A DNA stretch of 64,000 bases from Bacteroidales bacterium (lineage in GTDB: Bacteria > Bacteroidota > Bacteroidia > Bacteroidales > UBA932). Shown one piece after another: positions 1 to 64,000 of this stretch. The notes below the pieces were generated by a model. That model made no database searches. It saw only the letters and a program-made list of their open reading frames with translations, and was not told where the DNA came from. The first letter of the stretch is position 1. Each line of letters begins with the position of its first letter. The DNA is taken from the NCBI GenBank assembly GCA_017437755.1, contig JAFRXI010000037.1, positions 1-64,000 of the forward strand, in the 5' to 3' direction. A program made the position numbers and the translations under genes.

Positions 1-522
1 ATGAATACCATCGACAAGATGAAGGAAGATGGTACTTATGAGAAGCTCGCAAAGAGGGAGCGTCTGCAGATAGACCGCCAGAGGGCCAAGCTCGAGAAGA
101 ACCTCGGTTCCATCAAGGACATGAGCCGCCTTCCTTCCGCGCTCTTCGTAGTGGACGTCCAGAAAGAGGCCAATGCCGTCAAGGAGGCCAATCGTCTGAG
201 CATTCCGGTAATCGCCATGGTTGATACTTGTTGCGATCCCACTCCGATTGATTACGTGATTCCCGCAAACGACGATGCCACCAAGTCCGTCGAGCTTATC
301 CTCGGCGTTCTTTGCCAGGCCATTGAGGAAGGTCTTTCCGAGCGCAAGCTCGAGAAGGAGAAGGCCGATACCGCCGAGACCGAGCAGTCAGAGGCCGCCG
401 TCCCCGCCAAGAAGCTCCGCTCCCGCAGGTCCGCAAAGCCCGTGGACATAGCTGCCGAGGCCGCTGCCGAAGAGGCTCCTGCCGCTGAGGCCGCTCCCGT
501 GGAAGAGACTCCCGCCGAGTAA
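1..522 (+). CDS. rpsB: 30S ribosomal protein S2, C-terminal part (cut by window start)
   Basis: The frame is open from base 1 to a TAA at 520-522; the initial Met is internal, since the region before it (roughly the first third of S2) is missing. Residues such as RLPSALFVVDVQKEANAVKE and IPVIAMVDTCCDP are the conserved core of bacterial S2, which sits on the back of the 30S subunit and helps recruit S1 and mRNA. The last 55 or so residues are a low-complexity tail rich in Ala, Glu and Pro with a short basic patch (KKLRSRRSAK), an extension common in Bacteroidetes S2. The gene is 24 bases upstream of tsf, the classic rpsB-tsf pair, so the two are almost certainly co-transcribed. Identification is secure; only the missing N-terminus limits it. 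Confidence 0.97.
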   Translation: MNTIDKMKEDGTYEKLAKRERLQIDRQRAKLEKNLGSIKDMSRLPSALFVVDVQKEANAVKEANRLSIPVIAMVDTCCDPTPIDYVIPANDDATKSVELILGVLCQAIEEGLSERKLEKEKADTAETEQSEAAVPAKKLRSRRSAKPVDIAAEAAAEEAPAAEAAPVEETPAE

Positions 523-546
523 TTCATCATTAAAAAAATCAAGAAA

Positions 547-1539
547 ATGGCTGTTTCATTAGCTGATATCAAGAAGCTCCGTGACATGACCAGCGCCGGT
601 ATGATGGACTGCAAGAAGGCCCTTACCGAAGCTGACGGCGATTTCAAGCGCGCCGTGGAGATCCTGCGCGAGAAGGGAAAATCCACCCTTTCCAAGCGTG
701 GAGACAACGAGACCACCCAGGGTGCCGTCCTTTCCCGCATCAATGGCGGAAAGGCCGTGCTCGTGTGCCTCGGCTGCGAGACCGACTTTGTGGCCGCAAC
801 GCCCGATTTCAAGGCTCTCGCCGCATCCATCGCCGATGCCGCCATCGCCGCTTTCCCTGCCGATGCCGAAGGCCTCAAGGCCCAGAAACTTGCCGACGGT
901 TACTCCGTTGACGAGGACATCACCAACCAGGCCGGAAAGACCGGTGAAAAGCACGTCCTCGCATACTATGGTTCCCTCGAGGCTCCGTACGTGTCTGAGT
1001 ATGTGCACTTTAACGGTAAGCTTGGCGCCATCGTCTCCTTCAACAAGGAGATTGATTACGCTCTTGCCCGCGGAATCGCCATGCAGGTGGCTTCCATGAA
1101 CCCCGTGGCTGTGGACGCTGAGTCCGTGCCCGCCGAGGTCCTGGAGTCCGAGCACACCGTGGCAGTCCAGAAGACCCGTGACGAACTTGTCCAGAAGGCC
1201 GTTGATGCCGCCCTCAAGAAGGCCGGTATCAACCCTGCCCACGTGGACAGCGAGGACCACATCGAGTCCAACACCGCCAAGGGCTGGATCACTCCCGAGC
1301 AGGCTTCCCAGGCCCGTGAGATCATCAAGACCGTGGGCACCGAGAAGGCCGCAACCCTTCCCGCCGCAATGATCGAGAACATCGCCAAGGGCCGCGTGGC
1401 CAAGTTCCTCAAGGAGAGCACCCTCGTCGCACAGGAGTACCAGCTCAGCGACGACAAGCTCACCGTTGGCGAGGCTCTTGTCAAGGCCGACAAGGAGGCC
1501 AGGATAGTAGCGTTCAAGAGGTTCTCCCTCAGCGACTAA
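547..1539 (+). CDS. tsf: Translation elongation factor Ts
   Basis: EF-Ts is the nucleotide-exchange factor that releases GDP from EF-Tu in the cytoplasm. The N-terminal UBA-like module is visible at residues 4-45 (LADIKKLRDMTSAGMMDCKK), followed by the diagnostic GCETDFVAATPDF segment near residue 75, where Asp-Phe intrudes into the EF-Tu nucleotide pocket. Two dimerisation-like core subdomains follow, and the protein ends with a C-terminal helix. Length is 330 residues, longer than the 283 of E. coli and usual for Bacteroidetes. The ATG follows rpsB by 24 bases and the pair ends at the terminator at 1563-1596. The reading frame is intact and the assignment is secure. Confidence 0.98.
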   Translation: MAVSLADIKKLRDMTSAGMMDCKKALTEADGDFKRAVEILREKGKSTLSKRGDNETTQGAVLSRINGGKAVLVCLGCETDFVAATPDFKALAASIADAAIAAFPADAEGLKAQKLADGYSVDEDITNQAGKTGEKHVLAYYGSLEAPYVSEYVHFNGKLGAIVSFNKEIDYALARGIAMQVASMNPVAVDAESVPAEVLESEHTVAVQKTRDELVQKAVDAALKKAGINPAHVDSEDHIESNTAKGWITPEQASQAREIIKTVGTEKAATLPAAMIENIAKGRVAKFLKESTLVAQEYQLSDDKLTVGEALVKADKEARIVAFKRFSLSD

Positions 1540-1562
1540 AACCTATCCCTTATTCTTGACAA

Positions 1563-1596
1563 GAGGTCGGACCCTTCAGGGCCCGGCCTCTTTTTT
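1563..1596 (+). terminator. Rho-independent terminator of rpsB-tsf
   Basis: Twelve-base arms at 1563-1574 and 1579-1590 pair around a TTCA loop with one G-T wobble and one A-C mismatch, and are followed by six T residues (1591-1596). It begins 23 bases after the tsf stop codon and fits a textbook intrinsic terminator. Confidence 0.9.
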
Positions 1597-1613
1597 CTGA
1601 GTCAGTCAATCTC

Positions 1614-1758
1614 GCCGGTGAGTGACGCGAAGGGCTGCGGCGCGGCGAAGGCGGAGGGAGCCTCCGCAGGCCGAGGTGGGATTCCCGGCTCGACCGGGAA
1701 TCTCGCTGAGAGCCGAGGACCAGCGACCGGAGCCTTTGACCGCGCCGCTGACACCGGC
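1614..1758. other. Multi-branched structured intergenic element of unknown function
   Basis: About 145 bases between tsf and the convergent oxidoreductase fold on paper into a compact multi-branch structure. GCCGGTG at 1614-1620 pairs with CACCGGC at 1752-1758. GCGGCGCGG (1637-1645) pairs with CCGCGCCGC (1740-1748). AAGGC (1648-1652) can pair with GCCTT (1732-1736). Three hairpins sit inside: 1651-1657/1661-1667, GATTCCCGG 1680-1688 with CCGGGAATC 1694-1702, and TCGCTG 1703-1708 with CAGCGA 1721-1726. Short open frames across it look non-coding. It could be a structured RNA, a REP/MITE-like repeat or an element acting in DNA; the strand is undetermined. Confidence 0.55.
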
Positions 1759-1814
1759 CACCGTGCCCCCCGTCCCTTACGGATGGACTGGCAGCACGAA
1801 AAGCACGGTAAAAC

Positions 1815-1849
1815 GTGCTCCCCGTCCTTTTTCCAGGGACGGGGAGCAC
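1815..1849 (-). terminator. Hairpin, likely terminator of the minus-strand DUF819/oxidoreductase operon
   Basis: A perfect 13-bp stem (1815-1827 with 1837-1849) has a 9-base loop. Read on the minus strand it begins 17 bases past the oxidoreductase stop codon and is followed by GTTTTA, a modest U tract. On the plus strand no T run follows, so it most likely ends minus-strand transcription. Confidence 0.7.
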
Positions 1850-1865
1850 ACAGGTGAGTCTCTTA

Positions 1866-3341
1866 TCAATACCCTCCGAAGGGGAGGCCGAAGTCGCGGC
1901 AGATGTACTGGACCACCTTGCGTCCGGTGGATACGGCGATGGGGAGGCCTCCTGAGAGGCTGGTACGCAGACCTGCGAAGTAAATTCCCTTGCGGTAACG
2001 CAGCGGGGCCACCGGAGTAAGGGTATGCTTCTGCCACAGGGTCATGTATCCGCCCTGGTGATTGCCGCAGAAGCGTTCCACGGTCATGGGAGTGGCCATG
2101 TCGGTAACCTCTATCAGGCCTTTTACGGAAGGGATCAGCTCCTCGACCATCCGGCAGAGCCGCTGCACCACGTCCTGTTTCCTGTCGTAATAGCTGCCGT
2201 CTTCCCTGGCGGCTTTCCAGTAGGAATAGCTGTCGCCTAGAAGAAGGACTGTCAGGGTGGTGCAGCCCTCGGGGGCGTATCCGTCCATGGCGTAGTTATG
2301 GATGTTCAGGGTGTTGAAACTCAGCCCGCCTGCCTCGAACGGCTTCCCGAGCGGGAAAACCATCGACTTTGGGAGCTCCCTGAGGTCGGCCCTGACGCCG
2401 AAACCTATGAACATGCACTGGCCTGTCCTGAGGCGGCGGCGCATCTTCAGGGCCCACCGGTCCGTCAGCGTGGGGCTGAACAGGCGGTCGATGGCGTTCC
2501 TGGCGTCGACCGAGACCAGCACCGCGTCGGATTCTATCAAATCCCCTCCGGCCATTGCACCCTTCACCTTGCCGTCCTCTTCCACAATCCTCTCCACCGG
2601 GGTGTTGTAACGGATCTCGCCGCCGCAGCGCCTGAAGGTCTCCTCCATGTTCCTGGCCATCAGCAGTGACCCGCCTGAGGGGTATCCGCTGTCGCCATAG
2701 CAGAAGGAACTGACTGTGACTATGAATGAAAGGGCGTTGTGCCCGGGGTTCATTATGCTGCCGAGCAGGTCCTTGAGGTCCTTGTTCCGGAACCTGGAGA
2801 CATAGTCCCCGACCGAAATCGCCCAGAGCCAGGGGGCGAGCAGGAGGGCTGGGAACATCCGGATGAATTCCATCGGGCTCCACGGTTTTGGAACGCTTCT
2901 CTCCAGCCCGGGGATGTCTGTGACGGGCGAATGGAAATACTTGAACCACCGGATGTGACGCTTCAGCTGCCGGATCGGGCGCCGGTCCTCGGGGGCGTGC
3001 TCCAGCAGGGTCCGGTACATCTTGCCGGGATCCCTCCACAGCGGCAGTTCGCCCGAAGGGGTTTCCAGCACGAAGAACGGGTCCTTGTTGTAGACGGGGT
3101 TGTTCTCCTTGAGGGCGCCGGCCTCCCTCCAGACCTTGTTCAGCGGAAGGTGGTCTCCGCTTCCGGTCAGCCAATGCACGCCGCCCTCAAATGTGTAACC
3201 TTTTCTTTTCCAGCAGGTTGAAACGCCTCCCGGGGTGGCACACTTTTCAAGGATCAAGGTCCGGAATCCGGACTTGGCAGCATAGACGCCGGCCGTGAGG
3301 CCTGAGATGCCGGCCCCGATTATTATCAGCCTGGGAATCAT
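1866..3341 (-). CDS. FAD-dependent oxidoreductase of the phytoene desaturase/CrtISO-like family
   Basis: The protein (491 residues) opens with a Rossmann dinucleotide-binding motif GAGISGLTAG (residues 8-17) and the ILEKCATPGG segment that binds the FAD ribose. It ends with a second FAD-contacting region (GIYFAGLRTSLSGGLPIAV), the architecture of flavin amine oxidase/phytoene desaturase-type enzymes. Members act on carotenoids, retinol or other polyene and amine substrates, but the motifs do not identify the substrate here, and no carotenoid genes are nearby. There is no signal peptide, so it is cytoplasmic or membrane-associated. Its ATG overlaps the stop of the upstream DUF819 gene by one base (TGATG), indicating translational coupling and a possible shared substrate. 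Family assignment is firm, function open. Confidence 0.85.
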   Translation of the reverse strand: MIPRLIIIGAGISGLTAGVYAAKSGFRTLILEKCATPGGVSTCWKRKGYTFEGGVHWLTGSGDHLPLNKVWREAGALKENNPVYNKDPFFVLETPSGELPLWRDPGKMYRTLLEHAPEDRRPIRQLKRHIRWFKYFHSPVTDIPGLERSVPKPWSPMEFIRMFPALLLAPWLWAISVGDYVSRFRNKDLKDLLGSIMNPGHNALSFIVTVSSFCYGDSGYPSGGSLLMARNMEETFRRCGGEIRYNTPVERIVEEDGKVKGAMAGGDLIESDAVLVSVDARNAIDRLFSPTLTDRWALKMRRRLRTGQCMFIGFGVRADLRELPKSMVFPLGKPFEAGGLSFNTLNIHNYAMDGYAPEGCTTLTVLLLGDSYSYWKAAREDGSYYDRKQDVVQRLCRMVEELIPSVKGLIEVTDMATPMTVERFCGNHQGGYMTLWQKHTLTPVAPLRYRKGIYFAGLRTSLSGGLPIAVSTGRKVVQYICRDFGLPFGGY

Positions 3342-4498
3342 CAGCCGAAGATGGAGGCAATGAGGACGCCCAGGTAATTACCTACCGCATAGCCGATTAT
3401 GCCGATGGAAAGCCCCGGCATCAGCACCCTGCTGTTTTTCATGGATGCGGCGATCATGGGCACGAAGGGCGGTGAGTTGATATAGGTTACCGAAGCAATC
3501 ACCGCGGTGTCGGCGTCAACCTTGAACAGCCTTGCCGACAGTAACTGCAGCGTCAGCGAAACCACCTCCACGAAAGCCAGGAATCCGATTGTGTGAAGGG
3601 CTCCCGAAAAGTCCAGCGAGCGGACGTCGGCCATGGAAGCAACCACTATGCTGAAGATGTAAATGAAGTACATCCCCACGTCGTAGCCGTATTTGTATGT
3701 GTGGATCTTCTTGTTGAAGGAAGCGGCTATTCCCAGGGTGGTGATTGCAAGGATGAAGAACATCATGAAGGTCCCGGGCAGCAGTTTTGAGAGCCCGATG
3801 GCGATTCCGGCCGAAACGGCGATTATCACTATGGTTGCAAGCAGCAGGATGGAGATGTCCTTCAGCCCCGCCCTGGTGAAAAGGCCCTTGTAGGGGTTGG
3901 CCCCGTTTTTCTCCATCTCGGCCTGGATGGCCGCCTGGTCATAGTCCAAAGTCTTTACGGGCAGGAACTTACGGGCCAGCCTGATACCGATGGCCATTAT
4001 GAAGACCAGGTAGGTGAACGACACCATCATGTCGTAGGTGTTGAGCAGGGCGTAGCGGCCTCCGTCCACATCCAGCATCTTTGACACCGCAGCCATGTTC
4101 ACCGTTCCGCCGGTAAGGCAGGCGGTATACATTCCGGCCACCTGGGGGGCGTCGTTTATGTGGCTTGCAAAGATGGGATATCCCGCGGCCACGGCTATGA
4201 CCACGGCCACGAGGCCGGTGATCATGGCGATAAGGGTGTCGCGAGTCTCGCTCTTGCGGAAGGTGAACGAGAAGAGCATCAGCGGGATTGCCAGGGGGAT
4301 CATGGCGTTGGAAAGGGAGTTCTGCACCTGCAGAGTCCCCTCCTTGGGAAGGATTCCGATATTGGCGATGATGGCTCCGATAAAATACAACATGAGGATA
4401 GGACCTATCTTGCCTATCCACTTTACCTTCCTGCAAAGCCACAGGACTCCGGCGGGAGCCAGCAGGAAGAATACCACAAGCAGAATAGTCTTAATCAT
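3341..4498 (-). CDS. DUF819 family integral membrane protein
   Basis: From the ATG at 4498 the protein has about 385 residues and roughly ten hydrophobic segments. It begins MIKTILLVVFFLLAPAG, with conserved stretches such as MYTACLTGGTVNMAAVSKML and YDMMVSFTYLVFIMAIG typical of DUF819 (YjcL-like) proteins, which resemble secondary transporters of unknown substrate. A longer frame starts at 4546 but would add 16 polar residues ahead of the first membrane helix and run into the divergent promoter region, so the internal Met is preferred. The gene precedes and overlaps the oxidoreductase gene by one base. Residues 210-230 form a cytoplasmic-looking polar loop. The transported substrate, if any, cannot be stated. 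Confidence 0.8.
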   Translation of the reverse strand: MIKTILLVVFFLLAPAGVLWLCRKVKWIGKIGPILMLYFIGAIIANIGILPKEGTLQVQNSLSNAMIPLAIPLMLFSFTFRKSETRDTLIAMITGLVAVVIAVAAGYPIFASHINDAPQVAGMYTACLTGGTVNMAAVSKMLDVDGGRYALLNTYDMMVSFTYLVFIMAIGIRLARKFLPVKTLDYDQAAIQAEMEKNGANPYKGLFTRAGLKDISILLLATIVIIAVSAGIAIGLSKLLPGTFMMFFILAITTLGIAASFNKKIHTYKYGYDVGMYFIYIFSIVVASMADVRSLDFSGALHTIGFLAFVEVVSLTLQLLSARLFKVDADTAVIASVTYINSPPFVPMIAASMKNSRVLMPGLSIGIIGYAVGNYLGVLIASIFG

Positions 4499-4531
4499 AT
4501 CAGTACACGTCGGGGACAAAGTTAGCCAACA

Positions 4532-4564
4532 TTGCCATATTTCCAAAACAACTTGTTAAATTTG
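4532..4564 (+). promoter_or_regulatory. Predicted Bacteroidetes-type promoter for the DUF3108 gene
   Basis: TAAATTTG at 4557-4564 matches the -7 consensus TAnnTTTG exactly, and a TTG lies at 4532-4534, 22 bases upstream (usual spacing is 19-21). The ATG follows 10 bases downstream, implying a very short leader. Confidence 0.5.
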
Positions 4565-4574
4565 CGGAGAGGAC

Positions 4575-5378
4575 ATGAAAACCAAGTTGCTTGCCATACT
4601 GTGTCTCCTTGCGCTCTCCGGAGGGGCTTATGCTGCGGAATATCCGTTCCGCAGCGGCGAGACGCTTGATTTCAGGCTCATGTTCAAGTGGGGCGGGATA
4701 ATGCAGGACGTGGGTGCCGCCAGGGTCGTGCTGGATTCAACCGTGTATGCCGGAACCGCTGTCTACCACACTGAAATCTCGGCCCGCTCCAGCAAATTCT
4801 TTGACGCTTTCTACAAGATCAGGGAGCATTTCCAGAGCTGGTTCACCGTGGAGGACCTTACGCCCCTGAAGTTCATACGCCAGACCGAGGAAGGCCGGTG
4901 GCGAGCCTGGAACCTGTACCGGTACGACTGGGACCGGAACCTGATCAATGCGGAGATCAATCTGAACAAGCCTTCTTCCACGATTATGGAAGTGCCTGTC
5001 CATCAGGGAGTCTGTGACCTTCCCGCCCTGGTGTACCGGCTTAGGAACATGGACTTTTCTTCAATGGAGGAAGGGCAGAAGATGATGTTCACCTTTGCCA
5101 TAGATGACGATATCTTCGACATTGTCATGACCTATCACGGGGAGCAGCCGCTGAAGATCCGCCGGATGGGAACCGTCATGGCCAGGCGCTTGTCCTGCAC
5201 CGTGGTCAGCGGGGTGATGTTCGAGGGAAGCGAGGAACTCCAGTTCTGGCTGTCGGCCGACGACAACGCCATCCCCGTCGCTTTCATGGCGCCGCTCAGG
5301 GTAGGAGCGGTATGGGCCTGGCTCAGGGGTTGCGAGGGGCTGAAATATCCCGGATTTTTCCTACCTTTGAAAGATTAA
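4575..5378 (+). CDS. DUF3108 domain-containing exported protein
   Basis: The product (267 residues) has a clear Sec signal peptide (MKTKLLAILCLLALSGGAYA, cleavage after AYA near residue 20) followed by one DUF3108 domain. The pattern YPFRSGETLDFRLMFKWGGI, an Asp-Ala-Phe-Tyr-Lys-Ile-Arg segment and the PALVYRLRNMDF stretch are typical of that family. DUF3108 proteins are periplasmic or outer-membrane-associated beta-rich proteins with no established biochemical role. The gene is transcribed divergently from the DUF819 gene and ends 13 bases before panE, and its last codons contain a TACCTTTG box (5362-5369) that may start panE transcription. No lipobox Cys is present. Confidence 0.8.
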   Translation: MKTKLLAILCLLALSGGAYAAEYPFRSGETLDFRLMFKWGGIMQDVGAARVVLDSTVYAGTAVYHTEISARSSKFFDAFYKIREHFQSWFTVEDLTPLKFIRQTEEGRWRAWNLYRYDWDRNLINAEINLNKPSSTIMEVPVHQGVCDLPALVYRLRNMDFSSMEEGQKMMFTFAIDDDIFDIVMTYHGEQPLKIRRMGTVMARRLSCTVVSGVMFEGSEELQFWLSADDNAIPVAFMAPLRVGAVWAWLRGCEGLKYPGFFLPLKD

Positions 5379-5391
5379 TGACCAATTTGAT

Positions 5392-6396
5392 ATGAGAACA
5401 GCAATTTACGGAGCGGGGTCCCTGGGGACGATTCTTGGCGCGTACATCACCCGAAAGGGCGGACAGGTGGATTTGATAAACCGGAACAAGCCTCATGTGG
5501 AGGCACTTAAGGCAAACGGTGCCCATGTCACAGGGACGGTGGACTTTGTTCAGCGGGTGAATGCTCTCACCCCCGGCGAAATGGAGGGGATCTACGACAT
5601 CATCTTCCTTCTCACCAAGCAGCAGGACAACCGTTCCACGGTGACCTTCCTGAAGGATTTCCTTGCCCCCGACGGCGTCATAGTCACACTTCAGAACGGT
5701 ATCCCGGAGCTGGCCGTGAGCGAGATAGCAGGGGAGGAGAGGACGCTTGGGTGCGCGGTGGCGTGGGGTGCCACCATGCTGGGGCCCGGGGTGTGCGAAC
5801 TCACCAGTTCGTCCGACAGCCTGACCTTCTCCATGGGCTCCCTGTCGGGAAAGCCCAATCCCCGTATTTCCGAGGTCAAGGCCCTTCTGGAGATGATGGG
5901 ACCGGTTACGGTGGAGCCCAATTTCATCGGGACCAGATGGAGCAAGCTCCTCATCAACTCCGCATTCTCCGGTATGAGCGCGGTGCTCGGTTGCACCTTT
6001 GGCGAGGCGGCCGCCGACAAGGCTTCCTGCAAGGTGGTGCAGGCCCTTATCAAGGAGTGCATCGACGTGTGCGCCGCGGGCGGAATAAAGATAGAGCCCG
6101 TGCAGGGCAAGGATATAGTGAAACTGCTCGACTACCACGGACCTGTAAAGAAAGCGATATCCCTTTTCATCCTTCCCATTGCCATCCGCAAGCACGCCCG
6201 CCTCAAGGCCAGCATGCTGCAGGACCTGGAAAAGGGTAAGAAGACCGAGGTGGATGCCATCAACGGAGTGGTGTCGGCCTATGGCCGCAAGGTTGGGTGC
6301 CCCACACCCATGAACGACAAGGTGGTGGAGGTAATCCACAGGATAGAAAACGGTGAGATGAAGCCCTCGCGGGAGAACCTGAAATATTTCCAATAA
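5392..6396 (+). CDS. panE: 2-dehydropantoate (ketopantoate) reductase
   Basis: The protein has 334 residues. The N-terminal NADPH-binding motif GAGSLG (residues 7-12) is followed by an Arg-containing strand end (INRN) suited to NADPH. The family's helical C-terminal domain contains the catalytic Lys region TRWSKLLINSAFSGMSAVLG near residue 185 and the late PTPMNDKVVEVI signature. The enzyme reduces ketopantoate to pantoate in pantothenate/CoA synthesis in the cytoplasm. It is slightly longer than E. coli PanE (303). The ATG is 13 bases past the DUF3108 stop, and the GH2 lipoprotein gene starts 7 bases after its own stop, an odd mix of a housekeeping enzyme and a polysaccharide locus. Other members of this fold reduce related 2-oxo acids, so substrate is likely rather than proven. 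Confidence 0.88.
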   Translation: MRTAIYGAGSLGTILGAYITRKGGQVDLINRNKPHVEALKANGAHVTGTVDFVQRVNALTPGEMEGIYDIIFLLTKQQDNRSTVTFLKDFLAPDGVIVTLQNGIPELAVSEIAGEERTLGCAVAWGATMLGPGVCELTSSSDSLTFSMGSLSGKPNPRISEVKALLEMMGPVTVEPNFIGTRWSKLLINSAFSGMSAVLGCTFGEAAADKASCKVVQALIKECIDVCAAGGIKIEPVQGKDIVKLLDYHGPVKKAISLFILPIAIRKHARLKASMLQDLEKGKKTEVDAINGVVSAYGRKVGCPTPMNDKVVEVIHRIENGEMKPSRENLKYFQ

Positions 6397-6403
6397 TCAT
6401 AGA

Positions 6404-8473
6404 ATGAATCGTTTACGCCTTTTATGGCTGGCTCTGGCCGCCGTGTCCTGCTCTTTTGAACAGAGCCCTACCGACCGCCTGAATCCCGGAACTTCGCTTC
6501 CCAGCTGGGAATTCAGCATTGACGGTAATATCTGGGAGACAGTGACTGTCCCGCATTCCTACAATGCCCTGGACGGTCATTCGGAACAGTATTACCGGGG
6601 TACCGCGCACTATCGCACGGTCATTCCTCCGGCTCCTGTGGAGGCTCCCCGTTTCGTCCTCTTTGAAGGTGCCGCCCAGCAGTGCCGGGTGAGCCTCAAC
6701 GGCGAGGAAATCGCCTCGCACAAAGGAGGTTACACCCCGTTTACCGTCAACCTTACCGGGAAACTCACCGCACAGAGGAACATCCTGGAGGTGGTCTGCG
6801 ACAATCACGAGGACGTGGATCTGATACCGGTGAGTTCCGACTTCAACAAGAACGGCGGGTTGCATAATCCGGTGTGGCTGCTGGAGTATGGTGAAAGCTA
6901 CTTCTCGCCCGAGGCGTACGGCCCCTACAGGATTCATGTTACGCAGGTGGAAGTATCTGATTCATTGGCTGTTGCAAGGGCTGAGGCAAAGGTCTGCGGA
7001 AAGGTTTCAACAGTCAGGTGGTCGCTTGCCGACGCCTCCGGGAACGAGGTGCTGCAGGGGACTTCCGAGCCCGGCGCGGACGGCGTTGCGGTGTGGGATT
7101 TCTCCCTTGGGGCACCGCATCTCTGGAACGGCCTGGCCGATCCCTACCTTTACACCGTCACCGCTTCCATAGGAGAGGGGGCCGATGCCGACCTGGCCGG
7201 TGCTGAAGTGGGGTTCCGGTATTTCCTCTTCCACCCCGACAGGGGATTCTTCCTCAACGGGAAGCCTTATCCCCTGAGGGGAATAAGCATGCATCAGGAT
7301 ACCTACGGCAAAGCCTCGGCCCTGTCGCGCGCCGATTTCGACAGGGACTATGACATCGTCAGGGAACTCGGCTGCAACTTCCTCCGCCTTGCGCATTATC
7401 CCCACAACGACTACGCCTTCCGGCTCTGCGACCGGCTTGGGATAGTTGTGCAGACTGAGATTCCATGGGTGAACGTCTGCGGCGAAAGGGCCACCCCGGA
7501 GTATTTTGACAATATCCACTCCCAGATGTCGGAAATGATAACTTCGCTCTACAATCACCCTTCAATCGTGTTCTGGGGCATGTGGAACGAGCTTGACACC
7601 TGGGGCAACAAGGAGCAATTCCAGGGTCCGTTCGACCCCGTGAAGGTCCGTGACGAGACGGCCAGGCTATATGACCATGCCAAGGGATTGGATTCGACCA
7701 GATACGTGGGACTTACCGAATGCTCTGTCCTGAAAAGGGAGTTCTATCCGGAACTCAAGGCCGATTTCATGTCGGAGAACCGCTACCAGGGCTGGTACTA
7801 TAACTACGATACGTTTGACAAGTTCACCGCCGAGATGGATTTTGTCCACGAGGTGAGGGGACGTGCCTGCGTGGCGGAATACGGCTATGGGGTGAATCCC
7901 TTCTGCCACACTTGGAAGGATGGGGACATCCGACGTTACAAGGATGATTCGCTCCACGTGGAGGAGTACGGAAACCGTGCCCACGAGGCTATAATCCGGC
8001 AGATTACCGACCTCCCTTACCTCGGGTTCACGTCCATCTGGATAATGTTCGACTTTCCCGTGGCAAGCCGTCACGAGGGCTTCGTGGACAGTCAGGACGG
8101 GGTGGACTTCACGGTGAACGAGGACCGTAAATACATGAACGACAAGGGAATAGTTACCCGCGACAGGAAGGTCCGGAAAGACGTGTTCTACCTCTACAAG
8201 TCACTCTGGAACACTTCCGAAGAGACTGTGTACATTTCCGGAAGGCGGCTTCAGGCAAGGCCGGCAGGTGAGGACTTTGTACTCACGGTATACTCTAACG
8301 CCCCATGGCTGGTGCTCTACCGCGACGGCCGCGAGGTGGTGAGGATGGATTCTACCGGCGAGAATACCGGCGTCATATGGAAGTTCCCTGCCACGATGGG
8401 CGATTCGGCCACTGCTTTCAGGGTGGTGTCTCCTACCGGCGCAGCCGATGAAGTGACATTCAAGGCACTGTAG
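6404..8473 (+). CDS. Glycoside hydrolase family 2 lipoprotein (beta-galactosidase-like)
   Basis: The product (689 residues) starts with a lipoprotein signal peptide (LALAAVSC, Cys near 16), so it is anchored in the outer or inner membrane. The domains follow the GH2 order: jelly-roll (about 35-165), Ig-like (170-285) and a TIM barrel from about 290. In the barrel, NHPSIVFWGMWNELDTW puts the acid/base Glu at residue 396, and RGRACVAEYGYGVNP puts the nucleophile Glu at 492. A C-terminal Ig-like domain follows the barrel. GH2 enzymes cleave beta-galactosides, beta-mannosides or beta-glucuronides; the substrate is not fixed by the motifs. It lies 7 bases after panE and 12 bases before the sensor-regulator gene. 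The frame is intact. Confidence 0.88.
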   Translation: MNRLRLLWLALAAVSCSFEQSPTDRLNPGTSLPSWEFSIDGNIWETVTVPHSYNALDGHSEQYYRGTAHYRTVIPPAPVEAPRFVLFEGAAQQCRVSLNGEEIASHKGGYTPFTVNLTGKLTAQRNILEVVCDNHEDVDLIPVSSDFNKNGGLHNPVWLLEYGESYFSPEAYGPYRIHVTQVEVSDSLAVARAEAKVCGKVSTVRWSLADASGNEVLQGTSEPGADGVAVWDFSLGAPHLWNGLADPYLYTVTASIGEGADADLAGAEVGFRYFLFHPDRGFFLNGKPYPLRGISMHQDTYGKASALSRADFDRDYDIVRELGCNFLRLAHYPHNDYAFRLCDRLGIVVQTEIPWVNVCGERATPEYFDNIHSQMSEMITSLYNHPSIVFWGMWNELDTWGNKEQFQGPFDPVKVRDETARLYDHAKGLDSTRYVGLTECSVLKREFYPELKADFMSENRYQGWYYNYDTFDKFTAEMDFVHEVRGRACVAEYGYGVNPFCHTWKDGDIRRYKDDSLHVEEYGNRAHEAIIRQITDLPYLGFTSIWIMFDFPVASRHEGFVDSQDGVDFTVNEDRKYMNDKGIVTRDRKVRKDVFYLYKSLWNTSEETVYISGRRLQARPAGEDFVLTVYSNAPWLVLYRDGREVVRMDSTGENTGVIWKFPATMGDSATAFRVVSPTGAADEVTFKAL

Positions 8474-8484
8474 CATTCCGAAAA

Positions 8485-15280
<6,796 letters not shown>

Positions 15281-15355
15281 TATTTTTCCCAGAAACGGCC
15301 GAAAATTTCCCTCGGCTCCAGGAATTTCTGTGATTTGGAAATAGTTTTTTATATT

Positions 15356-15384
15356 ATTGTCTTGGATTATGCGTCCAAGGCAAT
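15356..15384 (+). terminator. Hairpin between the LacZ-type gene and the small ORF
   Basis: Eleven-base arms (15356-15366 and 15374-15384, one T-G wobble) with a 7-base loop are followed by AATTTTTAA. It lies 76 bases after the LacZ-type stop and 22 before the next start codon, so it may end the HTCS operon or act as a leader hairpin. A weak promoter-like pair (TTTG 15334-15337 and TTGTCTTG 15357-15364) overlaps it. Confidence 0.5.
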
Positions 15385-15405
15385 AATTTTTAATACTATA
15401 AACTT

Positions 15406-15555
15406 ATGTCTGGTTTAACTGATGCCTCCAAGGCTCTTTATCTTTCCCCTCACTGCAGGTGGAAAGTTCTGGATTATGAGAACTGTCTGGCAGTCAGCGT
15501 GACTGCCGGAGACACCCGGAATGAAGACTGGGAAATCGTTGACGTAGAATGGTAG
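15406..15555 (+). CDS. Small 49-residue protein preceding a surface lipoprotein
   Basis: ATG at 15406 to TAG at 15553-15555 gives 49 residues, beginning MSGLTDASKALYLSPHCRW and ending with an acidic, Trp-rich tail (NEDWEIVDVEW). It has no signal peptide and contains two Cys. The pattern of a Tyr/Pro opening, a central Val/Ala/Ser stretch and an acidic end resembles the many uncharacterised small proteins that precede surface adhesin genes in Bacteroidales; that comparison is from memory. The stop codon overlaps a strong ribosome-binding sequence (AGGAGG) serving the next gene 12 bases on, so the two are probably coupled. Coding status is supported by position, frame and spacing, not by homology. 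Confidence 0.55.
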   Translation: MSGLTDASKALYLSPHCRWKVLDYENCLAVSVTAGDTRNEDWEIVDVEW

Positions 15556-15567
15556 GAGGAAAGCGGT

Positions 15568-17799
15568 ATGAAAAAGAATTATGCATTATTGGTTTTTGCG
15601 GCATTTGCCGCGGCTGCATGTTCCCAGCCCGAAATCAATGCCCCTGAAGGGGTGGACGGACACGCTGTCACCATCACCGCCAGCCGCGAGGGACGCGGCG
15701 TTGTCTCCAAGACCGAACTGCAGGAGGACGGCAGTGTACTTTGGTCAAGTGGAGACCGGATTGCACTGTTATGGGAGGGCGGTTCAGCCGGATCCAAGGC
15801 CCTGAGTCTTTCCAGCCCTGCCGAAAAGGCTGATTTCACGGTTCTGATTCCCGACGAAGAAACCCCTCAATATGCCGTGTATCCGGCTTCGTCAAGTGCT
15901 GAATATGACGGGATGTCACTTACGGTAACCATCCCGGATGTGCAGGACGGCAGTTTCTCAAGTGCGGCCATCGAGGTTGGCGAGGTGGCGGCCGACGGAA
16001 GCACGACCCTCAGGAACCTGGGTGCCATGCTTTGCGTTGAGGTGGAATCCGCCGATGTGAAGTGCATCAAGATAACGGCCAATGGTGACAAGGCCCTGGT
16101 CGGCAGTGCATATGTCAGCTTCAAGGATGGCGTGCCCGTCATTCCAAATGAAGCTTGGTATTCTTCATCGCTTACCATCAACGCTTCCGGGGCCGGAACC
16201 TATTATGCTTCCATTATCCCCGTCGAATGTTCCGAGGGATTCATCGTGGAGTTGCTGGATAGTGGAAACAACATCATTGGCCGTAAGTTGACCGGAAATG
16301 CTTTCTCATTTGAGAGGAGCGGGCTCTACAGGCTCGGCAAGGTAGCAGCGGGAGGTGACGGCGGCCTGTTCGTAAAGGCCGATGCTGCCGACGGTAATTC
16401 CGGTGTCAGCTGGGATGCTCCCATGAGCTGGAACGACCTTCAGAATCTCATCAAGGACGGTCCTCTTACAGGCAATGTCTACATGGCGGCGGGAATATAT
16501 ACCATTGCTGCCGATATAACGGTGAAGGCCGGCTCGAATTTCAAGATATACGGAGGCTTCAATCCTGCATCCGAGGGAAGCGAGTTGTCCGACAGGAATA
16601 TTACCAAGTATGTTACGGCATTTGACGGCGGCGGAGCCAAACGCCTATTTATCTATAACAACTCAACCAGTGAAGACTCCTTTGACGGGGTAACGTTCCA
16701 GAATGCCTACATTAGTAGCACGAATGTTGGTTCGGCTCTGATTTTCCAGAACTGCAAGTCCGTCAGTTTCAACAACTGCATAATCAAGGATAATAAGAAG
16801 GAAGGTTCCGGCGGCGGAACCATACGCGCCAACAAGGGTGTCCTTACCTTCACCGGCTGCACCTTCTCCGGGAACACCTCGGCCGGCAACGCCGCAGTGT
16901 TCGCCCTGACCGGGGCTACCCTCACCCTTGACAAGTGCGATTTTACGGGGAATGTCGCCAAGGGCTCCGGAAGCGTGTTGTACTGCGTTACAAATGCATC
17001 CACCGCCACTCTTACCGACTGCTATTTTGCCCAGAACGAATCCGGCCAGAAGGGCGTGATCGCCACCGGGCATCCCAACGGCAAGACCCTGCTGAACGGC
17101 TGCCGCTTCTACAAGAACGTGACCGGGACGGGCGCAAGCTGCATCTACAACAAGTGCATGATGGCGGTGAACAACTGCGCTTTCCAGGATAATTCCAACA
17201 AGGCCGCCGATGATGCTTCCACAATCCACAACGACTCTGACACAGGATCCAGCGGTGTTCCCGGAAGGCTGATCATTTCCAACACTTCCATAAGGCTTTC
17301 GGCCAATTCCGGAGTCGGCCTCCTGACCTCTGCGATGGCAATAACCAAAACATGGCTGGTGAACTCCACCATAATGAATTCGCAGCAATCCGCCGACGCG
17401 GACAAGGGGGTTGCCGTAAAGACCAAGTCCGAGGTTTCTTCTTACGGGCACAACGTGATTTCCAAGCTCCTTGAGGAGGTTTCTGGTACCTATGTGCTTC
17501 AGAATGAGGACTCTGATCTGGATGCCGTGCCTTATACGCTGGCTCAGGGCTGGGATGCCACCCAGAGGCTGATTTTCTGGAACGGCTGGGGCACAGCCGG
17601 CAAGCCAGACGGCTTCTCGCTTATCACACCTTCAAGGCTCGAGGCTGCCTATGATGCCTATGACTCCGCCTGCGGCACCACCTTCAAGGCCATCCTTAAG
17701 GAAAACGGCTGGTTCGATACCGATATCCGCGGCCAAAAGCGCAACTCCAACGGATACTGGCCCGGCAGCTACGACGACGGAGCAAACGTAACCTTGTGA
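15568..17799 (+). CDS. Surface lipoprotein: fimbrillin-like N-terminus fused to a right-handed beta-helix
   Basis: The product has 743 residues and a lipoprotein signal peptide (FAAAACSQ). Residues about 30-260 resemble Bacteroidales fimbrillin/Mfa-type modules: VLWSSGDRIALLW, a YAVYPASSS segment, TVTIPDVQDG and LRNLGAMLCVEV. From about residue 265 (LFVKADAADGNSGVSWDAP) the sequence turns into a parallel beta-helix of the polymorphic-outer-membrane-protein kind. Repeats there include FNNCIIKDN, FTGCTFSGNT, LDKCDFTGNV and LNGCRFYKN, in which GC-F/I-x-x-N steps recur every 20-30 residues. Such helices bind or cleave polysaccharide or act as adhesins; no catalytic residues are evident. It follows the small ORF by 12 bases and leads into the DUF5107 gene, so it belongs to this surface-carbohydrate operon. 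Confidence 0.75.
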   Translation: MKKNYALLVFAAFAAAACSQPEINAPEGVDGHAVTITASREGRGVVSKTELQEDGSVLWSSGDRIALLWEGGSAGSKALSLSSPAEKADFTVLIPDEETPQYAVYPASSSAEYDGMSLTVTIPDVQDGSFSSAAIEVGEVAADGSTTLRNLGAMLCVEVESADVKCIKITANGDKALVGSAYVSFKDGVPVIPNEAWYSSSLTINASGAGTYYASIIPVECSEGFIVELLDSGNNIIGRKLTGNAFSFERSGLYRLGKVAAGGDGGLFVKADAADGNSGVSWDAPMSWNDLQNLIKDGPLTGNVYMAAGIYTIAADITVKAGSNFKIYGGFNPASEGSELSDRNITKYVTAFDGGGAKRLFIYNNSTSEDSFDGVTFQNAYISSTNVGSALIFQNCKSVSFNNCIIKDNKKEGSGGGTIRANKGVLTFTGCTFSGNTSAGNAAVFALTGATLTLDKCDFTGNVAKGSGSVLYCVTNASTATLTDCYFAQNESGQKGVIATGHPNGKTLLNGCRFYKNVTGTGASCIYNKCMMAVNNCAFQDNSNKAADDASTIHNDSDTGSSGVPGRLIISNTSIRLSANSGVGLLTSAMAITKTWLVNSTIMNSQQSADADKGVAVKTKSEVSSYGHNVISKLLEEVSGTYVLQNEDSDLDAVPYTLAQGWDATQRLIFWNGWGTAGKPDGFSLITPSRLEAAYDAYDSACGTTFKAILKENGWFDTDIRGQKRNSNGYWPGSYDDGANVTL

Positions 17800-17810
17800 T
17801 TGACAGAGGA

Positions 17811-20800
17811 ATGAAGAATCTTCCGATAGTGGCCGTCCTGCTCCTGTCCTGCCTTGCGGCAGGCGGGCAGAACGGCCCTGTAAAGTGCTGGGAGGGAACG
17901 ATAGACCTCCCCACATACAGGGTTGCCCCGCCCGAGAAGGCTCCTCTTTTTGAGAGGGACTTCGCATACCAGAGGGCCAAGAGGGGAGTGTATCCCTATG
18001 CCATGAACGACAACCCCACCAACGTGAAGGTGGATTCCGTCCATCGCGCCCTCTTCCTCGAGAACGACTACGTGAAGGTATGCGTGCTTCCCGACATCGG
18101 GGGACGTCTGTTCTATGCCACCGACAAGACCAACGGTTACGAGATATTCTACCGCCAGACCGTGATCAAGCCGGCCAACGTGGGAATGCTCGGGGCCTGG
18201 ATCAGCGGCGGCGTGGAGTGGAACGTATTCCATCATCACCGTGCCACCAGCCAGTTCCCCGTGGACTACAGGCTTGTGGACAACGGCGACGGCTCCAAGA
18301 CCATCTGGGTGGGGGAGGTTGAGCGACGGCACGGCATGAGCTGGGCGATAGGCCTCACCCTTCAGCCCGACAGGAGCTATATCATTGTTACCGGAAGACT
18401 GATCAACGACAGCGAGGACCGCAACTCCATCCTGCATTGGAACAACGTGGCCACCCATGCCAATGACAACTACCAGATAATCTTCCCGGAAAACACCCGC
18501 TTCGGGATGTTCCACCACAAGCTAAGCCATATCCACTGGCCGGTTGCCAACGAACCCTACAAGGGGAATCCGGCCTACAAGGGCGTGGACGTGAGCTGGT
18601 GGCGCAACCTTCCATCCCTTACCGGCGACTCGGTGTTCATCCACGACCTTCAGGACGACTATGTGGGCGGATACGACCACGGCGTCAAGGCGGGAACCAT
18701 GCTCGCCGGCAACCACAACATCAACAAGGGTGGCAAGTTCTGGACCTGGGGCCCCCATGCCTACGGCCATGCCTGGGACTGTGAGACCCTCACCGACAGC
18801 GACGGCCCGTATGTGGAGCTGATGACATCGGCCTATTCCGACAACCAGCCCGACTACTGCTGGCTGAATCCGGGCGAGACCAAGGTGTTCACGGCCTACT
18901 GGTACGGTATCCGCGACCTTGAGAATGTGAACCGCGGAAATCCGGAAGCAACGGTGAATATGGACATCGATCCTTCGGGGAAGGTCCATGTGGCTGCCAA
19001 CACCACCTGCATCCGCAGGAATGCCAGGGTGGAGGTCCGGGGGGGGGACAAGGTGCTCTATTCCAAGACTGCGCTCATTGCTCCGGACCGTCCTTTCGCC
19101 GACGATTTCACAGCGGCCCCGGCCGACCTTGAGGATCCCACCGCGGTGACCATGTCGCTGTATTCGGCCGAGGGGGAACTCCTCATTGACTACCATCCGG
19201 TGAAGCACGATATAGATTCGCCGCTTCCAGAGGACCTGGTACCGGTGAACCCCGATCCCAAAACGGTGGAGAACACCGAGGAGTGCTACTACATCGGCAT
19301 GCGCAACCTCCAGTTCCACCAGGCCCATGTGGATCCCAACGATTATTTCCTGGAAGTACTGCGTCGCGATCCGGGCGATGTCAGGGCCAATACCCAGATG
19401 GGTATTTACTGCAGGCAGGCCGGTGACCTTGACCGGGCAAAGGATTATCTCCGCACCGCAATCCGCAGGCAGACAGCCAATTACACCCGACCTTCCGACT
19501 GCGAGGCAATGTACAACCTGGGCCTTGTCCTCAAGGAGGAGGAAAAGTGGAAGGATGCCGTTGACACCCTTTACCGCGCGGCCTGGGACTACGCTTACGC
19601 ATCTCCATCGTACTATCGCCTGGCTCAGATCTCTTCCCTTAACGGGGATGGGGCCAGGGCCCTGGAGGAGGCCCGCATGGCAGTCGCCTACAATGGGATG
19701 AACGTGGATGCCAGGAACCTCCTGGTGTCGCTGCTCCGGAAGGACGGAAAACGCCCGGAGGCGGTTCAGAACGCCCGGGAGATACTGTCTTTTGATCCGC
19801 TGAACTTCTATGCAATGTCGGAACTGGTCCGGATGGGCGATTGCAAAGAGGCTGACCTTGAGGCGCTTATGAGAGGAGAGAGTGAGAATTACCTGGAACT
19901 TGCGCTTCATTATCTGGAGAACGGTTTCACGGAGGAAGGCCTTCAGGTACTCCAAAAGGCCGAGGCGATAAAACCCTATCCCACGGTGGAATACTGGCTG
20001 GGATACCTTGCCGACGCTGCCGGAGACAGGGATGGGGCGATGGCCTGGTTCAGGAAGGCAGAATCCTCGTCAACCGATTACGTATTCCCGTTCCGGCTGG
20101 CCACGGCGAGGGTTCTGGACAAGGCTGCCGGTTACATGCCGGACAGCGCCAACACTTGGTACTACCTTGGCAACCTGTGGTACCAGAAACAGCCCGACAA
20201 GGCCCTTGAGTGCTGGACCAGGGCGGTTGAGGCCGCCCCCGGGCACGCCATGTCGCTGAGGAACATCGGATGGTACTGGCGTTTCAAGGACGAGTACCAC
20301 AAGAAGGACCGTTCCGACTATGACAAGGCCATATCGTTCTATTCCAAGGCCATAGAGGCCGACGGCGGCAGGAACCCGCTGTTCCTTGCCGAATGCGACG
20401 AGATAATGGAGCACGTGAACGCGCCCCTGGAAGACCGCTATTCCCTCTTTGCAGGCCGTGAGGAGGTCTACGAGAAGAGGTATGACTCCGAGACCAAGGC
20501 CATCCGCCAGAGGATACTGCACGGAGAGTATGAGCAGTGCCTCGACAAGCTCCTGGAGCGCTTCTACAGCCGTCGCGAACATATCGAGGACCTCCACGAC
20601 ATCTATGTGGACGCATGCCTGCTCTCCGGTCTCAAGGCCTGGAAGGAAGGGGACGATGAAAAGGCCCTGAAGTACATGCTGCTCTCCGGGGAGTATCCTG
20701 CCAACCACGGCTATGCACACCTTGAGTACAGTCCCCGCGACGCCCAGGTTTGGTACAACATCGGCCTTGCGTACGAGAAGTGCGGCAAGGAGGATTTGGC

Positions 20801-21155
20801 CGGTGAGTGGTATGAGAAAGCCGCCGGCGTGGAAGTGAAGGACAAGGATGCCAAGTATCTGTACGAGAAGGGTTTGGCTATGGCTAAACTGGGTCGTAAG
20901 GCCGAGGCCCGGAAACTCTGGAAACGGATTCAGGACTGCGGCAGGGCCCTTGTCACCGACTATTTCAACACCTTCTTCGAGAGCTTCGACCGGGGGCCCT
21001 TCGAGCAGGACATCAATTCCGACGCCTATTACACCATGGCGGTGGGCTACAAGGCCTGCGGCCGTAACGCAAAGGCCCGGCGGTATATGAAAAAGGCGCT
21101 TTCAGAGCGCAACGACAACGTCTGGGCCAACTATTACCTCGGAAACTTGAAATGA
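17811..21155 (+). CDS. DUF5107 and tetratricopeptide-repeat exported protein
   Basis: From the ATG at 17811 the protein is 1114 residues with a hydrophobic export signal (MKNLPIVAVLLLSCLAAGG), possibly a lipobox at LLSC. Residues 30-370 form a DUF5107 domain, with VCVLPDIGGRLFYATDKTNG, a WISGGVEWNVFHHH segment and GGKFWTWGPHAYGHAWD. This beta-sandwich domain is thought to relate to galactose-mutarotase-like folds and is common in polysaccharide loci. After a linker, residues about 500-1110 hold many TPR units, such as ANTQMGIYCRQAGDLDRAKDYL and EAMYNLGLVLKEEEKWKDAV. An in-frame GTG at 17796 overlaps the previous stop, but the ATG gives the better signal peptide. The end overlaps the next gene by 4 bases. 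The His-rich and Trp-rich DUF5107 core looks like a sugar-binding or catalytic site, though no reaction is established. Confidence 0.8.
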   Translation: MKNLPIVAVLLLSCLAAGGQNGPVKCWEGTIDLPTYRVAPPEKAPLFERDFAYQRAKRGVYPYAMNDNPTNVKVDSVHRALFLENDYVKVCVLPDIGGRLFYATDKTNGYEIFYRQTVIKPANVGMLGAWISGGVEWNVFHHHRATSQFPVDYRLVDNGDGSKTIWVGEVERRHGMSWAIGLTLQPDRSYIIVTGRLINDSEDRNSILHWNNVATHANDNYQIIFPENTRFGMFHHKLSHIHWPVANEPYKGNPAYKGVDVSWWRNLPSLTGDSVFIHDLQDDYVGGYDHGVKAGTMLAGNHNINKGGKFWTWGPHAYGHAWDCETLTDSDGPYVELMTSAYSDNQPDYCWLNPGETKVFTAYWYGIRDLENVNRGNPEATVNMDIDPSGKVHVAANTTCIRRNARVEVRGGDKVLYSKTALIAPDRPFADDFTAAPADLEDPTAVTMSLYSAEGELLIDYHPVKHDIDSPLPEDLVPVNPDPKTVENTEECYYIGMRNLQFHQAHVDPNDYFLEVLRRDPGDVRANTQMGIYCRQAGDLDRAKDYLRTAIRRQTANYTRPSDCEAMYNLGLVLKEEEKWKDAVDTLYRAAWDYAYASPSYYRLAQISSLNGDGARALEEARMAVAYNGMNVDARNLLVSLLRKDGKRPEAVQNAREILSFDPLNFYAMSELVRMGDCKEADLEALMRGESENYLELALHYLENGFTEEGLQVLQKAEAIKPYPTVEYWLGYLADAAGDRDGAMAWFRKAESSSTDYVFPFRLATARVLDKAAGYMPDSANTWYYLGNLWYQKQPDKALECWTRAVEAAPGHAMSLRNIGWYWRFKDEYHKKDRSDYDKAISFYSKAIEADGGRNPLFLAECDEIMEHVNAPLEDRYSLFAGREEVYEKRYDSETKAIRQRILHGEYEQCLDKLLERFYSRREHIEDLHDIYVDACLLSGLKAWKEGDDEKALKYMLLSGEYPANHGYAHLEYSPRDAQVWYNIGLAYEKCGKEDLAGEWYEKAAGVEVKDKDAKYLYEKGLAMAKLGRKAEARKLWKRIQDCGRALVTDYFNTFFESFDRGPFEQDINSDAYYTMAVGYKACGRNAKARRYMKKALSERNDNVWANYYLGNLK

Positions 21156-22231
21156 AACGTTTATTGATGACGGCGGCGTTTGCGCTGCTGCTCTCCGGCT
21201 GCTGCCATGATGCGCAGGAGGGCCCCTGGACCAAGGAAAAGGCTCAGGAGTGGATGGATGCCCAGCCGTGGATCGTGGGATGCAACTATGTCCCGTCCTA
21301 CGCCATAAACCAGTATGAATTCTGGCAGGAGGAAACCTTTGACCCGGAGGTGATTGACAAGGACCTGGGTTACGCGGAACAGCTTGGATTCAATGCTATA
21401 CGCATCTACCTCCACGAGGGGCTCTGGTATGCCGATGCCAAGGGATTCAAGGACCGGATAAACCGGTTCATGGACATCGCGTCGGGGCACGGCCTCCGCT
21501 GCATAGTGACTTTCTTCACCAACGGAGGGAACCATAACGTGGAATTCAAGCTTGGCCCCCAGCCTCAGCCCATCCCCGGGCAGCACAACTCCAACTGGAT
21601 TCCCAGTCCAGGCAAGAAGGTGATAGATGACCCCGCGGAGTGGCCCCGGCTCAAGGAATATGTCCAGGACATACTGCGCACCTTCGGAAAGGACGGGAGG
21701 ATACTCTACTGGTGCCTTTGCAACGAACCCGAGAACTTCAAGAACGGGTGCGACGTGAAGGATTTCATGCCTGAGGTCTACCGGTGGGCATGGGAGGTCC
21801 GTCCGGACCAGCCCCTTTCCAGCCCGGTATGGCAGCGTCCTGGAATCCACGGGACCTCCACCAAGTTGGACCTGGTCAGTTTCGTGTGCACGAATTCCGA
21901 CATCATCACCTTCCATTGCTACAGCAAGCCGGCCGAGGTTGAAAAGATGGTCATGATGCTGGAGCGTTTCGGAAGGCCCATGGTGTGCCAGGAATACCTC
22001 GCCAGGACCTTCGGAAACACCTTCCAGGAGGTCATGCCCATCCTTAAGGCCAGGAAGGTGGGCGCGATAAACTGGGGTCTGATGAATAACAAATGCCATT
22101 TCCACCTGCCCTGGGGGCACAAGGACGGGGACCCGGAACCGGAAATCTGGTTCCATGACATCTTCCACGCCGACGGAACTCCCTACGACGCCGCCGAGGT
22201 GGAATTCATAAAAGGGATGACAAGACAATGA
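21152..22231 (+). CDS. Clan GH-A (TIM-barrel) glycoside hydrolase lipoprotein
   Basis: The product (359 residues) begins with a lipoprotein signal (LLLSGCCHD). The rest is a single (beta/alpha)8 barrel resembling cellulase/GH5-like enzymes often labelled 1,4-beta-xylanase. It includes GCNYVPSYAINQYEFW, GFNAIRIYLHEGLW, the acid/base Glu192 in WCLCNEPENF, and the likely nucleophile Glu281 in MVCQEYLAR. The spacing of these two Glu residues, about 90, fits clan GH-A retaining hydrolases. It overlaps both neighbours by 4 bases (ATGA), so it is made in step with the DUF5107 and DUF6259 proteins and probably acts on the same glycan in the periplasm or at the surface. The substrate is not deducible. 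Confidence 0.78.
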   Translation: MKRLLMTAAFALLLSGCCHDAQEGPWTKEKAQEWMDAQPWIVGCNYVPSYAINQYEFWQEETFDPEVIDKDLGYAEQLGFNAIRIYLHEGLWYADAKGFKDRINRFMDIASGHGLRCIVTFFTNGGNHNVEFKLGPQPQPIPGQHNSNWIPSPGKKVIDDPAEWPRLKEYVQDILRTFGKDGRILYWCLCNEPENFKNGCDVKDFMPEVYRWAWEVRPDQPLSSPVWQRPGIHGTSTKLDLVSFVCTNSDIITFHCYSKPAEVEKMVMMLERFGRPMVCQEYLARTFGNTFQEVMPILKARKVGAINWGLMNNKCHFHLPWGHKDGDPEPEIWFHDIFHADGTPYDAAEVEFIKGMTRQ

Positions 22232-24255
22232 ACCGTTTTCTTACAGGGCTGTTGCTGCTACTTCTGCCCGCATCACTCAATGCAAGGGATTACGAGATAT
22301 CCACAGGGGAACTCACCTTCCGCGTGGACCCTGGCGCATCGAAAGGATTTTTCGAGGCCCGGGGTACCGAAGTGGGCGGATCCATCCCCGGAGAGTTCTG
22401 GCGGATGATACTGGACGACGGCGTCTATCGTGAAATCCCCGCCTATTCGTACGGGCAGAAGGGCTCGGTAAAGTCCTCGAAGGACAGGCTCGTGATCAGT
22501 TATGATGAGATAGTCTCGGAGTTCGGGGACAGGTATCCGGTTTCGATGACCGTCACGGTGGAGAAAGAAGGGGACCTGCTGAAATTCTCGTCCCACATCA
22601 TCAACCACTGTAAAGGCCTGAGGGTCAATGAAATATTCTGTCCCATGGCGGACTTTTCCAGCCTTGGGGGCGATAAGGCGGAGGACGTCCTGTATATGCC
22701 TCAGGGCCCCGGAAGGAAGGATGTGAACCCATGGGCGGTGATGGAGGGTAAGGCTGCATCGTATTACAGCCACGACGAGAGAGAGACGTTCATGGACTTG
22801 ATCTATCCCAGGGCTTCCATGAGTTGGTTCGGCCTGGAATCGGGAGGACGTTTCCTGTATGTGGCGAGGTACGACCCCCAGATGCGTTTCTGCTTCCTTT
22901 CCGTAAGGCACCGTATCCATGACGACAACCTCGCCTTCACCGTGGACCACTTCCCGATGGCGCTCGAGGGCGAAGACCTCCGGATGCCACCCGTGGTTGT
23001 GGGCCTGCTGGAAGGTGACTGGAGGAACGGGGCAGACCTGTATCGGGCCTGGGCTGACAAGACGTTCTTCAAGCCTGTGCAGAAGGCCCCGTGGGTCAGG
23101 AGACTTACCGGGTGGCAGAGGATAATCATGCGCTCGCAGTACGGGGAGGACTATTACAAGCCCCAGGACCTTCCGGCAATGTACGAGGCCGGGGCAAAAT
23201 ACGGGATAAAGACCCTTTTCCTGTTTGCCTGGTGGAAAGGCGGGATGGACAGGGATTACCCCTATTATGACGAGGCTTATCCAGGGGCGTTCAAGGACCT
23301 TGCCGACAATATCCGCAAGGTGCAGGAGATGGGCGGACGGGTGATCCTTGAGTGCAACTGCCATTTCCTGGACCCTTCCACAGACTACTACAAGCTGTTC
23401 GGAAAGGATGTTGTGATACTGGACATCAACGGCAATGAAATCCGCAAGGGCTTTGTCTATAACGGCCGCGGAGAGTTCAGGGAGATGTTCGGCCATGTCC
23501 AGTTCCCGCTTGCCTGCACCGGAACCCGGCGGTGGCGCAGCCAGGTCCTGGGCCAGCTGCGGCAGATGGGCGACCTGGGCGCCGACTGCGTGTTTGCCGA
23601 CTGCTACGGATTCTGCCCCTACCAGCCATGCTTCAACAGGGAACACGAACACGGAAACCGGGTGGACGCTGAATGGACCTACCACCGGAAGTTCTTCTCG
23701 GATGCCCTGACCTACTGTGATGAGGTCGATAAAGTGCTTGGTACAGAGGGTGTTACCGATATAGCCGGTGCGTACTGCCAGTTCCTTCACGGCAATATCA
23801 ACGCCGATTTCAAGATCAGGAGCAACGCCTATCCCCAGCTTTTCTGTTACACTTTCCCGGAAATCATCCATACCGAGCGGAACATCTACTCGTCGGAAGG
23901 CGAGTTTGACCGTCAGCTGAAAAACGCCCTTACCATGGGGATGAGGCTGGATGCCCAGCTCTGGGTATGCCGGGCCGACATTTCCAGGGATCCCGAATAT
24001 GCCCAAGCCGTGGGCTGGTATACCGCCAGGCTGAACGAATGGGGCGACTTTTTCTACGACGGCCGCTTTACGGTGATAGACCGTTCGCCGCTGCCCTGGT
24101 GGGTCAAGCGCACCGAGTGGCTCAGCGCCGACGGCAAAAAGGTGCTCAGGATACTTTTCAACGCCTCGTCCAAACCGGCTGAGGCCTGCGGATTAGTCCT
24201 GGGAGCCGATGAAATGAAGTTCGAGGTATTTGACAGGGAGGATTACTGCAAATGA
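22228..24255 (+). CDS. DUF6259-like exported glycosidase-fold protein
   Basis: The protein has 675 residues and a signal peptide ending at LNA (residue 19). A beta-rich N-terminal half (20-275) resembles the supersandwich domains that precede glycosidase barrels. From about 290 a TIM barrel follows: TLFLFAWWKGGMDRDYP, GGRVILECNCHFLD, LGADCVFADCYGF and VLGTEGVTDIAG. The Asp in FADCYGF and the Glu in TEGVTD sit where clan GH-D/GH31-type enzymes carry catalytic acids, suggesting an alpha-glycosidase-like activity; this is inference. I match the family to DUF6259 by overall pattern. It overlaps the flanking genes by 4 bases on each side, so it is part of one coupled set. Tyr and Trp content in the barrel mouth is high, as in carbohydrate-binding clefts. 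Confidence 0.65.
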   Translation: MNRFLTGLLLLLLPASLNARDYEISTGELTFRVDPGASKGFFEARGTEVGGSIPGEFWRMILDDGVYREIPAYSYGQKGSVKSSKDRLVISYDEIVSEFGDRYPVSMTVTVEKEGDLLKFSSHIINHCKGLRVNEIFCPMADFSSLGGDKAEDVLYMPQGPGRKDVNPWAVMEGKAASYYSHDERETFMDLIYPRASMSWFGLESGGRFLYVARYDPQMRFCFLSVRHRIHDDNLAFTVDHFPMALEGEDLRMPPVVVGLLEGDWRNGADLYRAWADKTFFKPVQKAPWVRRLTGWQRIIMRSQYGEDYYKPQDLPAMYEAGAKYGIKTLFLFAWWKGGMDRDYPYYDEAYPGAFKDLADNIRKVQEMGGRVILECNCHFLDPSTDYYKLFGKDVVILDINGNEIRKGFVYNGRGEFREMFGHVQFPLACTGTRRWRSQVLGQLRQMGDLGADCVFADCYGFCPYQPCFNREHEHGNRVDAEWTYHRKFFSDALTYCDEVDKVLGTEGVTDIAGAYCQFLHGNINADFKIRSNAYPQLFCYTFPEIIHTERNIYSSEGEFDRQLKNALTMGMRLDAQLWVCRADISRDPEYAQAVGWYTARLNEWGDFFYDGRFTVIDRSPLPWWVKRTEWLSADGKKVLRILFNASSKPAEACGLVLGADEMKFEVFDREDYCK

Positions 24256-25817
24256 GACGTCTGGCCATATTATGCTGCCTTCCGCTCTGCCTGGCCCTGG
24301 CTTCCTGCAAGCCGGAGCAGAAGCAGATGGGTCCGGTAAAGCCGGTGGAGCCTGTGTCCGACCCCGACGGTGACGGCAAGGCGACCTACATGCTCTGTGA
24401 TTTTGACAAAGTCACCCCCCAGGTAAAACCGGTAAACAGTACGTTCGAAGTTGCTGACAACCCTGTCCGGGACGACGTGAACCCTTCCGCCAAGGTGGGG
24501 AAGACGGTCCTGAAAGGTGGAACGTGGGACTGCGTGATGGTAGGACCCACCCATCCTGTGGACTTCACCAAGGATCCTCCGGTGTTCAGGGTCAGGGTAC
24601 TGTCCCCGGCCGCGGGGCTGCCCGTATACATGCAACTCAAAATGACCAGGACGGTTGAGGGGGTGGACCAGAAGATAATGACCGGCGTCAAGACCAAGTC
24701 GTCCGGAAAGTGGGAGAACCTGGAGTTCGATTTCACTTCCCTGAAACCCGAATCCAATTACTATACGGAGATTTACCTGATGTGCCACGGCGGTGAGAAG
24801 GGGCCCGCGGACGAGGTCTGGTACTTCGACGACGTAAGGATTCCCGACGACGACATATCGTCGCTGTCGCTGTTCAGGAAAAGCGGCTCCGACGGCATGC
24901 TGATGGACGGCAACAAGAAGTACGGGTGGATGTCCAATTCCATCGCAAACCCGGCGGTACTTCCCCCGGACAGGTCGCCCGACGGACAGTGGTGGCTCTT
25001 TACGAGGGGCGGTGACGGCAGCCGCGGCTCGCTGGGCATTTTCACCCAGGGCGACAAATACTTCAACCCGCTGGGCCCCTGGACATATTACGACAAGAAC
25101 CCCATCGTGCCTTACGGCTATCACGGTACCCTGGATGCCAACACCGCAATCGACCCATGTCCCGTGATGGGGGCTGACGGGAAGCTCTACCTCTATTACA
25201 AAGGGCTTTCCTTTGCGGGGGATAACACAGTCCTGCTGGCCACCTCTACCGACGGATACAACTATACCAAGGTGGACAAGCCCTGGAAGGAGGACTGCGG
25301 CGTCGCCGATGTGGTGAGGTGGAACGGTTATTACTATCTTTTCGTGAGCCGTCGCGTGTACAAGTACACCAATCCCCTGTCGGGCGATGACGCGGTGATG
25401 ACCGAGACCCTGGAAAAGGGCGGCGGTCCTTCCAACTGCGACAATTACTCCATCAACGGGCAGAAGATCCTCAGGATCGGCGACAAGTGGTTCATGATAT
25501 ACCAGTGCAGCCCCTGCAACGCCGATTTCCCCGACCGCTTCCACGCGGCCGTCTCGGACGACCTGGTGAACTGGACCAAGGTGAAGAACACCAGGCCCCT
25601 GTTTACCAGGGGTGCCCGCGGAACATGGGACCAGGGAGCCATCTGGGCCCCGTCTACATTCGAGTATAACGGTACACTTTACATGTATTACGAAGGCTGG
25701 GGCCGTACCGGAACAGTCCCCGACAGGGACAAGTCCTACTTTACCCCGGCGCATTCTTCAATCGGCCTTGCAACCTGCAAGACCGACGATTTCCTTAAAT
25801 GGTGCGGACTTAAATAA
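24252..25817 (+). CDS. Beta-propeller glycosidase-like lipoprotein (GH43/GH32-like) with N-terminal sandwich domain
   Basis: The product (521 residues) carries a lipobox (LALASCKP, Cys near 18) and a short Pro-rich tether. Residues about 45-200 form a jelly-roll-like module ending WYFDDVRIPDD, as in carbohydrate-binding or ricin-like accessory domains. From about 215 a five-bladed propeller is recognisable, with blades containing NPAVLPPDRSPDGQWWLFTR, AIDPCPVMGADGKLYLYYKG, DVVRWNGYYYLFVSR and GAIWAPSTFEYNGTLYMYYEG. Asp in AIDPCP and Asp in CGVADVVRW are candidate catalytic residues, as in GH43, GH32 and GH117-type enzymes, but exact family is uncertain. The ATG overlaps the DUF6259 stop by 4 bases, and the next gene begins 8 bases after its stop. 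Confidence 0.7.
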   Translation: MRRLAILCCLPLCLALASCKPEQKQMGPVKPVEPVSDPDGDGKATYMLCDFDKVTPQVKPVNSTFEVADNPVRDDVNPSAKVGKTVLKGGTWDCVMVGPTHPVDFTKDPPVFRVRVLSPAAGLPVYMQLKMTRTVEGVDQKIMTGVKTKSSGKWENLEFDFTSLKPESNYYTEIYLMCHGGEKGPADEVWYFDDVRIPDDDISSLSLFRKSGSDGMLMDGNKKYGWMSNSIANPAVLPPDRSPDGQWWLFTRGGDGSRGSLGIFTQGDKYFNPLGPWTYYDKNPIVPYGYHGTLDANTAIDPCPVMGADGKLYLYYKGLSFAGDNTVLLATSTDGYNYTKVDKPWKEDCGVADVVRWNGYYYLFVSRRVYKYTNPLSGDDAVMTETLEKGGGPSNCDNYSINGQKILRIGDKWFMIYQCSPCNADFPDRFHAAVSDDLVNWTKVKNTRPLFTRGARGTWDQGAIWAPSTFEYNGTLYMYYEGWGRTGTVPDRDKSYFTPAHSSIGLATCKTDDFLKWCGLK

Positions 25818-25825
25818 GAGAGATT

Positions 25826-27559
25826 ATGACAAAAGGGATTCTTACACTTGTTACCGGCGCGCTTTGCGCATGCCTGCTTTCCTGCGGTTGCAAGGCCGAT
25901 TCTGCTGACGAGGCCAAGGGAGGGGTGAAGCTGCACCGTATAAGCGAACTCCAGCCGGCAACGGAAATCAATACCCACGCGGGGGAGGAGAAATGGAGCG
26001 TACTGCAGCCCATCTGGAGCGATTTCCAGCTGCTTTCACCTTCCAGCCTCGTGGACCAGAGCGTGACGGAAGACCAGAGGGCTCCTTATTATCCCAGGAT
26101 CAAGAAGATGGCAAACGGTGAGTACCTGCTTCTCTACATGGGCGGGCAATATGGCTCAAGATGCTATGCCTCAACCAGTTCCGACTTTTATAAATGGTCC
26201 GCGCCGCAGATGCTGCTGGAGCCCAAGAAGGTGACCGTAGGGGGAGTGGGCGACTGGGAACGCTACTCGGGCCCCGACGCCGCCGTGCTCCCCAACGGGG
26301 ACGTGCTGGCCGTTTTCTCATACCGGGCCACCAACCATTATTCGCAGATGCTGGGCTGCGGCCTGGTCACCATGCGGAGCAAGGACAACGGCACCACCTG
26401 GTCGGCCCCCCAGTATATCTACGACGGGGCCACCTGGGAGCCTTACCTGCTGGTCCTTCCCGACGGCCGCATCCAGTGCTATTTCACCGACCCCATTCCG
26501 GCATCCCGCAATTCCGGCACTTCGGTCATCACCTCCACCGACAACGGGAATACCTGGAGCGGAAAGATCCGCTGCTCGCGCATATACAAGTACGATTATG
26601 ACGGTCCCAACACGGCGTATACCGGCCAGAAGATATTCACCGACCAGATGCCCAGTTTCCGCGTCCTGAACGACGGAAAGACCATCGTCGGCTTCCTGGA
26701 GGCCAGGCTGGAAACCCCTGAAAGCAACCAGGGTACCTCGTATTACAAGATGTCGCTGGTCTACAACGACGGCCTGGACTGGAAGGACCTTGGCGAGAAC
26801 ACCGCCGGTCCCGAGCGCAGGCAGTCGCTGGTGGTTGGCGGCGCCGGCGGATATGTCTCCACCTTCCCTTCCGGCGAGGTTGCCATCTCGTGCAATATCA
26901 GCAAGAGGTTCAGCGTGAAGCTTGGCGACAATACCGCCACCAAGTTCAACGGCTCATGGGAGAGCGGATGGCTCAAGCCCTTTACCTACGAAGGGGTATG
27001 GGGCAGTACCGAGGTAGAGGACGGAAACATGCTGATAGGCACCATCCATTCTGCAAAGAACGGCCTTCAGCTAGGCAGGTTCTGGCTCAACCATACCCTT
27101 TTTGCGGGGAATGCCGGCATAAAGGTCGACGGGAACGGAGATGAATGGCCCCTTGGGCAGGCTCTTTTCGTGAGCACCAAGGACGGAGCAGAGGTCATGG
27201 TCCGTGCCGCCAGGGACGGGGGCAACCTGTACCTCGTGGCCGACCAGTATGACCTCGCCAACCTGAGGATAATGGTTTCCGACACCACTCCGGTCAATAC
27301 GGCCAGGATTGAGGTGACATCCTCCGGGGCGGTCACCACAAAGGGCGCAGATGCCGTTGTAAAGACTTCATCTGCAAAGACTTCCGCAGGCCAGAGGGGC
27401 CGCGTTACGGAGATTTCAATCCCGCTTTCCGCGCTTAAGGCAGGCACCGGTGACGTGGTCTGGATATATGTTTCCCTGTCGGGCAACTCGGGAGAGACAG
27501 CCTTCACAAACGCCGTCATGAGTTCCCCTTCCACCTGGCAGCGGATAAAGCTTCAGTAG
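25826..27559 (+). CDS. BNR-repeat (sialidase-like) lipoprotein with C-terminal CBM9-like domain
   Basis: The protein has 577 residues. A Cys-rich lipoprotein signal peptide (ACLLSCGC) leads into a six-bladed propeller at about 45-410. Asp-box signatures are visible in STDNGNTWSG and SKDNGTTWSA, typical of sialidases and GH93 exo-arabinanases. The Arg in APYYPRIKKM and Asp-rich GPDAAVLPNGDV lie in the active-site blades, but the full sialidase Arg triad is not obvious, so an arabinan- or other exo-acting role is equally possible. The last 150 residues (KVDGNGDEWPLGQALFV to the end) resemble family 9 carbohydrate-binding modules. It is the last gene of the plus-strand operon and converges with the minus-strand hydrolase after 13 bases, with no hairpin between them. 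Confidence 0.72.
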   Translation: MTKGILTLVTGALCACLLSCGCKADSADEAKGGVKLHRISELQPATEINTHAGEEKWSVLQPIWSDFQLLSPSSLVDQSVTEDQRAPYYPRIKKMANGEYLLLYMGGQYGSRCYASTSSDFYKWSAPQMLLEPKKVTVGGVGDWERYSGPDAAVLPNGDVLAVFSYRATNHYSQMLGCGLVTMRSKDNGTTWSAPQYIYDGATWEPYLLVLPDGRIQCYFTDPIPASRNSGTSVITSTDNGNTWSGKIRCSRIYKYDYDGPNTAYTGQKIFTDQMPSFRVLNDGKTIVGFLEARLETPESNQGTSYYKMSLVYNDGLDWKDLGENTAGPERRQSLVVGGAGGYVSTFPSGEVAISCNISKRFSVKLGDNTATKFNGSWESGWLKPFTYEGVWGSTEVEDGNMLIGTIHSAKNGLQLGRFWLNHTLFAGNAGIKVDGNGDEWPLGQALFVSTKDGAEVMVRAARDGGNLYLVADQYDLANLRIMVSDTTPVNTARIEVTSSGAVTTKGADAVVKTSSAKTSAGQRGRVTEISIPLSALKAGTGDVVWIYVSLSGNSGETAFTNAVMSSPSTWQRIKLQ

Positions 27560-27572
27560 GGGAGAGGCGGTC

Positions 27573-29630
27573 TTATTTAAGCGTGACGCCCATCCGGCGG
27601 ACCCGGTCCAGGGTCCAGAGCCTGTATGCCGGGGGCCAGGAAACGAAGATGTCGTTCCAGTAGCCGGCTTCGATGACCGGGCGGTATTTGGTGAACCGCG
27701 CCTGGAAGAAGCCTTCGTTCTGTGAGCCGATGGGGCGCTGCATGTCGTGGAAGAATTCCCCTAAGCGCCTGGTTATGCCCTGTACCGCATTGGCCCACAT
27801 CAGACGTCCGAGGGTCTCCCACATGGGATTCCCGGTGAGTTGCGTCAGTTCAATCATGTCGGCCGCCATTATTCCGCCCCATGCGTCGATGCACTGGTGC
27901 TCGGCGCTGACTCCGGTGCCGCCGGTGGCATGCCAGTCATATCTGTACATGTCGGTCTCGGGGGCCTGGATGGGGTCGAAGAAGAACATCCAGCTTGAGA
28001 AATAAGCCGCTGCTTTCTCGGCCCTCTCAAGGTATCTGGCATTTCCGGTTATGTGATAAAGCGTCAGGGAACTTTGCAGGAAAGGATAGGAGGTTTCCTT
28101 GTCGATGCAGTTGCAGTCGATGGCCCCGGCGGTGCATACGAAGTTGTCCAAGTCCTTCCGGTAATAGAAATCGCTGGCTTTCTCCGCCGCTTCAAGGTAT
28201 TTCTTCTCTCCGGTTACCTGGTATAGTTCGGCCAGGGCCGGAATCATGAATCCGCCTATTGTGCCTTTCTTCTGGACGGGCCTTCCGCTTATTTTCCAGG
28301 TCTTTCCAAATCCGTATCCGTCGTCCCATTTACGTATGAAGAAGTCGCATATCTTCCTGGCGAAGGTGATACACTCCGGCTTGTCTATACCGTTCTCCTT
28401 CAACAGGTTGTACATGCGCACGGCCTCGGCGGCACCCCAGCCCAGGTTGCACACGTCCACGGTTATCTTCCTGTGTTTTTTTGCGTCGTTCTGCTCGTAG
28501 CGGGTGTGGAGCAGGCCGTTCCGGCGTTGCGACGCGATGAAGGCGTCATAGATGCCCAGGGCCTTTTCCAGCAGGGCTTCGTCGCCTGTCCGGAAGGCCT
28601 GGGTGGCCAGCATCCTGGCGGACAGGAAATTCTGTCCGGCCCAGCCGATCTCGAAACTGGGGCCGAAGGTGGCTATGTCGGTCCAGTATTCCCATTTCTG
28701 ACGCTCTGCCATTTCCTCGCGGCTGATGAGGACCTTGTGCTGGTCGTGGAACATGCGCTGCTTGCGGTTGGTGGCCAGAAGCCACTTACCGTTGTAGAGG
28801 AAGAGCAGGGAACGGATGTACTTCTGGCCCAGGGCCCAGGCCTCTGCGTCATCCATGCACGGCTCGAGCCTGGTATCCAGAAGTCTGAGTGCGTGGTCCA
28901 TGAGGGAGACCGTAGCGTAGTTCTCCCACTTTGGAGGGCAGACGCAGACATGGCTCCTGGCGGTGAAGGACTCGCCGGGAGCCAGGGTGACCTTCTCCTC
29001 GTAACGGGGGCCGAAAACGCCCTTTGTTTCATAAGTATAAGGTGCTTCTACCACCGGCCGGACTATAACATGTATGTACCGGCCCTCCCCGTCCTGCTCG
29101 AGGGAGCAGGCGCTGACAAGCGACGAGGGTGTGTCGTTGGAAGCGAAGAGCGCCACTCCGGTGGCGGCGTTCTCGGTGAGCGTGCAGGCCGGTACTCCGG
29201 TCCTCTGGTATGAGCATACCCATGGCTCCCCCTCGTACGATATTCCGGTGGGCACCTTGATCCTGCCCAGTTTTATCCCGTCCGCTATGGTGATGCCTCC
29301 GTCAAAATCATTGCCGTTGTAGTTGACGCAGGGGATGGTGTAGTGGGTGGCCTGGAACAGGTCCCTGACCTTCAGCACGTCGTTGAATGCCACCGGGGCG
29401 GCACCTCGGTTCACCACCGTACGGATTATCGAGTATTCGCCGTTCCCAAGGTATTCCACCTTTTCTGCGGAAAGGGTCAGGGCGGCGTCCGGGGCCTGCC
29501 AGGGCAGAAGTTCCGCAAGCGCCCCTTCCTGCGATGGTACGAGGCCGTCTTTCCCGAAATACACCGTCTGGGCGGACATTTCCACAGCAGCGGCCAAGGC
29601 CACGGCCATAAACAATGCAAGATGTTTCAT
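27573..29630 (-). CDS. Exported (alpha/alpha)6-barrel glycoside hydrolase-like protein
   Basis: The 685-residue product has a signal peptide (MKHLALFMAVALAAAVEMSA). Residues 25-260 form a beta-sandwich-like lead domain. The rest is a helical barrel of six-hairpin glycosidase type, with WTDIATFGPSFEIGWAGQNFLS, NLGWGAAEAVRMYNLL, GTIGGFMIPALAELYQVTGEKKYLEAAEKASDFY and SSLTLYHITGNARYLERAEKAA. Such folds occur in GH88/105, GH127 and related exo-enzymes. Asp/Glu candidates include the Asp in YRYDWHATGG and Glu in SAEHQCIDAWGG. The family cannot be fixed by eye. It starts 34 bases downstream of the long inverted-repeat element and lies behind the iclR-type gene on the same strand, so it is probably controlled by that regulator or by the element in its leader. 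Confidence 0.68.
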   Translation of the reverse strand: MKHLALFMAVALAAAVEMSAQTVYFGKDGLVPSQEGALAELLPWQAPDAALTLSAEKVEYLGNGEYSIIRTVVNRGAAPVAFNDVLKVRDLFQATHYTIPCVNYNGNDFDGGITIADGIKLGRIKVPTGISYEGEPWVCSYQRTGVPACTLTENAATGVALFASNDTPSSLVSACSLEQDGEGRYIHVIVRPVVEAPYTYETKGVFGPRYEEKVTLAPGESFTARSHVCVCPPKWENYATVSLMDHALRLLDTRLEPCMDDAEAWALGQKYIRSLLFLYNGKWLLATNRKQRMFHDQHKVLISREEMAERQKWEYWTDIATFGPSFEIGWAGQNFLSARMLATQAFRTGDEALLEKALGIYDAFIASQRRNGLLHTRYEQNDAKKHRKITVDVCNLGWGAAEAVRMYNLLKENGIDKPECITFARKICDFFIRKWDDGYGFGKTWKISGRPVQKKGTIGGFMIPALAELYQVTGEKKYLEAAEKASDFYYRKDLDNFVCTAGAIDCNCIDKETSYPFLQSSLTLYHITGNARYLERAEKAAAYFSSWMFFFDPIQAPETDMYRYDWHATGGTGVSAEHQCIDAWGGIMAADMIELTQLTGNPMWETLGRLMWANAVQGITRRLGEFFHDMQRPIGSQNEGFFQARFTKYRPVIEAGYWNDIFVSWPPAYRLWTLDRVRRMGVTLK

Positions 29631-29663
29631 ATCGTTGATTATTAGTTTATTATCCTATTTTTC

Positions 29664-29788
29664 AACTACCGGCCTCTGTCTGAAGACTACGGACCTGTCG
29701 GTCCTATCCCTCCCAAAACCTTCGGTTTCGGGCCCCTCCCTCTAACGCAGCGAGGGTGCTGACGGTCTTCAGGCAGAGGCCGGTAGTT
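29664..29788 (-). repeat. 125-base element closed by a 24-bp inverted repeat with internal hairpins
   Basis: Arms at 29664-29687 and 29765-29788 are complementary at 23 of 24 positions, the exception being a T-G wobble. Inside are GGACC/GGTCC (29691-29695/29700-29704), an 8-pair hairpin at 29712-29732 with a TTC loop, and CCCTC/GAGGG (29738-29742/29752-29756). The right arm touches the stop codon of the IclR gene, and on the minus strand the left arm is 33 bases before the next start codon. No U tract follows on either strand, so it is not a standard terminator. It may be a mobile repeat or a structured leader. Confidence 0.7.
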
Positions 29789-30540
29789 CATTCCATGAAG
29801 TCGGCTTCGGTGATTTTCTTTTCCAGGCTGAGGGCGCATTCCCCGAGGACGTCCCTGATCAGGTCGATCCTGCCGGTAGTGCACCGGAACTTGGGAAGGC
29901 ATACCCCGATCGAGGCTACCGGGCTTTTCCCGACGAGGATGGGCACGGCGATACCCTTGACGTCGGGGTGGTCGGAAGATATGCTGAATCCGTCTTTCCT
30001 GATGATGGCAAGTTCTTTCAGAAGGTCTTCTGCCGAGAGGATGCCGTGCCAGCTGGTGGGTTCGGGCAGTCCTATGGATGAGGCGATTGCGCGGATGCGG
30101 GCCTCGGGGTAGTTGGCCAGGATCACGCGTCCCGTTGCGGACTGGTAGATGTCGCTGGAATGGGAAATCCTGGCACTGATTCCCTCTGAGCACTCCAAGA
30201 CCTTGAGAATGACCCGTTTCCCCTTATGCTCGGAGGCAAGGACCACGGTTTCGGAGAAGATGTCGTGCAGGCGTTTCATCTCTTCGGCCGCTATCCGTTC
30301 AATCCTCTTGAACGCATAATCGGGTCCTGCCAGCAGGTAGAACTTGTAGCCCAGCCGGTATCCTTTCCTTTTTTGGGGATGGGCGATATAGCCGGCGTTC
30401 TCCATAGTCTTGAGGATATTGGAGAGGGTGGTCTTCTGAATCCCGCAGGCCGATTCAATCTGGGAGAGTCCGGCCATGTTCCCGTCGGTGGTGGCTAGAT
30501 AGTCGAGCACGTCGAACGCCCTGTCAAGAACTTGTATCAT
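29788..30540 (-). CDS. IclR-family transcriptional regulator
   Basis: The protein (250 residues) has the family's two-part layout. A winged helix-turn-helix spans residues 1-60 (VLDRAFDVLDYLATTDGN, then SQIESACGIQKTTLSNILKTMENAGYI). The C-terminal effector-binding domain is GAF-like, with ETVVLASEHKGKRVILKV, the family's YQSATGRVILANY segment and a late GIAVPILVGKSPVASIGV strand pair. IclR proteins usually repress or activate sugar and aromatic catabolism after binding a small acid or sugar. IclR is a rare choice for a Bacteroidales polysaccharide locus, where HTCS or ECF sigma/anti-sigma pairs dominate. The gene is divergent from the SusC gene, and its predicted promoter contains a perfect 15-base palindrome, which suggests autoregulation. 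Confidence 0.92.
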   Translation of the reverse strand: MIQVLDRAFDVLDYLATTDGNMAGLSQIESACGIQKTTLSNILKTMENAGYIAHPQKRKGYRLGYKFYLLAGPDYAFKRIERIAAEEMKRLHDIFSETVVLASEHKGKRVILKVLECSEGISARISHSSDIYQSATGRVILANYPEARIRAIASSIGLPEPTSWHGILSAEDLLKELAIIRKDGFSISSDHPDVKGIAVPILVGKSPVASIGVCLPKFRCTTGRIDLIRDVLGECALSLEKKITEADFME

Positions 30541-30564
30541 TATTTTAATTTTTTATTAACGCTG

Positions 30565-30595
30565 TAAATTTATTCAATAATATTGAAATAACAAG
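30565..30595 (-). promoter_or_regulatory. Predicted promoter of the IclR gene with palindromic operator
   Basis: On the minus strand CTTG (30592-30595) is followed after 19 bases by TAAATTTA (30565-30572), close to the -33/-7 consensus. The gap contains a perfect palindrome TTCAATAATATTGAA (30573-30587), so a protein bound there would block the promoter. Confidence 0.6.
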
Positions 30596-30613
30596 TATTT
30601 TTCAATTTAAAAA

Positions 30614-30644
30614 GTGTAAAAAGTTCAATAATATGATATATTTG
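30614..30644 (+). promoter_or_regulatory. Predicted promoter of the SusC operon with operator half-site
   Basis: TATATTTG (30637-30644) matches TAnnTTTG exactly, and GTG at 30614-30616 sits 20 bases upstream in the -33 position. TTCAATAATAT (30624-30634) repeats the first 11 bases of the palindrome at 30573, exactly 51 bp away and just before the -7 box. The transcript leader would be about 170 bases, reaching the ATG at 30823. Confidence 0.55.
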
Positions 30645-30822
30645 TGAAGACACTAGAGAGTAATTCCAATGAGAAGGGCATATAGTCTTGGGGAACTGAA
30701 TGAAAAAATTTTCCCATAAAGGGCAAAAATCGAACAACTTTACGGATAAAACCCCGTTTTGTATGTGCCCCTTTGCTAATTTAGAGCAGAAAAACCAATA
30801 ATAACTCTATAGTTTAATCAGT

Positions 30823-33792
30823 ATGAACCAACTAATCAAACGAGTCGCGCTAGCACTGACAGGCATGTTGTTCTGTCTGGGTGCAGCTGCCCAGAATCCG
30901 GGGTGCGCCATCACCGTGGTGGATTCATCGGGCGAACCACTCCCGGGAGCGGCCGCCCTCATCAAGGGAACCAACACCGGCAAGGTGACTGAGGCAAACG
31001 GCGTCTGCCGTTTTGAAAGCCTGCCTTCCGATGCTGTACTGGTGGTGAGCTGCCTTGGCTTCCAGGACCAGGAGATTTCCGTAAAGGGCCGCTCAAAGGT
31101 CACCGTAACACTCGAGACATCGTCTCTTGCACTGGACGAGGTGGTTATGATAGGATACGGTTCCTCAAGGCGCAAGGACCTCTCCGGAGCCATCACCAAG
31201 GTGTCCGGCGAGACCATCAACGAATTTTCAACCCTGTCCGTGGCAAACGCACTCCAGGGCCGTGTGTCCGGTGTGCAGGTCAACGTGAACAACGGCCAGC
31301 CCGGCGCCAACGTGCAGATCCGCGTCCGCGGTACCAACTCCATCAAGGGTGACAACGAGCCGCTCTGGATCATCGACGGATTCCCCGGCGACATCAACAT
31401 GATCAACTCCTCCGACATCGCCTCCGTGGAGGTCCTCAAGGATGCATCCGCAACGGCGATTTACGGTAGCCGCGGTGCAAACGGCGTCATGATCGTCACC
31501 ACCAAGGGAGCCCGCGAGGGCGACCTCCGCGTGGAGTACAACGGAAGTGCCGGTGTCCAGAACATCACCAAGCAGCTTGAGATGGCCGACGCCTGGGAGT
31601 ACATGACCCTCCTGAACGAGAAGGCGGCCATCAACGGCAACAAGCAGATCTTCACCCAGGAAGAGATTGACAACAACCTGTATTCCACCAACTGGCAGAA
31701 CGAGATCCTCCGTCCCGCCCTTATCACCGACCATTCCCTCAATATCTCCGGCGGCAACCAGAAGATGTCCGGAGCCCTGGGACTCAGCTATTTCAAGCAG
31801 GACGGCATCGTGAAGACCAGCAGCTATGAGAGGATTTCCATCAAGACGGATGTCAAGTACAACATTTCCAAGTACTTCACCGCCAATGCGGGTATCCTTT
31901 TCTCACGTTCGAACCACGCCCAGAACGGTAGCTCCGGCGGTGCCGGTTCCAACGGAACCATCAACCGTATGCTCATAGCATCCCCGCTTGCAACCCCTCA
32001 CTGGGACGACGGAACCTGGAATGACTTCACCACCCAGCCCGAAGGCGGAATGAACCCCGTGGCCAACCTCTATGAGACCCAGAACGACTGGTATGCCAAC
32101 CGCATGATGGCGAATGCCGGCCTTATCATCCGCCCCCTGCCCGGCCTTTCAATCCAGATTACCGGCAACGCCCGTATGCGCCAGGCCCGCAAGGACTACT
32201 TCAGGAGCCTGAACTATCCGCACTCGCTGGGCGCTGCCAAGATCACCATGGGAGAGGTGCTTGACCTTACTTCCAACAATATCGTCACGTACGACAAGTT
32301 CTTTGGCAAGCACCATGTAACCCTCATGGCCGGTCTTACCTATGAGAGCTATGTCTCCAAGGACGTCAATACCGGCGATGCAAAGAATTTCATTACCGAC
32401 GTCGCCGGGACTTATGACGTGAATGCCGCCCAGGAAAAGGGTCTTCCGGAGTCGAGCTACTCAGACTGGAGGCTGCTTTCCTACCTCGGACGTATCAATT
32501 ACAACTACGACGACCGTTACATCCTCACGGTCAACTTCCGTGCTGACGGTTCCTCCCGTTACAACAAGGGCAACAAATGGGGATACTTCCCTTCGGCCGC
32601 TGCCGCATGGCGCATTTCCGAGGAGAGCTTCGTGAAGGACAACGCTCCGTGGATCTCCAACCTCAAGCTCCGCGGAGGCTACGGTATCACCGGCAGTACC
32701 GCCATCAGCCCGTACGCAACGCTCAATACCCTGGAAACCCAGAACGTGGTATTCAATAAGGATACATACGTGGCATATACCCCGGCCGACAACTATGTGG
32801 GCACACTCCGCTGGGAAAAGACGGCCCAGGCCGACGTAGGTATCGACATGGGCTTCCTCAAGAACCGCATCAGCCTCACCGTGGACGCGTATTACAAGCT
32901 GACCACCGACCTTCTCTGCGACGTTGAGATGCCCCGTTCCTCGGGATACACCAAGGCCCTCCGCAACATCGGATCGGTGAGCAACCGCGGTATCGAGGCC
33001 CAGTTGGACGCCCGTATCTTTGATTCCGCATTCAAATGGGACCTGGGAGTGAACTTCTCCCTCAACCGCAGCCGCGTGGAATCCCTGCCCGAGGGTACGG
33101 ATATTTTTGGCGCCAATGTTTCCAACACCATCATCAGCGACCAGCTGAACCTTCTCAGGGAAGGCGAGGAAATGTGTGTATTCTACGGCTACAAGGAACT
33201 GGGATACAACGACAAGGGCCGCATCGTGTACGACGACATGCTTGACGGCAAGGAGGGGCTTTCCGCAACGGACAAGACCATTATCGGCAACCCCAATCCC
33301 CGTTTCCTGCTGAATTTCAACACCACCTTCTACTGGAAGGGGATCAGCCTCAGCGCATTCTTCCAGGGCTCCTTCGGGAACGATATCTACGCCCTCACCC
33401 TGGGCCAGATAGCCTACCAGTACGGTTACAACGGAAACTTCCTCAAGGACCTCGTTGGAAATTACTGGACACCCGAAAACCCTTATGCAAAGTATCCCAA
33501 CCTCCTTCAGGACCAGTCGTTCAAGATGTCGGACCGCTTTGTGTATGACGGTTCCTACCTCAGGCTCAAGAACCTTGAGCTGGGGTATGACATCCCCGTC
33601 TCCAAGGTAAGGTGGATCCGCAAGGCGCATGTCTATGTCAGCGGACAGAACCTCTACACCTTCACGAAGTATCCTCTCTGGGACCCTGACGTGAATGCCT
33701 ACGGAGGCGGTTCTTCCCTCCGTCAGGGCGTGGATGACAGCTGTTATCCCCTTGCCCGTACCTTCACCCTTGGCTGCCGTCTCATTTTCTAA
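30823..33792 (+). CDS. SusC/RagA-type TonB-dependent outer-membrane transporter
   Basis: The protein has 989 residues. A signal peptide (to AAAQ, residue 24) is followed by a carboxypeptidase-regulatory-like domain (28-105: VVDSSGEPLPGAAALIKGTNTG) and the SusC-type TonB box region around LDEVVMIGYG. The plug domain follows, with VSGVQVNVNNGQPGANVQIRVRG, then DIASVEVLKDASATAIYGSRGANG. A 22-strand barrel ends in the aromatic TFTLGCRLIF. SusC proteins pair with a SusD lid to import oligosaccharides (or peptides) using TonB energy. The SusD gene starts 11 bases after the stop. No N-terminal STN/anti-sigma signalling extension is present, so an ECF sigma system is not implied, in line with the adjacent IclR gene. 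Confidence 0.95.
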   Translation: MNQLIKRVALALTGMLFCLGAAAQNPGCAITVVDSSGEPLPGAAALIKGTNTGKVTEANGVCRFESLPSDAVLVVSCLGFQDQEISVKGRSKVTVTLETSSLALDEVVMIGYGSSRRKDLSGAITKVSGETINEFSTLSVANALQGRVSGVQVNVNNGQPGANVQIRVRGTNSIKGDNEPLWIIDGFPGDINMINSSDIASVEVLKDASATAIYGSRGANGVMIVTTKGAREGDLRVEYNGSAGVQNITKQLEMADAWEYMTLLNEKAAINGNKQIFTQEEIDNNLYSTNWQNEILRPALITDHSLNISGGNQKMSGALGLSYFKQDGIVKTSSYERISIKTDVKYNISKYFTANAGILFSRSNHAQNGSSGGAGSNGTINRMLIASPLATPHWDDGTWNDFTTQPEGGMNPVANLYETQNDWYANRMMANAGLIIRPLPGLSIQITGNARMRQARKDYFRSLNYPHSLGAAKITMGEVLDLTSNNIVTYDKFFGKHHVTLMAGLTYESYVSKDVNTGDAKNFITDVAGTYDVNAAQEKGLPESSYSDWRLLSYLGRINYNYDDRYILTVNFRADGSSRYNKGNKWGYFPSAAAAWRISEESFVKDNAPWISNLKLRGGYGITGSTAISPYATLNTLETQNVVFNKDTYVAYTPADNYVGTLRWEKTAQADVGIDMGFLKNRISLTVDAYYKLTTDLLCDVEMPRSSGYTKALRNIGSVSNRGIEAQLDARIFDSAFKWDLGVNFSLNRSRVESLPEGTDIFGANVSNTIISDQLNLLREGEEMCVFYGYKELGYNDKGRIVYDDMLDGKEGLSATDKTIIGNPNPRFLLNFNTTFYWKGISLSAFFQGSFGNDIYALTLGQIAYQYGYNGNFLKDLVGNYWTPENPYAKYPNLLQDQSFKMSDRFVYDGSYLRLKNLELGYDIPVSKVRWIRKAHVYVSGQNLYTFTKYPLWDPDVNAYGGGSSLRQGVDDSCYPLARTFTLGCRLIF

Positions 33793-33803
33793 GGAATACA
33801 GAT

Positions 33804-35282
33804 ATGAAAAAGATATTCAACATAGTATCCGTGCTCTTTGGAGCCATGCTGCTCCTGTCTTCCTGCAGCGAGGATATGAAAATCCTTCAGGAGCACCCCA
33901 AGAAGGCCGGTGCCGAGTCGTTCATGACAAATTACGAGTCTGCCCAGGCCGAAATCAACGCTATCTACCACCAGATGCACCGTCTGGAGGCCTACGGACG
34001 TTACCTGATTGTCCTTACCGAGGGTCTTTCCGACTATTGCTGGGGCCGCGGCAACTATGCTTCTTCGTATGAGACCGGCCTGACTTCCGGCGGTCAGGGC
34101 TTCTCCAGGGATGCCTGGGCCGTACAGTACCGCTGCGTGCGTTTTGCCAACAGTTTCATGCGCCAGATAGGCAATGCCACCCTTACCAAGAAGGAATACG
34201 GCGAACTTACCGGAGAGATCCGCTTCCTCCGCGCCCTTGCCTATTCCCAGCTGGTGAAATACTACGGCGGCGTGCCGTTCTTCACCGAGGACAACATGGA
34301 CGACTTCAACAAGCCGCGTACCCCGGCGGATGAGATCTGGCAGTACATCGAGGACGAGTGCAAGTATGCATACGACAACCTTCCCGCCGCCGTTTCACAG
34401 GTGGGACGTCCGACCAAGTATGCAGCCGCAATGCTCAGGGGCGAGGCCGCCCTTTACCTGAAGCATTACTCCGTTGCCCAGGAGGCGTTTGAGTCGGTCA
34501 TTTCCTCCAAGCGCTATTCCCTGGTGAGCGTGAAGAAGGCCGACGACTTCATCAAGGTCTACGGTCCCGACGTGGTCACCACTTCCGAAGAGATTTTCTA
34601 CATCAAGTACAACCGTGACAGGGCCGACGAGTTCTTCTGGATGTACCTCTGCTCACCAAATCCCGTACGTGATACTGGTGCCCTGGGAATATACACCGAC
34701 CTTGTCAGGAACAAAGTGATTGCAGGCTGGGACCCCAATGACTTCCGTTTCCAGTGGGATCTTTATCGCCAGACCCAGAACGGAACCCTCAACGGCCTTA
34801 CCGACAACGGAATGATCTGCTTCAAGTACCGTGATCCCGAGTCTACCGGTTCCACCTCCGCAATCGACAATCCCCTGTACCGTTATGCCGACGCCCTCCT
34901 ATATGCGGCCGAGGCCCGTGCCAAGGCGCTGGGCGCTCCTGACGCAACGGCCCTGAATTATGTGAACATGGTACGCCGCCGCGCATACGGTTTCAGCACC
35001 GGTTCGGCCTCGTCGGTGGATTACTTGCTTGCCGACAACTCCACCATCGATGCGTTCATGGAGACCGTCCTGAAGGAAAGGGCGTATGAGACCTGCTTCG
35101 AGGGCAAGCGCTACGCCGACCTCAAGAGGCTCGGAAAGCTTGCCGAATACGCCGTGAAGGCCGGAAAGGTGGAATCCGAATCCGACGTGAAAGATGCCGC
35201 CTACTGGTGGCCCATCCCTACCAACGAGTACAACTACAACACCGCCCTCGATCCCACGGTGGACCAGAATCCCGGTTATTGA
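33804..35282 (+). CDS. SusD/RagB-type surface nutrient-binding lipoprotein
   Basis: The product (492 residues) has a lipobox at LLLSSCSED. The helical SusD fold is visible as TPR-like segments: FMTNYESAQAEINAIYHQMHRLEAYGRY, GEIRFLRALAYSQLVKYYGGVPFF, and TKYAAAMLRGEAALYLKHYSVAQEAFESVI. The C-terminal RagB/SusD signature is LKERAYETCFEGKRYADLKRLGK. It ends WWPIPTNEYNYNTALDPTVDQNPGY, the usual family ending. SusD proteins form the lid over the SusC barrel at the outer face of the outer membrane and bind the incoming oligomer. Its pairing with the preceding SusC gene (11-base gap) is standard. The ligand is unknown; the operon's GH43 enzyme suggests an arabinose- or xylose-containing glycan. Confidence 0.95.
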   Translation: MKKIFNIVSVLFGAMLLLSSCSEDMKILQEHPKKAGAESFMTNYESAQAEINAIYHQMHRLEAYGRYLIVLTEGLSDYCWGRGNYASSYETGLTSGGQGFSRDAWAVQYRCVRFANSFMRQIGNATLTKKEYGELTGEIRFLRALAYSQLVKYYGGVPFFTEDNMDDFNKPRTPADEIWQYIEDECKYAYDNLPAAVSQVGRPTKYAAAMLRGEAALYLKHYSVAQEAFESVISSKRYSLVSVKKADDFIKVYGPDVVTTSEEIFYIKYNRDRADEFFWMYLCSPNPVRDTGALGIYTDLVRNKVIAGWDPNDFRFQWDLYRQTQNGTLNGLTDNGMICFKYRDPESTGSTSAIDNPLYRYADALLYAAEARAKALGAPDATALNYVNMVRRRAYGFSTGSASSVDYLLADNSTIDAFMETVLKERAYETCFEGKRYADLKRLGKLAEYAVKAGKVESESDVKDAAYWWPIPTNEYNYNTALDPTVDQNPGY

Positions 35283-35297
35283 TAAAAGGAATCTGTT

Positions 35298-36899
35298 ATG
35301 AAAAAGAATATCTACATACTCATGATAATGGCTGCGGTCGCGTCGCTTGTGGCCGGCTGCATGCCCCCTTCGGCCGATGAGCATCCCAACAAGAAGCCTG
35401 TCCCCGAGGAGCCCGAATTCATCCCTGCCGACGTGGATTTTGGTGAATATGGCGGAGTGAAGTTCCCGGTTGCGGACTATCAGCGCAGGGAGCTCAAACT
35501 GATGGGAGCTACCATCAGTGCCAATAACGGCGAGAAGGTGGCGGCTTTCTACAGCGTGGCCCCCGACGGAAGCGTTGCGGCCATGAAAAAGGAAGGGGAC
35601 AGCAAGGCTTCCATAACATGGACCGGCGGTTTTGACATCAACAAGACCGTGGCCGATGCGGTGGGAATAGTCTTCTATGTTCCCGCCGGAACCTACAGCA
35701 AGGGCCTTACCGTGGAGTTCACCGACTCCGACGGCCGTATCCTCTCCGTGGACAGGACCGGTGAAATAGTTGTGGAAGCCGGTGAGGAAGCGATAGTCGA
35801 GCTTCCCGTGGCACCTGTCACCATCTACTACGGAAAGGCCAACTGCTATCGTACCGATGCTGCGGGCGATGTGAAGATAGACATCACTCCGTACTACAGC
35901 ATGGCTCCCGACCTTGCATACGAGAACAAACCCGCCGTTGACAAGGAAGGCAAGCCCGTGGCTCCTGCCACTTCCGCTTCCGTGGTATGGCAGCTGACCG
36001 GTACCGGAATCGAGGGGGATGTCCTCTCCGGCAACCCCACCGTTTCCGGGAATGTGCTGACCGTGCCTGTTTCAGGCAAGCTTGGGAATGCAGTGGTGGC
36101 CATAGAGAATAGCGGTACCGTCCTTTGGTCCTACCATATCTGGGTCGGCCCGGCCAATGATGTCCAGTATAACATGGAGCTGGATGTGGAGACCGGCTAC
36201 GGTGCAGGAATGGGCCAGTACAAGATGCTCGACCGCAACCTGGGTGCAACCTCCATCGAGCCCAGGGACCAGGACAGCTACGGCTGCTTCTATCAGTGGG
36301 GCCGCAAGGATCCTTTCAAGAGGCTCCACAACCTGGCCCGTCCCGCAGGCAGCCCCTATTCAACCGATTACGAGTCGGGTGTGGACTATGTGGATACCGG
36401 TGAGACTACGGGTACCATCTGGTATGCCATCAAGAACCCTGGAACAAAGATCCAGTCTGCAAACGACTGGCATTTCGGCACCAGGAACAACCTGCTCTGG
36501 GGTAATCCCACGGTTCCCACCCCTTCTTCTGCATTATATACGATGAAGGAAACGGGCGTGAAGACTCCTTACGATCCCTGCCCTGAAGGATACAGGGTCC
36601 CCGACTACCGGTACATGAACATGAAGTTCACCAGCGTGGATGAATGCAACGCCAATTACGGCCATCTTTTCTCCACAGGAGTAGAGGGTGTTACAACCTA
36701 TTATCCTACAGGCGGTTACATAGAAAAGAACCCGGAAAAGCATTGGGTGATGTACCTGGAGTACCGCGGATATTACTGGACCACCATCCCTGGAGGTACC
36801 GGAGCTTACTCCAGGCTGGTCAATAACAATGCCAGTTCCAAGGGCTCCGGTATGGACCGTAGCTGCGCCTGCTCGGTACGCTGCCTGAAAGTTGAGTAG
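35298..36899 (+). CDS. Surface lipoprotein with C-terminal fimbrillin/FISUMP-like domain
   Basis: The protein (533 residues) has a lipobox at VAGCMPP and sits where SusE/SusF-like glycan-binding lipoproteins are normally encoded, 15 bases after SusD. The N-terminal 150 residues form a beta-rich module (KFPVADYQRRELKLMGATIS). A middle Ig-like part (VTIYYGKANCYRTDAAGDVKID) leads to a C-terminal domain starting about residue 295. Its signatures, MLDRNLGATSIEPRDQDSYG, CFYQWGRKDPFKRL, PYDPCPEGYRVPDYRYMNM and GSGMDRSCACSVRCLKVE, are those of the Fibrobacter major paralogous / fimbrillin C-terminal type of surface domain. Two Cys in the last segment may form a disulfide. A role in binding substrate at the surface is inferred from position, not from motif. 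Confidence 0.7.
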   Translation: MKKNIYILMIMAAVASLVAGCMPPSADEHPNKKPVPEEPEFIPADVDFGEYGGVKFPVADYQRRELKLMGATISANNGEKVAAFYSVAPDGSVAAMKKEGDSKASITWTGGFDINKTVADAVGIVFYVPAGTYSKGLTVEFTDSDGRILSVDRTGEIVVEAGEEAIVELPVAPVTIYYGKANCYRTDAAGDVKIDITPYYSMAPDLAYENKPAVDKEGKPVAPATSASVVWQLTGTGIEGDVLSGNPTVSGNVLTVPVSGKLGNAVVAIENSGTVLWSYHIWVGPANDVQYNMELDVETGYGAGMGQYKMLDRNLGATSIEPRDQDSYGCFYQWGRKDPFKRLHNLARPAGSPYSTDYESGVDYVDTGETTGTIWYAIKNPGTKIQSANDWHFGTRNNLLWGNPTVPTPSSALYTMKETGVKTPYDPCPEGYRVPDYRYMNMKFTSVDECNANYGHLFSTGVEGVTTYYPTGGYIEKNPEKHWVMYLEYRGYYWTTIPGGTGAYSRLVNNNASSKGSGMDRSCACSVRCLKVE

Positions 36900-36905
36900 T
36901 TTTTG

Positions 36906-38201
36906 ATGAGACTGGATCTGATTACGGCCGTAATTGCCGCCGGATTGTTCATCTGCTGTTCGCAGGAAGAGCACAGGCTGGGTCCCGTGACCCGGCCTGA
37001 CACTCCTGCGGTGCCGCCCGGGGGAGGTGGCGGGAAGACAGCCGAGGCAACGCTTGACGGGACCCTGCTGCGCACTTCCGCAGCCGACCCCAGCATCGCT
37101 TATTGCAACGGCGTATTCTACATGACCATGACCGGGTCGTCGAATATCGCCATGGTAAGCGACAAGGACCTGTCCAAGCTCACCACGGCCGCCCATTCCA
37201 ACAGTTCAAACCTGATCTACAAGAGCGCCTCCGATCCGTCGGTAGAGGAGATTTTCGGGTCGGGGGCCAAGATAAACGGTACCTGGTCGCCTGAAATCCA
37301 TTTTTTCTCCGAGGAGGACTGCCCGGGTAATTCGGGCTGGTACATAGTTTTCGCCCTGAGGATGGACGACGGGAATGGAAACGGCGAGAAAAGTGCGGCA
37401 TACATACGTCCGGTGGTGCTCAAGTCCCTGAGCGGCACCCCCGCCGGCCCTTACGGCGATCCCGTGACGGGCAGGGAGGGCAAGACCCGCCGCTTCCTGG
37501 ACGCCAACGGCGACCCGTTCACTGCCTGGGCCATAGGGGTGAGTTTCCTGAGGATCCCAACCGGGAAGTACAAGGGCATCTATGCCACCTGGGTTGACGA
37601 GGTGGGCCGCGGCGAGGGATATGGCAAGTTCTATCAGCGGATCAGGATAGCAAAGTTTTCAAAGCCATGGCAGATAGCCTCCGAGGCCTCCACCATTACC
37701 ACGCCCACGCAGGCCTGGGAGCAGAAGGGCGCTTCCTCCACACTTCCCATGGTGGTGGAGGGCGGAACGGCCGTCTACGGCGATCACGGCGAGATTTTCC
37801 TGACCTACTGCGGCAGCGGCTACTGGTCGGACTACGGCCAGGGACAGCTTACCCTGAAGAGGGTGGGGGATGACTATGCCGATCCGCTGAAGGAGGATTC
37901 TTGGGTGAAATATTCCAAGAATCCGATATTCTCTTCGGTCAAGTCCTCCGACCTCAGGGGAGCGGGACACGTGTTCTTCTTTACCGACGCCGCCGGAAAA
38001 CGGTTCTTCTGCTATCATGCCTATCCCTATGTCGGTGGGGTGAAGCAGAACAGCCGTAACGCTTACATCGAGCCTTATACCATCGACTACGACGACAAAA
38101 GCGATACCGCTCCGCAGGGGGTCATCAAGTTCGGCCTCCTCGGTACCGGCGTCACCGCTCCCGTGGATTCCAGGATAACCTGGAACAAGGCGGTCAACTA
38201 G
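36906..38201 (+). CDS. Glycoside hydrolase family 43-like lipoprotein
   Basis: From the ATG at 36906 the product is 431 residues with a lipobox (FICCSQ) and a Pro/Gly-rich tether. A five-bladed propeller follows with the GH43 landmarks. The general base is Asp61 in SAADPSIAYCNGVFYMT, the family's second-blade motif is GTWSPEIHFF, and the likely general acid is Glu285 in PMVVEGGTAVYGDHG. Near the end, GAGHVFFFTDAAGKRFFCYHAY carries the conserved active-site His. GH43 enzymes are inverting arabinofuranosidases, xylosidases, arabinanases or galactosidases. An in-frame TTG one codon earlier is less likely as start. It is the last gene of the SusC operon, and its 3' end overlaps the convergent permease gene by 8 bases. 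Confidence 0.88.
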   Translation: MRLDLITAVIAAGLFICCSQEEHRLGPVTRPDTPAVPPGGGGGKTAEATLDGTLLRTSAADPSIAYCNGVFYMTMTGSSNIAMVSDKDLSKLTTAAHSNSSNLIYKSASDPSVEEIFGSGAKINGTWSPEIHFFSEEDCPGNSGWYIVFALRMDDGNGNGEKSAAYIRPVVLKSLSGTPAGPYGDPVTGREGKTRRFLDANGDPFTAWAIGVSFLRIPTGKYKGIYATWVDEVGRGEGYGKFYQRIRIAKFSKPWQIASEASTITTPTQAWEQKGASSTLPMVVEGGTAVYGDHGEIFLTYCGSGYWSDYGQGQLTLKRVGDDYADPLKEDSWVKYSKNPIFSSVKSSDLRGAGHVFFFTDAAGKRFFCYHAYPYVGGVKQNSRNAYIEPYTIDYDDKSDTAPQGVIKFGLLGTGVTAPVDSRITWNKAVN

Positions 38202-39006
38202 TCTCGGCGGTCTTTGGGGATCCCTTGATGAAGATCAGCGCCATCAGCGGAAGGGCCAGGATGGCCATGGTTGCGCTGATGGGCAGGTAAATTCCGAAAT
38301 TCACATACTTTACTACCAGGAAGGTGACCAGCAGAAGCCCGGTACCCATGGCACTGGAAATCATATAGTGCTTGCGGATATCGGTGCTTTTGCATATCAG
38401 GCGGCTCAGGTTGGGGACTCCCAGGGATATGAAACCTATGGGACCGCACATGCTTACCGAACTGGTTACCAGGCACATGATTGCCAGCAGCAGGAGAGCC
38501 TTGCCCAGGTTGGGAATCTCGGTTTCACCCCTGAAATGCCGCGTGAGCGTCCCTGCTTTCCAGATGGCCGCGGCCAGCCCCACAGCGAACAGCGACAGCG
38601 AGAAGATGATGTCGCCGGTTTTAACCCCCTCCAGGCGGAAATTTGCGGCTCCCCACAGGTAGTACTGCTTGAGCAGGTCTCCGGTGGGGGCGTTCGTGAC
38701 CACTATGGTCCCGAGCGACCCGATGAATGTCCCGAACAGGATTCCGAAGGTGATGAGCTGCTGGGTGTTGACTTTCAGGGTGACCAGGAAGCATACCAGG
38801 GTGCAGATGAGCGTGCATATGAAACTCCCTACAGTCAGGGAGCACCATCCGCTCATGGTGGCTGCCGCCGCCCCCAGGCAGGCCGCGCTGCCAAGGCCCA
38901 GCGAGTACACGTCGCCCAGCTGGTTTCGCCAGAGATACTGCATCTGGATGCCTCCCACGGGGAGGGCTATCCCGGAAATCAAGACATAAAGGAGACTGAA
39001 GAACAT
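38194..39006 (-). CDS. Short FecCD/BtuC-family ABC transporter permease
   Basis: The protein has 270 residues and about eight hydrophobic segments. FecCD signatures include GSAACLGAAAAT, an LWGAANFRLEG equivalent of the usual W-x-x-G-S/A loop, and GPIGFISLGVPNLSRLI, the family's cytoplasmic coupling motif. BtuC/FecC proteins form the membrane channel of B12, haem or siderophore ABC importers. The family is usually 320-340 residues; here the first helix and the R-L-P-R segment are missing. An in-frame TGA lies about 10 codons upstream, within the btuB end, so no hidden extension exists. It starts 5 bases after btuB under the same riboswitch, which points to B12. No ATPase or binding-protein gene accompanies it here. 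Confidence 0.82.
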   Translation of the reverse strand: MFFSLLYVLISGIALPVGGIQMQYLWRNQLGDVYSLGLGSAACLGAAAATMSGWCSLTVGSFICTLICTLVCFLVTLKVNTQQLITFGILFGTFIGSLGTIVVTNAPTGDLLKQYYLWGAANFRLEGVKTGDIIFSLSLFAVGLAAAIWKAGTLTRHFRGETEIPNLGKALLLLAIMCLVTSSVSMCGPIGFISLGVPNLSRLICKSTDIRKHYMISSAMGTGLLLVTFLVVKYVNFGIYLPISATMAILALPLMALIFIKGSPKTAETS

Positions 39007-39010
39007 AGGT

Positions 39011-40951
39011 TTACCAGTTATATTCCAGGGAAAGCATCACGCTGGTTCCGGGCATGGGGTACCCCTGGACGATTTGATATTGACGGTTGAATATATTGCC
39101 TATAGCCACCTCCGCGACCAGGTGCTTCAGGTGGATGCTCACGGAGGCATCGCTGACGGTCCACGGTTTTATGCAGTAATCGGGGATGTTGGCGGTTCTG
39201 GACCAGCGTACGCCCGTGAATGTGCTGGACCAGCTGAAACACAGCACTTTCCATCTGGCTTCCAGTTCCACTCCGCCGCTGTGGCGGGGGATGTAGGGAC
39301 TCTGGTTCCCGTAGGTCAGGCCGTCGGGATCGCTGTGGTCGAGGGCCAGCTGGAAAGTATACCGGCCCACTGCCGTGAGGTTCACGCTTCCAACCTTCAG
39401 GGAGCCGCCGGCCTTGGCATCCAGTCCGGTTATGTCCACGGTCCCGATATTGAGCATGGTCCACCGGAACTGCGATGCGGTGGGAAGAGCCACTATCTTG
39501 TCGCTCACGCGGTTATAGTAGGGCGATATCCGGATTTCCCAGCCCTTGAACGACGCCCTGATATCGGCGCCGAACTGCAGGGCCGATTCCGGGACCAGAC
39601 TGGAATTCCCAATCCGGGTGTAATACAGGTCGTTGAAGGAGGGAAGCCGGTAGGAACGCTTGGCGTAGGCGTCGGCCTCGAGCCATTCAAGCGGCTTGTA
39701 GAACAGGCTCACCGACGGTATCCACGAGTCCCTGTAGGTGTTCCGGCGGGACCAGCCCCCGGCGTCGGGATTCTTGAAACGGTCCCAGGCACCGGTGTAG
39801 GCCAGATGCGCCGCCGCCCGGAACTTTTCACAGGCGAACCTAGCGGCCAGCACCCCGGTGAAGGAAGTCCTTCGCGGCGTGACGAAGTATCCTGCGTCCG
39901 AGGCCAGGGAATTGTGCTGTATGTCACAGCTCAGGTCCACCGACCAGGAACCGGCCGGGATGTACGAATGGGCGAGGGACAGGTAACCCGACTGCTGGCG
40001 GTAGTGCACGTCATAGGGCATTGCCATGGGATTCTTCTCCGCATGGGTGTTGTAATGAGTGTAATTATTTGAGTATTTGAATTTTACGGAGGTGGCAAAG
40101 CGTGGATGCCATTCCTGGTTCCAGCCTCCCTGAAGGAACATGTCCTGGTCGGCCTGGCGCTCGGCGCTGAACGGGAACCCCGTCGCCCTCCTGATAACCG
40201 GCCCGGGAAATCCGCGTTCGGAGCCGTAACCATACAGCCTCAGGCGCCAGTCGCCGCCCCTTGTCCGCCCGAACAGCCGGGCCTCCGCCCGGAGGCTCCG
40301 GATATCGCCGTTCTCCCTGACGAGGGTGGTGTCGAAGAACCTGTAGCGGTATCGCCCGCCGCTCAGCATGAACTCCGCCGAGGTGCTGAGTATCACGGGC
40401 CCCAGCCTCTTGTCCCAGCCGACGGACGGGTTTATGGTCCCGAACGACCCGCCCCTCACCCGGACCCTTCCGGCACAGCCGTCCGGGAGCTCCGGAACGG
40501 ATGAATCCAGATGTATGGCCGTCCCGGAGGCATATTCCTTGGCAGTCTGGAGCCGCCTGGACTTCTGTCCGTTGAAAAGGGACACCCTGCCTATGCCGTC
40601 GGTGGAGAAGCGGCCCAGGTCCACCTGCATGTTCTGGGCGTTGTCCACCTGGATGCCGTCCAGGAAGATGCCCGTGTGTTCGCTGCCCAGGCTCCTGACG
40701 TTCACGGTCTTGAGTCCGCCCACTCCGCCGTAGTCCTTGAGCTGGACTCCGGTGAAGCGCCGTATGACGTCCGATACCCTGGCCGGCGCAGTCACCCCGC
40801 CTCCAAGGTAAACCTCTTCCGCAGCCCTTACCACCGGGCGGTATTTGACGGAGAATACGGCCGACGCCTCCAGGGTGTCCGCTTCCTGGGCCACAGGGCT
40901 CCCTGAGACGGACACTATCAGGCTGATGACGGCTATGCTAATAGATTGCAA
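39011..40951 (-). CDS. btuB: BtuB-type TonB-dependent vitamin B12 receptor
   Basis: This 646-residue outer-membrane receptor has a signal region, a short TonB-box-like stretch, and a plug domain: RVSDVIRRFTGVQLKDYGGVGGLKTVNVRSLGSEHTGIFLDG and VDNAQNMQVDLGRFSTDGIGRVSLFNG. It ends in a barrel whose last residues are SVMLSLEYNW. Its length (BtuB of E. coli is 594 mature residues) and lack of a SusC-type regulatory domain set it apart from the two SusC proteins in this window. The cobalamin riboswitch upstream and the adjacent btuG make B12 or a related corrinoid the likely ligand. The start overlaps the btuG stop by 14 bases, so the two surface components are translationally coupled. Confidence 0.88.
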   Translation of the reverse strand: MQSISIAVISLIVSVSGSPVAQEADTLEASAVFSVKYRPVVRAAEEVYLGGGVTAPARVSDVIRRFTGVQLKDYGGVGGLKTVNVRSLGSEHTGIFLDGIQVDNAQNMQVDLGRFSTDGIGRVSLFNGQKSRRLQTAKEYASGTAIHLDSSVPELPDGCAGRVRVRGGSFGTINPSVGWDKRLGPVILSTSAEFMLSGGRYRYRFFDTTLVRENGDIRSLRAEARLFGRTRGGDWRLRLYGYGSERGFPGPVIRRATGFPFSAERQADQDMFLQGGWNQEWHPRFATSVKFKYSNNYTHYNTHAEKNPMAMPYDVHYRQQSGYLSLAHSYIPAGSWSVDLSCDIQHNSLASDAGYFVTPRRTSFTGVLAARFACEKFRAAAHLAYTGAWDRFKNPDAGGWSRRNTYRDSWIPSVSLFYKPLEWLEADAYAKRSYRLPSFNDLYYTRIGNSSLVPESALQFGADIRASFKGWEIRISPYYNRVSDKIVALPTASQFRWTMLNIGTVDITGLDAKAGGSLKVGSVNLTAVGRYTFQLALDHSDPDGLTYGNQSPYIPRHSGGVELEARWKVLCFSWSSTFTGVRWSRTANIPDYCIKPWTVSDASVSIHLKHLVAEVAIGNIFNRQYQIVQGYPMPGTSVMLSLEYNW

Positions 40952-42077
40952 AGTGCCCGGGGCAAATGCCGGCGGTGACCGACCATTTCTTTGAGCCTCC
41001 CACGAACATGTTCACCGTGCCGGGATTGACGTAGTCGCCCGCATCGGAAACGAATATAACGTCCTTGTCGAGCACGGCCAGGCCGTAAGGATTGACTCCG
41101 TCGAGGTTTATGCTGAAACTGCCTTTAACCCCGTTCCTGCAGGTATTTCCCTTCCAGGTCCCGTCCTCCGATCCGATCCAGTATACCGTGTCGCCGGAGA
41201 TGGCAGATACGCTGACGTTGTCGGCAATCTTTGAAACCTTGTCGCCGTCACCGGCGTTTATCCTCCAGATGGAGGAGGGAACTTTGCCGTAGATGCCGAA
41301 TGAGGTGACATAGATGTTGCCATTGCCGTCGGAATAGACCCTCTGAAGGTTGTCGGTGAGGGTCAGGGTCTTTGTGACCTTGAAGGTTGCGGCGTCAATC
41401 ACGCTGACGGTCTTGTCATAGGCATAGTCCGGGGCCAGGCTGCTGGAAAAGCCTCCGGAATTGGCAACGTATAACTTGCCGCCGTACACTGCGATTCCTT
41501 CCGGCTGGTAGCCTACCTCCACGGACCCCTTGACCTCCCGGTTCTGGATAGCGATCCGGTATACCTTTCCCTTGGGGTTTGACGAATCGGTGACGTTCCA
41601 GTTGCCGTCGTAGTTGATATATGCCCCGGCGTATGATGTGACGTAGGCGTAGGTGTCGTCAAAGGCGATGAACCTGGGGGAGGGGATGGTGATGGCCGCA
41701 CTTTCCCTCTCGTTCGTTGCGCTGATCACCTCCACAAGGCCGGAATTGTTGACGACGATCCAGGCCTCGTTGCCCTTGACGGCGATATCGTTGCCCACGT
41801 CACCGAGTCCGGCGCCCACGTCGGGGTTCATCTTTTTGAAGGCCCCCGTGACGTAGAGTCCGTCGTCCAGCCTGAGGAAATCCAGGGAGGCGCTGTTCGA
41901 ACCCATCTGCCCCTCGTTGAGGACAAAGAGTTTACCGGTCTTTCCGGAGATGGCGGAAACGTCCACGGAGGTACCCGTAAGCGACGAGTCTTTTATCGGC
42001 GTTTCGGGATTTACGTCCTTCCGGCACGCTGAAAGGCACAGCACGCCGAAGAACAAAAGCAAGGCTGCTTTTTTCAT
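40938..42077 (-). CDS. btuG: BtuG-like surface beta-propeller B12-binding lipoprotein
   Basis: The product (379 residues) has a lipobox (LCLSACRKD) and YncE-like/DUF5074 propeller repeats of about 45 residues: KLFVLNEGQMGSNSASLDFL, DIAVKGNEAWIVVNNSGLVEVI, GYQPEGIAVYGGKLYVANSGG, KTVSVIDAATFKVTKTLTLT and NPYGLAVLDKDVIFVSDAGD. In Bacteroides thetaiotaomicron, BtuG is a surface propeller lipoprotein that captures B12 with very high affinity and hands it to BtuB; it is encoded beside btuB. The same order, a cobalamin riboswitch in the leader and the 14-base overlap with btuB support the same role here. Other YncE-type propellers exist, so the name rests largely on context. Confidence 0.85.
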   Translation of the reverse strand: MKKAALLLFFGVLCLSACRKDVNPETPIKDSSLTGTSVDVSAISGKTGKLFVLNEGQMGSNSASLDFLRLDDGLYVTGAFKKMNPDVGAGLGDVGNDIAVKGNEAWIVVNNSGLVEVISATNERESAAITIPSPRFIAFDDTYAYVTSYAGAYINYDGNWNVTDSSNPKGKVYRIAIQNREVKGSVEVGYQPEGIAVYGGKLYVANSGGFSSSLAPDYAYDKTVSVIDAATFKVTKTLTLTDNLQRVYSDGNGNIYVTSFGIYGKVPSSIWRINAGDGDKVSKIADNVSVSAISGDTVYWIGSEDGTWKGNTCRNGVKGSFSINLDGVNPYGLAVLDKDVIFVSDAGDYVNPGTVNMFVGGSKKWSVTAGICPGHFAIY

Positions 42078-42139
42078 AAGAGAATAATAATGTTTACGTT
42101 TCGGCAGGGACTTGCCCCCGAGCCCCGGCGCCTGACTTA

Positions 42140-42326
42140 ATCATGGCAGGTCTTCTGACTTCTCCGCGGCTCCGGCCTTCTCGGGGTGACGCCTTGCCGG
42201 CGGTCACAGCCCCAATGGCTGGGATTCGGAGCCGTTTTGGATGACACAGCTGCGGGCACAGTCCCGGATTCCCACCGGCTTCCCTTTTAAGCCCCCGGGG
42301 AAGACTCCCCGTGCGGGCACCATGAT
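42140..42326 (-). promoter_or_regulatory. Cobalamin (adenosylcobalamin-type) riboswitch
   Basis: Read on the minus strand the sequence shows the class hallmarks in order. The P1 arms ATCATGG (42320-42326) and CCATGAT (42140-42146) enclose GGTGCCCGCA, then AAAAGGGAAGCCGGTGGGAA and TCCGG, GCCCGCAGCTGT, a GCCATTGG segment corresponding to the usual GCCACTG, and the B12 box GTCAGAAGACCTGCC (42145-42159). The btuG start codon follows after 62 bases, which hold the expression platform. On B12 binding it should lower expression of btuG-btuB-permease. A promoter-like TATCTTTA lies just upstream on the minus strand. Confidence 0.93.
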
Positions 42327-42425
42327 CCGGCGGTAAAGATAACCATATCTTGGAAATATTGTGACGGCGGCGGTTCAAAAAAGTGTGTGGCGACGGGCAT
42401 ATGGTCCGGCCCGGCCGGAAAAGCC

Positions 42426-42470
42426 TTCTTATTTCACGGATATTTTTAATATATTTGCGAATGTGAAATA
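42426..42470 (+). promoter_or_regulatory. Predicted promoter of the STAS-NRPS operon with flanking inverted repeat
   Basis: TATATTTG at 42450-42457 is a perfect -7 box; a TTC at 42426-42428 lies 21 bases upstream where TTG is expected. An 8-base inverted repeat, TATTTCAC (42430-42437) and GTGAAATA (42463-42470), brackets the -7 box and could be an operator. The STAS ATG is at 42479. Confidence 0.55.
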
Positions 42471-42478
42471 TCTGATCT

Positions 42479-42781
42479 ATGGAAACGACTTTCAACAGGG
42501 AAAACGAAGTTCTGAAAATCAAGGTTGACGGCAGACTCGACGCCGCGACCTCGGATGAATTCGTGGCGGAGACCGAAAAAAGGATTGACGACACCCTCAG
42601 GGTCATCGAGGTGGACTGCAGCGCGCTTGAATATATCAGCAGTGCGGGCCTCAGGGCTTTCATGGCCCTCTACGACCGGATCTGCGACAATGACGGCGGC
42701 ATCACGCTCCACAAGGTGGGCGAGCAGGTAGGCGACGTGCTGCGGATGACCGGAATGAACGAAGTATTCACTATCGACTGA
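42479..42781 (+). CDS. STAS-domain protein (anti-sigma factor antagonist, SpoIIAA/RsbV-like)
   Basis: The whole protein (100 residues) is one STAS domain: a first strand EVLKIKVDGRLDAATSDEFV, then IEVDCSALEYISSAGLRAFM. The conserved Ser (Ser55, the second of YISSAGL) is the residue that RsbW-type kinases phosphorylate and SpoIIE/RsbU-type phosphatases restore. In Gram-positive bacteria the unphosphorylated form traps the anti-sigma kinase and frees a sigma factor. Here its stop codon is 4 bases before the NRPS start, so it heads the NRPS operon, and a phosphatase-kinase protein is encoded at the far end of the cluster. No sigma factor is encoded nearby, so its output partner is unknown and could be non-transcriptional. 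Confidence 0.9.
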   Translation: METTFNRENEVLKIKVDGRLDAATSDEFVAETEKRIDDTLRVIEVDCSALEYISSAGLRAFMALYDRICDNDGGITLHKVGEQVGDVLRMTGMNEVFTID

Positions 42782-42785
42782 TAAA

Positions 42786-45700
42786 ATGGAAAAGCAATTC
42801 CCTTTAAGCCGGTCCCAGTATGGTCTCTACGTGGCCTGCCTCGGACATCCCGGCGAGGTTTTCTATAATCTCCCGTTCCTGTATACCCTCGACGGTTCCC
42901 TGGACGCGGACCGTCTCTGCAGGGCCGTGGAAGCGGCCGCAGAAGCCCACCCGGTCCTTTTTACAAGGATATCCCAGGGAGCGGACGGCGAACCGGTCCA
43001 GGCTGTGCGGAAGGAAAGGCTGAGCCTCAAGGCTGAGCTTATCGAGAGCATCGACACGGTGAAAAAAGACCTTATAAAGCCCTTCGACATACTCTCCGAC
43101 AGGCTTTTCCGCATCCGCATCATGAAGGACGCCTCCATCCTCTACCTGTTCCTCGACATCCACCACATCATAAGCGACGGGGTCTCGATGCAGGTGCTGG
43201 TCCGCGATATCGGGAAAGCGTACGACGGGGAGGCCCTCTCGGGAGAGGAACTGTCCCTCGCTGACTTCGCAGGGGAGGAAGCCGCCCTCCGGGCCACTCC
43301 GGCCTACGCGGAGGACAAGGCATGGTTCGCCGCGACCTACGACTGCCAGGACACGTTCACCGAGGTGTGTCCTGACCTCGAGGATACCGAAAAAAAGGAC
43401 GGCCGGCTGGGCCGGATCCTGGAAGTGTCACCGGAGGAGGCAGGCGCCTTCTGCAGGAAGGCCGGCATGTTCAAAAGCACTTTCTACACGGCGGCTTACG
43501 CCTTCCTCCTCGCCCGATACTGCGGCGGGGACGAGGCCCTTTTCAACACCGTTTACGCCGGACGAGACGACAAGCGGCTTGCCGGCAGCGTGGGGATGTT
43601 CGTCAAGACCATCCCCGTCTATGCCAGGTTCGACGCCGGGACTTCCGTCATGGACTTCCTCGGTGCCCTGCAGGAGCAGATGGGGAATGCCCGGAAGCAC
43701 GGGCTGTACAGCTATTCCGAGGCCGTCCATGACCTCGGTCTGCAGTCGGCGACCGATTTCGGCTGGCACGGCGAGATCTTCGGGGACGGATCATTCGCCG
43801 GCAAGCCGATGTCCAGCGAACTGATTGAGGAAACCCGTATCTCCAAGCTCTATTTCAAGGCATACATTCTCGGCGGCCGGATACACGTGGAGGCGGAATA
43901 CAACGCCAACGAATACTCCCAAAGCCTGATTTCGTCGTTCCTGGAAAGTTATGAAGAGGTCGTAAAGGGCTTTCTCTCAAAGGAAAGGCTCTCAGAAATC
44001 GGCATCGCCTCCGAAGGGCAGATCCGCCTCCTCGACTCCTTCAACGCACCGGAAAAGCCCTATGACCTCTCCGAGACCGTGGTCTCCGCCTTCCGCCGCC
44101 AGGCCGGCCTGACCCCGGACAAGACGCTCGTCGTTTACAAGGACAGGCGTTATACCTTCCGTGAGGTGGACCGCATCTCCGAAAACATAGCTGCCCACCT
44201 TCTTTCCAGGGGGCTCGGCCGCGAGGACGTGGTGTCCATCATCATCCCGCGGTGCGAATGGATGATCATCGCCCCCCTTGGCGTACTCAAAGCCGGCTGC
44301 ACCTACCAGCCGCTGGACCCGACCTATCCGGAGGAGAGGCTCAACTTTATGGTGAAGGACGCCGGGGCGCGCTACCTTATCGCAGACAGGGACCTCCGTC
44401 ACCTGGTCACCGGATACGATGGCGAAACCCTGCTAACCGACGAGATAGCCGGACTCGGGGACGGAGACGCGTCAGAGGTGGAAGTGAATGCCCAAGACCG
44501 CATGGTGCTGCTGTACACCTCCGGCTCCACAGGTGTCCCGAAGGGCTGCGAGATCCTTCACCGGAACGTGGTGTCCTTCTGTCGCATGAGTACGGAAATG
44601 CTCCATATGGACTCCTCCAGCCGCCTCTCCGCGTATGCCAGCTTCGGCTTCGACGCCCACCTGATGGACGTCGTATGCCCGGTTATCACCGGAGCCGAAA
44701 TCCACGTCATCCCGGAGGAACTGCGCCTGGACCTGATGGCGCTCAACGATTATTTCAACGAAAACGGCATCACCCACACCTTTATGACCACCCAGGTGGC
44801 CTACCAGTTTGCCACCAGCGAAATCCCTAACACGTCCCTCAAATACTTCCTCACCGGAGGCGAAAAACTCGCCTCGCTGGTCCCGCCGAAGAACTTCACT
44901 CTCTTCAACGCCTACGGCCCCACGGAGACCGTCTGCTACGTCACGGCGTATCCGGTTACGGATTACAGGAAGAACATCCCGATCGGCAAGTCCGTCGCAA
45001 ACTGCCGTTGCTATATCGTGGATGCCTGCGGCCACAGGCAGAGCGTCGGCGCGGCCGGAGAACTCTGGATCAGCGGACCGCAGGTGAGCCGCGGATACCT
45101 GGGCAGGCCGGACAAGACCGCCGAGGTGTTCGTCCGGAATCCTTTCACCGACGATCCCTTCTACGCCGACGCCTACAGGACGGGCGACATCGTCCGCTAT
45201 CTTCCCGACGGGAACATCCAGTTCGTGGGACGCAAGGACGGAATGGTCAAAATCCGCGGTTTCCGTATCGAGCTCAAGGAAGTGGAAGCGGTCATACGGA
45301 AATATCCCGGTATCAGGGACGCCACCGTGCAGGCCTTTGACGCCAAGGGCGGGGGAAAGTTCATAGCGGCCTACATAGTGGCCGATGGGAAGATTGACGT
45401 CGAGGCGCTGAACGCTTTCATCATGGAGGAAAAGCCTCCGTACATGGTCCCTGCCGTCACGATGCAGATAGACGCCATCCCCCTCAACCAGAACCAGAAG
45501 GTCAACCGCAAGGCCCTGCCCGAGCCCGTCCTCCAGAAGGAGGAGGGTGCCGGCCGCAGCGCCCCCCTGAATATCCTTGAACAGGAAATCGTGCGTATGG
45601 CCGGCATCGAGGGCGAGCCTGACATAACCACGCCCCTGGGTTTCCTCGGCCTCACTTCCATCTCGGCCATCAAGCTGGCCGTCCGGCTGAGCAAGAAATA

Positions 45701-48700
45701 CGGCGTCTCCCTCAATGCCAAGGAGATGGTGAAGACCGGGACTGTCCAGTCGGTCGAGAACGAAATCCTTGCATCGATGCTCTCCGGAGAAGCCGCCCCG
45801 GCGGCCGGGCCGGCAAGGCAGGAAGCCGCTGCGAGCCGCACCTTCGCCCTCAGCGCACCCCAGCAGGGCGTCTATGTGGACTGTCTCAAGAACCCGGCCT
45901 CGACCATCTACAACATCCCCGTGAGCATACTTCTGCCGGAAGGGACGGAGCCGGAGAGGGTGGTCTCCGCCGTCAAGGCCATAGTAAGGGCCCATCCCGA
46001 ACTGACGGTCAGTTTCGGAAGCGAAGGCTCCGACATCGTCCAGACGACTCATCCCGGCATCGAAGTGGACGTGCCCGTCCTAAAGGTCTCCAGGGAGGAG
46101 TTCGCCTCCGTCAAGGCCGACTTCGTCAAGCCGTTCAACCTCACCCAGGCACCTCTCTGCCGCTTCTGCGTGGCTGAGGCCGGAGGGGAGGTATACCTCC
46201 TTTCGGATATGCACCACCTGGTATCGGACGGGGCGTCCTACGACATCTTTTTCCGCCAGCTGTGCACCCTCCTGGAAGGCGGAGCCATCGATCCCGAACA
46301 GCTTGATTACGCCGGGTTCGTCTCCCGCGAGAAGGCTACCGACCTCGTCGAGGCGGCCGGTTTCTTCGACAGCCAGCTCGGCGGGGTGGAAGGCGTCACC
46401 GAACTGACCTCCGACCTTACGAACCCGTTCCCCGACGGAAGGACTGAATCGGCGTCGGCTCCCGTGGACTGGCCAGCCGTGGAGGCGTTCTGCCGCGCAA
46501 ACGGCGTCACTGCCGCCCACCTTATGCTGTCGTCGGTAATCTACACCCTTTCGCGGTTCTCGGCAAACCCAGACGTGACTCTGGTCACCATCAGCAACGG
46601 GCGTTCGGACACGGCGATCGCCGACACCATCGGCATGTTCGTCAATACCCTCGCTATCCACGCCAGGGTCACGCCGGAGAAGGTCTCCGACTTCGTCCGC
46701 GGCGTCAGCCGGACCTTCGATGAGACACTCCGCCATGAGAACTACCCCTTTGCAAAGGTCGCAGCCGACTACGACCTCACGGCGGAAATCATGTTCGCCT
46801 ACCAGATAGGCGTTATCGACAGCTATTCCGTAGGCGGGAAGGCGCTCAGGACAGAGAGTCTCGAACTGGACGTGCCGAAGTTCCCCATAGCATTCTATAT
46901 CAACGAAATCGACGGCGTGCCGTCCGTGGTGGTGGAATACGACAACGGGAAATACAGCCGCGCGATGATGGAAAGCCTGGCCGCTTCGGCGGCAACCGCT
47001 GCAAAGCGCTTCGCCGAGTCGCCGGATGCACTTCTGACCGGCATATCCCTGCTGGACGGGAAGCGTACGGAGATACTGGACGGTTTCAACGATACATCTG
47101 TGGAATACGATGCCTCCGAAACGGTCGTTTCACTCTTCCGCCGCCGCGTTGCAGAGAATCCGGACAAGCCGGCGGTTGTATATGAAGACAAAGTCCTGAC
47201 CTACCGTGAAGTGGATGAGATATCGGAGAGAATAGCCGGGAAGATCCTTTCCCTCGGTCTTGTCCGGGAGAGCGTTGTCTCCGTCCTTATCCCGCGTTGC
47301 GAATGGATGAGCGTGGCTTCCCTCGGAGTCCTGAAGGCCGGCTGCGCCTACCAGCCGCTGGACCCCGGGTACCCGAAGGAGAGGCTCGGTTTCATGATTC
47401 AGGACGCTTCGGCGAGGCTACTGATCGCTGATGAAAGCCTTATCGGACTCGTCGACGGATACAAGGGCCCCGTGCTGTTCACAAAGGACATCGCCGCCCT
47501 TCCGGAGACCAGGGTCCCCGCGGAAGCGGCGCCGCGCCCGCAGGATCTTTTCATCCTCCTCTACACGTCCGGTTCCACCGGCACGCCCAAGGGCTGCCAG
47601 TGGGAGCACCGCAACATAGTCGCCTTCTGCGCCTGGTACAGGAGGAAATTCTCGCTGGGTACGGACTGCCGGGTATCGGCCTACGCGAGCTACGGCTTCG
47701 ACGCCTGCCAGATGGACATGTATTCGGCGCTCACCGCGGGGGCGACTTCCTACATAGTACCCGAGTCGTTGAGGCTGGACCTCCCGGCCCTGGCGGCGTT
47801 CTATGAGAGGGAAGGCGTAACCCACGCCTTCATGACGACCCAGATTGCGTACCAGTTTGCGACGACGCAGAAATGCGCCTCGCTCCGGTATCTCCTCACC
47901 GGAGGCGAGAAGCTCGCGAGCCTTGCTCCTCCCGGCAACTATACCCTCGTGAACATCTACGGTCCCACGGAGTGCACCATCTGTATCACTACGTATGACC
48001 TGAAGGACACGCTCCGCGACATCCCTATCGGAAAGCCCACGGACAATACAAAGCTCTATATCGTTGATTCAGAAGGGCATAGGCTTCCTCTCGGGGCGGC
48101 AGGCGAGCTCTGGGCGGAAGGACCGCAGGTCAGCCGCGGATACCTGAACCGTCCGGAGAAGACGGCGGAGACCTATATCCCGAACCCCTTCGGCCCGGGC
48201 ATCATCTACCGTACCGGCGACATAGTCCGCTATCAGGGTGACGGCAACATCCAGTTCGTGGGCCGCCGCGACGGGCAGGTCAAGATCCGCGGTTTCCGCA
48301 TCGAACTCAAGGAGGTGGAGGCTGTGATCCGGGAATACCCTGGTATCAAGGACGCCACCGTGCAGGCCTTCGACTACAGCGGAGGCGGCAAGTACATAGT
48401 GGCTTATATCGTGAGCGGAAGCGAGGTGGACGTCGGCAGGCTCAACGCTTTCATCGCGGAGAGGAAGCCGTCCTATATGGTCCCAGCCGCCACGATGCAG
48501 ATAGACAGCATCCCCCTCAACCAGAACCAGAAGGTCAACCGCAAGGCCCTGCCGGCACCGGTGATAAACGTGGCCCAGCGCCACTATGATGCCCCTTTGG
48601 GCGATACCGAGAAGCTCTTCTGCAAGATATTCCAAGACGTCCTCTCCATGGACAAGGTGGGAGCGACGGACAATTTCTTCGATCTGGGAGGAACCTCGCT

Positions 48701-50072
48701 TATGGTGACAAGGGTCATAATCGAAGCCGACAAGGCCGGACGTCACGTAGCCTACGGCGACATCTTCGATCACCCGACCCCGAGGCTTCTCGCCGCTTCC
48801 CTGGACAAGGACGGGGAGGCTGCCGCGGGAGAGGACAGGACTGTCACCGGATACGATTACAGCGCTATCGACAGGATCCTTGGGGAGAATACCCTCGACG
48901 CATTCCGCAGCGGCGGGATGCTCGGAATGAAGAATGTGCTCCTCACGGGCGCAACGGGGTATCTGGGAATACATATGCTCAATGAACTCATCCACTCCGA
49001 TGCCGCGACCATCTGCTGCCTGGTCCGCGGAAAGGGGCGGGACGAAGCCGAGCGCAGGCTCAAAACCCTTCTCTATTACTACTTCGAGTCCACGTTCCAG
49101 GAACTCTTCGACAGCGGAAGGCTCCGCGTCGCGGTGGGCGATGTGACGTCCGATATCGGGGCGGCCGTCGGACCGCTTTGTGAGGATGCGCCGGTGGATA
49201 CGGTATTCAACTGCGCCGCCGTGGTGAAGCATTTCTCCAAGGGTACGGAGATCGAGGACGTCAATGTGGGAGGGGCTGCCGCATGCGTGGAATTCTGCCT
49301 GGCCCACGGGGCGAGGCTGATCCACGTGTCCACCTACAGCACGGCCGGCCTCAACACGGGAGACCTGGATCCCTCGACCGTCCTCACAGAGACGAAGCTC
49401 TACTACGGCCAGTCGATGGAGAACGCCTATGTCCACTCCAAGTTCCTGTCGGAGAGGCTTGTGCTGGAAGCTGCGGCGACCCGCGGCCTTTCAGCCAAGG
49501 TCGTCCGCCTGGGGAACCTGGCGCCTCGCTCGACCGACGGCGAATTCCAGATCAATTTCCAGACCAACAGCGCAATGGGCCGTGTCCGTGCCTACAAGGT
49601 CATCGGGGGATATCCCTACGGGGCCACGGAGCAGCCGATGGAGTTCTCTCCCATCAACGAGGTGGCCAGGGCAATCGTCCTCCTGAGCAGGACTCCCGAA
49701 AAATGCCGTTTGTTCCATCCCTACAACAACCATTCGGTCTTCTTCGGAGACGTCCTGGATGAGCTCAGGATAATCGGGGACGCCCCCAGGCAGATGGAGG
49801 AGGAAGAGTTCGCCCGGAGGATGGAGGAAGCCGGCGCAGACCCGGATAAGGCTCCGCTTCTCACCGGGGTGCTGGCCTACGCCGACATGGCCCACGGCAA
49901 GAAAGCCACTATGATTATGCCGGACAACAGGTACACCACCCAGGTGCTCTACCGTCTCGGCTTCCGCTGGTCGCCGACCTCGTGGGACTATGTGGACAAG
50001 TTCCTCCTGGCGATTTCCCGGCTCGGCTACTTCAAACCAAGGCGCGGATCCTGCAATGGTCCTCGTAAATGA
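42786..50072 (+). CDS. Two-module nonribosomal peptide synthetase with terminal reductase (C-A-PCP-C-A-PCP-R)
   Basis: The protein has 2428 residues. C1 spans 1-400 with active-site HHIISDG at 126. A1 spans 410-910 with YTSGSTG at 577, NAYGPTE, and GRKDGMVKIRGFRIELKEVE. PCP1 has Ser958 in an atypical GLTSISAIKL. C2 spans 1015-1430 with HHLVSDG at 1143. A2 spans 1430-1915 with YTSGSTG at 1593. PCP2 has Ser1971 in a standard DLGGTSL. The reductase spans about 2045-2400 with the NAD(P)H motif GATGYLG at 2055 and catalytic Tyr2215/Lys2219 (YVHSK). The starter C domain implies an N-acylated first residue, and the reductase implies release as aldehyde or alcohol. Alignment to GrsA by eye gives pocket residues D-A-M-F-L-G-A-C-Y-K (A1) and D-A-M-F-L-G-I-I-C-K (A2), which I read as hydrophobic amino acids, tentatively. 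Cytoplasmic. Confidence 0.95.
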   Translation: MEKQFPLSRSQYGLYVACLGHPGEVFYNLPFLYTLDGSLDADRLCRAVEAAAEAHPVLFTRISQGADGEPVQAVRKERLSLKAELIESIDTVKKDLIKPFDILSDRLFRIRIMKDASILYLFLDIHHIISDGVSMQVLVRDIGKAYDGEALSGEELSLADFAGEEAALRATPAYAEDKAWFAATYDCQDTFTEVCPDLEDTEKKDGRLGRILEVSPEEAGAFCRKAGMFKSTFYTAAYAFLLARYCGGDEALFNTVYAGRDDKRLAGSVGMFVKTIPVYARFDAGTSVMDFLGALQEQMGNARKHGLYSYSEAVHDLGLQSATDFGWHGEIFGDGSFAGKPMSSELIEETRISKLYFKAYILGGRIHVEAEYNANEYSQSLISSFLESYEEVVKGFLSKERLSEIGIASEGQIRLLDSFNAPEKPYDLSETVVSAFRRQAGLTPDKTLVVYKDRRYTFREVDRISENIAAHLLSRGLGREDVVSIIIPRCEWMIIAPLGVLKAGCTYQPLDPTYPEERLNFMVKDAGARYLIADRDLRHLVTGYDGETLLTDEIAGLGDGDASEVEVNAQDRMVLLYTSGSTGVPKGCEILHRNVVSFCRMSTEMLHMDSSSRLSAYASFGFDAHLMDVVCPVITGAEIHVIPEELRLDLMALNDYFNENGITHTFMTTQVAYQFATSEIPNTSLKYFLTGGEKLASLVPPKNFTLFNAYGPTETVCYVTAYPVTDYRKNIPIGKSVANCRCYIVDACGHRQSVGAAGELWISGPQVSRGYLGRPDKTAEVFVRNPFTDDPFYADAYRTGDIVRYLPDGNIQFVGRKDGMVKIRGFRIELKEVEAVIRKYPGIRDATVQAFDAKGGGKFIAAYIVADGKIDVEALNAFIMEEKPPYMVPAVTMQIDAIPLNQNQKVNRKALPEPVLQKEEGAGRSAPLNILEQEIVRMAGIEGEPDITTPLGFLGLTSISAIKLAVRLSKKYGVSLNAKEMVKTGTVQSVENEILASMLSGEAAPAAGPARQEAAASRTFALSAPQQGVYVDCLKNPASTIYNIPVSILLPEGTEPERVVSAVKAIVRAHPELTVSFGSEGSDIVQTTHPGIEVDVPVLKVSREEFASVKADFVKPFNLTQAPLCRFCVAEAGGEVYLLSDMHHLVSDGASYDIFFRQLCTLLEGGAIDPEQLDYAGFVSREKATDLVEAAGFFDSQLGGVEGVTELTSDLTNPFPDGRTESASAPVDWPAVEAFCRANGVTAAHLMLSSVIYTLSRFSANPDVTLVTISNGRSDTAIADTIGMFVNTLAIHARVTPEKVSDFVRGVSRTFDETLRHENYPFAKVAADYDLTAEIMFAYQIGVIDSYSVGGKALRTESLELDVPKFPIAFYINEIDGVPSVVVEYDNGKYSRAMMESLAASAATAAKRFAESPDALLTGISLLDGKRTEILDGFNDTSVEYDASETVVSLFRRRVAENPDKPAVVYEDKVLTYREVDEISERIAGKILSLGLVRESVVSVLIPRCEWMSVASLGVLKAGCAYQPLDPGYPKERLGFMIQDASARLLIADESLIGLVDGYKGPVLFTKDIAALPETRVPAEAAPRPQDLFILLYTSGSTGTPKGCQWEHRNIVAFCAWYRRKFSLGTDCRVSAYASYGFDACQMDMYSALTAGATSYIVPESLRLDLPALAAFYEREGVTHAFMTTQIAYQFATTQKCASLRYLLTGGEKLASLAPPGNYTLVNIYGPTECTICITTYDLKDTLRDIPIGKPTDNTKLYIVDSEGHRLPLGAAGELWAEGPQVSRGYLNRPEKTAETYIPNPFGPGIIYRTGDIVRYQGDGNIQFVGRRDGQVKIRGFRIELKEVEAVIREYPGIKDATVQAFDYSGGGKYIVAYIVSGSEVDVGRLNAFIAERKPSYMVPAATMQIDSIPLNQNQKVNRKALPAPVINVAQRHYDAPLGDTEKLFCKIFQDVLSMDKVGATDNFFDLGGTSLMVTRVIIEADKAGRHVAYGDIFDHPTPRLLAASLDKDGEAAAGEDRTVTGYDYSAIDRILGENTLDAFRSGGMLGMKNVLLTGATGYLGIHMLNELIHSDAATICCLVRGKGRDEAERRLKTLLYYYFESTFQELFDSGRLRVAVGDVTSDIGAAVGPLCEDAPVDTVFNCAAVVKHFSKGTEIEDVNVGGAAACVEFCLAHGARLIHVSTYSTAGLNTGDLDPSTVLTETKLYYGQSMENAYVHSKFLSERLVLEAAATRGLSAKVVRLGNLAPRSTDGEFQINFQTNSAMGRVRAYKVIGGYPYGATEQPMEFSPINEVARAIVLLSRTPEKCRLFHPYNNHSVFFGDVLDELRIIGDAPRQMEEEEFARRMEEAGADPDKAPLLTGVLAYADMAHGKKATMIMPDNRYTTQVLYRLGFRWSPTSWDYVDKFLLAISRLGYFKPRRGSCNGPRK

Positions 50073-50607
50073 CGCCCTGACTGGGATCGACCTCGACGCT
50101 GCGGCAGCGCTTCTTCCGCCCTGGAGGCTGGAGAAGGCGCTCCGGTATGTGAGGGAGTCCGACACCCGGCAGAGCATTGCGGCCTGGCTTCTCCTTCGGG
50201 AAGCCTGTCTCGGCCTGGGGCTTCCGGACGTGCCCGGGGTCGCTTTCGGGGAGCATGGAAAGCCGTTCTTCCCGGACCACCGGTCGCTCCACTTCAATCT
50301 CAGCCACTGCCCGGAGGCCGCCGCCTGCGCAGTCGCAGCTTCACCGGTGGGCATAGACATAGAGGCCGTCATGCCTCCGGACATGGATGTTATGAAGAGG
50401 GTGCTGAGCGGGGAAGAGATCCGCAGGGTACTCGCCTCACCGGACCCGGCGGTAGAGTTCACGCGGCTTTGGACGGTGAAGGAAAGCTACCTCAAACTCA
50501 CCGGCGAGGGCCTCACCGACGACCTGCCGGGACTGCTCGGCCGTGCGGAAGGCGTATGTTTCCGCTCCGTGGTCCGCGACCGCTACGTTTACACCGTGGC
50601 GGAGTGA
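50056..50607 (+). CDS. Sfp-type 4'-phosphopantetheinyl transferase
   Basis: From the ATG at 50056 (overlapping the NRPS stop by 17 bases) the protein is 183 residues. It carries the Sfp/AcpT-type signatures LHFNLSHCPEAAACAVA, VGIDIEAV (Mg-binding Asp and Glu) and FTRLWTVKESYLKLTGEGL, the W-x-x-K-E-x-x-x-K helix that completes the active site. The enzyme transfers phosphopantetheine from CoA to the conserved Ser of carrier domains, here presumably Ser958 and Ser1971 of the adjacent synthetase. A longer frame from 49990 would add 22 residues lying inside the NRPS 3' end without family character, so it is rejected. The gene converges with the sensor-phosphatase gene, overlapping it by 19 bases. 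Confidence 0.92.
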   Translation: MVLVNDALTGIDLDAAAALLPPWRLEKALRYVRESDTRQSIAAWLLLREACLGLGLPDVPGVAFGEHGKPFFPDHRSLHFNLSHCPEAAACAVAASPVGIDIEAVMPPDMDVMKRVLSGEEIRRVLASPDPAVEFTRLWTVKESYLKLTGEGLTDDLPGLLGRAEGVCFRSVVRDRYVYTVAE

Positions 50608-52649
50608 TTCCTGGTCATCGTGAGGATATTGTAACGGCCCGAGTACTCGTAGTTGATGGTATCCATCACCTTGCGGACGAGGAAAATGCCGAGCCCGCCC
50701 TTGCGGCGCTCGTGGCTGTTCCGCTTGAGGTCCGCTTCCGGTGCGGCCGTCGGGTCGAACGGTTTCCCTGTGTCCTTTATGATAAAGACGTATTTCTCCG
50801 GAGTCTTGCGGGCCGTCACCTCGACCGTGCCCCTGGAGCCCTCGGGATATGAGTAGAGTAAGCAGTTGGTCGCGACCTCCTCGACGGCGAGGTTGATATC
50901 CAGCTGTACCTTGCGGTCCATCCCGGCCCCGGCTGCGAATTCCTCGATGAATCCGCCCAGGCGGGCGATTTCCTTCCTGTCGTTCTCCAGGATGATGGTC
51001 TTTTCCAGGAGTACGGTCTCCTGCTGCGGGATGTAGCGGATTGCAAGGATGGTGAGGTCGTCACTCTGGGGGGCGCCCGAAACGAATCTGCCGACAGCCT
51101 CGCAGGTCTTTTCAGTAAGCACCTCGGGGTCGGTACTTCCGCACGCCTCCAGGGCCTCCTTCATCCTGTCCTCGCCAAAGAGGACCTGATTCCTGTCCAT
51201 CGCTTCCGTAACCCCGTCGGTGTATAGGAACAGGGTCCTCCCGGCCCTGATGGTGGTATCCTCCATAGTGTATGAATACTCGCGGAGGAAACCGAGAGGG
51301 GTGTTGGGCTTCACGGGGAGGAAACCGCACCTGCCATCCTCGACGATGGCGGGAGGGTTGTGCCCGGCGTTGCAGTAGCGGAGAGTACCGGTAGGAAGGT
51401 CCAGCACTCCGGCGAAGAAGGTTACGAACATATTCCGACCCCCCAGCTCCCTGATGCGGCTGTGCATGGAGGAGACTATGATACGCGGATTGCTCTCCCG
51501 GTCTCCCAGGGTTCGGAACATTATCCTCGACATTGCCATCAGCAGTGAAGCCGGCACTCCCTTGCCGCTGACATCGCCGATGCAGAAATAAAGCTTTTCG
51601 TCTCGGATGAAAAAGTCGTAGAAATCGCCGCCGATCTCCTTTGCCGGAACCATCTTGGCGAAGATCTTCACGTCCGGCCTGCCCGGAAACCTGGCGGGCA
51701 CCATGCCCATCTGGATGTCGTGGGCGATGTTCATCTCCTTCTCCATCAGGCGGCTCTCCGTCTCGGCCTTCTGCCGGGAGCGCTCGCCGCGGAGTATGCC
51801 GAAAAAGATAAACAGCATCAGGAGGACTATCATGAGGCCGATAAAGGCCGTGACTATGGCGTCACGGATGAAATCGGCATAAATAGTACGGTACGGGACT
51901 GATATTATCATCTCCGCGCCGCGGCTGCCGACAGCTCCGCGGTATATGAAATTGTGCCGTTCGTCCGGCATCCCCAAGGAGCCGTCACTCGAAAGGACCA
52001 CCTTTCCGTCGGCGTTGAGAAGGACGAATTCCGCATCGCTGTAAATACGCCTCTCGCCGATCTTCTGCTTCATCCAGTCGGAGGGAAAGTCGATAAGGAA
52101 CACTCCGGCGAGTTCGTCCTTCCCGTTGATGATCGGGTGGGAAAATGTGCAGACCGATATTCCATAGACCTTTGACATGTATGGGTCCGTCCAGACGTCA
52201 CGGCGTTGGTTCAATGGTATGTCGTACCATTCGGAGCCTTCAAAACCCTCCCTTGTTATGGTGAGATTCTTTATTTCGTCACCGTCCCTGATAAGGCCAA
52301 TGTCCTGACAATTGGGGTGGGTCTCGACATAGGACGGGAAGAAGACCAGGCCGCAGCCGCACATGTCGGGGTTGTCGGAGAGGATTCCCCTGGCGAGATT
52401 CACCACACCGCCCGTCCGGTCGATATCCACAAGATGCCTGACGGGGATGGACAGGTCGAACACGATCTGCCGGATGTCGTTCATCGCTTCGTTCAGGGAG
52501 GAGTTGACATACCCGAGCTCCAACTTTGCCAGGGTCTTGGAGTCGCGGCTCAGCCGCCGGAGGTCACGCGCCGAGTGGACGCAGGCTACAACAAACACCA
52601 GCAGCAGGGCCAGGACTATGCCCAGGACATTATATCCCTTTTTCTTCAT
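50589..52649 (-). CDS. Membrane sensor with SpoIIE/PP2C phosphatase and RsbW-like kinase domains
   Basis: The protein has 686 residues. A first membrane helix lies at 7-24. A periplasmic Cache-like sensor domain at 30-262 includes a WYDIPLNQRRDVWTDPYMSKV segment typical of dCache domains. A second helix spans about 267-290, followed by a short coiled linker. The SpoIIE-type PP2C phosphatase runs from about 320 to 530 with metal-binding Asp342 in GGDFYDFF, CIGDVSGKGVPASLL and the late APQSDDLTIL. A C-terminal GHKL ATPase of RsbW/SpoIIAB type spans 545-680: AVEEVATNCLLYSYP, IKDTGKPFDP and GGLGIFLVRKVMDTI. One protein thus carries both the phosphatase and the kinase activities of a partner switch. 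The STAS protein at the start of the NRPS operon is the obvious candidate substrate. Confidence 0.93.
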   Translation of the reverse strand: MKKKGYNVLGIVLALLLVFVVACVHSARDLRRLSRDSKTLAKLELGYVNSSLNEAMNDIRQIVFDLSIPVRHLVDIDRTGGVVNLARGILSDNPDMCGCGLVFFPSYVETHPNCQDIGLIRDGDEIKNLTITREGFEGSEWYDIPLNQRRDVWTDPYMSKVYGISVCTFSHPIINGKDELAGVFLIDFPSDWMKQKIGERRIYSDAEFVLLNADGKVVLSSDGSLGMPDERHNFIYRGAVGSRGAEMIISVPYRTIYADFIRDAIVTAFIGLMIVLLMLFIFFGILRGERSRQKAETESRLMEKEMNIAHDIQMGMVPARFPGRPDVKIFAKMVPAKEIGGDFYDFFIRDEKLYFCIGDVSGKGVPASLLMAMSRIMFRTLGDRESNPRIIVSSMHSRIRELGGRNMFVTFFAGVLDLPTGTLRYCNAGHNPPAIVEDGRCGFLPVKPNTPLGFLREYSYTMEDTTIRAGRTLFLYTDGVTEAMDRNQVLFGEDRMKEALEACGSTDPEVLTEKTCEAVGRFVSGAPQSDDLTILAIRYIPQQETVLLEKTIILENDRKEIARLGGFIEEFAAGAGMDRKVQLDINLAVEEVATNCLLYSYPEGSRGTVEVTARKTPEKYVFIIKDTGKPFDPTAAPEADLKRNSHERRKGGLGIFLVRKVMDTINYEYSGRYNILTMTRNHSATV

Positions 52650-52735
52650 CGACTAATTATAAACGATTTGCGAATATACTAAATCTTTTCGTTTTTATCC
52701 CGAACGCGGTCGCCTGAAACAAAAGAGTATGATTG

Positions 52736-52802
52736 CACGGTCGGGCCTGATTCGGGGGCAAATCGAGCCCGCCCGTGTCACGCCTGTCACGGTCGGGCCT
52801 GA
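52736..52802. repeat. Pair of 15-base direct repeats
   Basis: CACGGTCGGGCCTGA occurs at 52736-52750 and again at 52788-52802, exactly 52 bases apart, between the sensor-phosphatase start and tRNA-Ser. The bases between are GC-rich and contain two GTCAC words. No coding frame is evident. The meaning is unknown: binding sites, a duplicated element end, or residue of an insertion next to a tRNA. Confidence 0.5.
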
Positions 52803-52872
52803 AAACCCTTGAAATCGGTGCGGACCGTGCAGGGAGGGGGTTGTATGGAGGAGCGAAGCGCAGGTCGTATAT

Positions 52873-52927
52873 AAAAACAATCTCGCTCTCGAAGCGAAAG
52901 AAAGCAGCCGGTATTCGGCTGCTTTCT
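52873..52927 (-). terminator. Terminator downstream of tRNA-Ser
   Basis: On the minus strand, 12-base arms at 52916-52927 and 52899-52910 pair perfectly around a 5-base loop. The stem can be extended beyond an 8-base internal loop, because 52879-52890 is an inverted copy of 52936-52947 in the tRNA T-arm/acceptor 3' strand. A TTGTTTTTAT tract (T run at 52873-52877) ends it. The distal part therefore competes with correct tRNA folding until cleaved. Confidence 0.7.
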
Positions 52928-52931
52928 GAAG

Positions 52932-53019
52932 CGGAGAGAGCGAGATTCGAACTCGCGATACCCTTTTGGGGTACACACGCTTTCCAGGCGTGCCTCTTCA
53001 GCCACTCGAGCATCTCTCC
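52932..53019 (-). tRNA. tRNA-Ser (anticodon GGA)
   Basis: Read on the minus strand, 88 bases fold as a type II tRNA. Acceptor GGAGAGA pairs with TCTCTCC and a G discriminator. The anticodon arm is CACGC-CTGGAAA-GCGTG with anticodon GGA. The long variable arm is TACCC-CAAAA-GGGTA, and the T arm is GCGAG-TTCGAAT-CTCGC. The CCA end is not encoded. It decodes UCC and UCU Ser codons. The terminator at 52873-52927 follows immediately. Confidence 0.97.
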
Positions 53020-53205
53020 AAAGGGATTGCAAATATACGGATTTTTTTGAGATTCAATACTCTTTGGAAAAGATTTTTTGATTCTTGCTCCGTATCCACA
53101 GCAGTAATCCCGCAAAAAGTGGCAGGAAGAGGGGGCAAAAATGGGATCGAACCATCTTTTATAATGTTTCTTAAATAACAAATTGGTATTATATTGCGCG
53201 TGCTA

Positions 53206-53412
53206 CTTTCAATTTGAAAGCAGTTGTGTTCAAAATTTTGAGAATAGTTCCATTGAAATGTCTCTAAAGTGCCATTTATCAGATAAATTATGAAACAGGT
53301 GTGTTTGGAAATTAAAGAAAAAGTTGCAATCTTTGTTGGAAATTTCCTGACGTGAGTGTGGACTCTGTTCGGGGAAGTTTTTATTTAGAATGATACTTTA
53401 GTTCAATATTTA
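53206..53412 (+). promoter_or_regulatory. AT-rich control region of the second SusC/SusD operon with two palindromes
   Basis: The gene-free stretch from the tRNA to 53433 is AT-rich. It holds CTTTCAATTTGAAAG (53206-53220, arms of 7 around a central T) and the 12-base palindrome TCAAAATTTTGA (53230-53241), both candidate regulator sites. A TACTTTAG near 53394-53401 is one base off the -7 consensus. No clear -33 element or coding frame was seen. Confidence 0.4.
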
Positions 53413-53433
53413 TGTTTTAAACCCCATCAGCTT

Positions 53434-56400
53434 ATGAAAGAAGTTAAGCTATTTTTCGTGGTTTTGGCGCTTATGGCAGGTTTCACGGCTGCAGCCCAGA
53501 GTGTCAAGGTCACCGGAAAAGTCACCGACTCTTCCAACAATGAGCCGGTCTCTTTCGCTTCCATCCAGCTAAAGGGAACTATGACGGGTGGTTCGACCCT
53601 TGCCGACGGTACCTATACAATCACGGTTCCGTCCAACGGTGTCCTCATCTTCTCATCCATCGGTTACAAGAGCGTGGAAGTGAACGTGGCGGGAAAAGCC
53701 GTCCACAATGTTATTCTTGAACCTGATTCGCAGGTGCTGGACGAGACGATAGTCGTGGCCTTCGGTACGGCCACCAAGGAGTCCTTCACCGGATCCGCCA
53801 CCGTTGTGGATTCCAAGAAGCTGGAGAAGATCCAGACTGCGGATGTGACGAGGGCCATCGAAGGTTCCGTCGCGGGTGTCCAGATGACCACTTCATCCGG
53901 TACCCTCGGAAGCTCTCCCTCGATCATCATCCGTGGTATCGGCTCCATTTCCGCCGGCAGCAGCCCGCTTTATGTCGTTGACGGTGTTCCTTATCCCGGC
54001 GACATGAACAATATCAACCCTGCCGACATCGAGTCCGTGACGGTTCTCAAGGATGCCGCGTCCAATGCCCTTTATGGTGCCCGTGGCGCAAACGGTGTCA
54101 TCATGATAACCACCAAGAAGGCGAAGGCCGGTGAGGCTGTGGTGAATGTGGATGCAAAATGGGGTCTCAACACAAAGGCCCTCAAGCAGTACGACTTCAT
54201 CACCGATCCCGCCCTCTACTATGAGACCCATTACAACGCCCTCAAGGCTTACTACCGTGACAAGCAGGGCATGAGTGTCTATGACGCTTCCGCCCTCGCC
54301 GCGGAGAACGTGGCCGGAAGTCCCGACAACGGCGGTCTGGGTTACCTTGTTTATACCGTTCCCGAAGGAGAAGCCTTCATCGGAACCAACGGGAAGCTCA
54401 ACCCCAACGCCACCATGGGCCGCAAGATTACCGTGGACGGAACCGACTATTGGCTCCAGGGCGACGACTGGATGAAGGAGGCTTACCGCCAGTCCTTCCG
54501 TCAGGAGTACAACGTCAGCGTTTCCGGCACCACCGGCAAGGCTTCCGTCCTGGCTTCCTTCGGTTACCTCAACGACAACGGTATCATCGCGGGTGCTGAC
54601 ATGCAGCGCTACACCGCCCGTCTCAAGGCCGACTACCAGGCAAAGCCCTGGCTCAAGATAGGCGCCAACGCTTCATATTCCCATTATAGTTATAATAATG
54701 GTAACTCCGACGAAGGTTCGGCTGGTTCCACCGGCAACATCTTCAGTTTCGCTTCTTCCATAGCCCCGATTTATCCGGTCTATCTTCGTAACGGCGACGG
54801 AAGCATCATGATTGACAGCCACGGTTACAAGATGTATGACTTTGGTGACCTGACCAATTCCAAGGGTGCCGCCGTCCTCTCACGTCCTGCCTCCGCATCT
54901 TCCAACGCCCTCCAGCTTGCCATCATTGACAGGAACAACTCCGAGGGTAACGCCTTCAACGGTACAGGCTACACCGAGATTTCTTTCCTCAAGGACTTCA
55001 AGTTCACCTTCAACGTGGGTGTGGGTCTGGACGAGACCAGGGGTACTTTCATGAACAACCCTTACTACGGACAGTATACCACCAACGGCGGTCTCCTGTC
55101 CAAGTCGCACGGCAGGATTTTCTACCTCAACCTCCAGCAGCTCCTCTCCTGGCAGAGGACCTTCGACGGCGTGCATCACGTCAGCGCCATGCTCGGACAT
55201 GAGTGGTACGATTCCAAGTCATACTCCCTTTCCGCTTACAAGACCAACCTCTTCTCGATAGACAACCTTGAACTCAACGGCGTGGCCATCGATGGAAAGA
55301 GCTCTGCCTCTTCCCAGAGCGAGTACAACAACGAGGGTTACTTCTTCCGCGGATTGTATGACTATGACAATAGGATATTCGCAAGCGTGTCATACCGCCG
55401 CGACGCTTCTTCGCGTTTCAGCCCTTCCAAGCGCTGGGGTAACTTCTGGTCCCTGGGTGCCGGCTGGCTCATCAACAAGGAAAGCTGGTTCAACGCACCA
55501 TGGGTTGACATGCTCAAGCTCAAGGCTTCAATCGGAAGCCAGGGTAACGACAACATCGGTTCCTACCGTTATACGGATACCTTTGTGATTTCCAACAACA
55601 ACAACGCGGTTTCCGTTGCATTTGGCAGCAAGGGTAACGAGAACATCACCTGGGAGACCAATACCAACTTCAATACCGGTGTGGACTTCGAGCTCTTCGA
55701 CGGCAGGCTGGGCGGCGGATTCGAGTATTTCTACCGCAAGACCTCCGACATGCTGTTCTTCTTCACCGTACCTGCATCGCTCGGTTACAGCGGATACTAC
55801 GACAACGTCGGTGACATGCGCAACAGAGGTCTGGAACTTGTCCTCAACGGCCAGATAATCCGCACCAAGGATCTGGTATGGGATGCGTACTTCAACATCA
55901 CCCACTATACCAACAAGATCCTGCGTATCCCCGAGGGGCGCAAGAACCGTTATATTGAAGGACACGGCGGATACGCCTCGGGCAACAAGTTCGTGGGTGA
56001 GGGTCTGCCTTATAACACGTTCTTCCTTGCCAAGTATGCGGGAGTGGACCACTCAACCGGTCTTCCTCTCTGGTACAAGGATGAGCACAAGCTCGACGAC
56101 AACGGCGATGAGGTCCTTGACGAGCACAACGAACCCGTCATTACCGGGAGGACCACCACCAGCGACTACTCCGAGTCCACGCAGTATCTATGCGACGACC
56201 CTACGCCCAAGGCATACGGCGGATTCGGAACTTCCCTGTACTGGAAGGGATTCGACCTTTCAGTATCCTTCACCTATTCGCTGGGCGGCCTCGTCTATGA
56301 CTCCGGCTACGCCGCCCTCGTTGCCCCTCCGGGCGGCTCCATTGGTTTCAACTTCCACAAGGATGTCCTCAAGGCATGGACTCCGGAGAATCCTGAATCC

Positions 56401-56694
56401 GATTTCCCGAGGTTCCAGTATCTGGACCAGAACATAAACGGCGCTTCGGACCGCTTCCTGGTCCCCGCCAGCTACCTGAACTTCCAGAACGCCCAGATTG
56501 GATATACCATTCCCCAGAGGCTTACCGCCAAGGCACACATCAGCAGGCTGAGGGTGTTCCTGACCTGTGACAACATCATCTACTGGTCATACAGGAACGG
56601 CCTTGATTCCCGCTATAGTTTCTCCGGAAGTTCCAACGACTCGGTCAATTCTCCGGTCAGGGTCCTCTCCGGCGGTATCAACATTACATTCTAA
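53434..56694 (+). CDS. SusC/RagA-type TonB-dependent transporter (second system)
   Basis: The protein (1086 residues) starts with a signal peptide ending AAAQ. A carboxypeptidase-regulatory-like domain follows (VTGKVTDSSNNEPVSFASIQLKGT), then the TonB-box/hinge stretch VLDETIVVAFGTATKESFTGSATVV. The plug contains VAGVQMTTSSGTLGSSPSIIIRG and DIESVTVLKDAASNALYGARGANG. The barrel ends SGGINITF. The wording AFGTATKESFTGSA is the RagA-like subgroup in my experience of the family, which includes peptide transporters, whereas the first SusC in this window has the glycan-type VMIGYGSSRRKDLSGA. It leads an operon with SusD, a large lipoprotein and a subtilisin-like protease, which fits uptake of protein fragments. 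The SusD start is 16 bases downstream. Confidence 0.95.
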   Translation: MKEVKLFFVVLALMAGFTAAAQSVKVTGKVTDSSNNEPVSFASIQLKGTMTGGSTLADGTYTITVPSNGVLIFSSIGYKSVEVNVAGKAVHNVILEPDSQVLDETIVVAFGTATKESFTGSATVVDSKKLEKIQTADVTRAIEGSVAGVQMTTSSGTLGSSPSIIIRGIGSISAGSSPLYVVDGVPYPGDMNNINPADIESVTVLKDAASNALYGARGANGVIMITTKKAKAGEAVVNVDAKWGLNTKALKQYDFITDPALYYETHYNALKAYYRDKQGMSVYDASALAAENVAGSPDNGGLGYLVYTVPEGEAFIGTNGKLNPNATMGRKITVDGTDYWLQGDDWMKEAYRQSFRQEYNVSVSGTTGKASVLASFGYLNDNGIIAGADMQRYTARLKADYQAKPWLKIGANASYSHYSYNNGNSDEGSAGSTGNIFSFASSIAPIYPVYLRNGDGSIMIDSHGYKMYDFGDLTNSKGAAVLSRPASASSNALQLAIIDRNNSEGNAFNGTGYTEISFLKDFKFTFNVGVGLDETRGTFMNNPYYGQYTTNGGLLSKSHGRIFYLNLQQLLSWQRTFDGVHHVSAMLGHEWYDSKSYSLSAYKTNLFSIDNLELNGVAIDGKSSASSQSEYNNEGYFFRGLYDYDNRIFASVSYRRDASSRFSPSKRWGNFWSLGAGWLINKESWFNAPWVDMLKLKASIGSQGNDNIGSYRYTDTFVISNNNNAVSVAFGSKGNENITWETNTNFNTGVDFELFDGRLGGGFEYFYRKTSDMLFFFTVPASLGYSGYYDNVGDMRNRGLELVLNGQIIRTKDLVWDAYFNITHYTNKILRIPEGRKNRYIEGHGGYASGNKFVGEGLPYNTFFLAKYAGVDHSTGLPLWYKDEHKLDDNGDEVLDEHNEPVITGRTTTSDYSESTQYLCDDPTPKAYGGFGTSLYWKGFDLSVSFTYSLGGLVYDSGYAALVAPPGGSIGFNFHKDVLKAWTPENPESDFPRFQYLDQNINGASDRFLVPASYLNFQNAQIGYTIPQRLTAKAHISRLRVFLTCDNIIYWSYRNGLDSRYSFSGSSNDSVNSPVRVLSGGINITF

Positions 56695-56710
56695 ATTAGG
56701 AGGAAAGATC

Positions 56711-58390
56711 ATGAAAAACATAATTAAAGCCTTTGTAATCGCCTCCGCAGCCATCCTCTTCGCAGGGTGTATCAAGGAAACATTCCCTCAGGGCAGCACT
56801 CAGACTGCCGCACAGGTGGCATCGTCAACGGACGCCATGATCAACGGTATGTCCTATCCGATGATGGCTTCCGGATTCCTCGGGTATTTGGAGAATTACG
56901 ACGACCATACCGACTTCGGACTTCCCGGTGTCCACTTCCGTACCGAGCTCATGCTCGAGGACCTTGTCACCGCGGGACCGAACCCTTATTACAACAGGGC
57001 TTATGCCTACGCGTTGAACCAGGCCCAGGGAGAGACGTATATCTATTGCTCCTATTTCTGGGATGCATACTATACTTTCATCAAGAGTGCGAACGACATC
57101 ATCAATGTCATCGATCCCGAGACTGCCGATGAATCGGCGATCCTGAACCTTGGCAAGGCCTATGTCCAGAGGGCGATGTGCTACCTTGACCTCGCCCGCC
57201 TCTTCGAGCCCAAGGAGAACAAGTATACCGACGTATCATCGGTACTCGGTCTTACCGTTCCCATCGTGACTGAGAAGACCACTGAGCAGGAGGCCATGAA
57301 CAATCCGCGTGCAAAGCGCGAGGATATGTACGAGTTCATCCTCCAGGATCTTGACAAGGCCGAGGAGTACTTCGGCGAGACCAAGATGATAACCTATCTC
57401 CAGCCTTCCCTCGCCGCCGCTTACGGCCTCAAGGCCAGGGCATACCTGGAGATGGGATACTGGAAGGAGGGAGGCGATAAAGAGATGTTTGCAAAGGCCT
57501 ACGAGTACGCAGACCTTGCCATTACCGCCAGCGGCAAGACCCCTCTGACCCAGGCCCAGTGGGAGGATCCCGCCAACGGCTTCAACAACGGTGCCGCCAA
57601 CAATGCATGGATCTGGGGCCTCTCCCTCTCGTCGGAGAACCAGGAGAACATCATCACCTTCACCGCACATATGTCGCCCGAGGCCACCTGGGGCTATTGC
57701 GGCCTTTCCCAGATGTCCATTGCCAAGCGTCTGTATGAAAAGATTCCTGACAGTGACTTCCGCAAGCATTCCTACATGGATCCGGAGTACATTGCCGACC
57801 CTGACAATTTCACAAAGTGGCAGTACAAGTGGGCTGTAAATGCAGAGCAGCTGCATACCCTCCAGGTTGGAAAGACGGGAGAATGCTTTGCCCTCATTCC
57901 TTATCAGGCCATCAAGTTCCGTCCTGCACAGGGTGAGTGCTCCGACTTCTCCGTGGGCAACTGCGCCGACCATCCCATCATGAGGGTTGAGGAGATGTGG
58001 TTCATCAAGATGGAGGCCCTTGCCGGACAAGGCAAGATCTCCGATGCATGCGCCCTCCTCAATGAATTCATGGAGAACAGGATCACCGACAAGAGCTACT
58101 CCTGCTCGGTTTCTTCACAGAAGGCCTTCATCAATGAGATGATGCTCCAGAAGAGGATAGAGTTCTGGGGAGAGGGAATCCTGTTCTATGACTACAAGAG
58201 GCTGGACATGGGTATCACCCAGGGATATGAAGGTACCAACCAGGCACCTGTGTACTGCTTCAATACGGACGGTCGTTCTCCTCAGTGGAACATAGTCATC
58301 ACCCGTGGAGAATTCCAGTCCAACAAGGGAATTACCACGGCCACCAACAATCCGGACCCTTCGGATAAAGTTACTCAATGGTCCAACTAA
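56711..58390 (+). CDS. SusD/RagB-type surface nutrient-binding lipoprotein (second system)
   Basis: The ATG at 56711 follows a good ribosome-binding sequence (AGGAGGAAAG) and gives 559 residues with a lipobox (ILFAGCIKE). A longer open frame from 56567 lies inside the SusC gene and lacks a signal peptide, so it is rejected. SusD features include the helical N-terminus, AILNLGKAYVQRAMCYLDLARLF, and PSLAAAYGLKARAYLEMGYW. The C-terminal signature is FINEMMLQKRIEFWGEGILFYDYKRLDMGI. It should form the lid on the adjacent SusC barrel. Its ligand is unspecified, but the downstream protease suggests peptides. It ends with a short polar tail (NPDPSDKVTQWSN). Confidence 0.93.
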   Translation: MKNIIKAFVIASAAILFAGCIKETFPQGSTQTAAQVASSTDAMINGMSYPMMASGFLGYLENYDDHTDFGLPGVHFRTELMLEDLVTAGPNPYYNRAYAYALNQAQGETYIYCSYFWDAYYTFIKSANDIINVIDPETADESAILNLGKAYVQRAMCYLDLARLFEPKENKYTDVSSVLGLTVPIVTEKTTEQEAMNNPRAKREDMYEFILQDLDKAEEYFGETKMITYLQPSLAAAYGLKARAYLEMGYWKEGGDKEMFAKAYEYADLAITASGKTPLTQAQWEDPANGFNNGAANNAWIWGLSLSSENQENIITFTAHMSPEATWGYCGLSQMSIAKRLYEKIPDSDFRKHSYMDPEYIADPDNFTKWQYKWAVNAEQLHTLQVGKTGECFALIPYQAIKFRPAQGECSDFSVGNCADHPIMRVEEMWFIKMEALAGQGKISDACALLNEFMENRITDKSYSCSVSSQKAFINEMMLQKRIEFWGEGILFYDYKRLDMGITQGYEGTNQAPVYCFNTDGRSPQWNIVITRGEFQSNKGITTATNNPDPSDKVTQWSN

Positions 58391-58406
58391 TTAAACGCCA
58401 AGAATC

Positions 58407-60911
58407 ATGAAAAAGGTTAAATATCTTCTTTATACGCTCATCGCCCTGCTGCCGGTAGTTTCCGGCTGCCGGAACAAGGAGGAGTACACTCCGGGCGAAA
58501 AAGACCTTGAGAATTGCTATGGTGTATACTTCGAGTCCATGGAGAGCACCCATTTCGTGCTGGCTCCGGAGGAACCTGCCCGGATTACGTTCAATGTCCT
58601 GAGGGATCTTGAACGTGGAGACGAAGCAATCGAGGTCCCCGCAGTTCTCAAGACCAACGACGTGGAAGTCCTTTCCTTAGGCCTTATAAAGTTTGAGAAG
58701 GCCGAGGAGAAGACGACCGTCGATGTATTCTTCCCCAAGGCGGAAATAGGAAAGACATACAATGGCTCCATCGTAATTGAGGATCCCCAGTATGCACTTA
58801 CTTACGGGACCACCCGCAGTTCCGTCTCGTTCGACGTGATCAGGGTCAAGTGGAACGAGCTTGGTGAAGGCTGGTGGAGGGACGATCTCATCGGCCCGTT
58901 CTCCGATAAACCCACCTGTATCCCTGAATACAAAGTGCAGGTGGCAGAAAGGGACGATCTGCCTGGTTATTTCCGCGTCAGCAATGTGTATTATCTTGAC
59001 TTCCTGGTTGCCTTCTATGAAAACGCCTACTCCGCTGAAGAACTAGCAGGGTACATTGCTTCCGGTGATCTCTCGATTGGTAATCCTGACATCTTCATCG
59101 ATGCCACCGATCCCGAGAACGTTAAGATTGAGCCCCAGGAAATCGGATTCCAGTATTATTCCAATGGTGTGTTCAGCATAGGCGGACCGTGGGGCGAATA
59201 CGGAGAGGCCGGAACCTATGATGAGGAAACCGGTATCATTGAATGGCCGGTTGAGGGCATTATGGTAGGCTTCGGTGCCTCACCGTTCGATTACGGAAAC
59301 ACCAGTGGCAAGACCCGCCTGGTCCTTCCTGAGCATGAGCGTCCTCTTGAGATGGACTACAGCCTTAAGATATTGAACGGCTACAGCGATGCTGAGGGTG
59401 TCATGCAGATGATGGTGACAATGGGTGAGGACGTCGAGTCCGCCAAATACGCCATCTATGAGGGAACCATCCCCGGTGACGAACTTGACGCCGCTTACGC
59501 CAACTTCGACAAGGATCCTGCCGCAAAGGTGACTGACGGCTCCGTCATGGATATCACCCTGGACAAGACCGGCCCCTACACAGCCATCGCCAAGGGTTAT
59601 GTCGGGGAGGATATAGTTGCCAAGACCTATGCGTACTTCAACTATGTTGCTGCCGGTGACAATACCAAGCATGTAAAGCTGAATGCCGGACTGATCGTCT
59701 CCGACAAGTACCTGACCGAGGGCAACACCTCCGAGAATTCCATGGAGTACTACATCAGCGGAACCGACATCACCGAGGTTTATGCGGAAATGTTCAAGAC
59801 CGAAGATTACGATGCGAATCCGGATGAATGCGTTGATTACCTCCTTTATGAAACCGAGCCGTTTGCATCTGCTGACCTGAAGAAGATCAATTCCGGCGTA
59901 CTCAGCGGTGTGATCGAGGATCTAGATCCCGGTACCGAGTATACCTTCCTGGTATATGCCTCCAACAGCTACAGCGATACCGTCGCCGTCTGCCAGTCCA
60001 TAACCGGAGGTGAGCCCGATCCTCTCGTTGCCAAGTACACGAGTGCGGACCTGGCACAATATGTCAGCAAGGACGAATTCTTTGCAACTGACTGGCGCTA
60101 CCTCGCCTGCATAACTGACGATGAAGGAGCTTTTATGAAGAAGCGTACTGAGATCGGGTCCGTCAAGTTCTCTGAGGAGGAGGATGAACTGGATGACGAC
60201 GGAAGCGTTGCTACCGATGTCATCAAGGCTACCGGGTTTACCGCCCCTTGGGCTGCCAAATTCGGGTTCAATGACACCATGTATTGGGAGTACTACAGGG
60301 GACTTATTTACAATCTCGCCAATACGTTGGGCACTGGAGCGGTTCCTTACTATTTTGCAATGGAGAGTCTGTTCAGCATGGGCGGGAGATCGACTTTCGG
60401 TCTCATGGATTCAATGATATACGGAGCCTATGTCAATGAGGGCCTGATTGCTTTCGTGGATTCCGGTGCGTATGCCAGTTACGGAGCAGCAGGAGAGGGA
60501 CTTTGCCTGTCTGTTTACAAGGATGATACCTATGGCGACGATGCTTATTTCCAGTGGATTGAGAAATTCTCGCAAATGATCCTTGCCGATCCTGCGGTCT
60601 ATCCTGCTCCTGCTCAGGAAGGTGAGGGTGGCGCCCAGGGTAGCTCCCTTGCTCCTTCAGGCCTCAAGTCCGTGGCTAAGGAGATGGCTAAGACAAGGAC
60701 CAACTTCGTGGAGACGGACCGTGGATACATCCATTCTACCATTGACAAGATTATGTCTTCCAAGCGGGTAAGCGGCCGTGGATCCTTTGGAAGGACCTGG
60801 CTTTCCGAGAATGCATTCAGGAATGCATCCTTCACGGTAAGGCCTTCCTCTGCCACAACCGTCAACAGGAAGGTGGACATCAGCTTCAAGCCCACATACC
60901 GTGAAAAATAG
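58407..60911 (+). CDS. Large surface lipoprotein of unknown function in the second SusC/SusD operon
   Basis: The product (834 residues) has a lipobox (VVSGCRNKE). It is acidic and beta-rich. Residues about 35-150 (NCYGVYFESMESTHFVLAPEEPARITFNVLRDL) resemble the Ig-like/Calx-beta-like N-terminal modules of SusE-position proteins, and residues 155-330 form a second globular part rich in Tyr and Trp (WNELGEGWWRDDLIGPF). Fibronectin III-like segments occur in the middle (SGVIEDLDPGTEYTFLVYASNSYSDT). The C-terminal 60 residues are basic and low in acidic residues. No enzyme motif is visible. It lies 16 bases after SusD and 6 bases before the protease gene, so a role in surface capture of substrate is inferred from position. 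Confidence 0.65.
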   Translation: MKKVKYLLYTLIALLPVVSGCRNKEEYTPGEKDLENCYGVYFESMESTHFVLAPEEPARITFNVLRDLERGDEAIEVPAVLKTNDVEVLSLGLIKFEKAEEKTTVDVFFPKAEIGKTYNGSIVIEDPQYALTYGTTRSSVSFDVIRVKWNELGEGWWRDDLIGPFSDKPTCIPEYKVQVAERDDLPGYFRVSNVYYLDFLVAFYENAYSAEELAGYIASGDLSIGNPDIFIDATDPENVKIEPQEIGFQYYSNGVFSIGGPWGEYGEAGTYDEETGIIEWPVEGIMVGFGASPFDYGNTSGKTRLVLPEHERPLEMDYSLKILNGYSDAEGVMQMMVTMGEDVESAKYAIYEGTIPGDELDAAYANFDKDPAAKVTDGSVMDITLDKTGPYTAIAKGYVGEDIVAKTYAYFNYVAAGDNTKHVKLNAGLIVSDKYLTEGNTSENSMEYYISGTDITEVYAEMFKTEDYDANPDECVDYLLYETEPFASADLKKINSGVLSGVIEDLDPGTEYTFLVYASNSYSDTVAVCQSITGGEPDPLVAKYTSADLAQYVSKDEFFATDWRYLACITDDEGAFMKKRTEIGSVKFSEEEDELDDDGSVATDVIKATGFTAPWAAKFGFNDTMYWEYYRGLIYNLANTLGTGAVPYYFAMESLFSMGGRSTFGLMDSMIYGAYVNEGLIAFVDSGAYASYGAAGEGLCLSVYKDDTYGDDAYFQWIEKFSQMILADPAVYPAPAQEGEGGAQGSSLAPSGLKSVAKEMAKTRTNFVETDRGYIHSTIDKIMSSKRVSGRGSFGRTWLSENAFRNASFTVRPSSATTVNRKVDISFKPTYREK

Positions 60912-60917
60912 TCTAGA

Positions 60918-62897
60918 ATGAAGTTCAATTTATTTCTTCCGGCAGCAGCAGTGATGCTGCTGCCGGTTTTCTTTTCCTGCACCGAGGCTCTGAGTGAGTC
61001 CCGGGAGCAGGAGATTGCAGTGGTCCCTGAAACCAAGGCGATCAACTCCGCCGAGGATGCCTTGGAGGGTTCCCTGCTTGTATTCCTCGACGATGAGGCA
61101 GTCTCCCAAGAGCTCGGAGAGAGGTTCCTTGCCTCCGGTGTCAAGTCCTGGCGCAGGCTCTTCCCTTCCGTTCCCGGAAAAGAAGAGCGGGAACGTCGAT
61201 TCGGCCTTGACCGCTGGTGGGTTCTGGAAACCGATTCCCCGGTGGTTGACCTGGCCTCCAGGATAGCCGGAGAGGCTCCCGTAAGGAAGATACAGTTCAA
61301 CACGAGTCTCAGGAAGGGATCGGACGGAAGCCATTTTCCGCTCAATCCCGATGCCCTTACAAAGGCTCCCGCCAAGGGATATTTCGATGATCCCGAGCTA
61401 CCAATGCAGTGGCATTTCAAGAACACCGGCGACATAGGAATTGCTGTAACCGCAAAGGCCGGGGGCGACATCAACGTGGAGGAGGCCTGGAAAATCTGCA
61501 CCGGGGACCCGTCGGTAGTCGTTGCAATCGTGGACGAGGGCATCTGCCTGACCCATCCTGACCTGAAGGACAACCTCTGGACCAATCCCAAGGAGATAGC
61601 CAACGGCATAGACGACGACGGCAACGGATACGTTGACGATATTCATGGTTACAACTTTCCAAAGAAGTCTTCAACCATAACCTGGAGCGAGAAGAATCCC
61701 GACGACCCAAGGAAGGACGATTCCGGTCACGGCAGCCATGTTGCCGGAATAATCTCGGCCGTAAACAACAATGGCAAAGGTGTTTGCGGTATTGCCGGCG
61801 GCAGCGGCAAGGGTGACGGCGTCCGTCTCATGTCGTGCCAGGTCTTTGCCGCATCTTCCCAGTCGAGCGGGTCGGCAGGGGTTCTGGCCGAGGCCATAAA
61901 GTACGCCGCCGACAACGGCGCCTCCATTGTCCAGGCATCCCTGGGATATACTTCGGGCATGTTTACCTCCGACAGGGATTATGACCGTTACACAGGCGTG
62001 GAGGTGTCGGCCCTGAAGTATTTCATGGATACATCCAACAATGACGCCCTCGACGGAGGAATCGTCATTTTCGCTGCCGGAAATGACAGCAAGCCGCTTC
62101 CCGGCTATCCCGGCGCTTACCGTGACAATATCTGCGTAACTGCCTTCGCTTCCGATTTCCTTCCGGCCCATTATACCAATTACGGTCCCGGAAGCAATGT
62201 CGCAGCACCCGGAGGGGAATATTACACGGGCGGAAAGTTCTCCTCCAACGGGGCCATCCTTTCCACCCTTCCTCCGGAGATAGAAACTTCCGGCTACGGT
62301 TACATGCAGGGGACCTCCATGGCCTGCCCTCATGCCACCGGAGTTGCCGCACTGGGTCTTTCCTATATGCTCCAGCGTAATCGCAAATACACCATCAGCG
62401 AGTTCAAGGCAATGTTCCTGACCTCGGTGTCAGATATGGACAAATGGATTTACGGTACCAAGCAGACCATCGTGGGAAGTTCCATCGGTTCCCTCAACCT
62501 GTCCCCCTACAAGGCCAACATGGGAACCGGCGCCATCGACGCCTACCGGTTTCTGCTTCAGGTGGAGGGGACCCCTTACCGTCAGGCCGTCGTGGGCGAG
62601 GAGAATGCCCTGACCCTGGCCGACTACTTCGGGGCTTCCTTCAACCAGCTTACCTATCTTTCCGTTGAAATCTCCGACGAGGACAAGGCGGCCCTCGGAA
62701 TCACCAGCTACCCGTTCATCCGTTCCGGAAGGCTTCTGATAACTCCCACCAAGGCGGGCTGCGGCAAGGTGACCATCCATGCCGTCGGCGGTGGAACCAC
62801 GATAGGAACCGAGGACGTTGTGGGTGGCATGCACATCACCAAGACCGTCGCCATAATCGCCCGTGGAGCCTCCTCCTCCAACGGGGGCTGGCTGTAA
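60918..62897 (+). CDS. Subtilisin-family (S8) serine peptidase lipoprotein
   Basis: The protein has 659 residues and a lipoprotein signal peptide (LLPVFFSC, Cys near 21). An N-terminal segment of about 150 residues has the look of an inhibitor/pro-domain (GSLLVFLDDEAVSQELGERF). The catalytic domain shows all four landmarks: Asp206 in VAIVDEGI, His271 in SGHGSHVAGI, oxyanion Asn389 in AAGNDSKP, and Ser467 in GTSMACPHATG. A beta-rich C-terminal domain follows. The peptidase should cut proteins at the cell surface or in the periplasm and supply peptides to the adjacent SusC/SusD pair. The ATG at 60918, 6 bases after the previous stop, gives the only complete signal peptide; a Met at 60954 would leave just eight residues before the Cys. 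A terminator-like hairpin overlaps codons 8-20. Confidence 0.93.
   Translation: MKFNLFLPAAAVMLLPVFFSCTEALSESREQEIAVVPETKAINSAEDALEGSLLVFLDDEAVSQELGERFLASGVKSWRRLFPSVPGKEERERRFGLDRWWVLETDSPVVDLASRIAGEAPVRKIQFNTSLRKGSDGSHFPLNPDALTKAPAKGYFDDPELPMQWHFKNTGDIGIAVTAKAGGDINVEEAWKICTGDPSVVVAIVDEGICLTHPDLKDNLWTNPKEIANGIDDDGNGYVDDIHGYNFPKKSSTITWSEKNPDDPRKDDSGHGSHVAGIISAVNNNGKGVCGIAGGSGKGDGVRLMSCQVFAASSQSSGSAGVLAEAIKYAADNGASIVQASLGYTSGMFTSDRDYDRYTGVEVSALKYFMDTSNNDALDGGIVIFAAGNDSKPLPGYPGAYRDNICVTAFASDFLPAHYTNYGPGSNVAAPGGEYYTGGKFSSNGAILSTLPPEIETSGYGYMQGTSMACPHATGVAALGLSYMLQRNRKYTISEFKAMFLTSVSDMDKWIYGTKQTIVGSSIGSLNLSPYKANMGTGAIDAYRFLLQVEGTPYRQAVVGEENALTLADYFGASFNQLTYLSVEISDEDKAALGITSYPFIRSGRLLITPTKAGCGKVTIHAVGGGTTIGTEDVVGGMHITKTVAIIARGASSSNGGWL
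60939..60975 (+). terminator. Terminator-like hairpin inside the start of the S8 peptidase gene
   Basis: CCGGCAGCAGCA (60939-60950) and TGCTGCTGCCGG (60955-60966) form a perfect 12-bp stem with a GTGA tetraloop, followed at once by TTTTCTTTT (60967-60975). It encodes part of the signal peptide, so it is both coding and a textbook intrinsic-terminator shape. Confidence 0.6.
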
Positions 62898-62902
62898 ACT
62901 GA

Positions 62903-63361
62903 ATGATTATGAGAAGATTGTTTGTTTATTTCCTTGCCGCGCTGGTTATACTGGCTGCGGCAGGGTGCAAGGGAAACAAGAAGGTGAAGACCGACATCAC
63001 CGGAGTGTGGGAACTGGAAGAGTTTTCAGGACTCAGGGCATCTGACCAGAATGTCGTGGTGTATGTGGAATTCCTGAAAGACGGGAACTTCGACCTCTTC
63101 CAGAGGATCGGCGACGGCCGGTTTGAGCATTATACGGGTTCCTGGACCCTGACCGACGATGTCCTCTCCGGCAAATATTCAGATGGGAAGAAACTTGCCG
63201 ACATGTACGATGTGTCTCTCTCTTCAGACCGTAAAACCTTGACTCTCAAATCCCAGAAGAACTCGGAAGAGTCGGTTTACCGCAAATCCTCCATTCCTTC
63301 TTCCGTCCGTGACGAGGCCAGAACCAAGGCTTCTGGGCATGATAGCGCTCCTTTTTTGTAA
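62903..63361 (+). CDS. Small lipocalin-like lipoprotein
   Basis: The product (152 residues, or 150 from the second Met) has a lipobox (LAAAGCKGN). A short beta-barrel-like domain follows: GVWELEEFSGL at the start, YVEFLKDGNFDLFQRIGDGRF in the middle, and a regular alternation of strands ending LTLKSQKNSEESVYRK. The opening G-x-W-x-L-x-x motif and the size fit Bacteroidetes lipocalin-like proteins, whose ligands are mostly unknown. It sits 5 bases after the S8 peptidase stop, so it is probably co-transcribed with the second SusC/SusD operon. The Lys/Ser-rich C-terminus looks disordered. The function is not deducible. Confidence 0.65.
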   Translation: MIMRRLFVYFLAALVILAAAGCKGNKKVKTDITGVWELEEFSGLRASDQNVVVYVEFLKDGNFDLFQRIGDGRFEHYTGSWTLTDDVLSGKYSDGKKLADMYDVSLSSDRKTLTLKSQKNSEESVYRKSSIPSSVRDEARTKASGHDSAPFL

Positions 63362-63369
63362 AAAATCCC

Positions 63370-63377
63370 TATCTTTG
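63370..63377 (+). promoter_or_regulatory. Possible -7 promoter box of the final gene
   Basis: TATCTTTG matches the TAnnTTTG consensus 19 bases before the start codon at 63397. No -33 element at the right distance is apparent, so the call is tentative. Confidence 0.4.
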
Positions 63378-63396
63378 GGTGGAAAACCTTAATAAT

Positions 63397-64000
63397 ATGA
63401 GACTCTACGCCATGAAATGGGCGCGTCTGTCATCGGTTTTGATGCTTTCCGCCCTTCTCCTGACTTTCTGCAAGCAGCCCGAACAGCCTTCCGAGCCTAA
63501 TCCTCCCGAGGAGCAGACCACGCCCGGCGACAATCCCGGTGACAATCCCGGCGACGATCCCGGCACCAATCCCGGTGACTCCGGCGAGGTGCCCGGTGAA
63601 ACTCCCGTTGACCCGGAAACGCCTGAGGTCAAGCCTGTCAAGGTAAGCGATATAACCATCCTCCCGTCGGATGAACTTTCCCTCGAGATTGGCAAAACCG
63701 CACAGCTCAGTGTTGAGATTGCCCCTGAAAATGCTGAAGACAAAGGCGTTACCTGGAGCTCTGAATCCACTGACATCGCCACAGTGAGCGACAAGGGTCT
63801 TGTCACGGCGGTGGCGGTCGGGGAGACCAATATAGTCGTCAAGTCCAAGGACGGCGGAGCGCAGAGCGTAAAGCCGGTCTCGGTCTTCAAACCGCAGCCG
63901 CAGGCCTTTACCAGCATAAGCATAACCAATTTATCCGATATCCTGGATCATCACGTCGGCAGTAATTATGTCTTTACACCCGGTGAACAATTCAGGTTCA
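63397..64000 (+). CDS. Lipoprotein with Pro/Gly/Asp repeat linker and Big2-type Ig-like domain (cut by window end)
   Basis: The frame is open from ATG 63397 to the window end (201 complete codons). A signal peptide with a possible lipobox (LLLTFC, Cys near 25) is followed by an unusual linker at about 30-75 in which PGDNPG-type units recur (NPGDNPGDDPGTNPGDSG). From about 85 a bacterial Ig-like group 2 domain is readable: ITILPSDELSLEIGKTAQLSVEIAP, then VTWSSESTDIATVSDKGLVTAVAVGETNIVVKS. Such proteins display adhesive or enzymatic domains on the surface. An alternative ATG at 63412 would shorten the signal peptide by five residues. What lies beyond the window is unknown, so the protein's main function cannot be named. 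Confidence 0.8.
   Translation, partial: MRLYAMKWARLSSVLMLSALLLTFCKQPEQPSEPNPPEEQTTPGDNPGDNPGDDPGTNPGDSGEVPGETPVDPETPEVKPVKVSDITILPSDELSLEIGKTAQLSVEIAPENAEDKGVTWSSESTDIATVSDKGLVTAVAVGETNIVVKSKDGGAQSVKPVSVFKPQPQAFTSISITNLSDILDHHVGSNYVFTPGEQFRF

Follow-up and report, generated by a model that had tools for sequence, protein, structure and literature searches.

In the SiaABCD system of Pseudomonas aeruginosa, SiaA is a phosphatase and SiaC a phosphorylated switch protein, and indigoidine synthase, the enzyme behind another system considered here, is a nonribosomal peptide synthetase (NRPS). The available part of an account of SiaABCD describes SiaC as binding and activating the diguanylate cyclase SiaD, and the output of that system is therefore not a sigma factor (PMC8457831). 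In Vibrio fischeri, according to the available excerpts of two papers, opposing kinase and phosphatase domains of SypE set the phosphorylation of the STAS protein SypA (PMC4517449, PMC12826045), which promotes biofilm formation by a post-transcriptional mechanism described there as still undefined (PMC4517449). One of these excerpts also describes TciK/TciR of Vogesella indigofera, where an RsbW-like-domain protein regulates indigoidine production (PMC12826045). Gut NRPSs for N-acyl dipeptide aldehydes, including that for ruminopeptin, are presented beside AusA/aureusimine in the portions available of two further accounts (PMC8518294, PMC12327764), the first of which describes gut bacterial peptide aldehydes as protease inhibitors acting on host cells (PMC8518294).

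Here we describe a locus in a Bacteroidales bacterium (UBA932) in which a putative partner switch, a regulator type best known for governing sigma factors, stands beside an NRPS gene. The window, that is, the whole stretch of DNA analysed, comprises 64,000 nt (GCA_017437755.1, contig JAFRXI010000037.1, positions 1-64,000, forward strand). Our literature search on the combination of an NRPS with a partner switch, with subscription papers and preprints outside its scope, returned nothing on point. To our knowledge, little is known about what switches gut peptide-aldehyde clusters on.

Results

ORF and Pfam calls confirmed the arrangement proposed by an earlier sequence-only reading, in which STAS, NRPS and Sfp-type transferase genes are met by a convergent gene for a SpoIIE-ATPase sensor (hereafter SPK):

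42450..42457, + strand: TATATTTG, a match to the Bacteroidetes housekeeping -7 box, 21 bases 5' of the STAS start
42479..42781, + strand: STAS protein, 100 aa, predicted phospho-acceptor Ser55 (ORF and Pfam/NCBIfam calls)
42786..50072, + strand: NRPS, C-A-T-C-A-T-R, 2428 aa, predicted N-acyl dipeptide aldehyde synthetase
49990..50607, + strand: Sfp-type phosphopantetheinyl transferase, longest reading frame
50589..52649, - strand: SPK, a membrane sensor (PDC/Cache) with SpoIIE-type phosphatase and RsbW-like ATPase, 686 aa

The NRPS starts 4 bases past the STAS stop. Because its longest frame begins at 49990, the Sfp gene overlaps the NRPS end; its true start probably lies further in, at about 50047-50056, as judged from the close relative L139. 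The STAS protein matches Pfam STAS (2e-15) and TIGR00377 (60.6 bits, above the cut-off of 53.45), and the Sfp-type ORF matches Pfam ACPS (1.5e-13). SPK carries SpoIIE (residues 350-539; 9.9e-48), an RsbW-like ATPase (residues 556-679; HATPase_c_2, 7.4e-25) and a PDC/Cache sensor domain (MCP-like_PDC_1, 8.8e-12) that lies between two hydrophobic segments at about residues 3-30 and 258-291.

Two Condensation, two AMP-binding and two PP-binding domains and one NAD_binding_4 reductase stretch give the NRPS a two-module, reductase-terminated layout, and its reductase region matches PDB 6vtj and the AusA reductase 4f6l. The best NCBIfam match is AusA (NF047350), at a score of 1031.7 that falls below the curated cut-off of 2500 and so does not make it a member of that family. 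An N-acyl dipeptide aldehyde is the product predicted from domain order, and the A-domain specificity codes pointed to no clear amino acid.

By sequence, the locus combines what partner switching calls for: a putative SpoIIE/PP2C phosphatase, an RsbW-like ATPase and a STAS protein with a predicted acceptor serine. We take Ser55 to be the phospho-acceptor from a comparison with SpoIIAA/RsbV reference sequences, in agreement with the earlier reading, and the serine is kept in 72/72 STAS rows from NRPS loci. The N, G1-Asp and G2-Gly motifs of an RsbW-like GHKL ATPase are kept in 70/70 rows, and the acidic SpoIIE positions of the metal-binding site (Asp of GGD, GD, TDG and DD) in 71-72 of 73. CahR-type dCache AI-2 receptors have a conserved Arg/Trp/Tyr/Asp pocket, according to the available part of one account (PMC9540692); a crude R.WY pattern standing in for this pocket matched 1 of 57 sensor proteins and does not match the window's sensor.

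A whole-genome search of the assembly, which is 84.9% complete, returned one SpoIIE match and one STAS match (PF01740 profile), both inside the window's 10-kb locus. HATPase_c_2 gave one strong match and one weak match, barely above cut-off, in a 1314-aa frame. Sigma70_r3 was found in one protein (315-aa frame; the count excludes ECF factors), which we assume to be the housekeeping factor.

Relatives were defined as the best 80 of at least 598 reductase-domain matches in named genomes. Of these loci, 58 were informative, having an entire NRPS flanked by 2.5 kb in each direction; the other 22 were cut or short-flanked. The sequence-only reading had held that homologous NRPS loci devoid of STAS and SpoIIE would speak against it; this is not what we find, as both are present at 56 of the 58 informative loci among these best 80 of at least 598. 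Among the 60 loci with a 2300-2600-aa reductase-bearing NRPS frame, STAS occurs in 56 and SpoIIE in 55, compared with 42 for an outer-membrane barrel, 39 for MATE and 27 for Sfp, so that nothing else accompanies the NRPS as constantly as the switch. ORF clustering of the same best 80 loci yielded six recurrent families, NRPS (80), STAS (61), SPK (59), barrel (47), MATE (45) and Sfp (29), and no further family above 7 loci. In many loci the regulators stand at the head of the NRPS operon. Together, these data support the view that STAS, the sensor-phosphatase-kinase and the NRPS form one inherited unit; chance neighbourhood is ruled out by the single STAS and SpoIIE matches of the assembly, the 56/58 loci, the ORF clustering of the 80 loci and similarity to L139 across the cassette.

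At the DNA level that similarity extends over 42473-50600 and 50620-52651, which is the four-gene cassette. Beyond it, window and L139 have in common just a 38-base stretch and a single weak protein match out of synteny, and the DNA upstream of the cassette is not shared. Neither cassette includes a MATE or outer-membrane barrel gene. Between the two, dN/dS is 0.21 for STAS, 0.09 for the NRPS, 0.11 for Sfp and 0.14 for SPK. A single origin of NRPS-linked sensors is not supported: the SpoIIE tree (112 rows, stretches below 170 aa and duplicates removed) requires 7 changes, of which starred branches force 3, and the SPK tree (103 rows, ORFs holding both SpoIIE and ATPase) requires 4, of which 2 are forced. 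The window's own position is weakly supported in both.

The linkage is not universal: the pair is missing from genus g22 and from no fewer than four loci besides. The latter are L144 and L194 among the informative loci and L232 and L236 at order level; in g22, among the matches listed, the NRPS loci in 8 genomes showed neither SpoIIE nor STAS (4 fetched; 4 judged by coordinates, for SpoIIE only). Across all 80 loci, 20 are without SpoIIE. A contig end truncates most of these; two of the 20, L154 and L155, have STAS/ATPase or a partial ATPase at the contig end. Within the fetched regions, L028 has STAS and no SpoIIE, and L020, L021, L024 and L025 have SpoIIE and no detected ATPase, so a kinase there would come from elsewhere. 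Two STAS genes each are present in L224 and L026.

An order-wide sample (34 loci fetched, G391 left out) ruled out that STAS and SpoIIE accompany NRPSs in general: 22 of the 34 are NRPS loci without a profile-detected reductase, several cut by contig ends, and none has the pair. At family level, at least 31 genomes have a condensation domain, of which 16 were fetched (20 regions) and the rest judged by coordinates. For genomes with SpoIIE away from an NRPS, 100 regions were fetched, a part of the places listed (L138 was picked for its STAS; L069 has no labelled domain). Among the matches listed, SpoIIE-STAS pairs are common also without an NRPS, beside other genes.

Across the 65 loci having all four parts, STAS and ATPase distances correlate at 0.82, with a partial correlation of 0.72 given the reductase domain, and the STAS-reductase partial correlation given the ATPase is 0.13; this pattern suggests that the STAS protein and ATPase of the same locus are a cognate pair. 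A search for the target by co-variation in 30 of the 80 loci gave no clear signal between STAS and any NRPS domain, a partial correlation of 0.09 with MATE and a weak one of 0.33 with the barrel. Since STAS shows no clear co-variation with NRPS or MATE, and the window has neither MATE nor barrel, no single target is picked out. Four NRPS loci (L022, L023, L211 and L223) encode a MATE exporter and an RsbW-like ATPase as one fused protein, and the 20 kb fetched for L022 showed no other ATPase. Other fused effectors that we met are a lipid kinase and an APH kinase.

We take TAnnTTTG to be the Bacteroidetes housekeeping -7 box consensus. The window holds 13 matches against 15.2 expected by chance (64 kb, both strands), so the single TATATTTG match 5' of STAS proves nothing. 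The box was then sought before the 42 SPK genes that are complete and preceded by 150 bp of sequence; 39 of them are followed by the NRPS in the same orientation. It precedes 29 of the 42 (base-content shuffles: mean 3.5, maximum 10) and 5 of 66 NRPS genes (shuffles, 2.6). In the Sigma70_r3 count of this 85%-complete genome, with its one protein, a group 3 (SigB/SigF-type) cognate sigma factor was not found, which supports the earlier expectation that there is no SigB-type factor. Control by such a factor is not supported, given the one Sigma70_r3 protein and the housekeeping-type SPK boxes, and no local transcription factor recurs among the 80 loci (best 80 of at least 598). With no other family in more than 7 of these 80, a sigma output from the switch is unlikely. 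We note that a housekeeping promoter is compatible with an additional regulator above it.

Discussion

We propose, at a probability of about one half, that this locus is a dedicated partner switch in a self-contained peptide-aldehyde cassette, acting most likely after transcription. The SPK sensor would bind a ligand outside the cytoplasm, and binding would shift the balance between phosphatase and kinase, which would set the phosphorylation of STAS Ser55. In one of its two states, the STAS protein would then bind and gate the synthesis machinery post-transcriptionally; in relatives having an exporter it may gate the exporter instead, with no sigma factor released. What can be read from the DNA is the parts, their conservation as a unit, the catalytic residues, STAS-ATPase co-variation, housekeeping-type boxes and some exporter-ATPase fusions, and from these we infer the phosphorylation itself, the ligand, the active STAS state and the target. 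Of the two outputs that the sequence-only reading had named, NRPS expression is disfavoured by the SPK boxes, the unshared upstream DNA and the MATE-ATPase fusions. A wider proposal is more tentative: in gut and rumen Bacteroidales, partner switching may be uncoupled from sigma factors and exert direct post-translational control of NRPS and exporter, with STAS docking on the NRPS or on MATE-fused RsbW-like domains, a principle that might extend to lipid kinase and APH kinase fusions as an order-wide layer of effector control.

Alternatively, the switch could govern cassette transcription by way of a protein whose gene lies elsewhere, be it a sigma factor (ECF or other), an anti-sigma factor or a DNA-binding protein, that STAS frees or holds. 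SpoIIAA/RsbV-type proteins classically work in this way, and structures of this type (1sbo, 1th8, 6m36) rank with the closest solved relatives of the window STAS. The position of the regulators at the head of the same operon and a sigma count without ECF factors fit this account, but we consider it unlikely in view of the one Sigma70_r3 protein, the boxes at 29/42 SPK genes, the upstream DNA that window and L139 do not share, and the lack of any extra family in more than 7/80 loci, which therefore leaves no local transcription factor. It is less probable still that export is the main target, with STAS gating the MATE or outer-membrane barrel and accumulated product then limiting the NRPS. The MATE-HATPase fusions, the frequency of MATE (39/60) and barrel (42/60) genes, the weak STAS-barrel partial correlation and the distant relationship to MlaB, the STAS component of an ABC transporter, point this way; however, window and L139 keep STAS and SPK in the absence of both transport genes, and the STAS-MATE partial correlation is 0.09.

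That the sensor and STAS perform a general cell function and merely share a mobile or conserved segment with the NRPS is very improbable. SpoIIE-STAS pairs without an NRPS among the matches listed, and a common cassette with differing flanks, which fits mobility, are what this account would expect, yet the sole STAS and SpoIIE matches in the assembly lie here, the pair is found at 56/58 informative loci, and NRPS-linked sensors sit at more than one place in the tree while being NRPS-associated throughout. We give least credence to a sensor that acts on another STAS elsewhere while the NRPS-adjacent STAS has a different role. Two loci do hold two STAS genes, and a second STAS could be missing from this assembly because it is 84.9% complete, but STAS co-varies with the ATPase of its own locus (0.82) and the assembly gave no second PF01740 match; on this search the objection, anticipated by the sequence-only reading, is not borne out.

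A dedicated sensor and switch accompanies a predicted peptide-aldehyde cluster family of gut and rumen Bacteroidales. If the output is post-translational, the family offers a test bed for STAS control of non-sigma targets, a question that the available part of the SypA account leaves open (PMC4517449). The sensor domain could also serve in the search for the inducing signal and in activating silent clusters.

The locus shares its phosphatase type (SpoIIE), its RsbW-like ATPase and a STAS protein bearing the predicted acceptor serine with RsbU/RsbV/RsbW and SpoIIE/SpoIIAA/SpoIIAB of Bacillus, and solved relatives were found by sequence; it differs in carrying phosphatase and kinase on one membrane sensor, in its NRPS-cassette genes and in that the search yielded no sigma factor of SigB/SigF type. 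Phosphatase and kinase are likewise joined in one chain in Rv1364c of Mycobacterium tuberculosis (3ke6, found as a solved relative), which is not known to lie in a biosynthetic cluster and is tied to a sigma factor. MlaB of MlaFEDB, a distant relative of the window STAS in the solved-structure search, is a STAS protein whose target is a transporter, and it is not known to have a phosphatase or kinase partner. SiaABCD has another enzyme and domain layout, the presumed target in the window's family being the NRPS or exporter. The NRPS shares two modules and a terminal reductase with AusA/aureusimine and ruminopeptin-type enzymes, but has an additional N-terminal condensation domain relative to AusA and scores below the AusA cut-off; the portions available of the accounts of these enzymes do not mention a phospho-switch (PMC8518294, PMC12327764). 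TciK/TciR, in the part of its account available, is a two-component system with a REC-RsbW protein, in a genome without an RsbV homologue (PMC12826045). The SypE/SypA system, in the available excerpts, serves a polysaccharide product and has no membrane sensor described (PMC4517449, PMC12826045); unlike SypE, SPK has no receiver domain by Pfam and carries a Cache sensor instead. By domain content and position, SPK nonetheless resembles SypE as described there, with kinase and phosphatase on one protein and a STAS partner in the biosynthetic locus.

A regulator-NRPS cassette shared with a rumen relative

Gene calling and domain profiles bear out the sequence-only reading of four genes at 42479..52649, each in its place, including the 4-base gap between the STAS gene and the nonribosomal peptide synthetase (NRPS).

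Features of the cassette and its left flank
42128-42339, minus strand: cobalamin riboswitch ahead of the DUF5074/TonB receptor/FecCD group
42450-42457: TATATTTG, match to the -7 box ahead of the STAS gene; one isolated hit, which chance could explain
STAS protein, 100 aa: heads the NRPS by 4 bases
NRPS, 2428 aa: condensation, adenylation, carrier, condensation, adenylation, carrier, reductase
Sfp-type transferase: overlaps the NRPS end
Sensor-phosphatase-kinase (SPK), 686 aa, convergent to the transferase: Cache/PDC, SpoIIE-type phosphatase, RsbW-like ATPase

The Cache/PDC domain of SPK sits between two hydrophobic segments. Left of the cassette, the DUF5074, TonB receptor and FecCD group is divergent. 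With two modules, a condensation domain at the start and a reductase at the end, the NRPS is predicted to make an N-acyl dipeptide aldehyde. The solved structure nearest to the reductase region (48603-50069) is 6vtj (4.6e-86), far ahead of the AusA reductase (4f6l); a curated cut-off rules out AusA as the identity of the NRPS. 6vtj comes from a rumen methanogen, an origin that would point to genes having been exchanged in that habitat.

A sheep rumen MAG (L139) carries the same cassette, with a reductase domain 91% identical to the window's. DNA matches run over 42473-50600 and 50620-52651; the cassette spans 42473-52651 in the window and 3869-14198 in L139, between unrelated flanks. Beyond the matching DNA, a sensitive search turned up nothing but a 38-base stretch at another place and a single weak protein match, which is non-syntenic. 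Values of dN/dS (STAS 0.21, from 100 codons; NRPS 0.09; Sfp 0.11; SPK 0.14) are as would be expected under purifying selection. In L139 the STAS gene starts 3 bases after a metallophosphoesterase gene. A tRNA-Leu lies about 1.1 kb left of the L139 cassette, and a tRNA-Ser lies right of the window's.

Linkage of the switch to reductase-terminated NRPSs

A reductase-domain search of named genomes yielded the best 80 loci among the matches listed. All come from Bacteroidales-type records, most of which are MAGs, and ruminants figure in many of the sample names. SpoIIE, STAS and ATPase occur together in 60 of the 80 loci. Where the NRPS is complete with at least 2.5 kb on each side (58 loci), SpoIIE and STAS are present in 56 and absent from L144 and L194, which is not a Bacteroidales-wide rate because the 80 loci had been selected by similarity to the window NRPS. 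Most often the genes run SPK, STAS, outer-membrane barrel (Alginate_exp-like), NRPS, MATE, Sfp, and the median spacings are 13-33 bases. ORF clustering recovers these six families in 59, 61, 47, 80, 45 and 29 loci, respectively; a seventh reaches 7 loci and none beyond the six recurs more. Gene calls here rest on a simple script and domain calls on profiles made from window proteins; the MAG contigs are short. One locus (L141:4133-18846) carries a tandem of two C-A-C-A-R NRPS genes, both complete, after a single SPK-STAS pair.

The survey of the window's own family covered 199 genomes: 100 have SpoIIE, 31 condensation domains and 145 STAS, many STAS matches lying in long frames (about 560-750 aa) that we take to be SulP transporter-like in appearance. 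SpoIIE adjoins the NRPS in 9 of 20 regions from 16 NRPS-bearing family genomes (L019-L027), and L028 has STAS alone beside it. No SpoIIE was seen in the fetched regions of L029-L033 and L038, which include short contigs, or in four fetched NRPS loci of genus g22 (L034-L037); in four more g22 genomes, SpoIIE among the matches listed lies on a different contig from the NRPS. The order-wide sample (324 genomes; condensation domains in 28, SpoIIE in 241) gave 34 fetched loci. The SpoIIE/STAS pair accompanies a reductase-terminated NRPS in three other families (L222, L223, L224). Seven reductase-terminated loci lack it, five being cut by contig ends or on short contigs and two (L232, L236) true exceptions. 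Of the 22 loci with an NRPS in which no reductase is seen, several of them cut, none has the pair; 2 of the 34 loci show only a condensation domain.

SPK-STAS pairs also occur free of NRPSs. RelA/SpoT-like, HD and APH genes recur near these (clusters in 28, 25 and 25 loci; one representative each run on Pfam, e.g. L054:6933-8592, L056:11570-12400), and an NMT1-type solute-binding family, identified by one representative on Pfam, lies within four genes of SpoIIE/STAS in 37 loci (e.g. L044:7477-8439). By profile, ABC ATPases of L065:11599-12867, L077, L083:4880-5962 and L106 have a weak RsbW-like tail; Pfam on L065 and L083 reported none.

A probable cognate pair, possibly exchanged between loci

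Alignments across NRPS loci show the predicted phospho-acceptor serine of STAS in 72/72 rows. The ATPase keeps its N, G1-Asp and G2-Gly in 70/70, and 71-72 of 73 rows retain the acidic positions of SpoIIE. Pairwise STAS and ATPase distances over 65 loci correlate at r 0.82, or 0.72 as a partial correlation controlling for the reductase, with a partial of 0.13 for STAS and reductase given ATPase. Across the 30 loci with all ten parts, STAS-ATPase reaches 0.65 and STAS-SpoIIE 0.68, while STAS partials given ATPase are 0.28 for reductase, 0.21 for C2, 0.09 for MATE and 0.33 for barrel. This co-variation supports STAS and ATPase as a predicted cognate pair and does not point to a target. The assembly holding the window (2.88 Mb, 84.9% complete) has, by profile searches, one SpoIIE and one PF01740 STAS, so the sensor has a single STAS candidate in the assembled sequence, 8 kb away with the NRPS in between. 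HATPase_c_2 has one strong match there and a weak one, barely above the cut-off, in a 1314-aa frame.

NRPS-linked sensors are scattered over the trees, with 7 changes on the SpoIIE tree (3 forced) and 4 on the SPK tree (2 forced). The window STAS is about 20-37% identical to every compared STAS except L139's; both it and the window SPK lie far from other NRPS-linked pairs, yet the reductase is 61-67% identical to its nearest rows. These patterns suggest that regulator pairs may have been swapped while the NRPS partnership persisted, the window's own tree place being weakly supported; alternatively, the regulators may be distant because they evolve faster.

Output of the switch

We propose, with a probability of about 0.5, that the switch acts post-transcriptionally; control of transcription seems less likely. 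These gradings reflect the output evidence below, the absence of MATE and barrel from the window and L139, and four NRPS loci (L020, L021, L024, L025) whose fetched regions have SpoIIE but yielded no ATPase domain. For L020, L021 and L025 the domain search included Pfam. Four results speak against a sigma factor or a local regulator as the output. A profile search of the 84.9% complete assembly finds one Sigma70_r3 protein. TAnnTTTG, the housekeeping-type -7 box consensus, lies within 150 bp upstream of 29/42 SPK genes (shuffle mean 3.5, maximum 10), 39 of the 42 being followed by the NRPS on their own strand; it precedes 5/66 NRPS genes (shuffle mean 2.6), the shuffles preserving base content only. 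The window and L139 have no common upstream DNA, and no further gene family recurs among the best 80 loci.

On the positive side, four NRPS loci encode a MATE exporter with a C-terminal RsbW-like ATPase.

MATE-ATPase fusions
L022:15322-17115
L023:13736-15514
L211:3702-5459
L223:16134-17912

In L022 the fused ATPase is the sole one found at the locus. Such fusions hint at a protein-level output. Those away from NRPSs point the same way: lipid kinase (YegS/DAGK)-ATPase proteins near SpoIIE sensors (L058:4307-5710, L133:7095-8399; Pfam) and a STAS fused to an APH-type phosphotransferase adjoining a sensor-phosphatase-kinase (L087:1473-2654). Clustering and profile show lipid kinase fusions of similar kind near SpoIIE sensors in L115, L129 and L137. 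Since the window and L139 have neither MATE nor barrel, the switch would there have to act on the NRPS or on a target whose gene lies outside the cassette.

Comparison with known systems

Among titles and abstract openings of open-licence literature, we recognised neither an NRPS-linked switch nor a MATE-HATPase fusion, which is weak evidence of absence because the search covered open-licence papers only. Action of RsbW/STAS-type proteins without a sigma factor is shown or suggested for SypE/SypA (PMC4517449), for SiaC/SiaD (PMC8457831) and for TciR, which affects a pigment cluster (PMC12826045).
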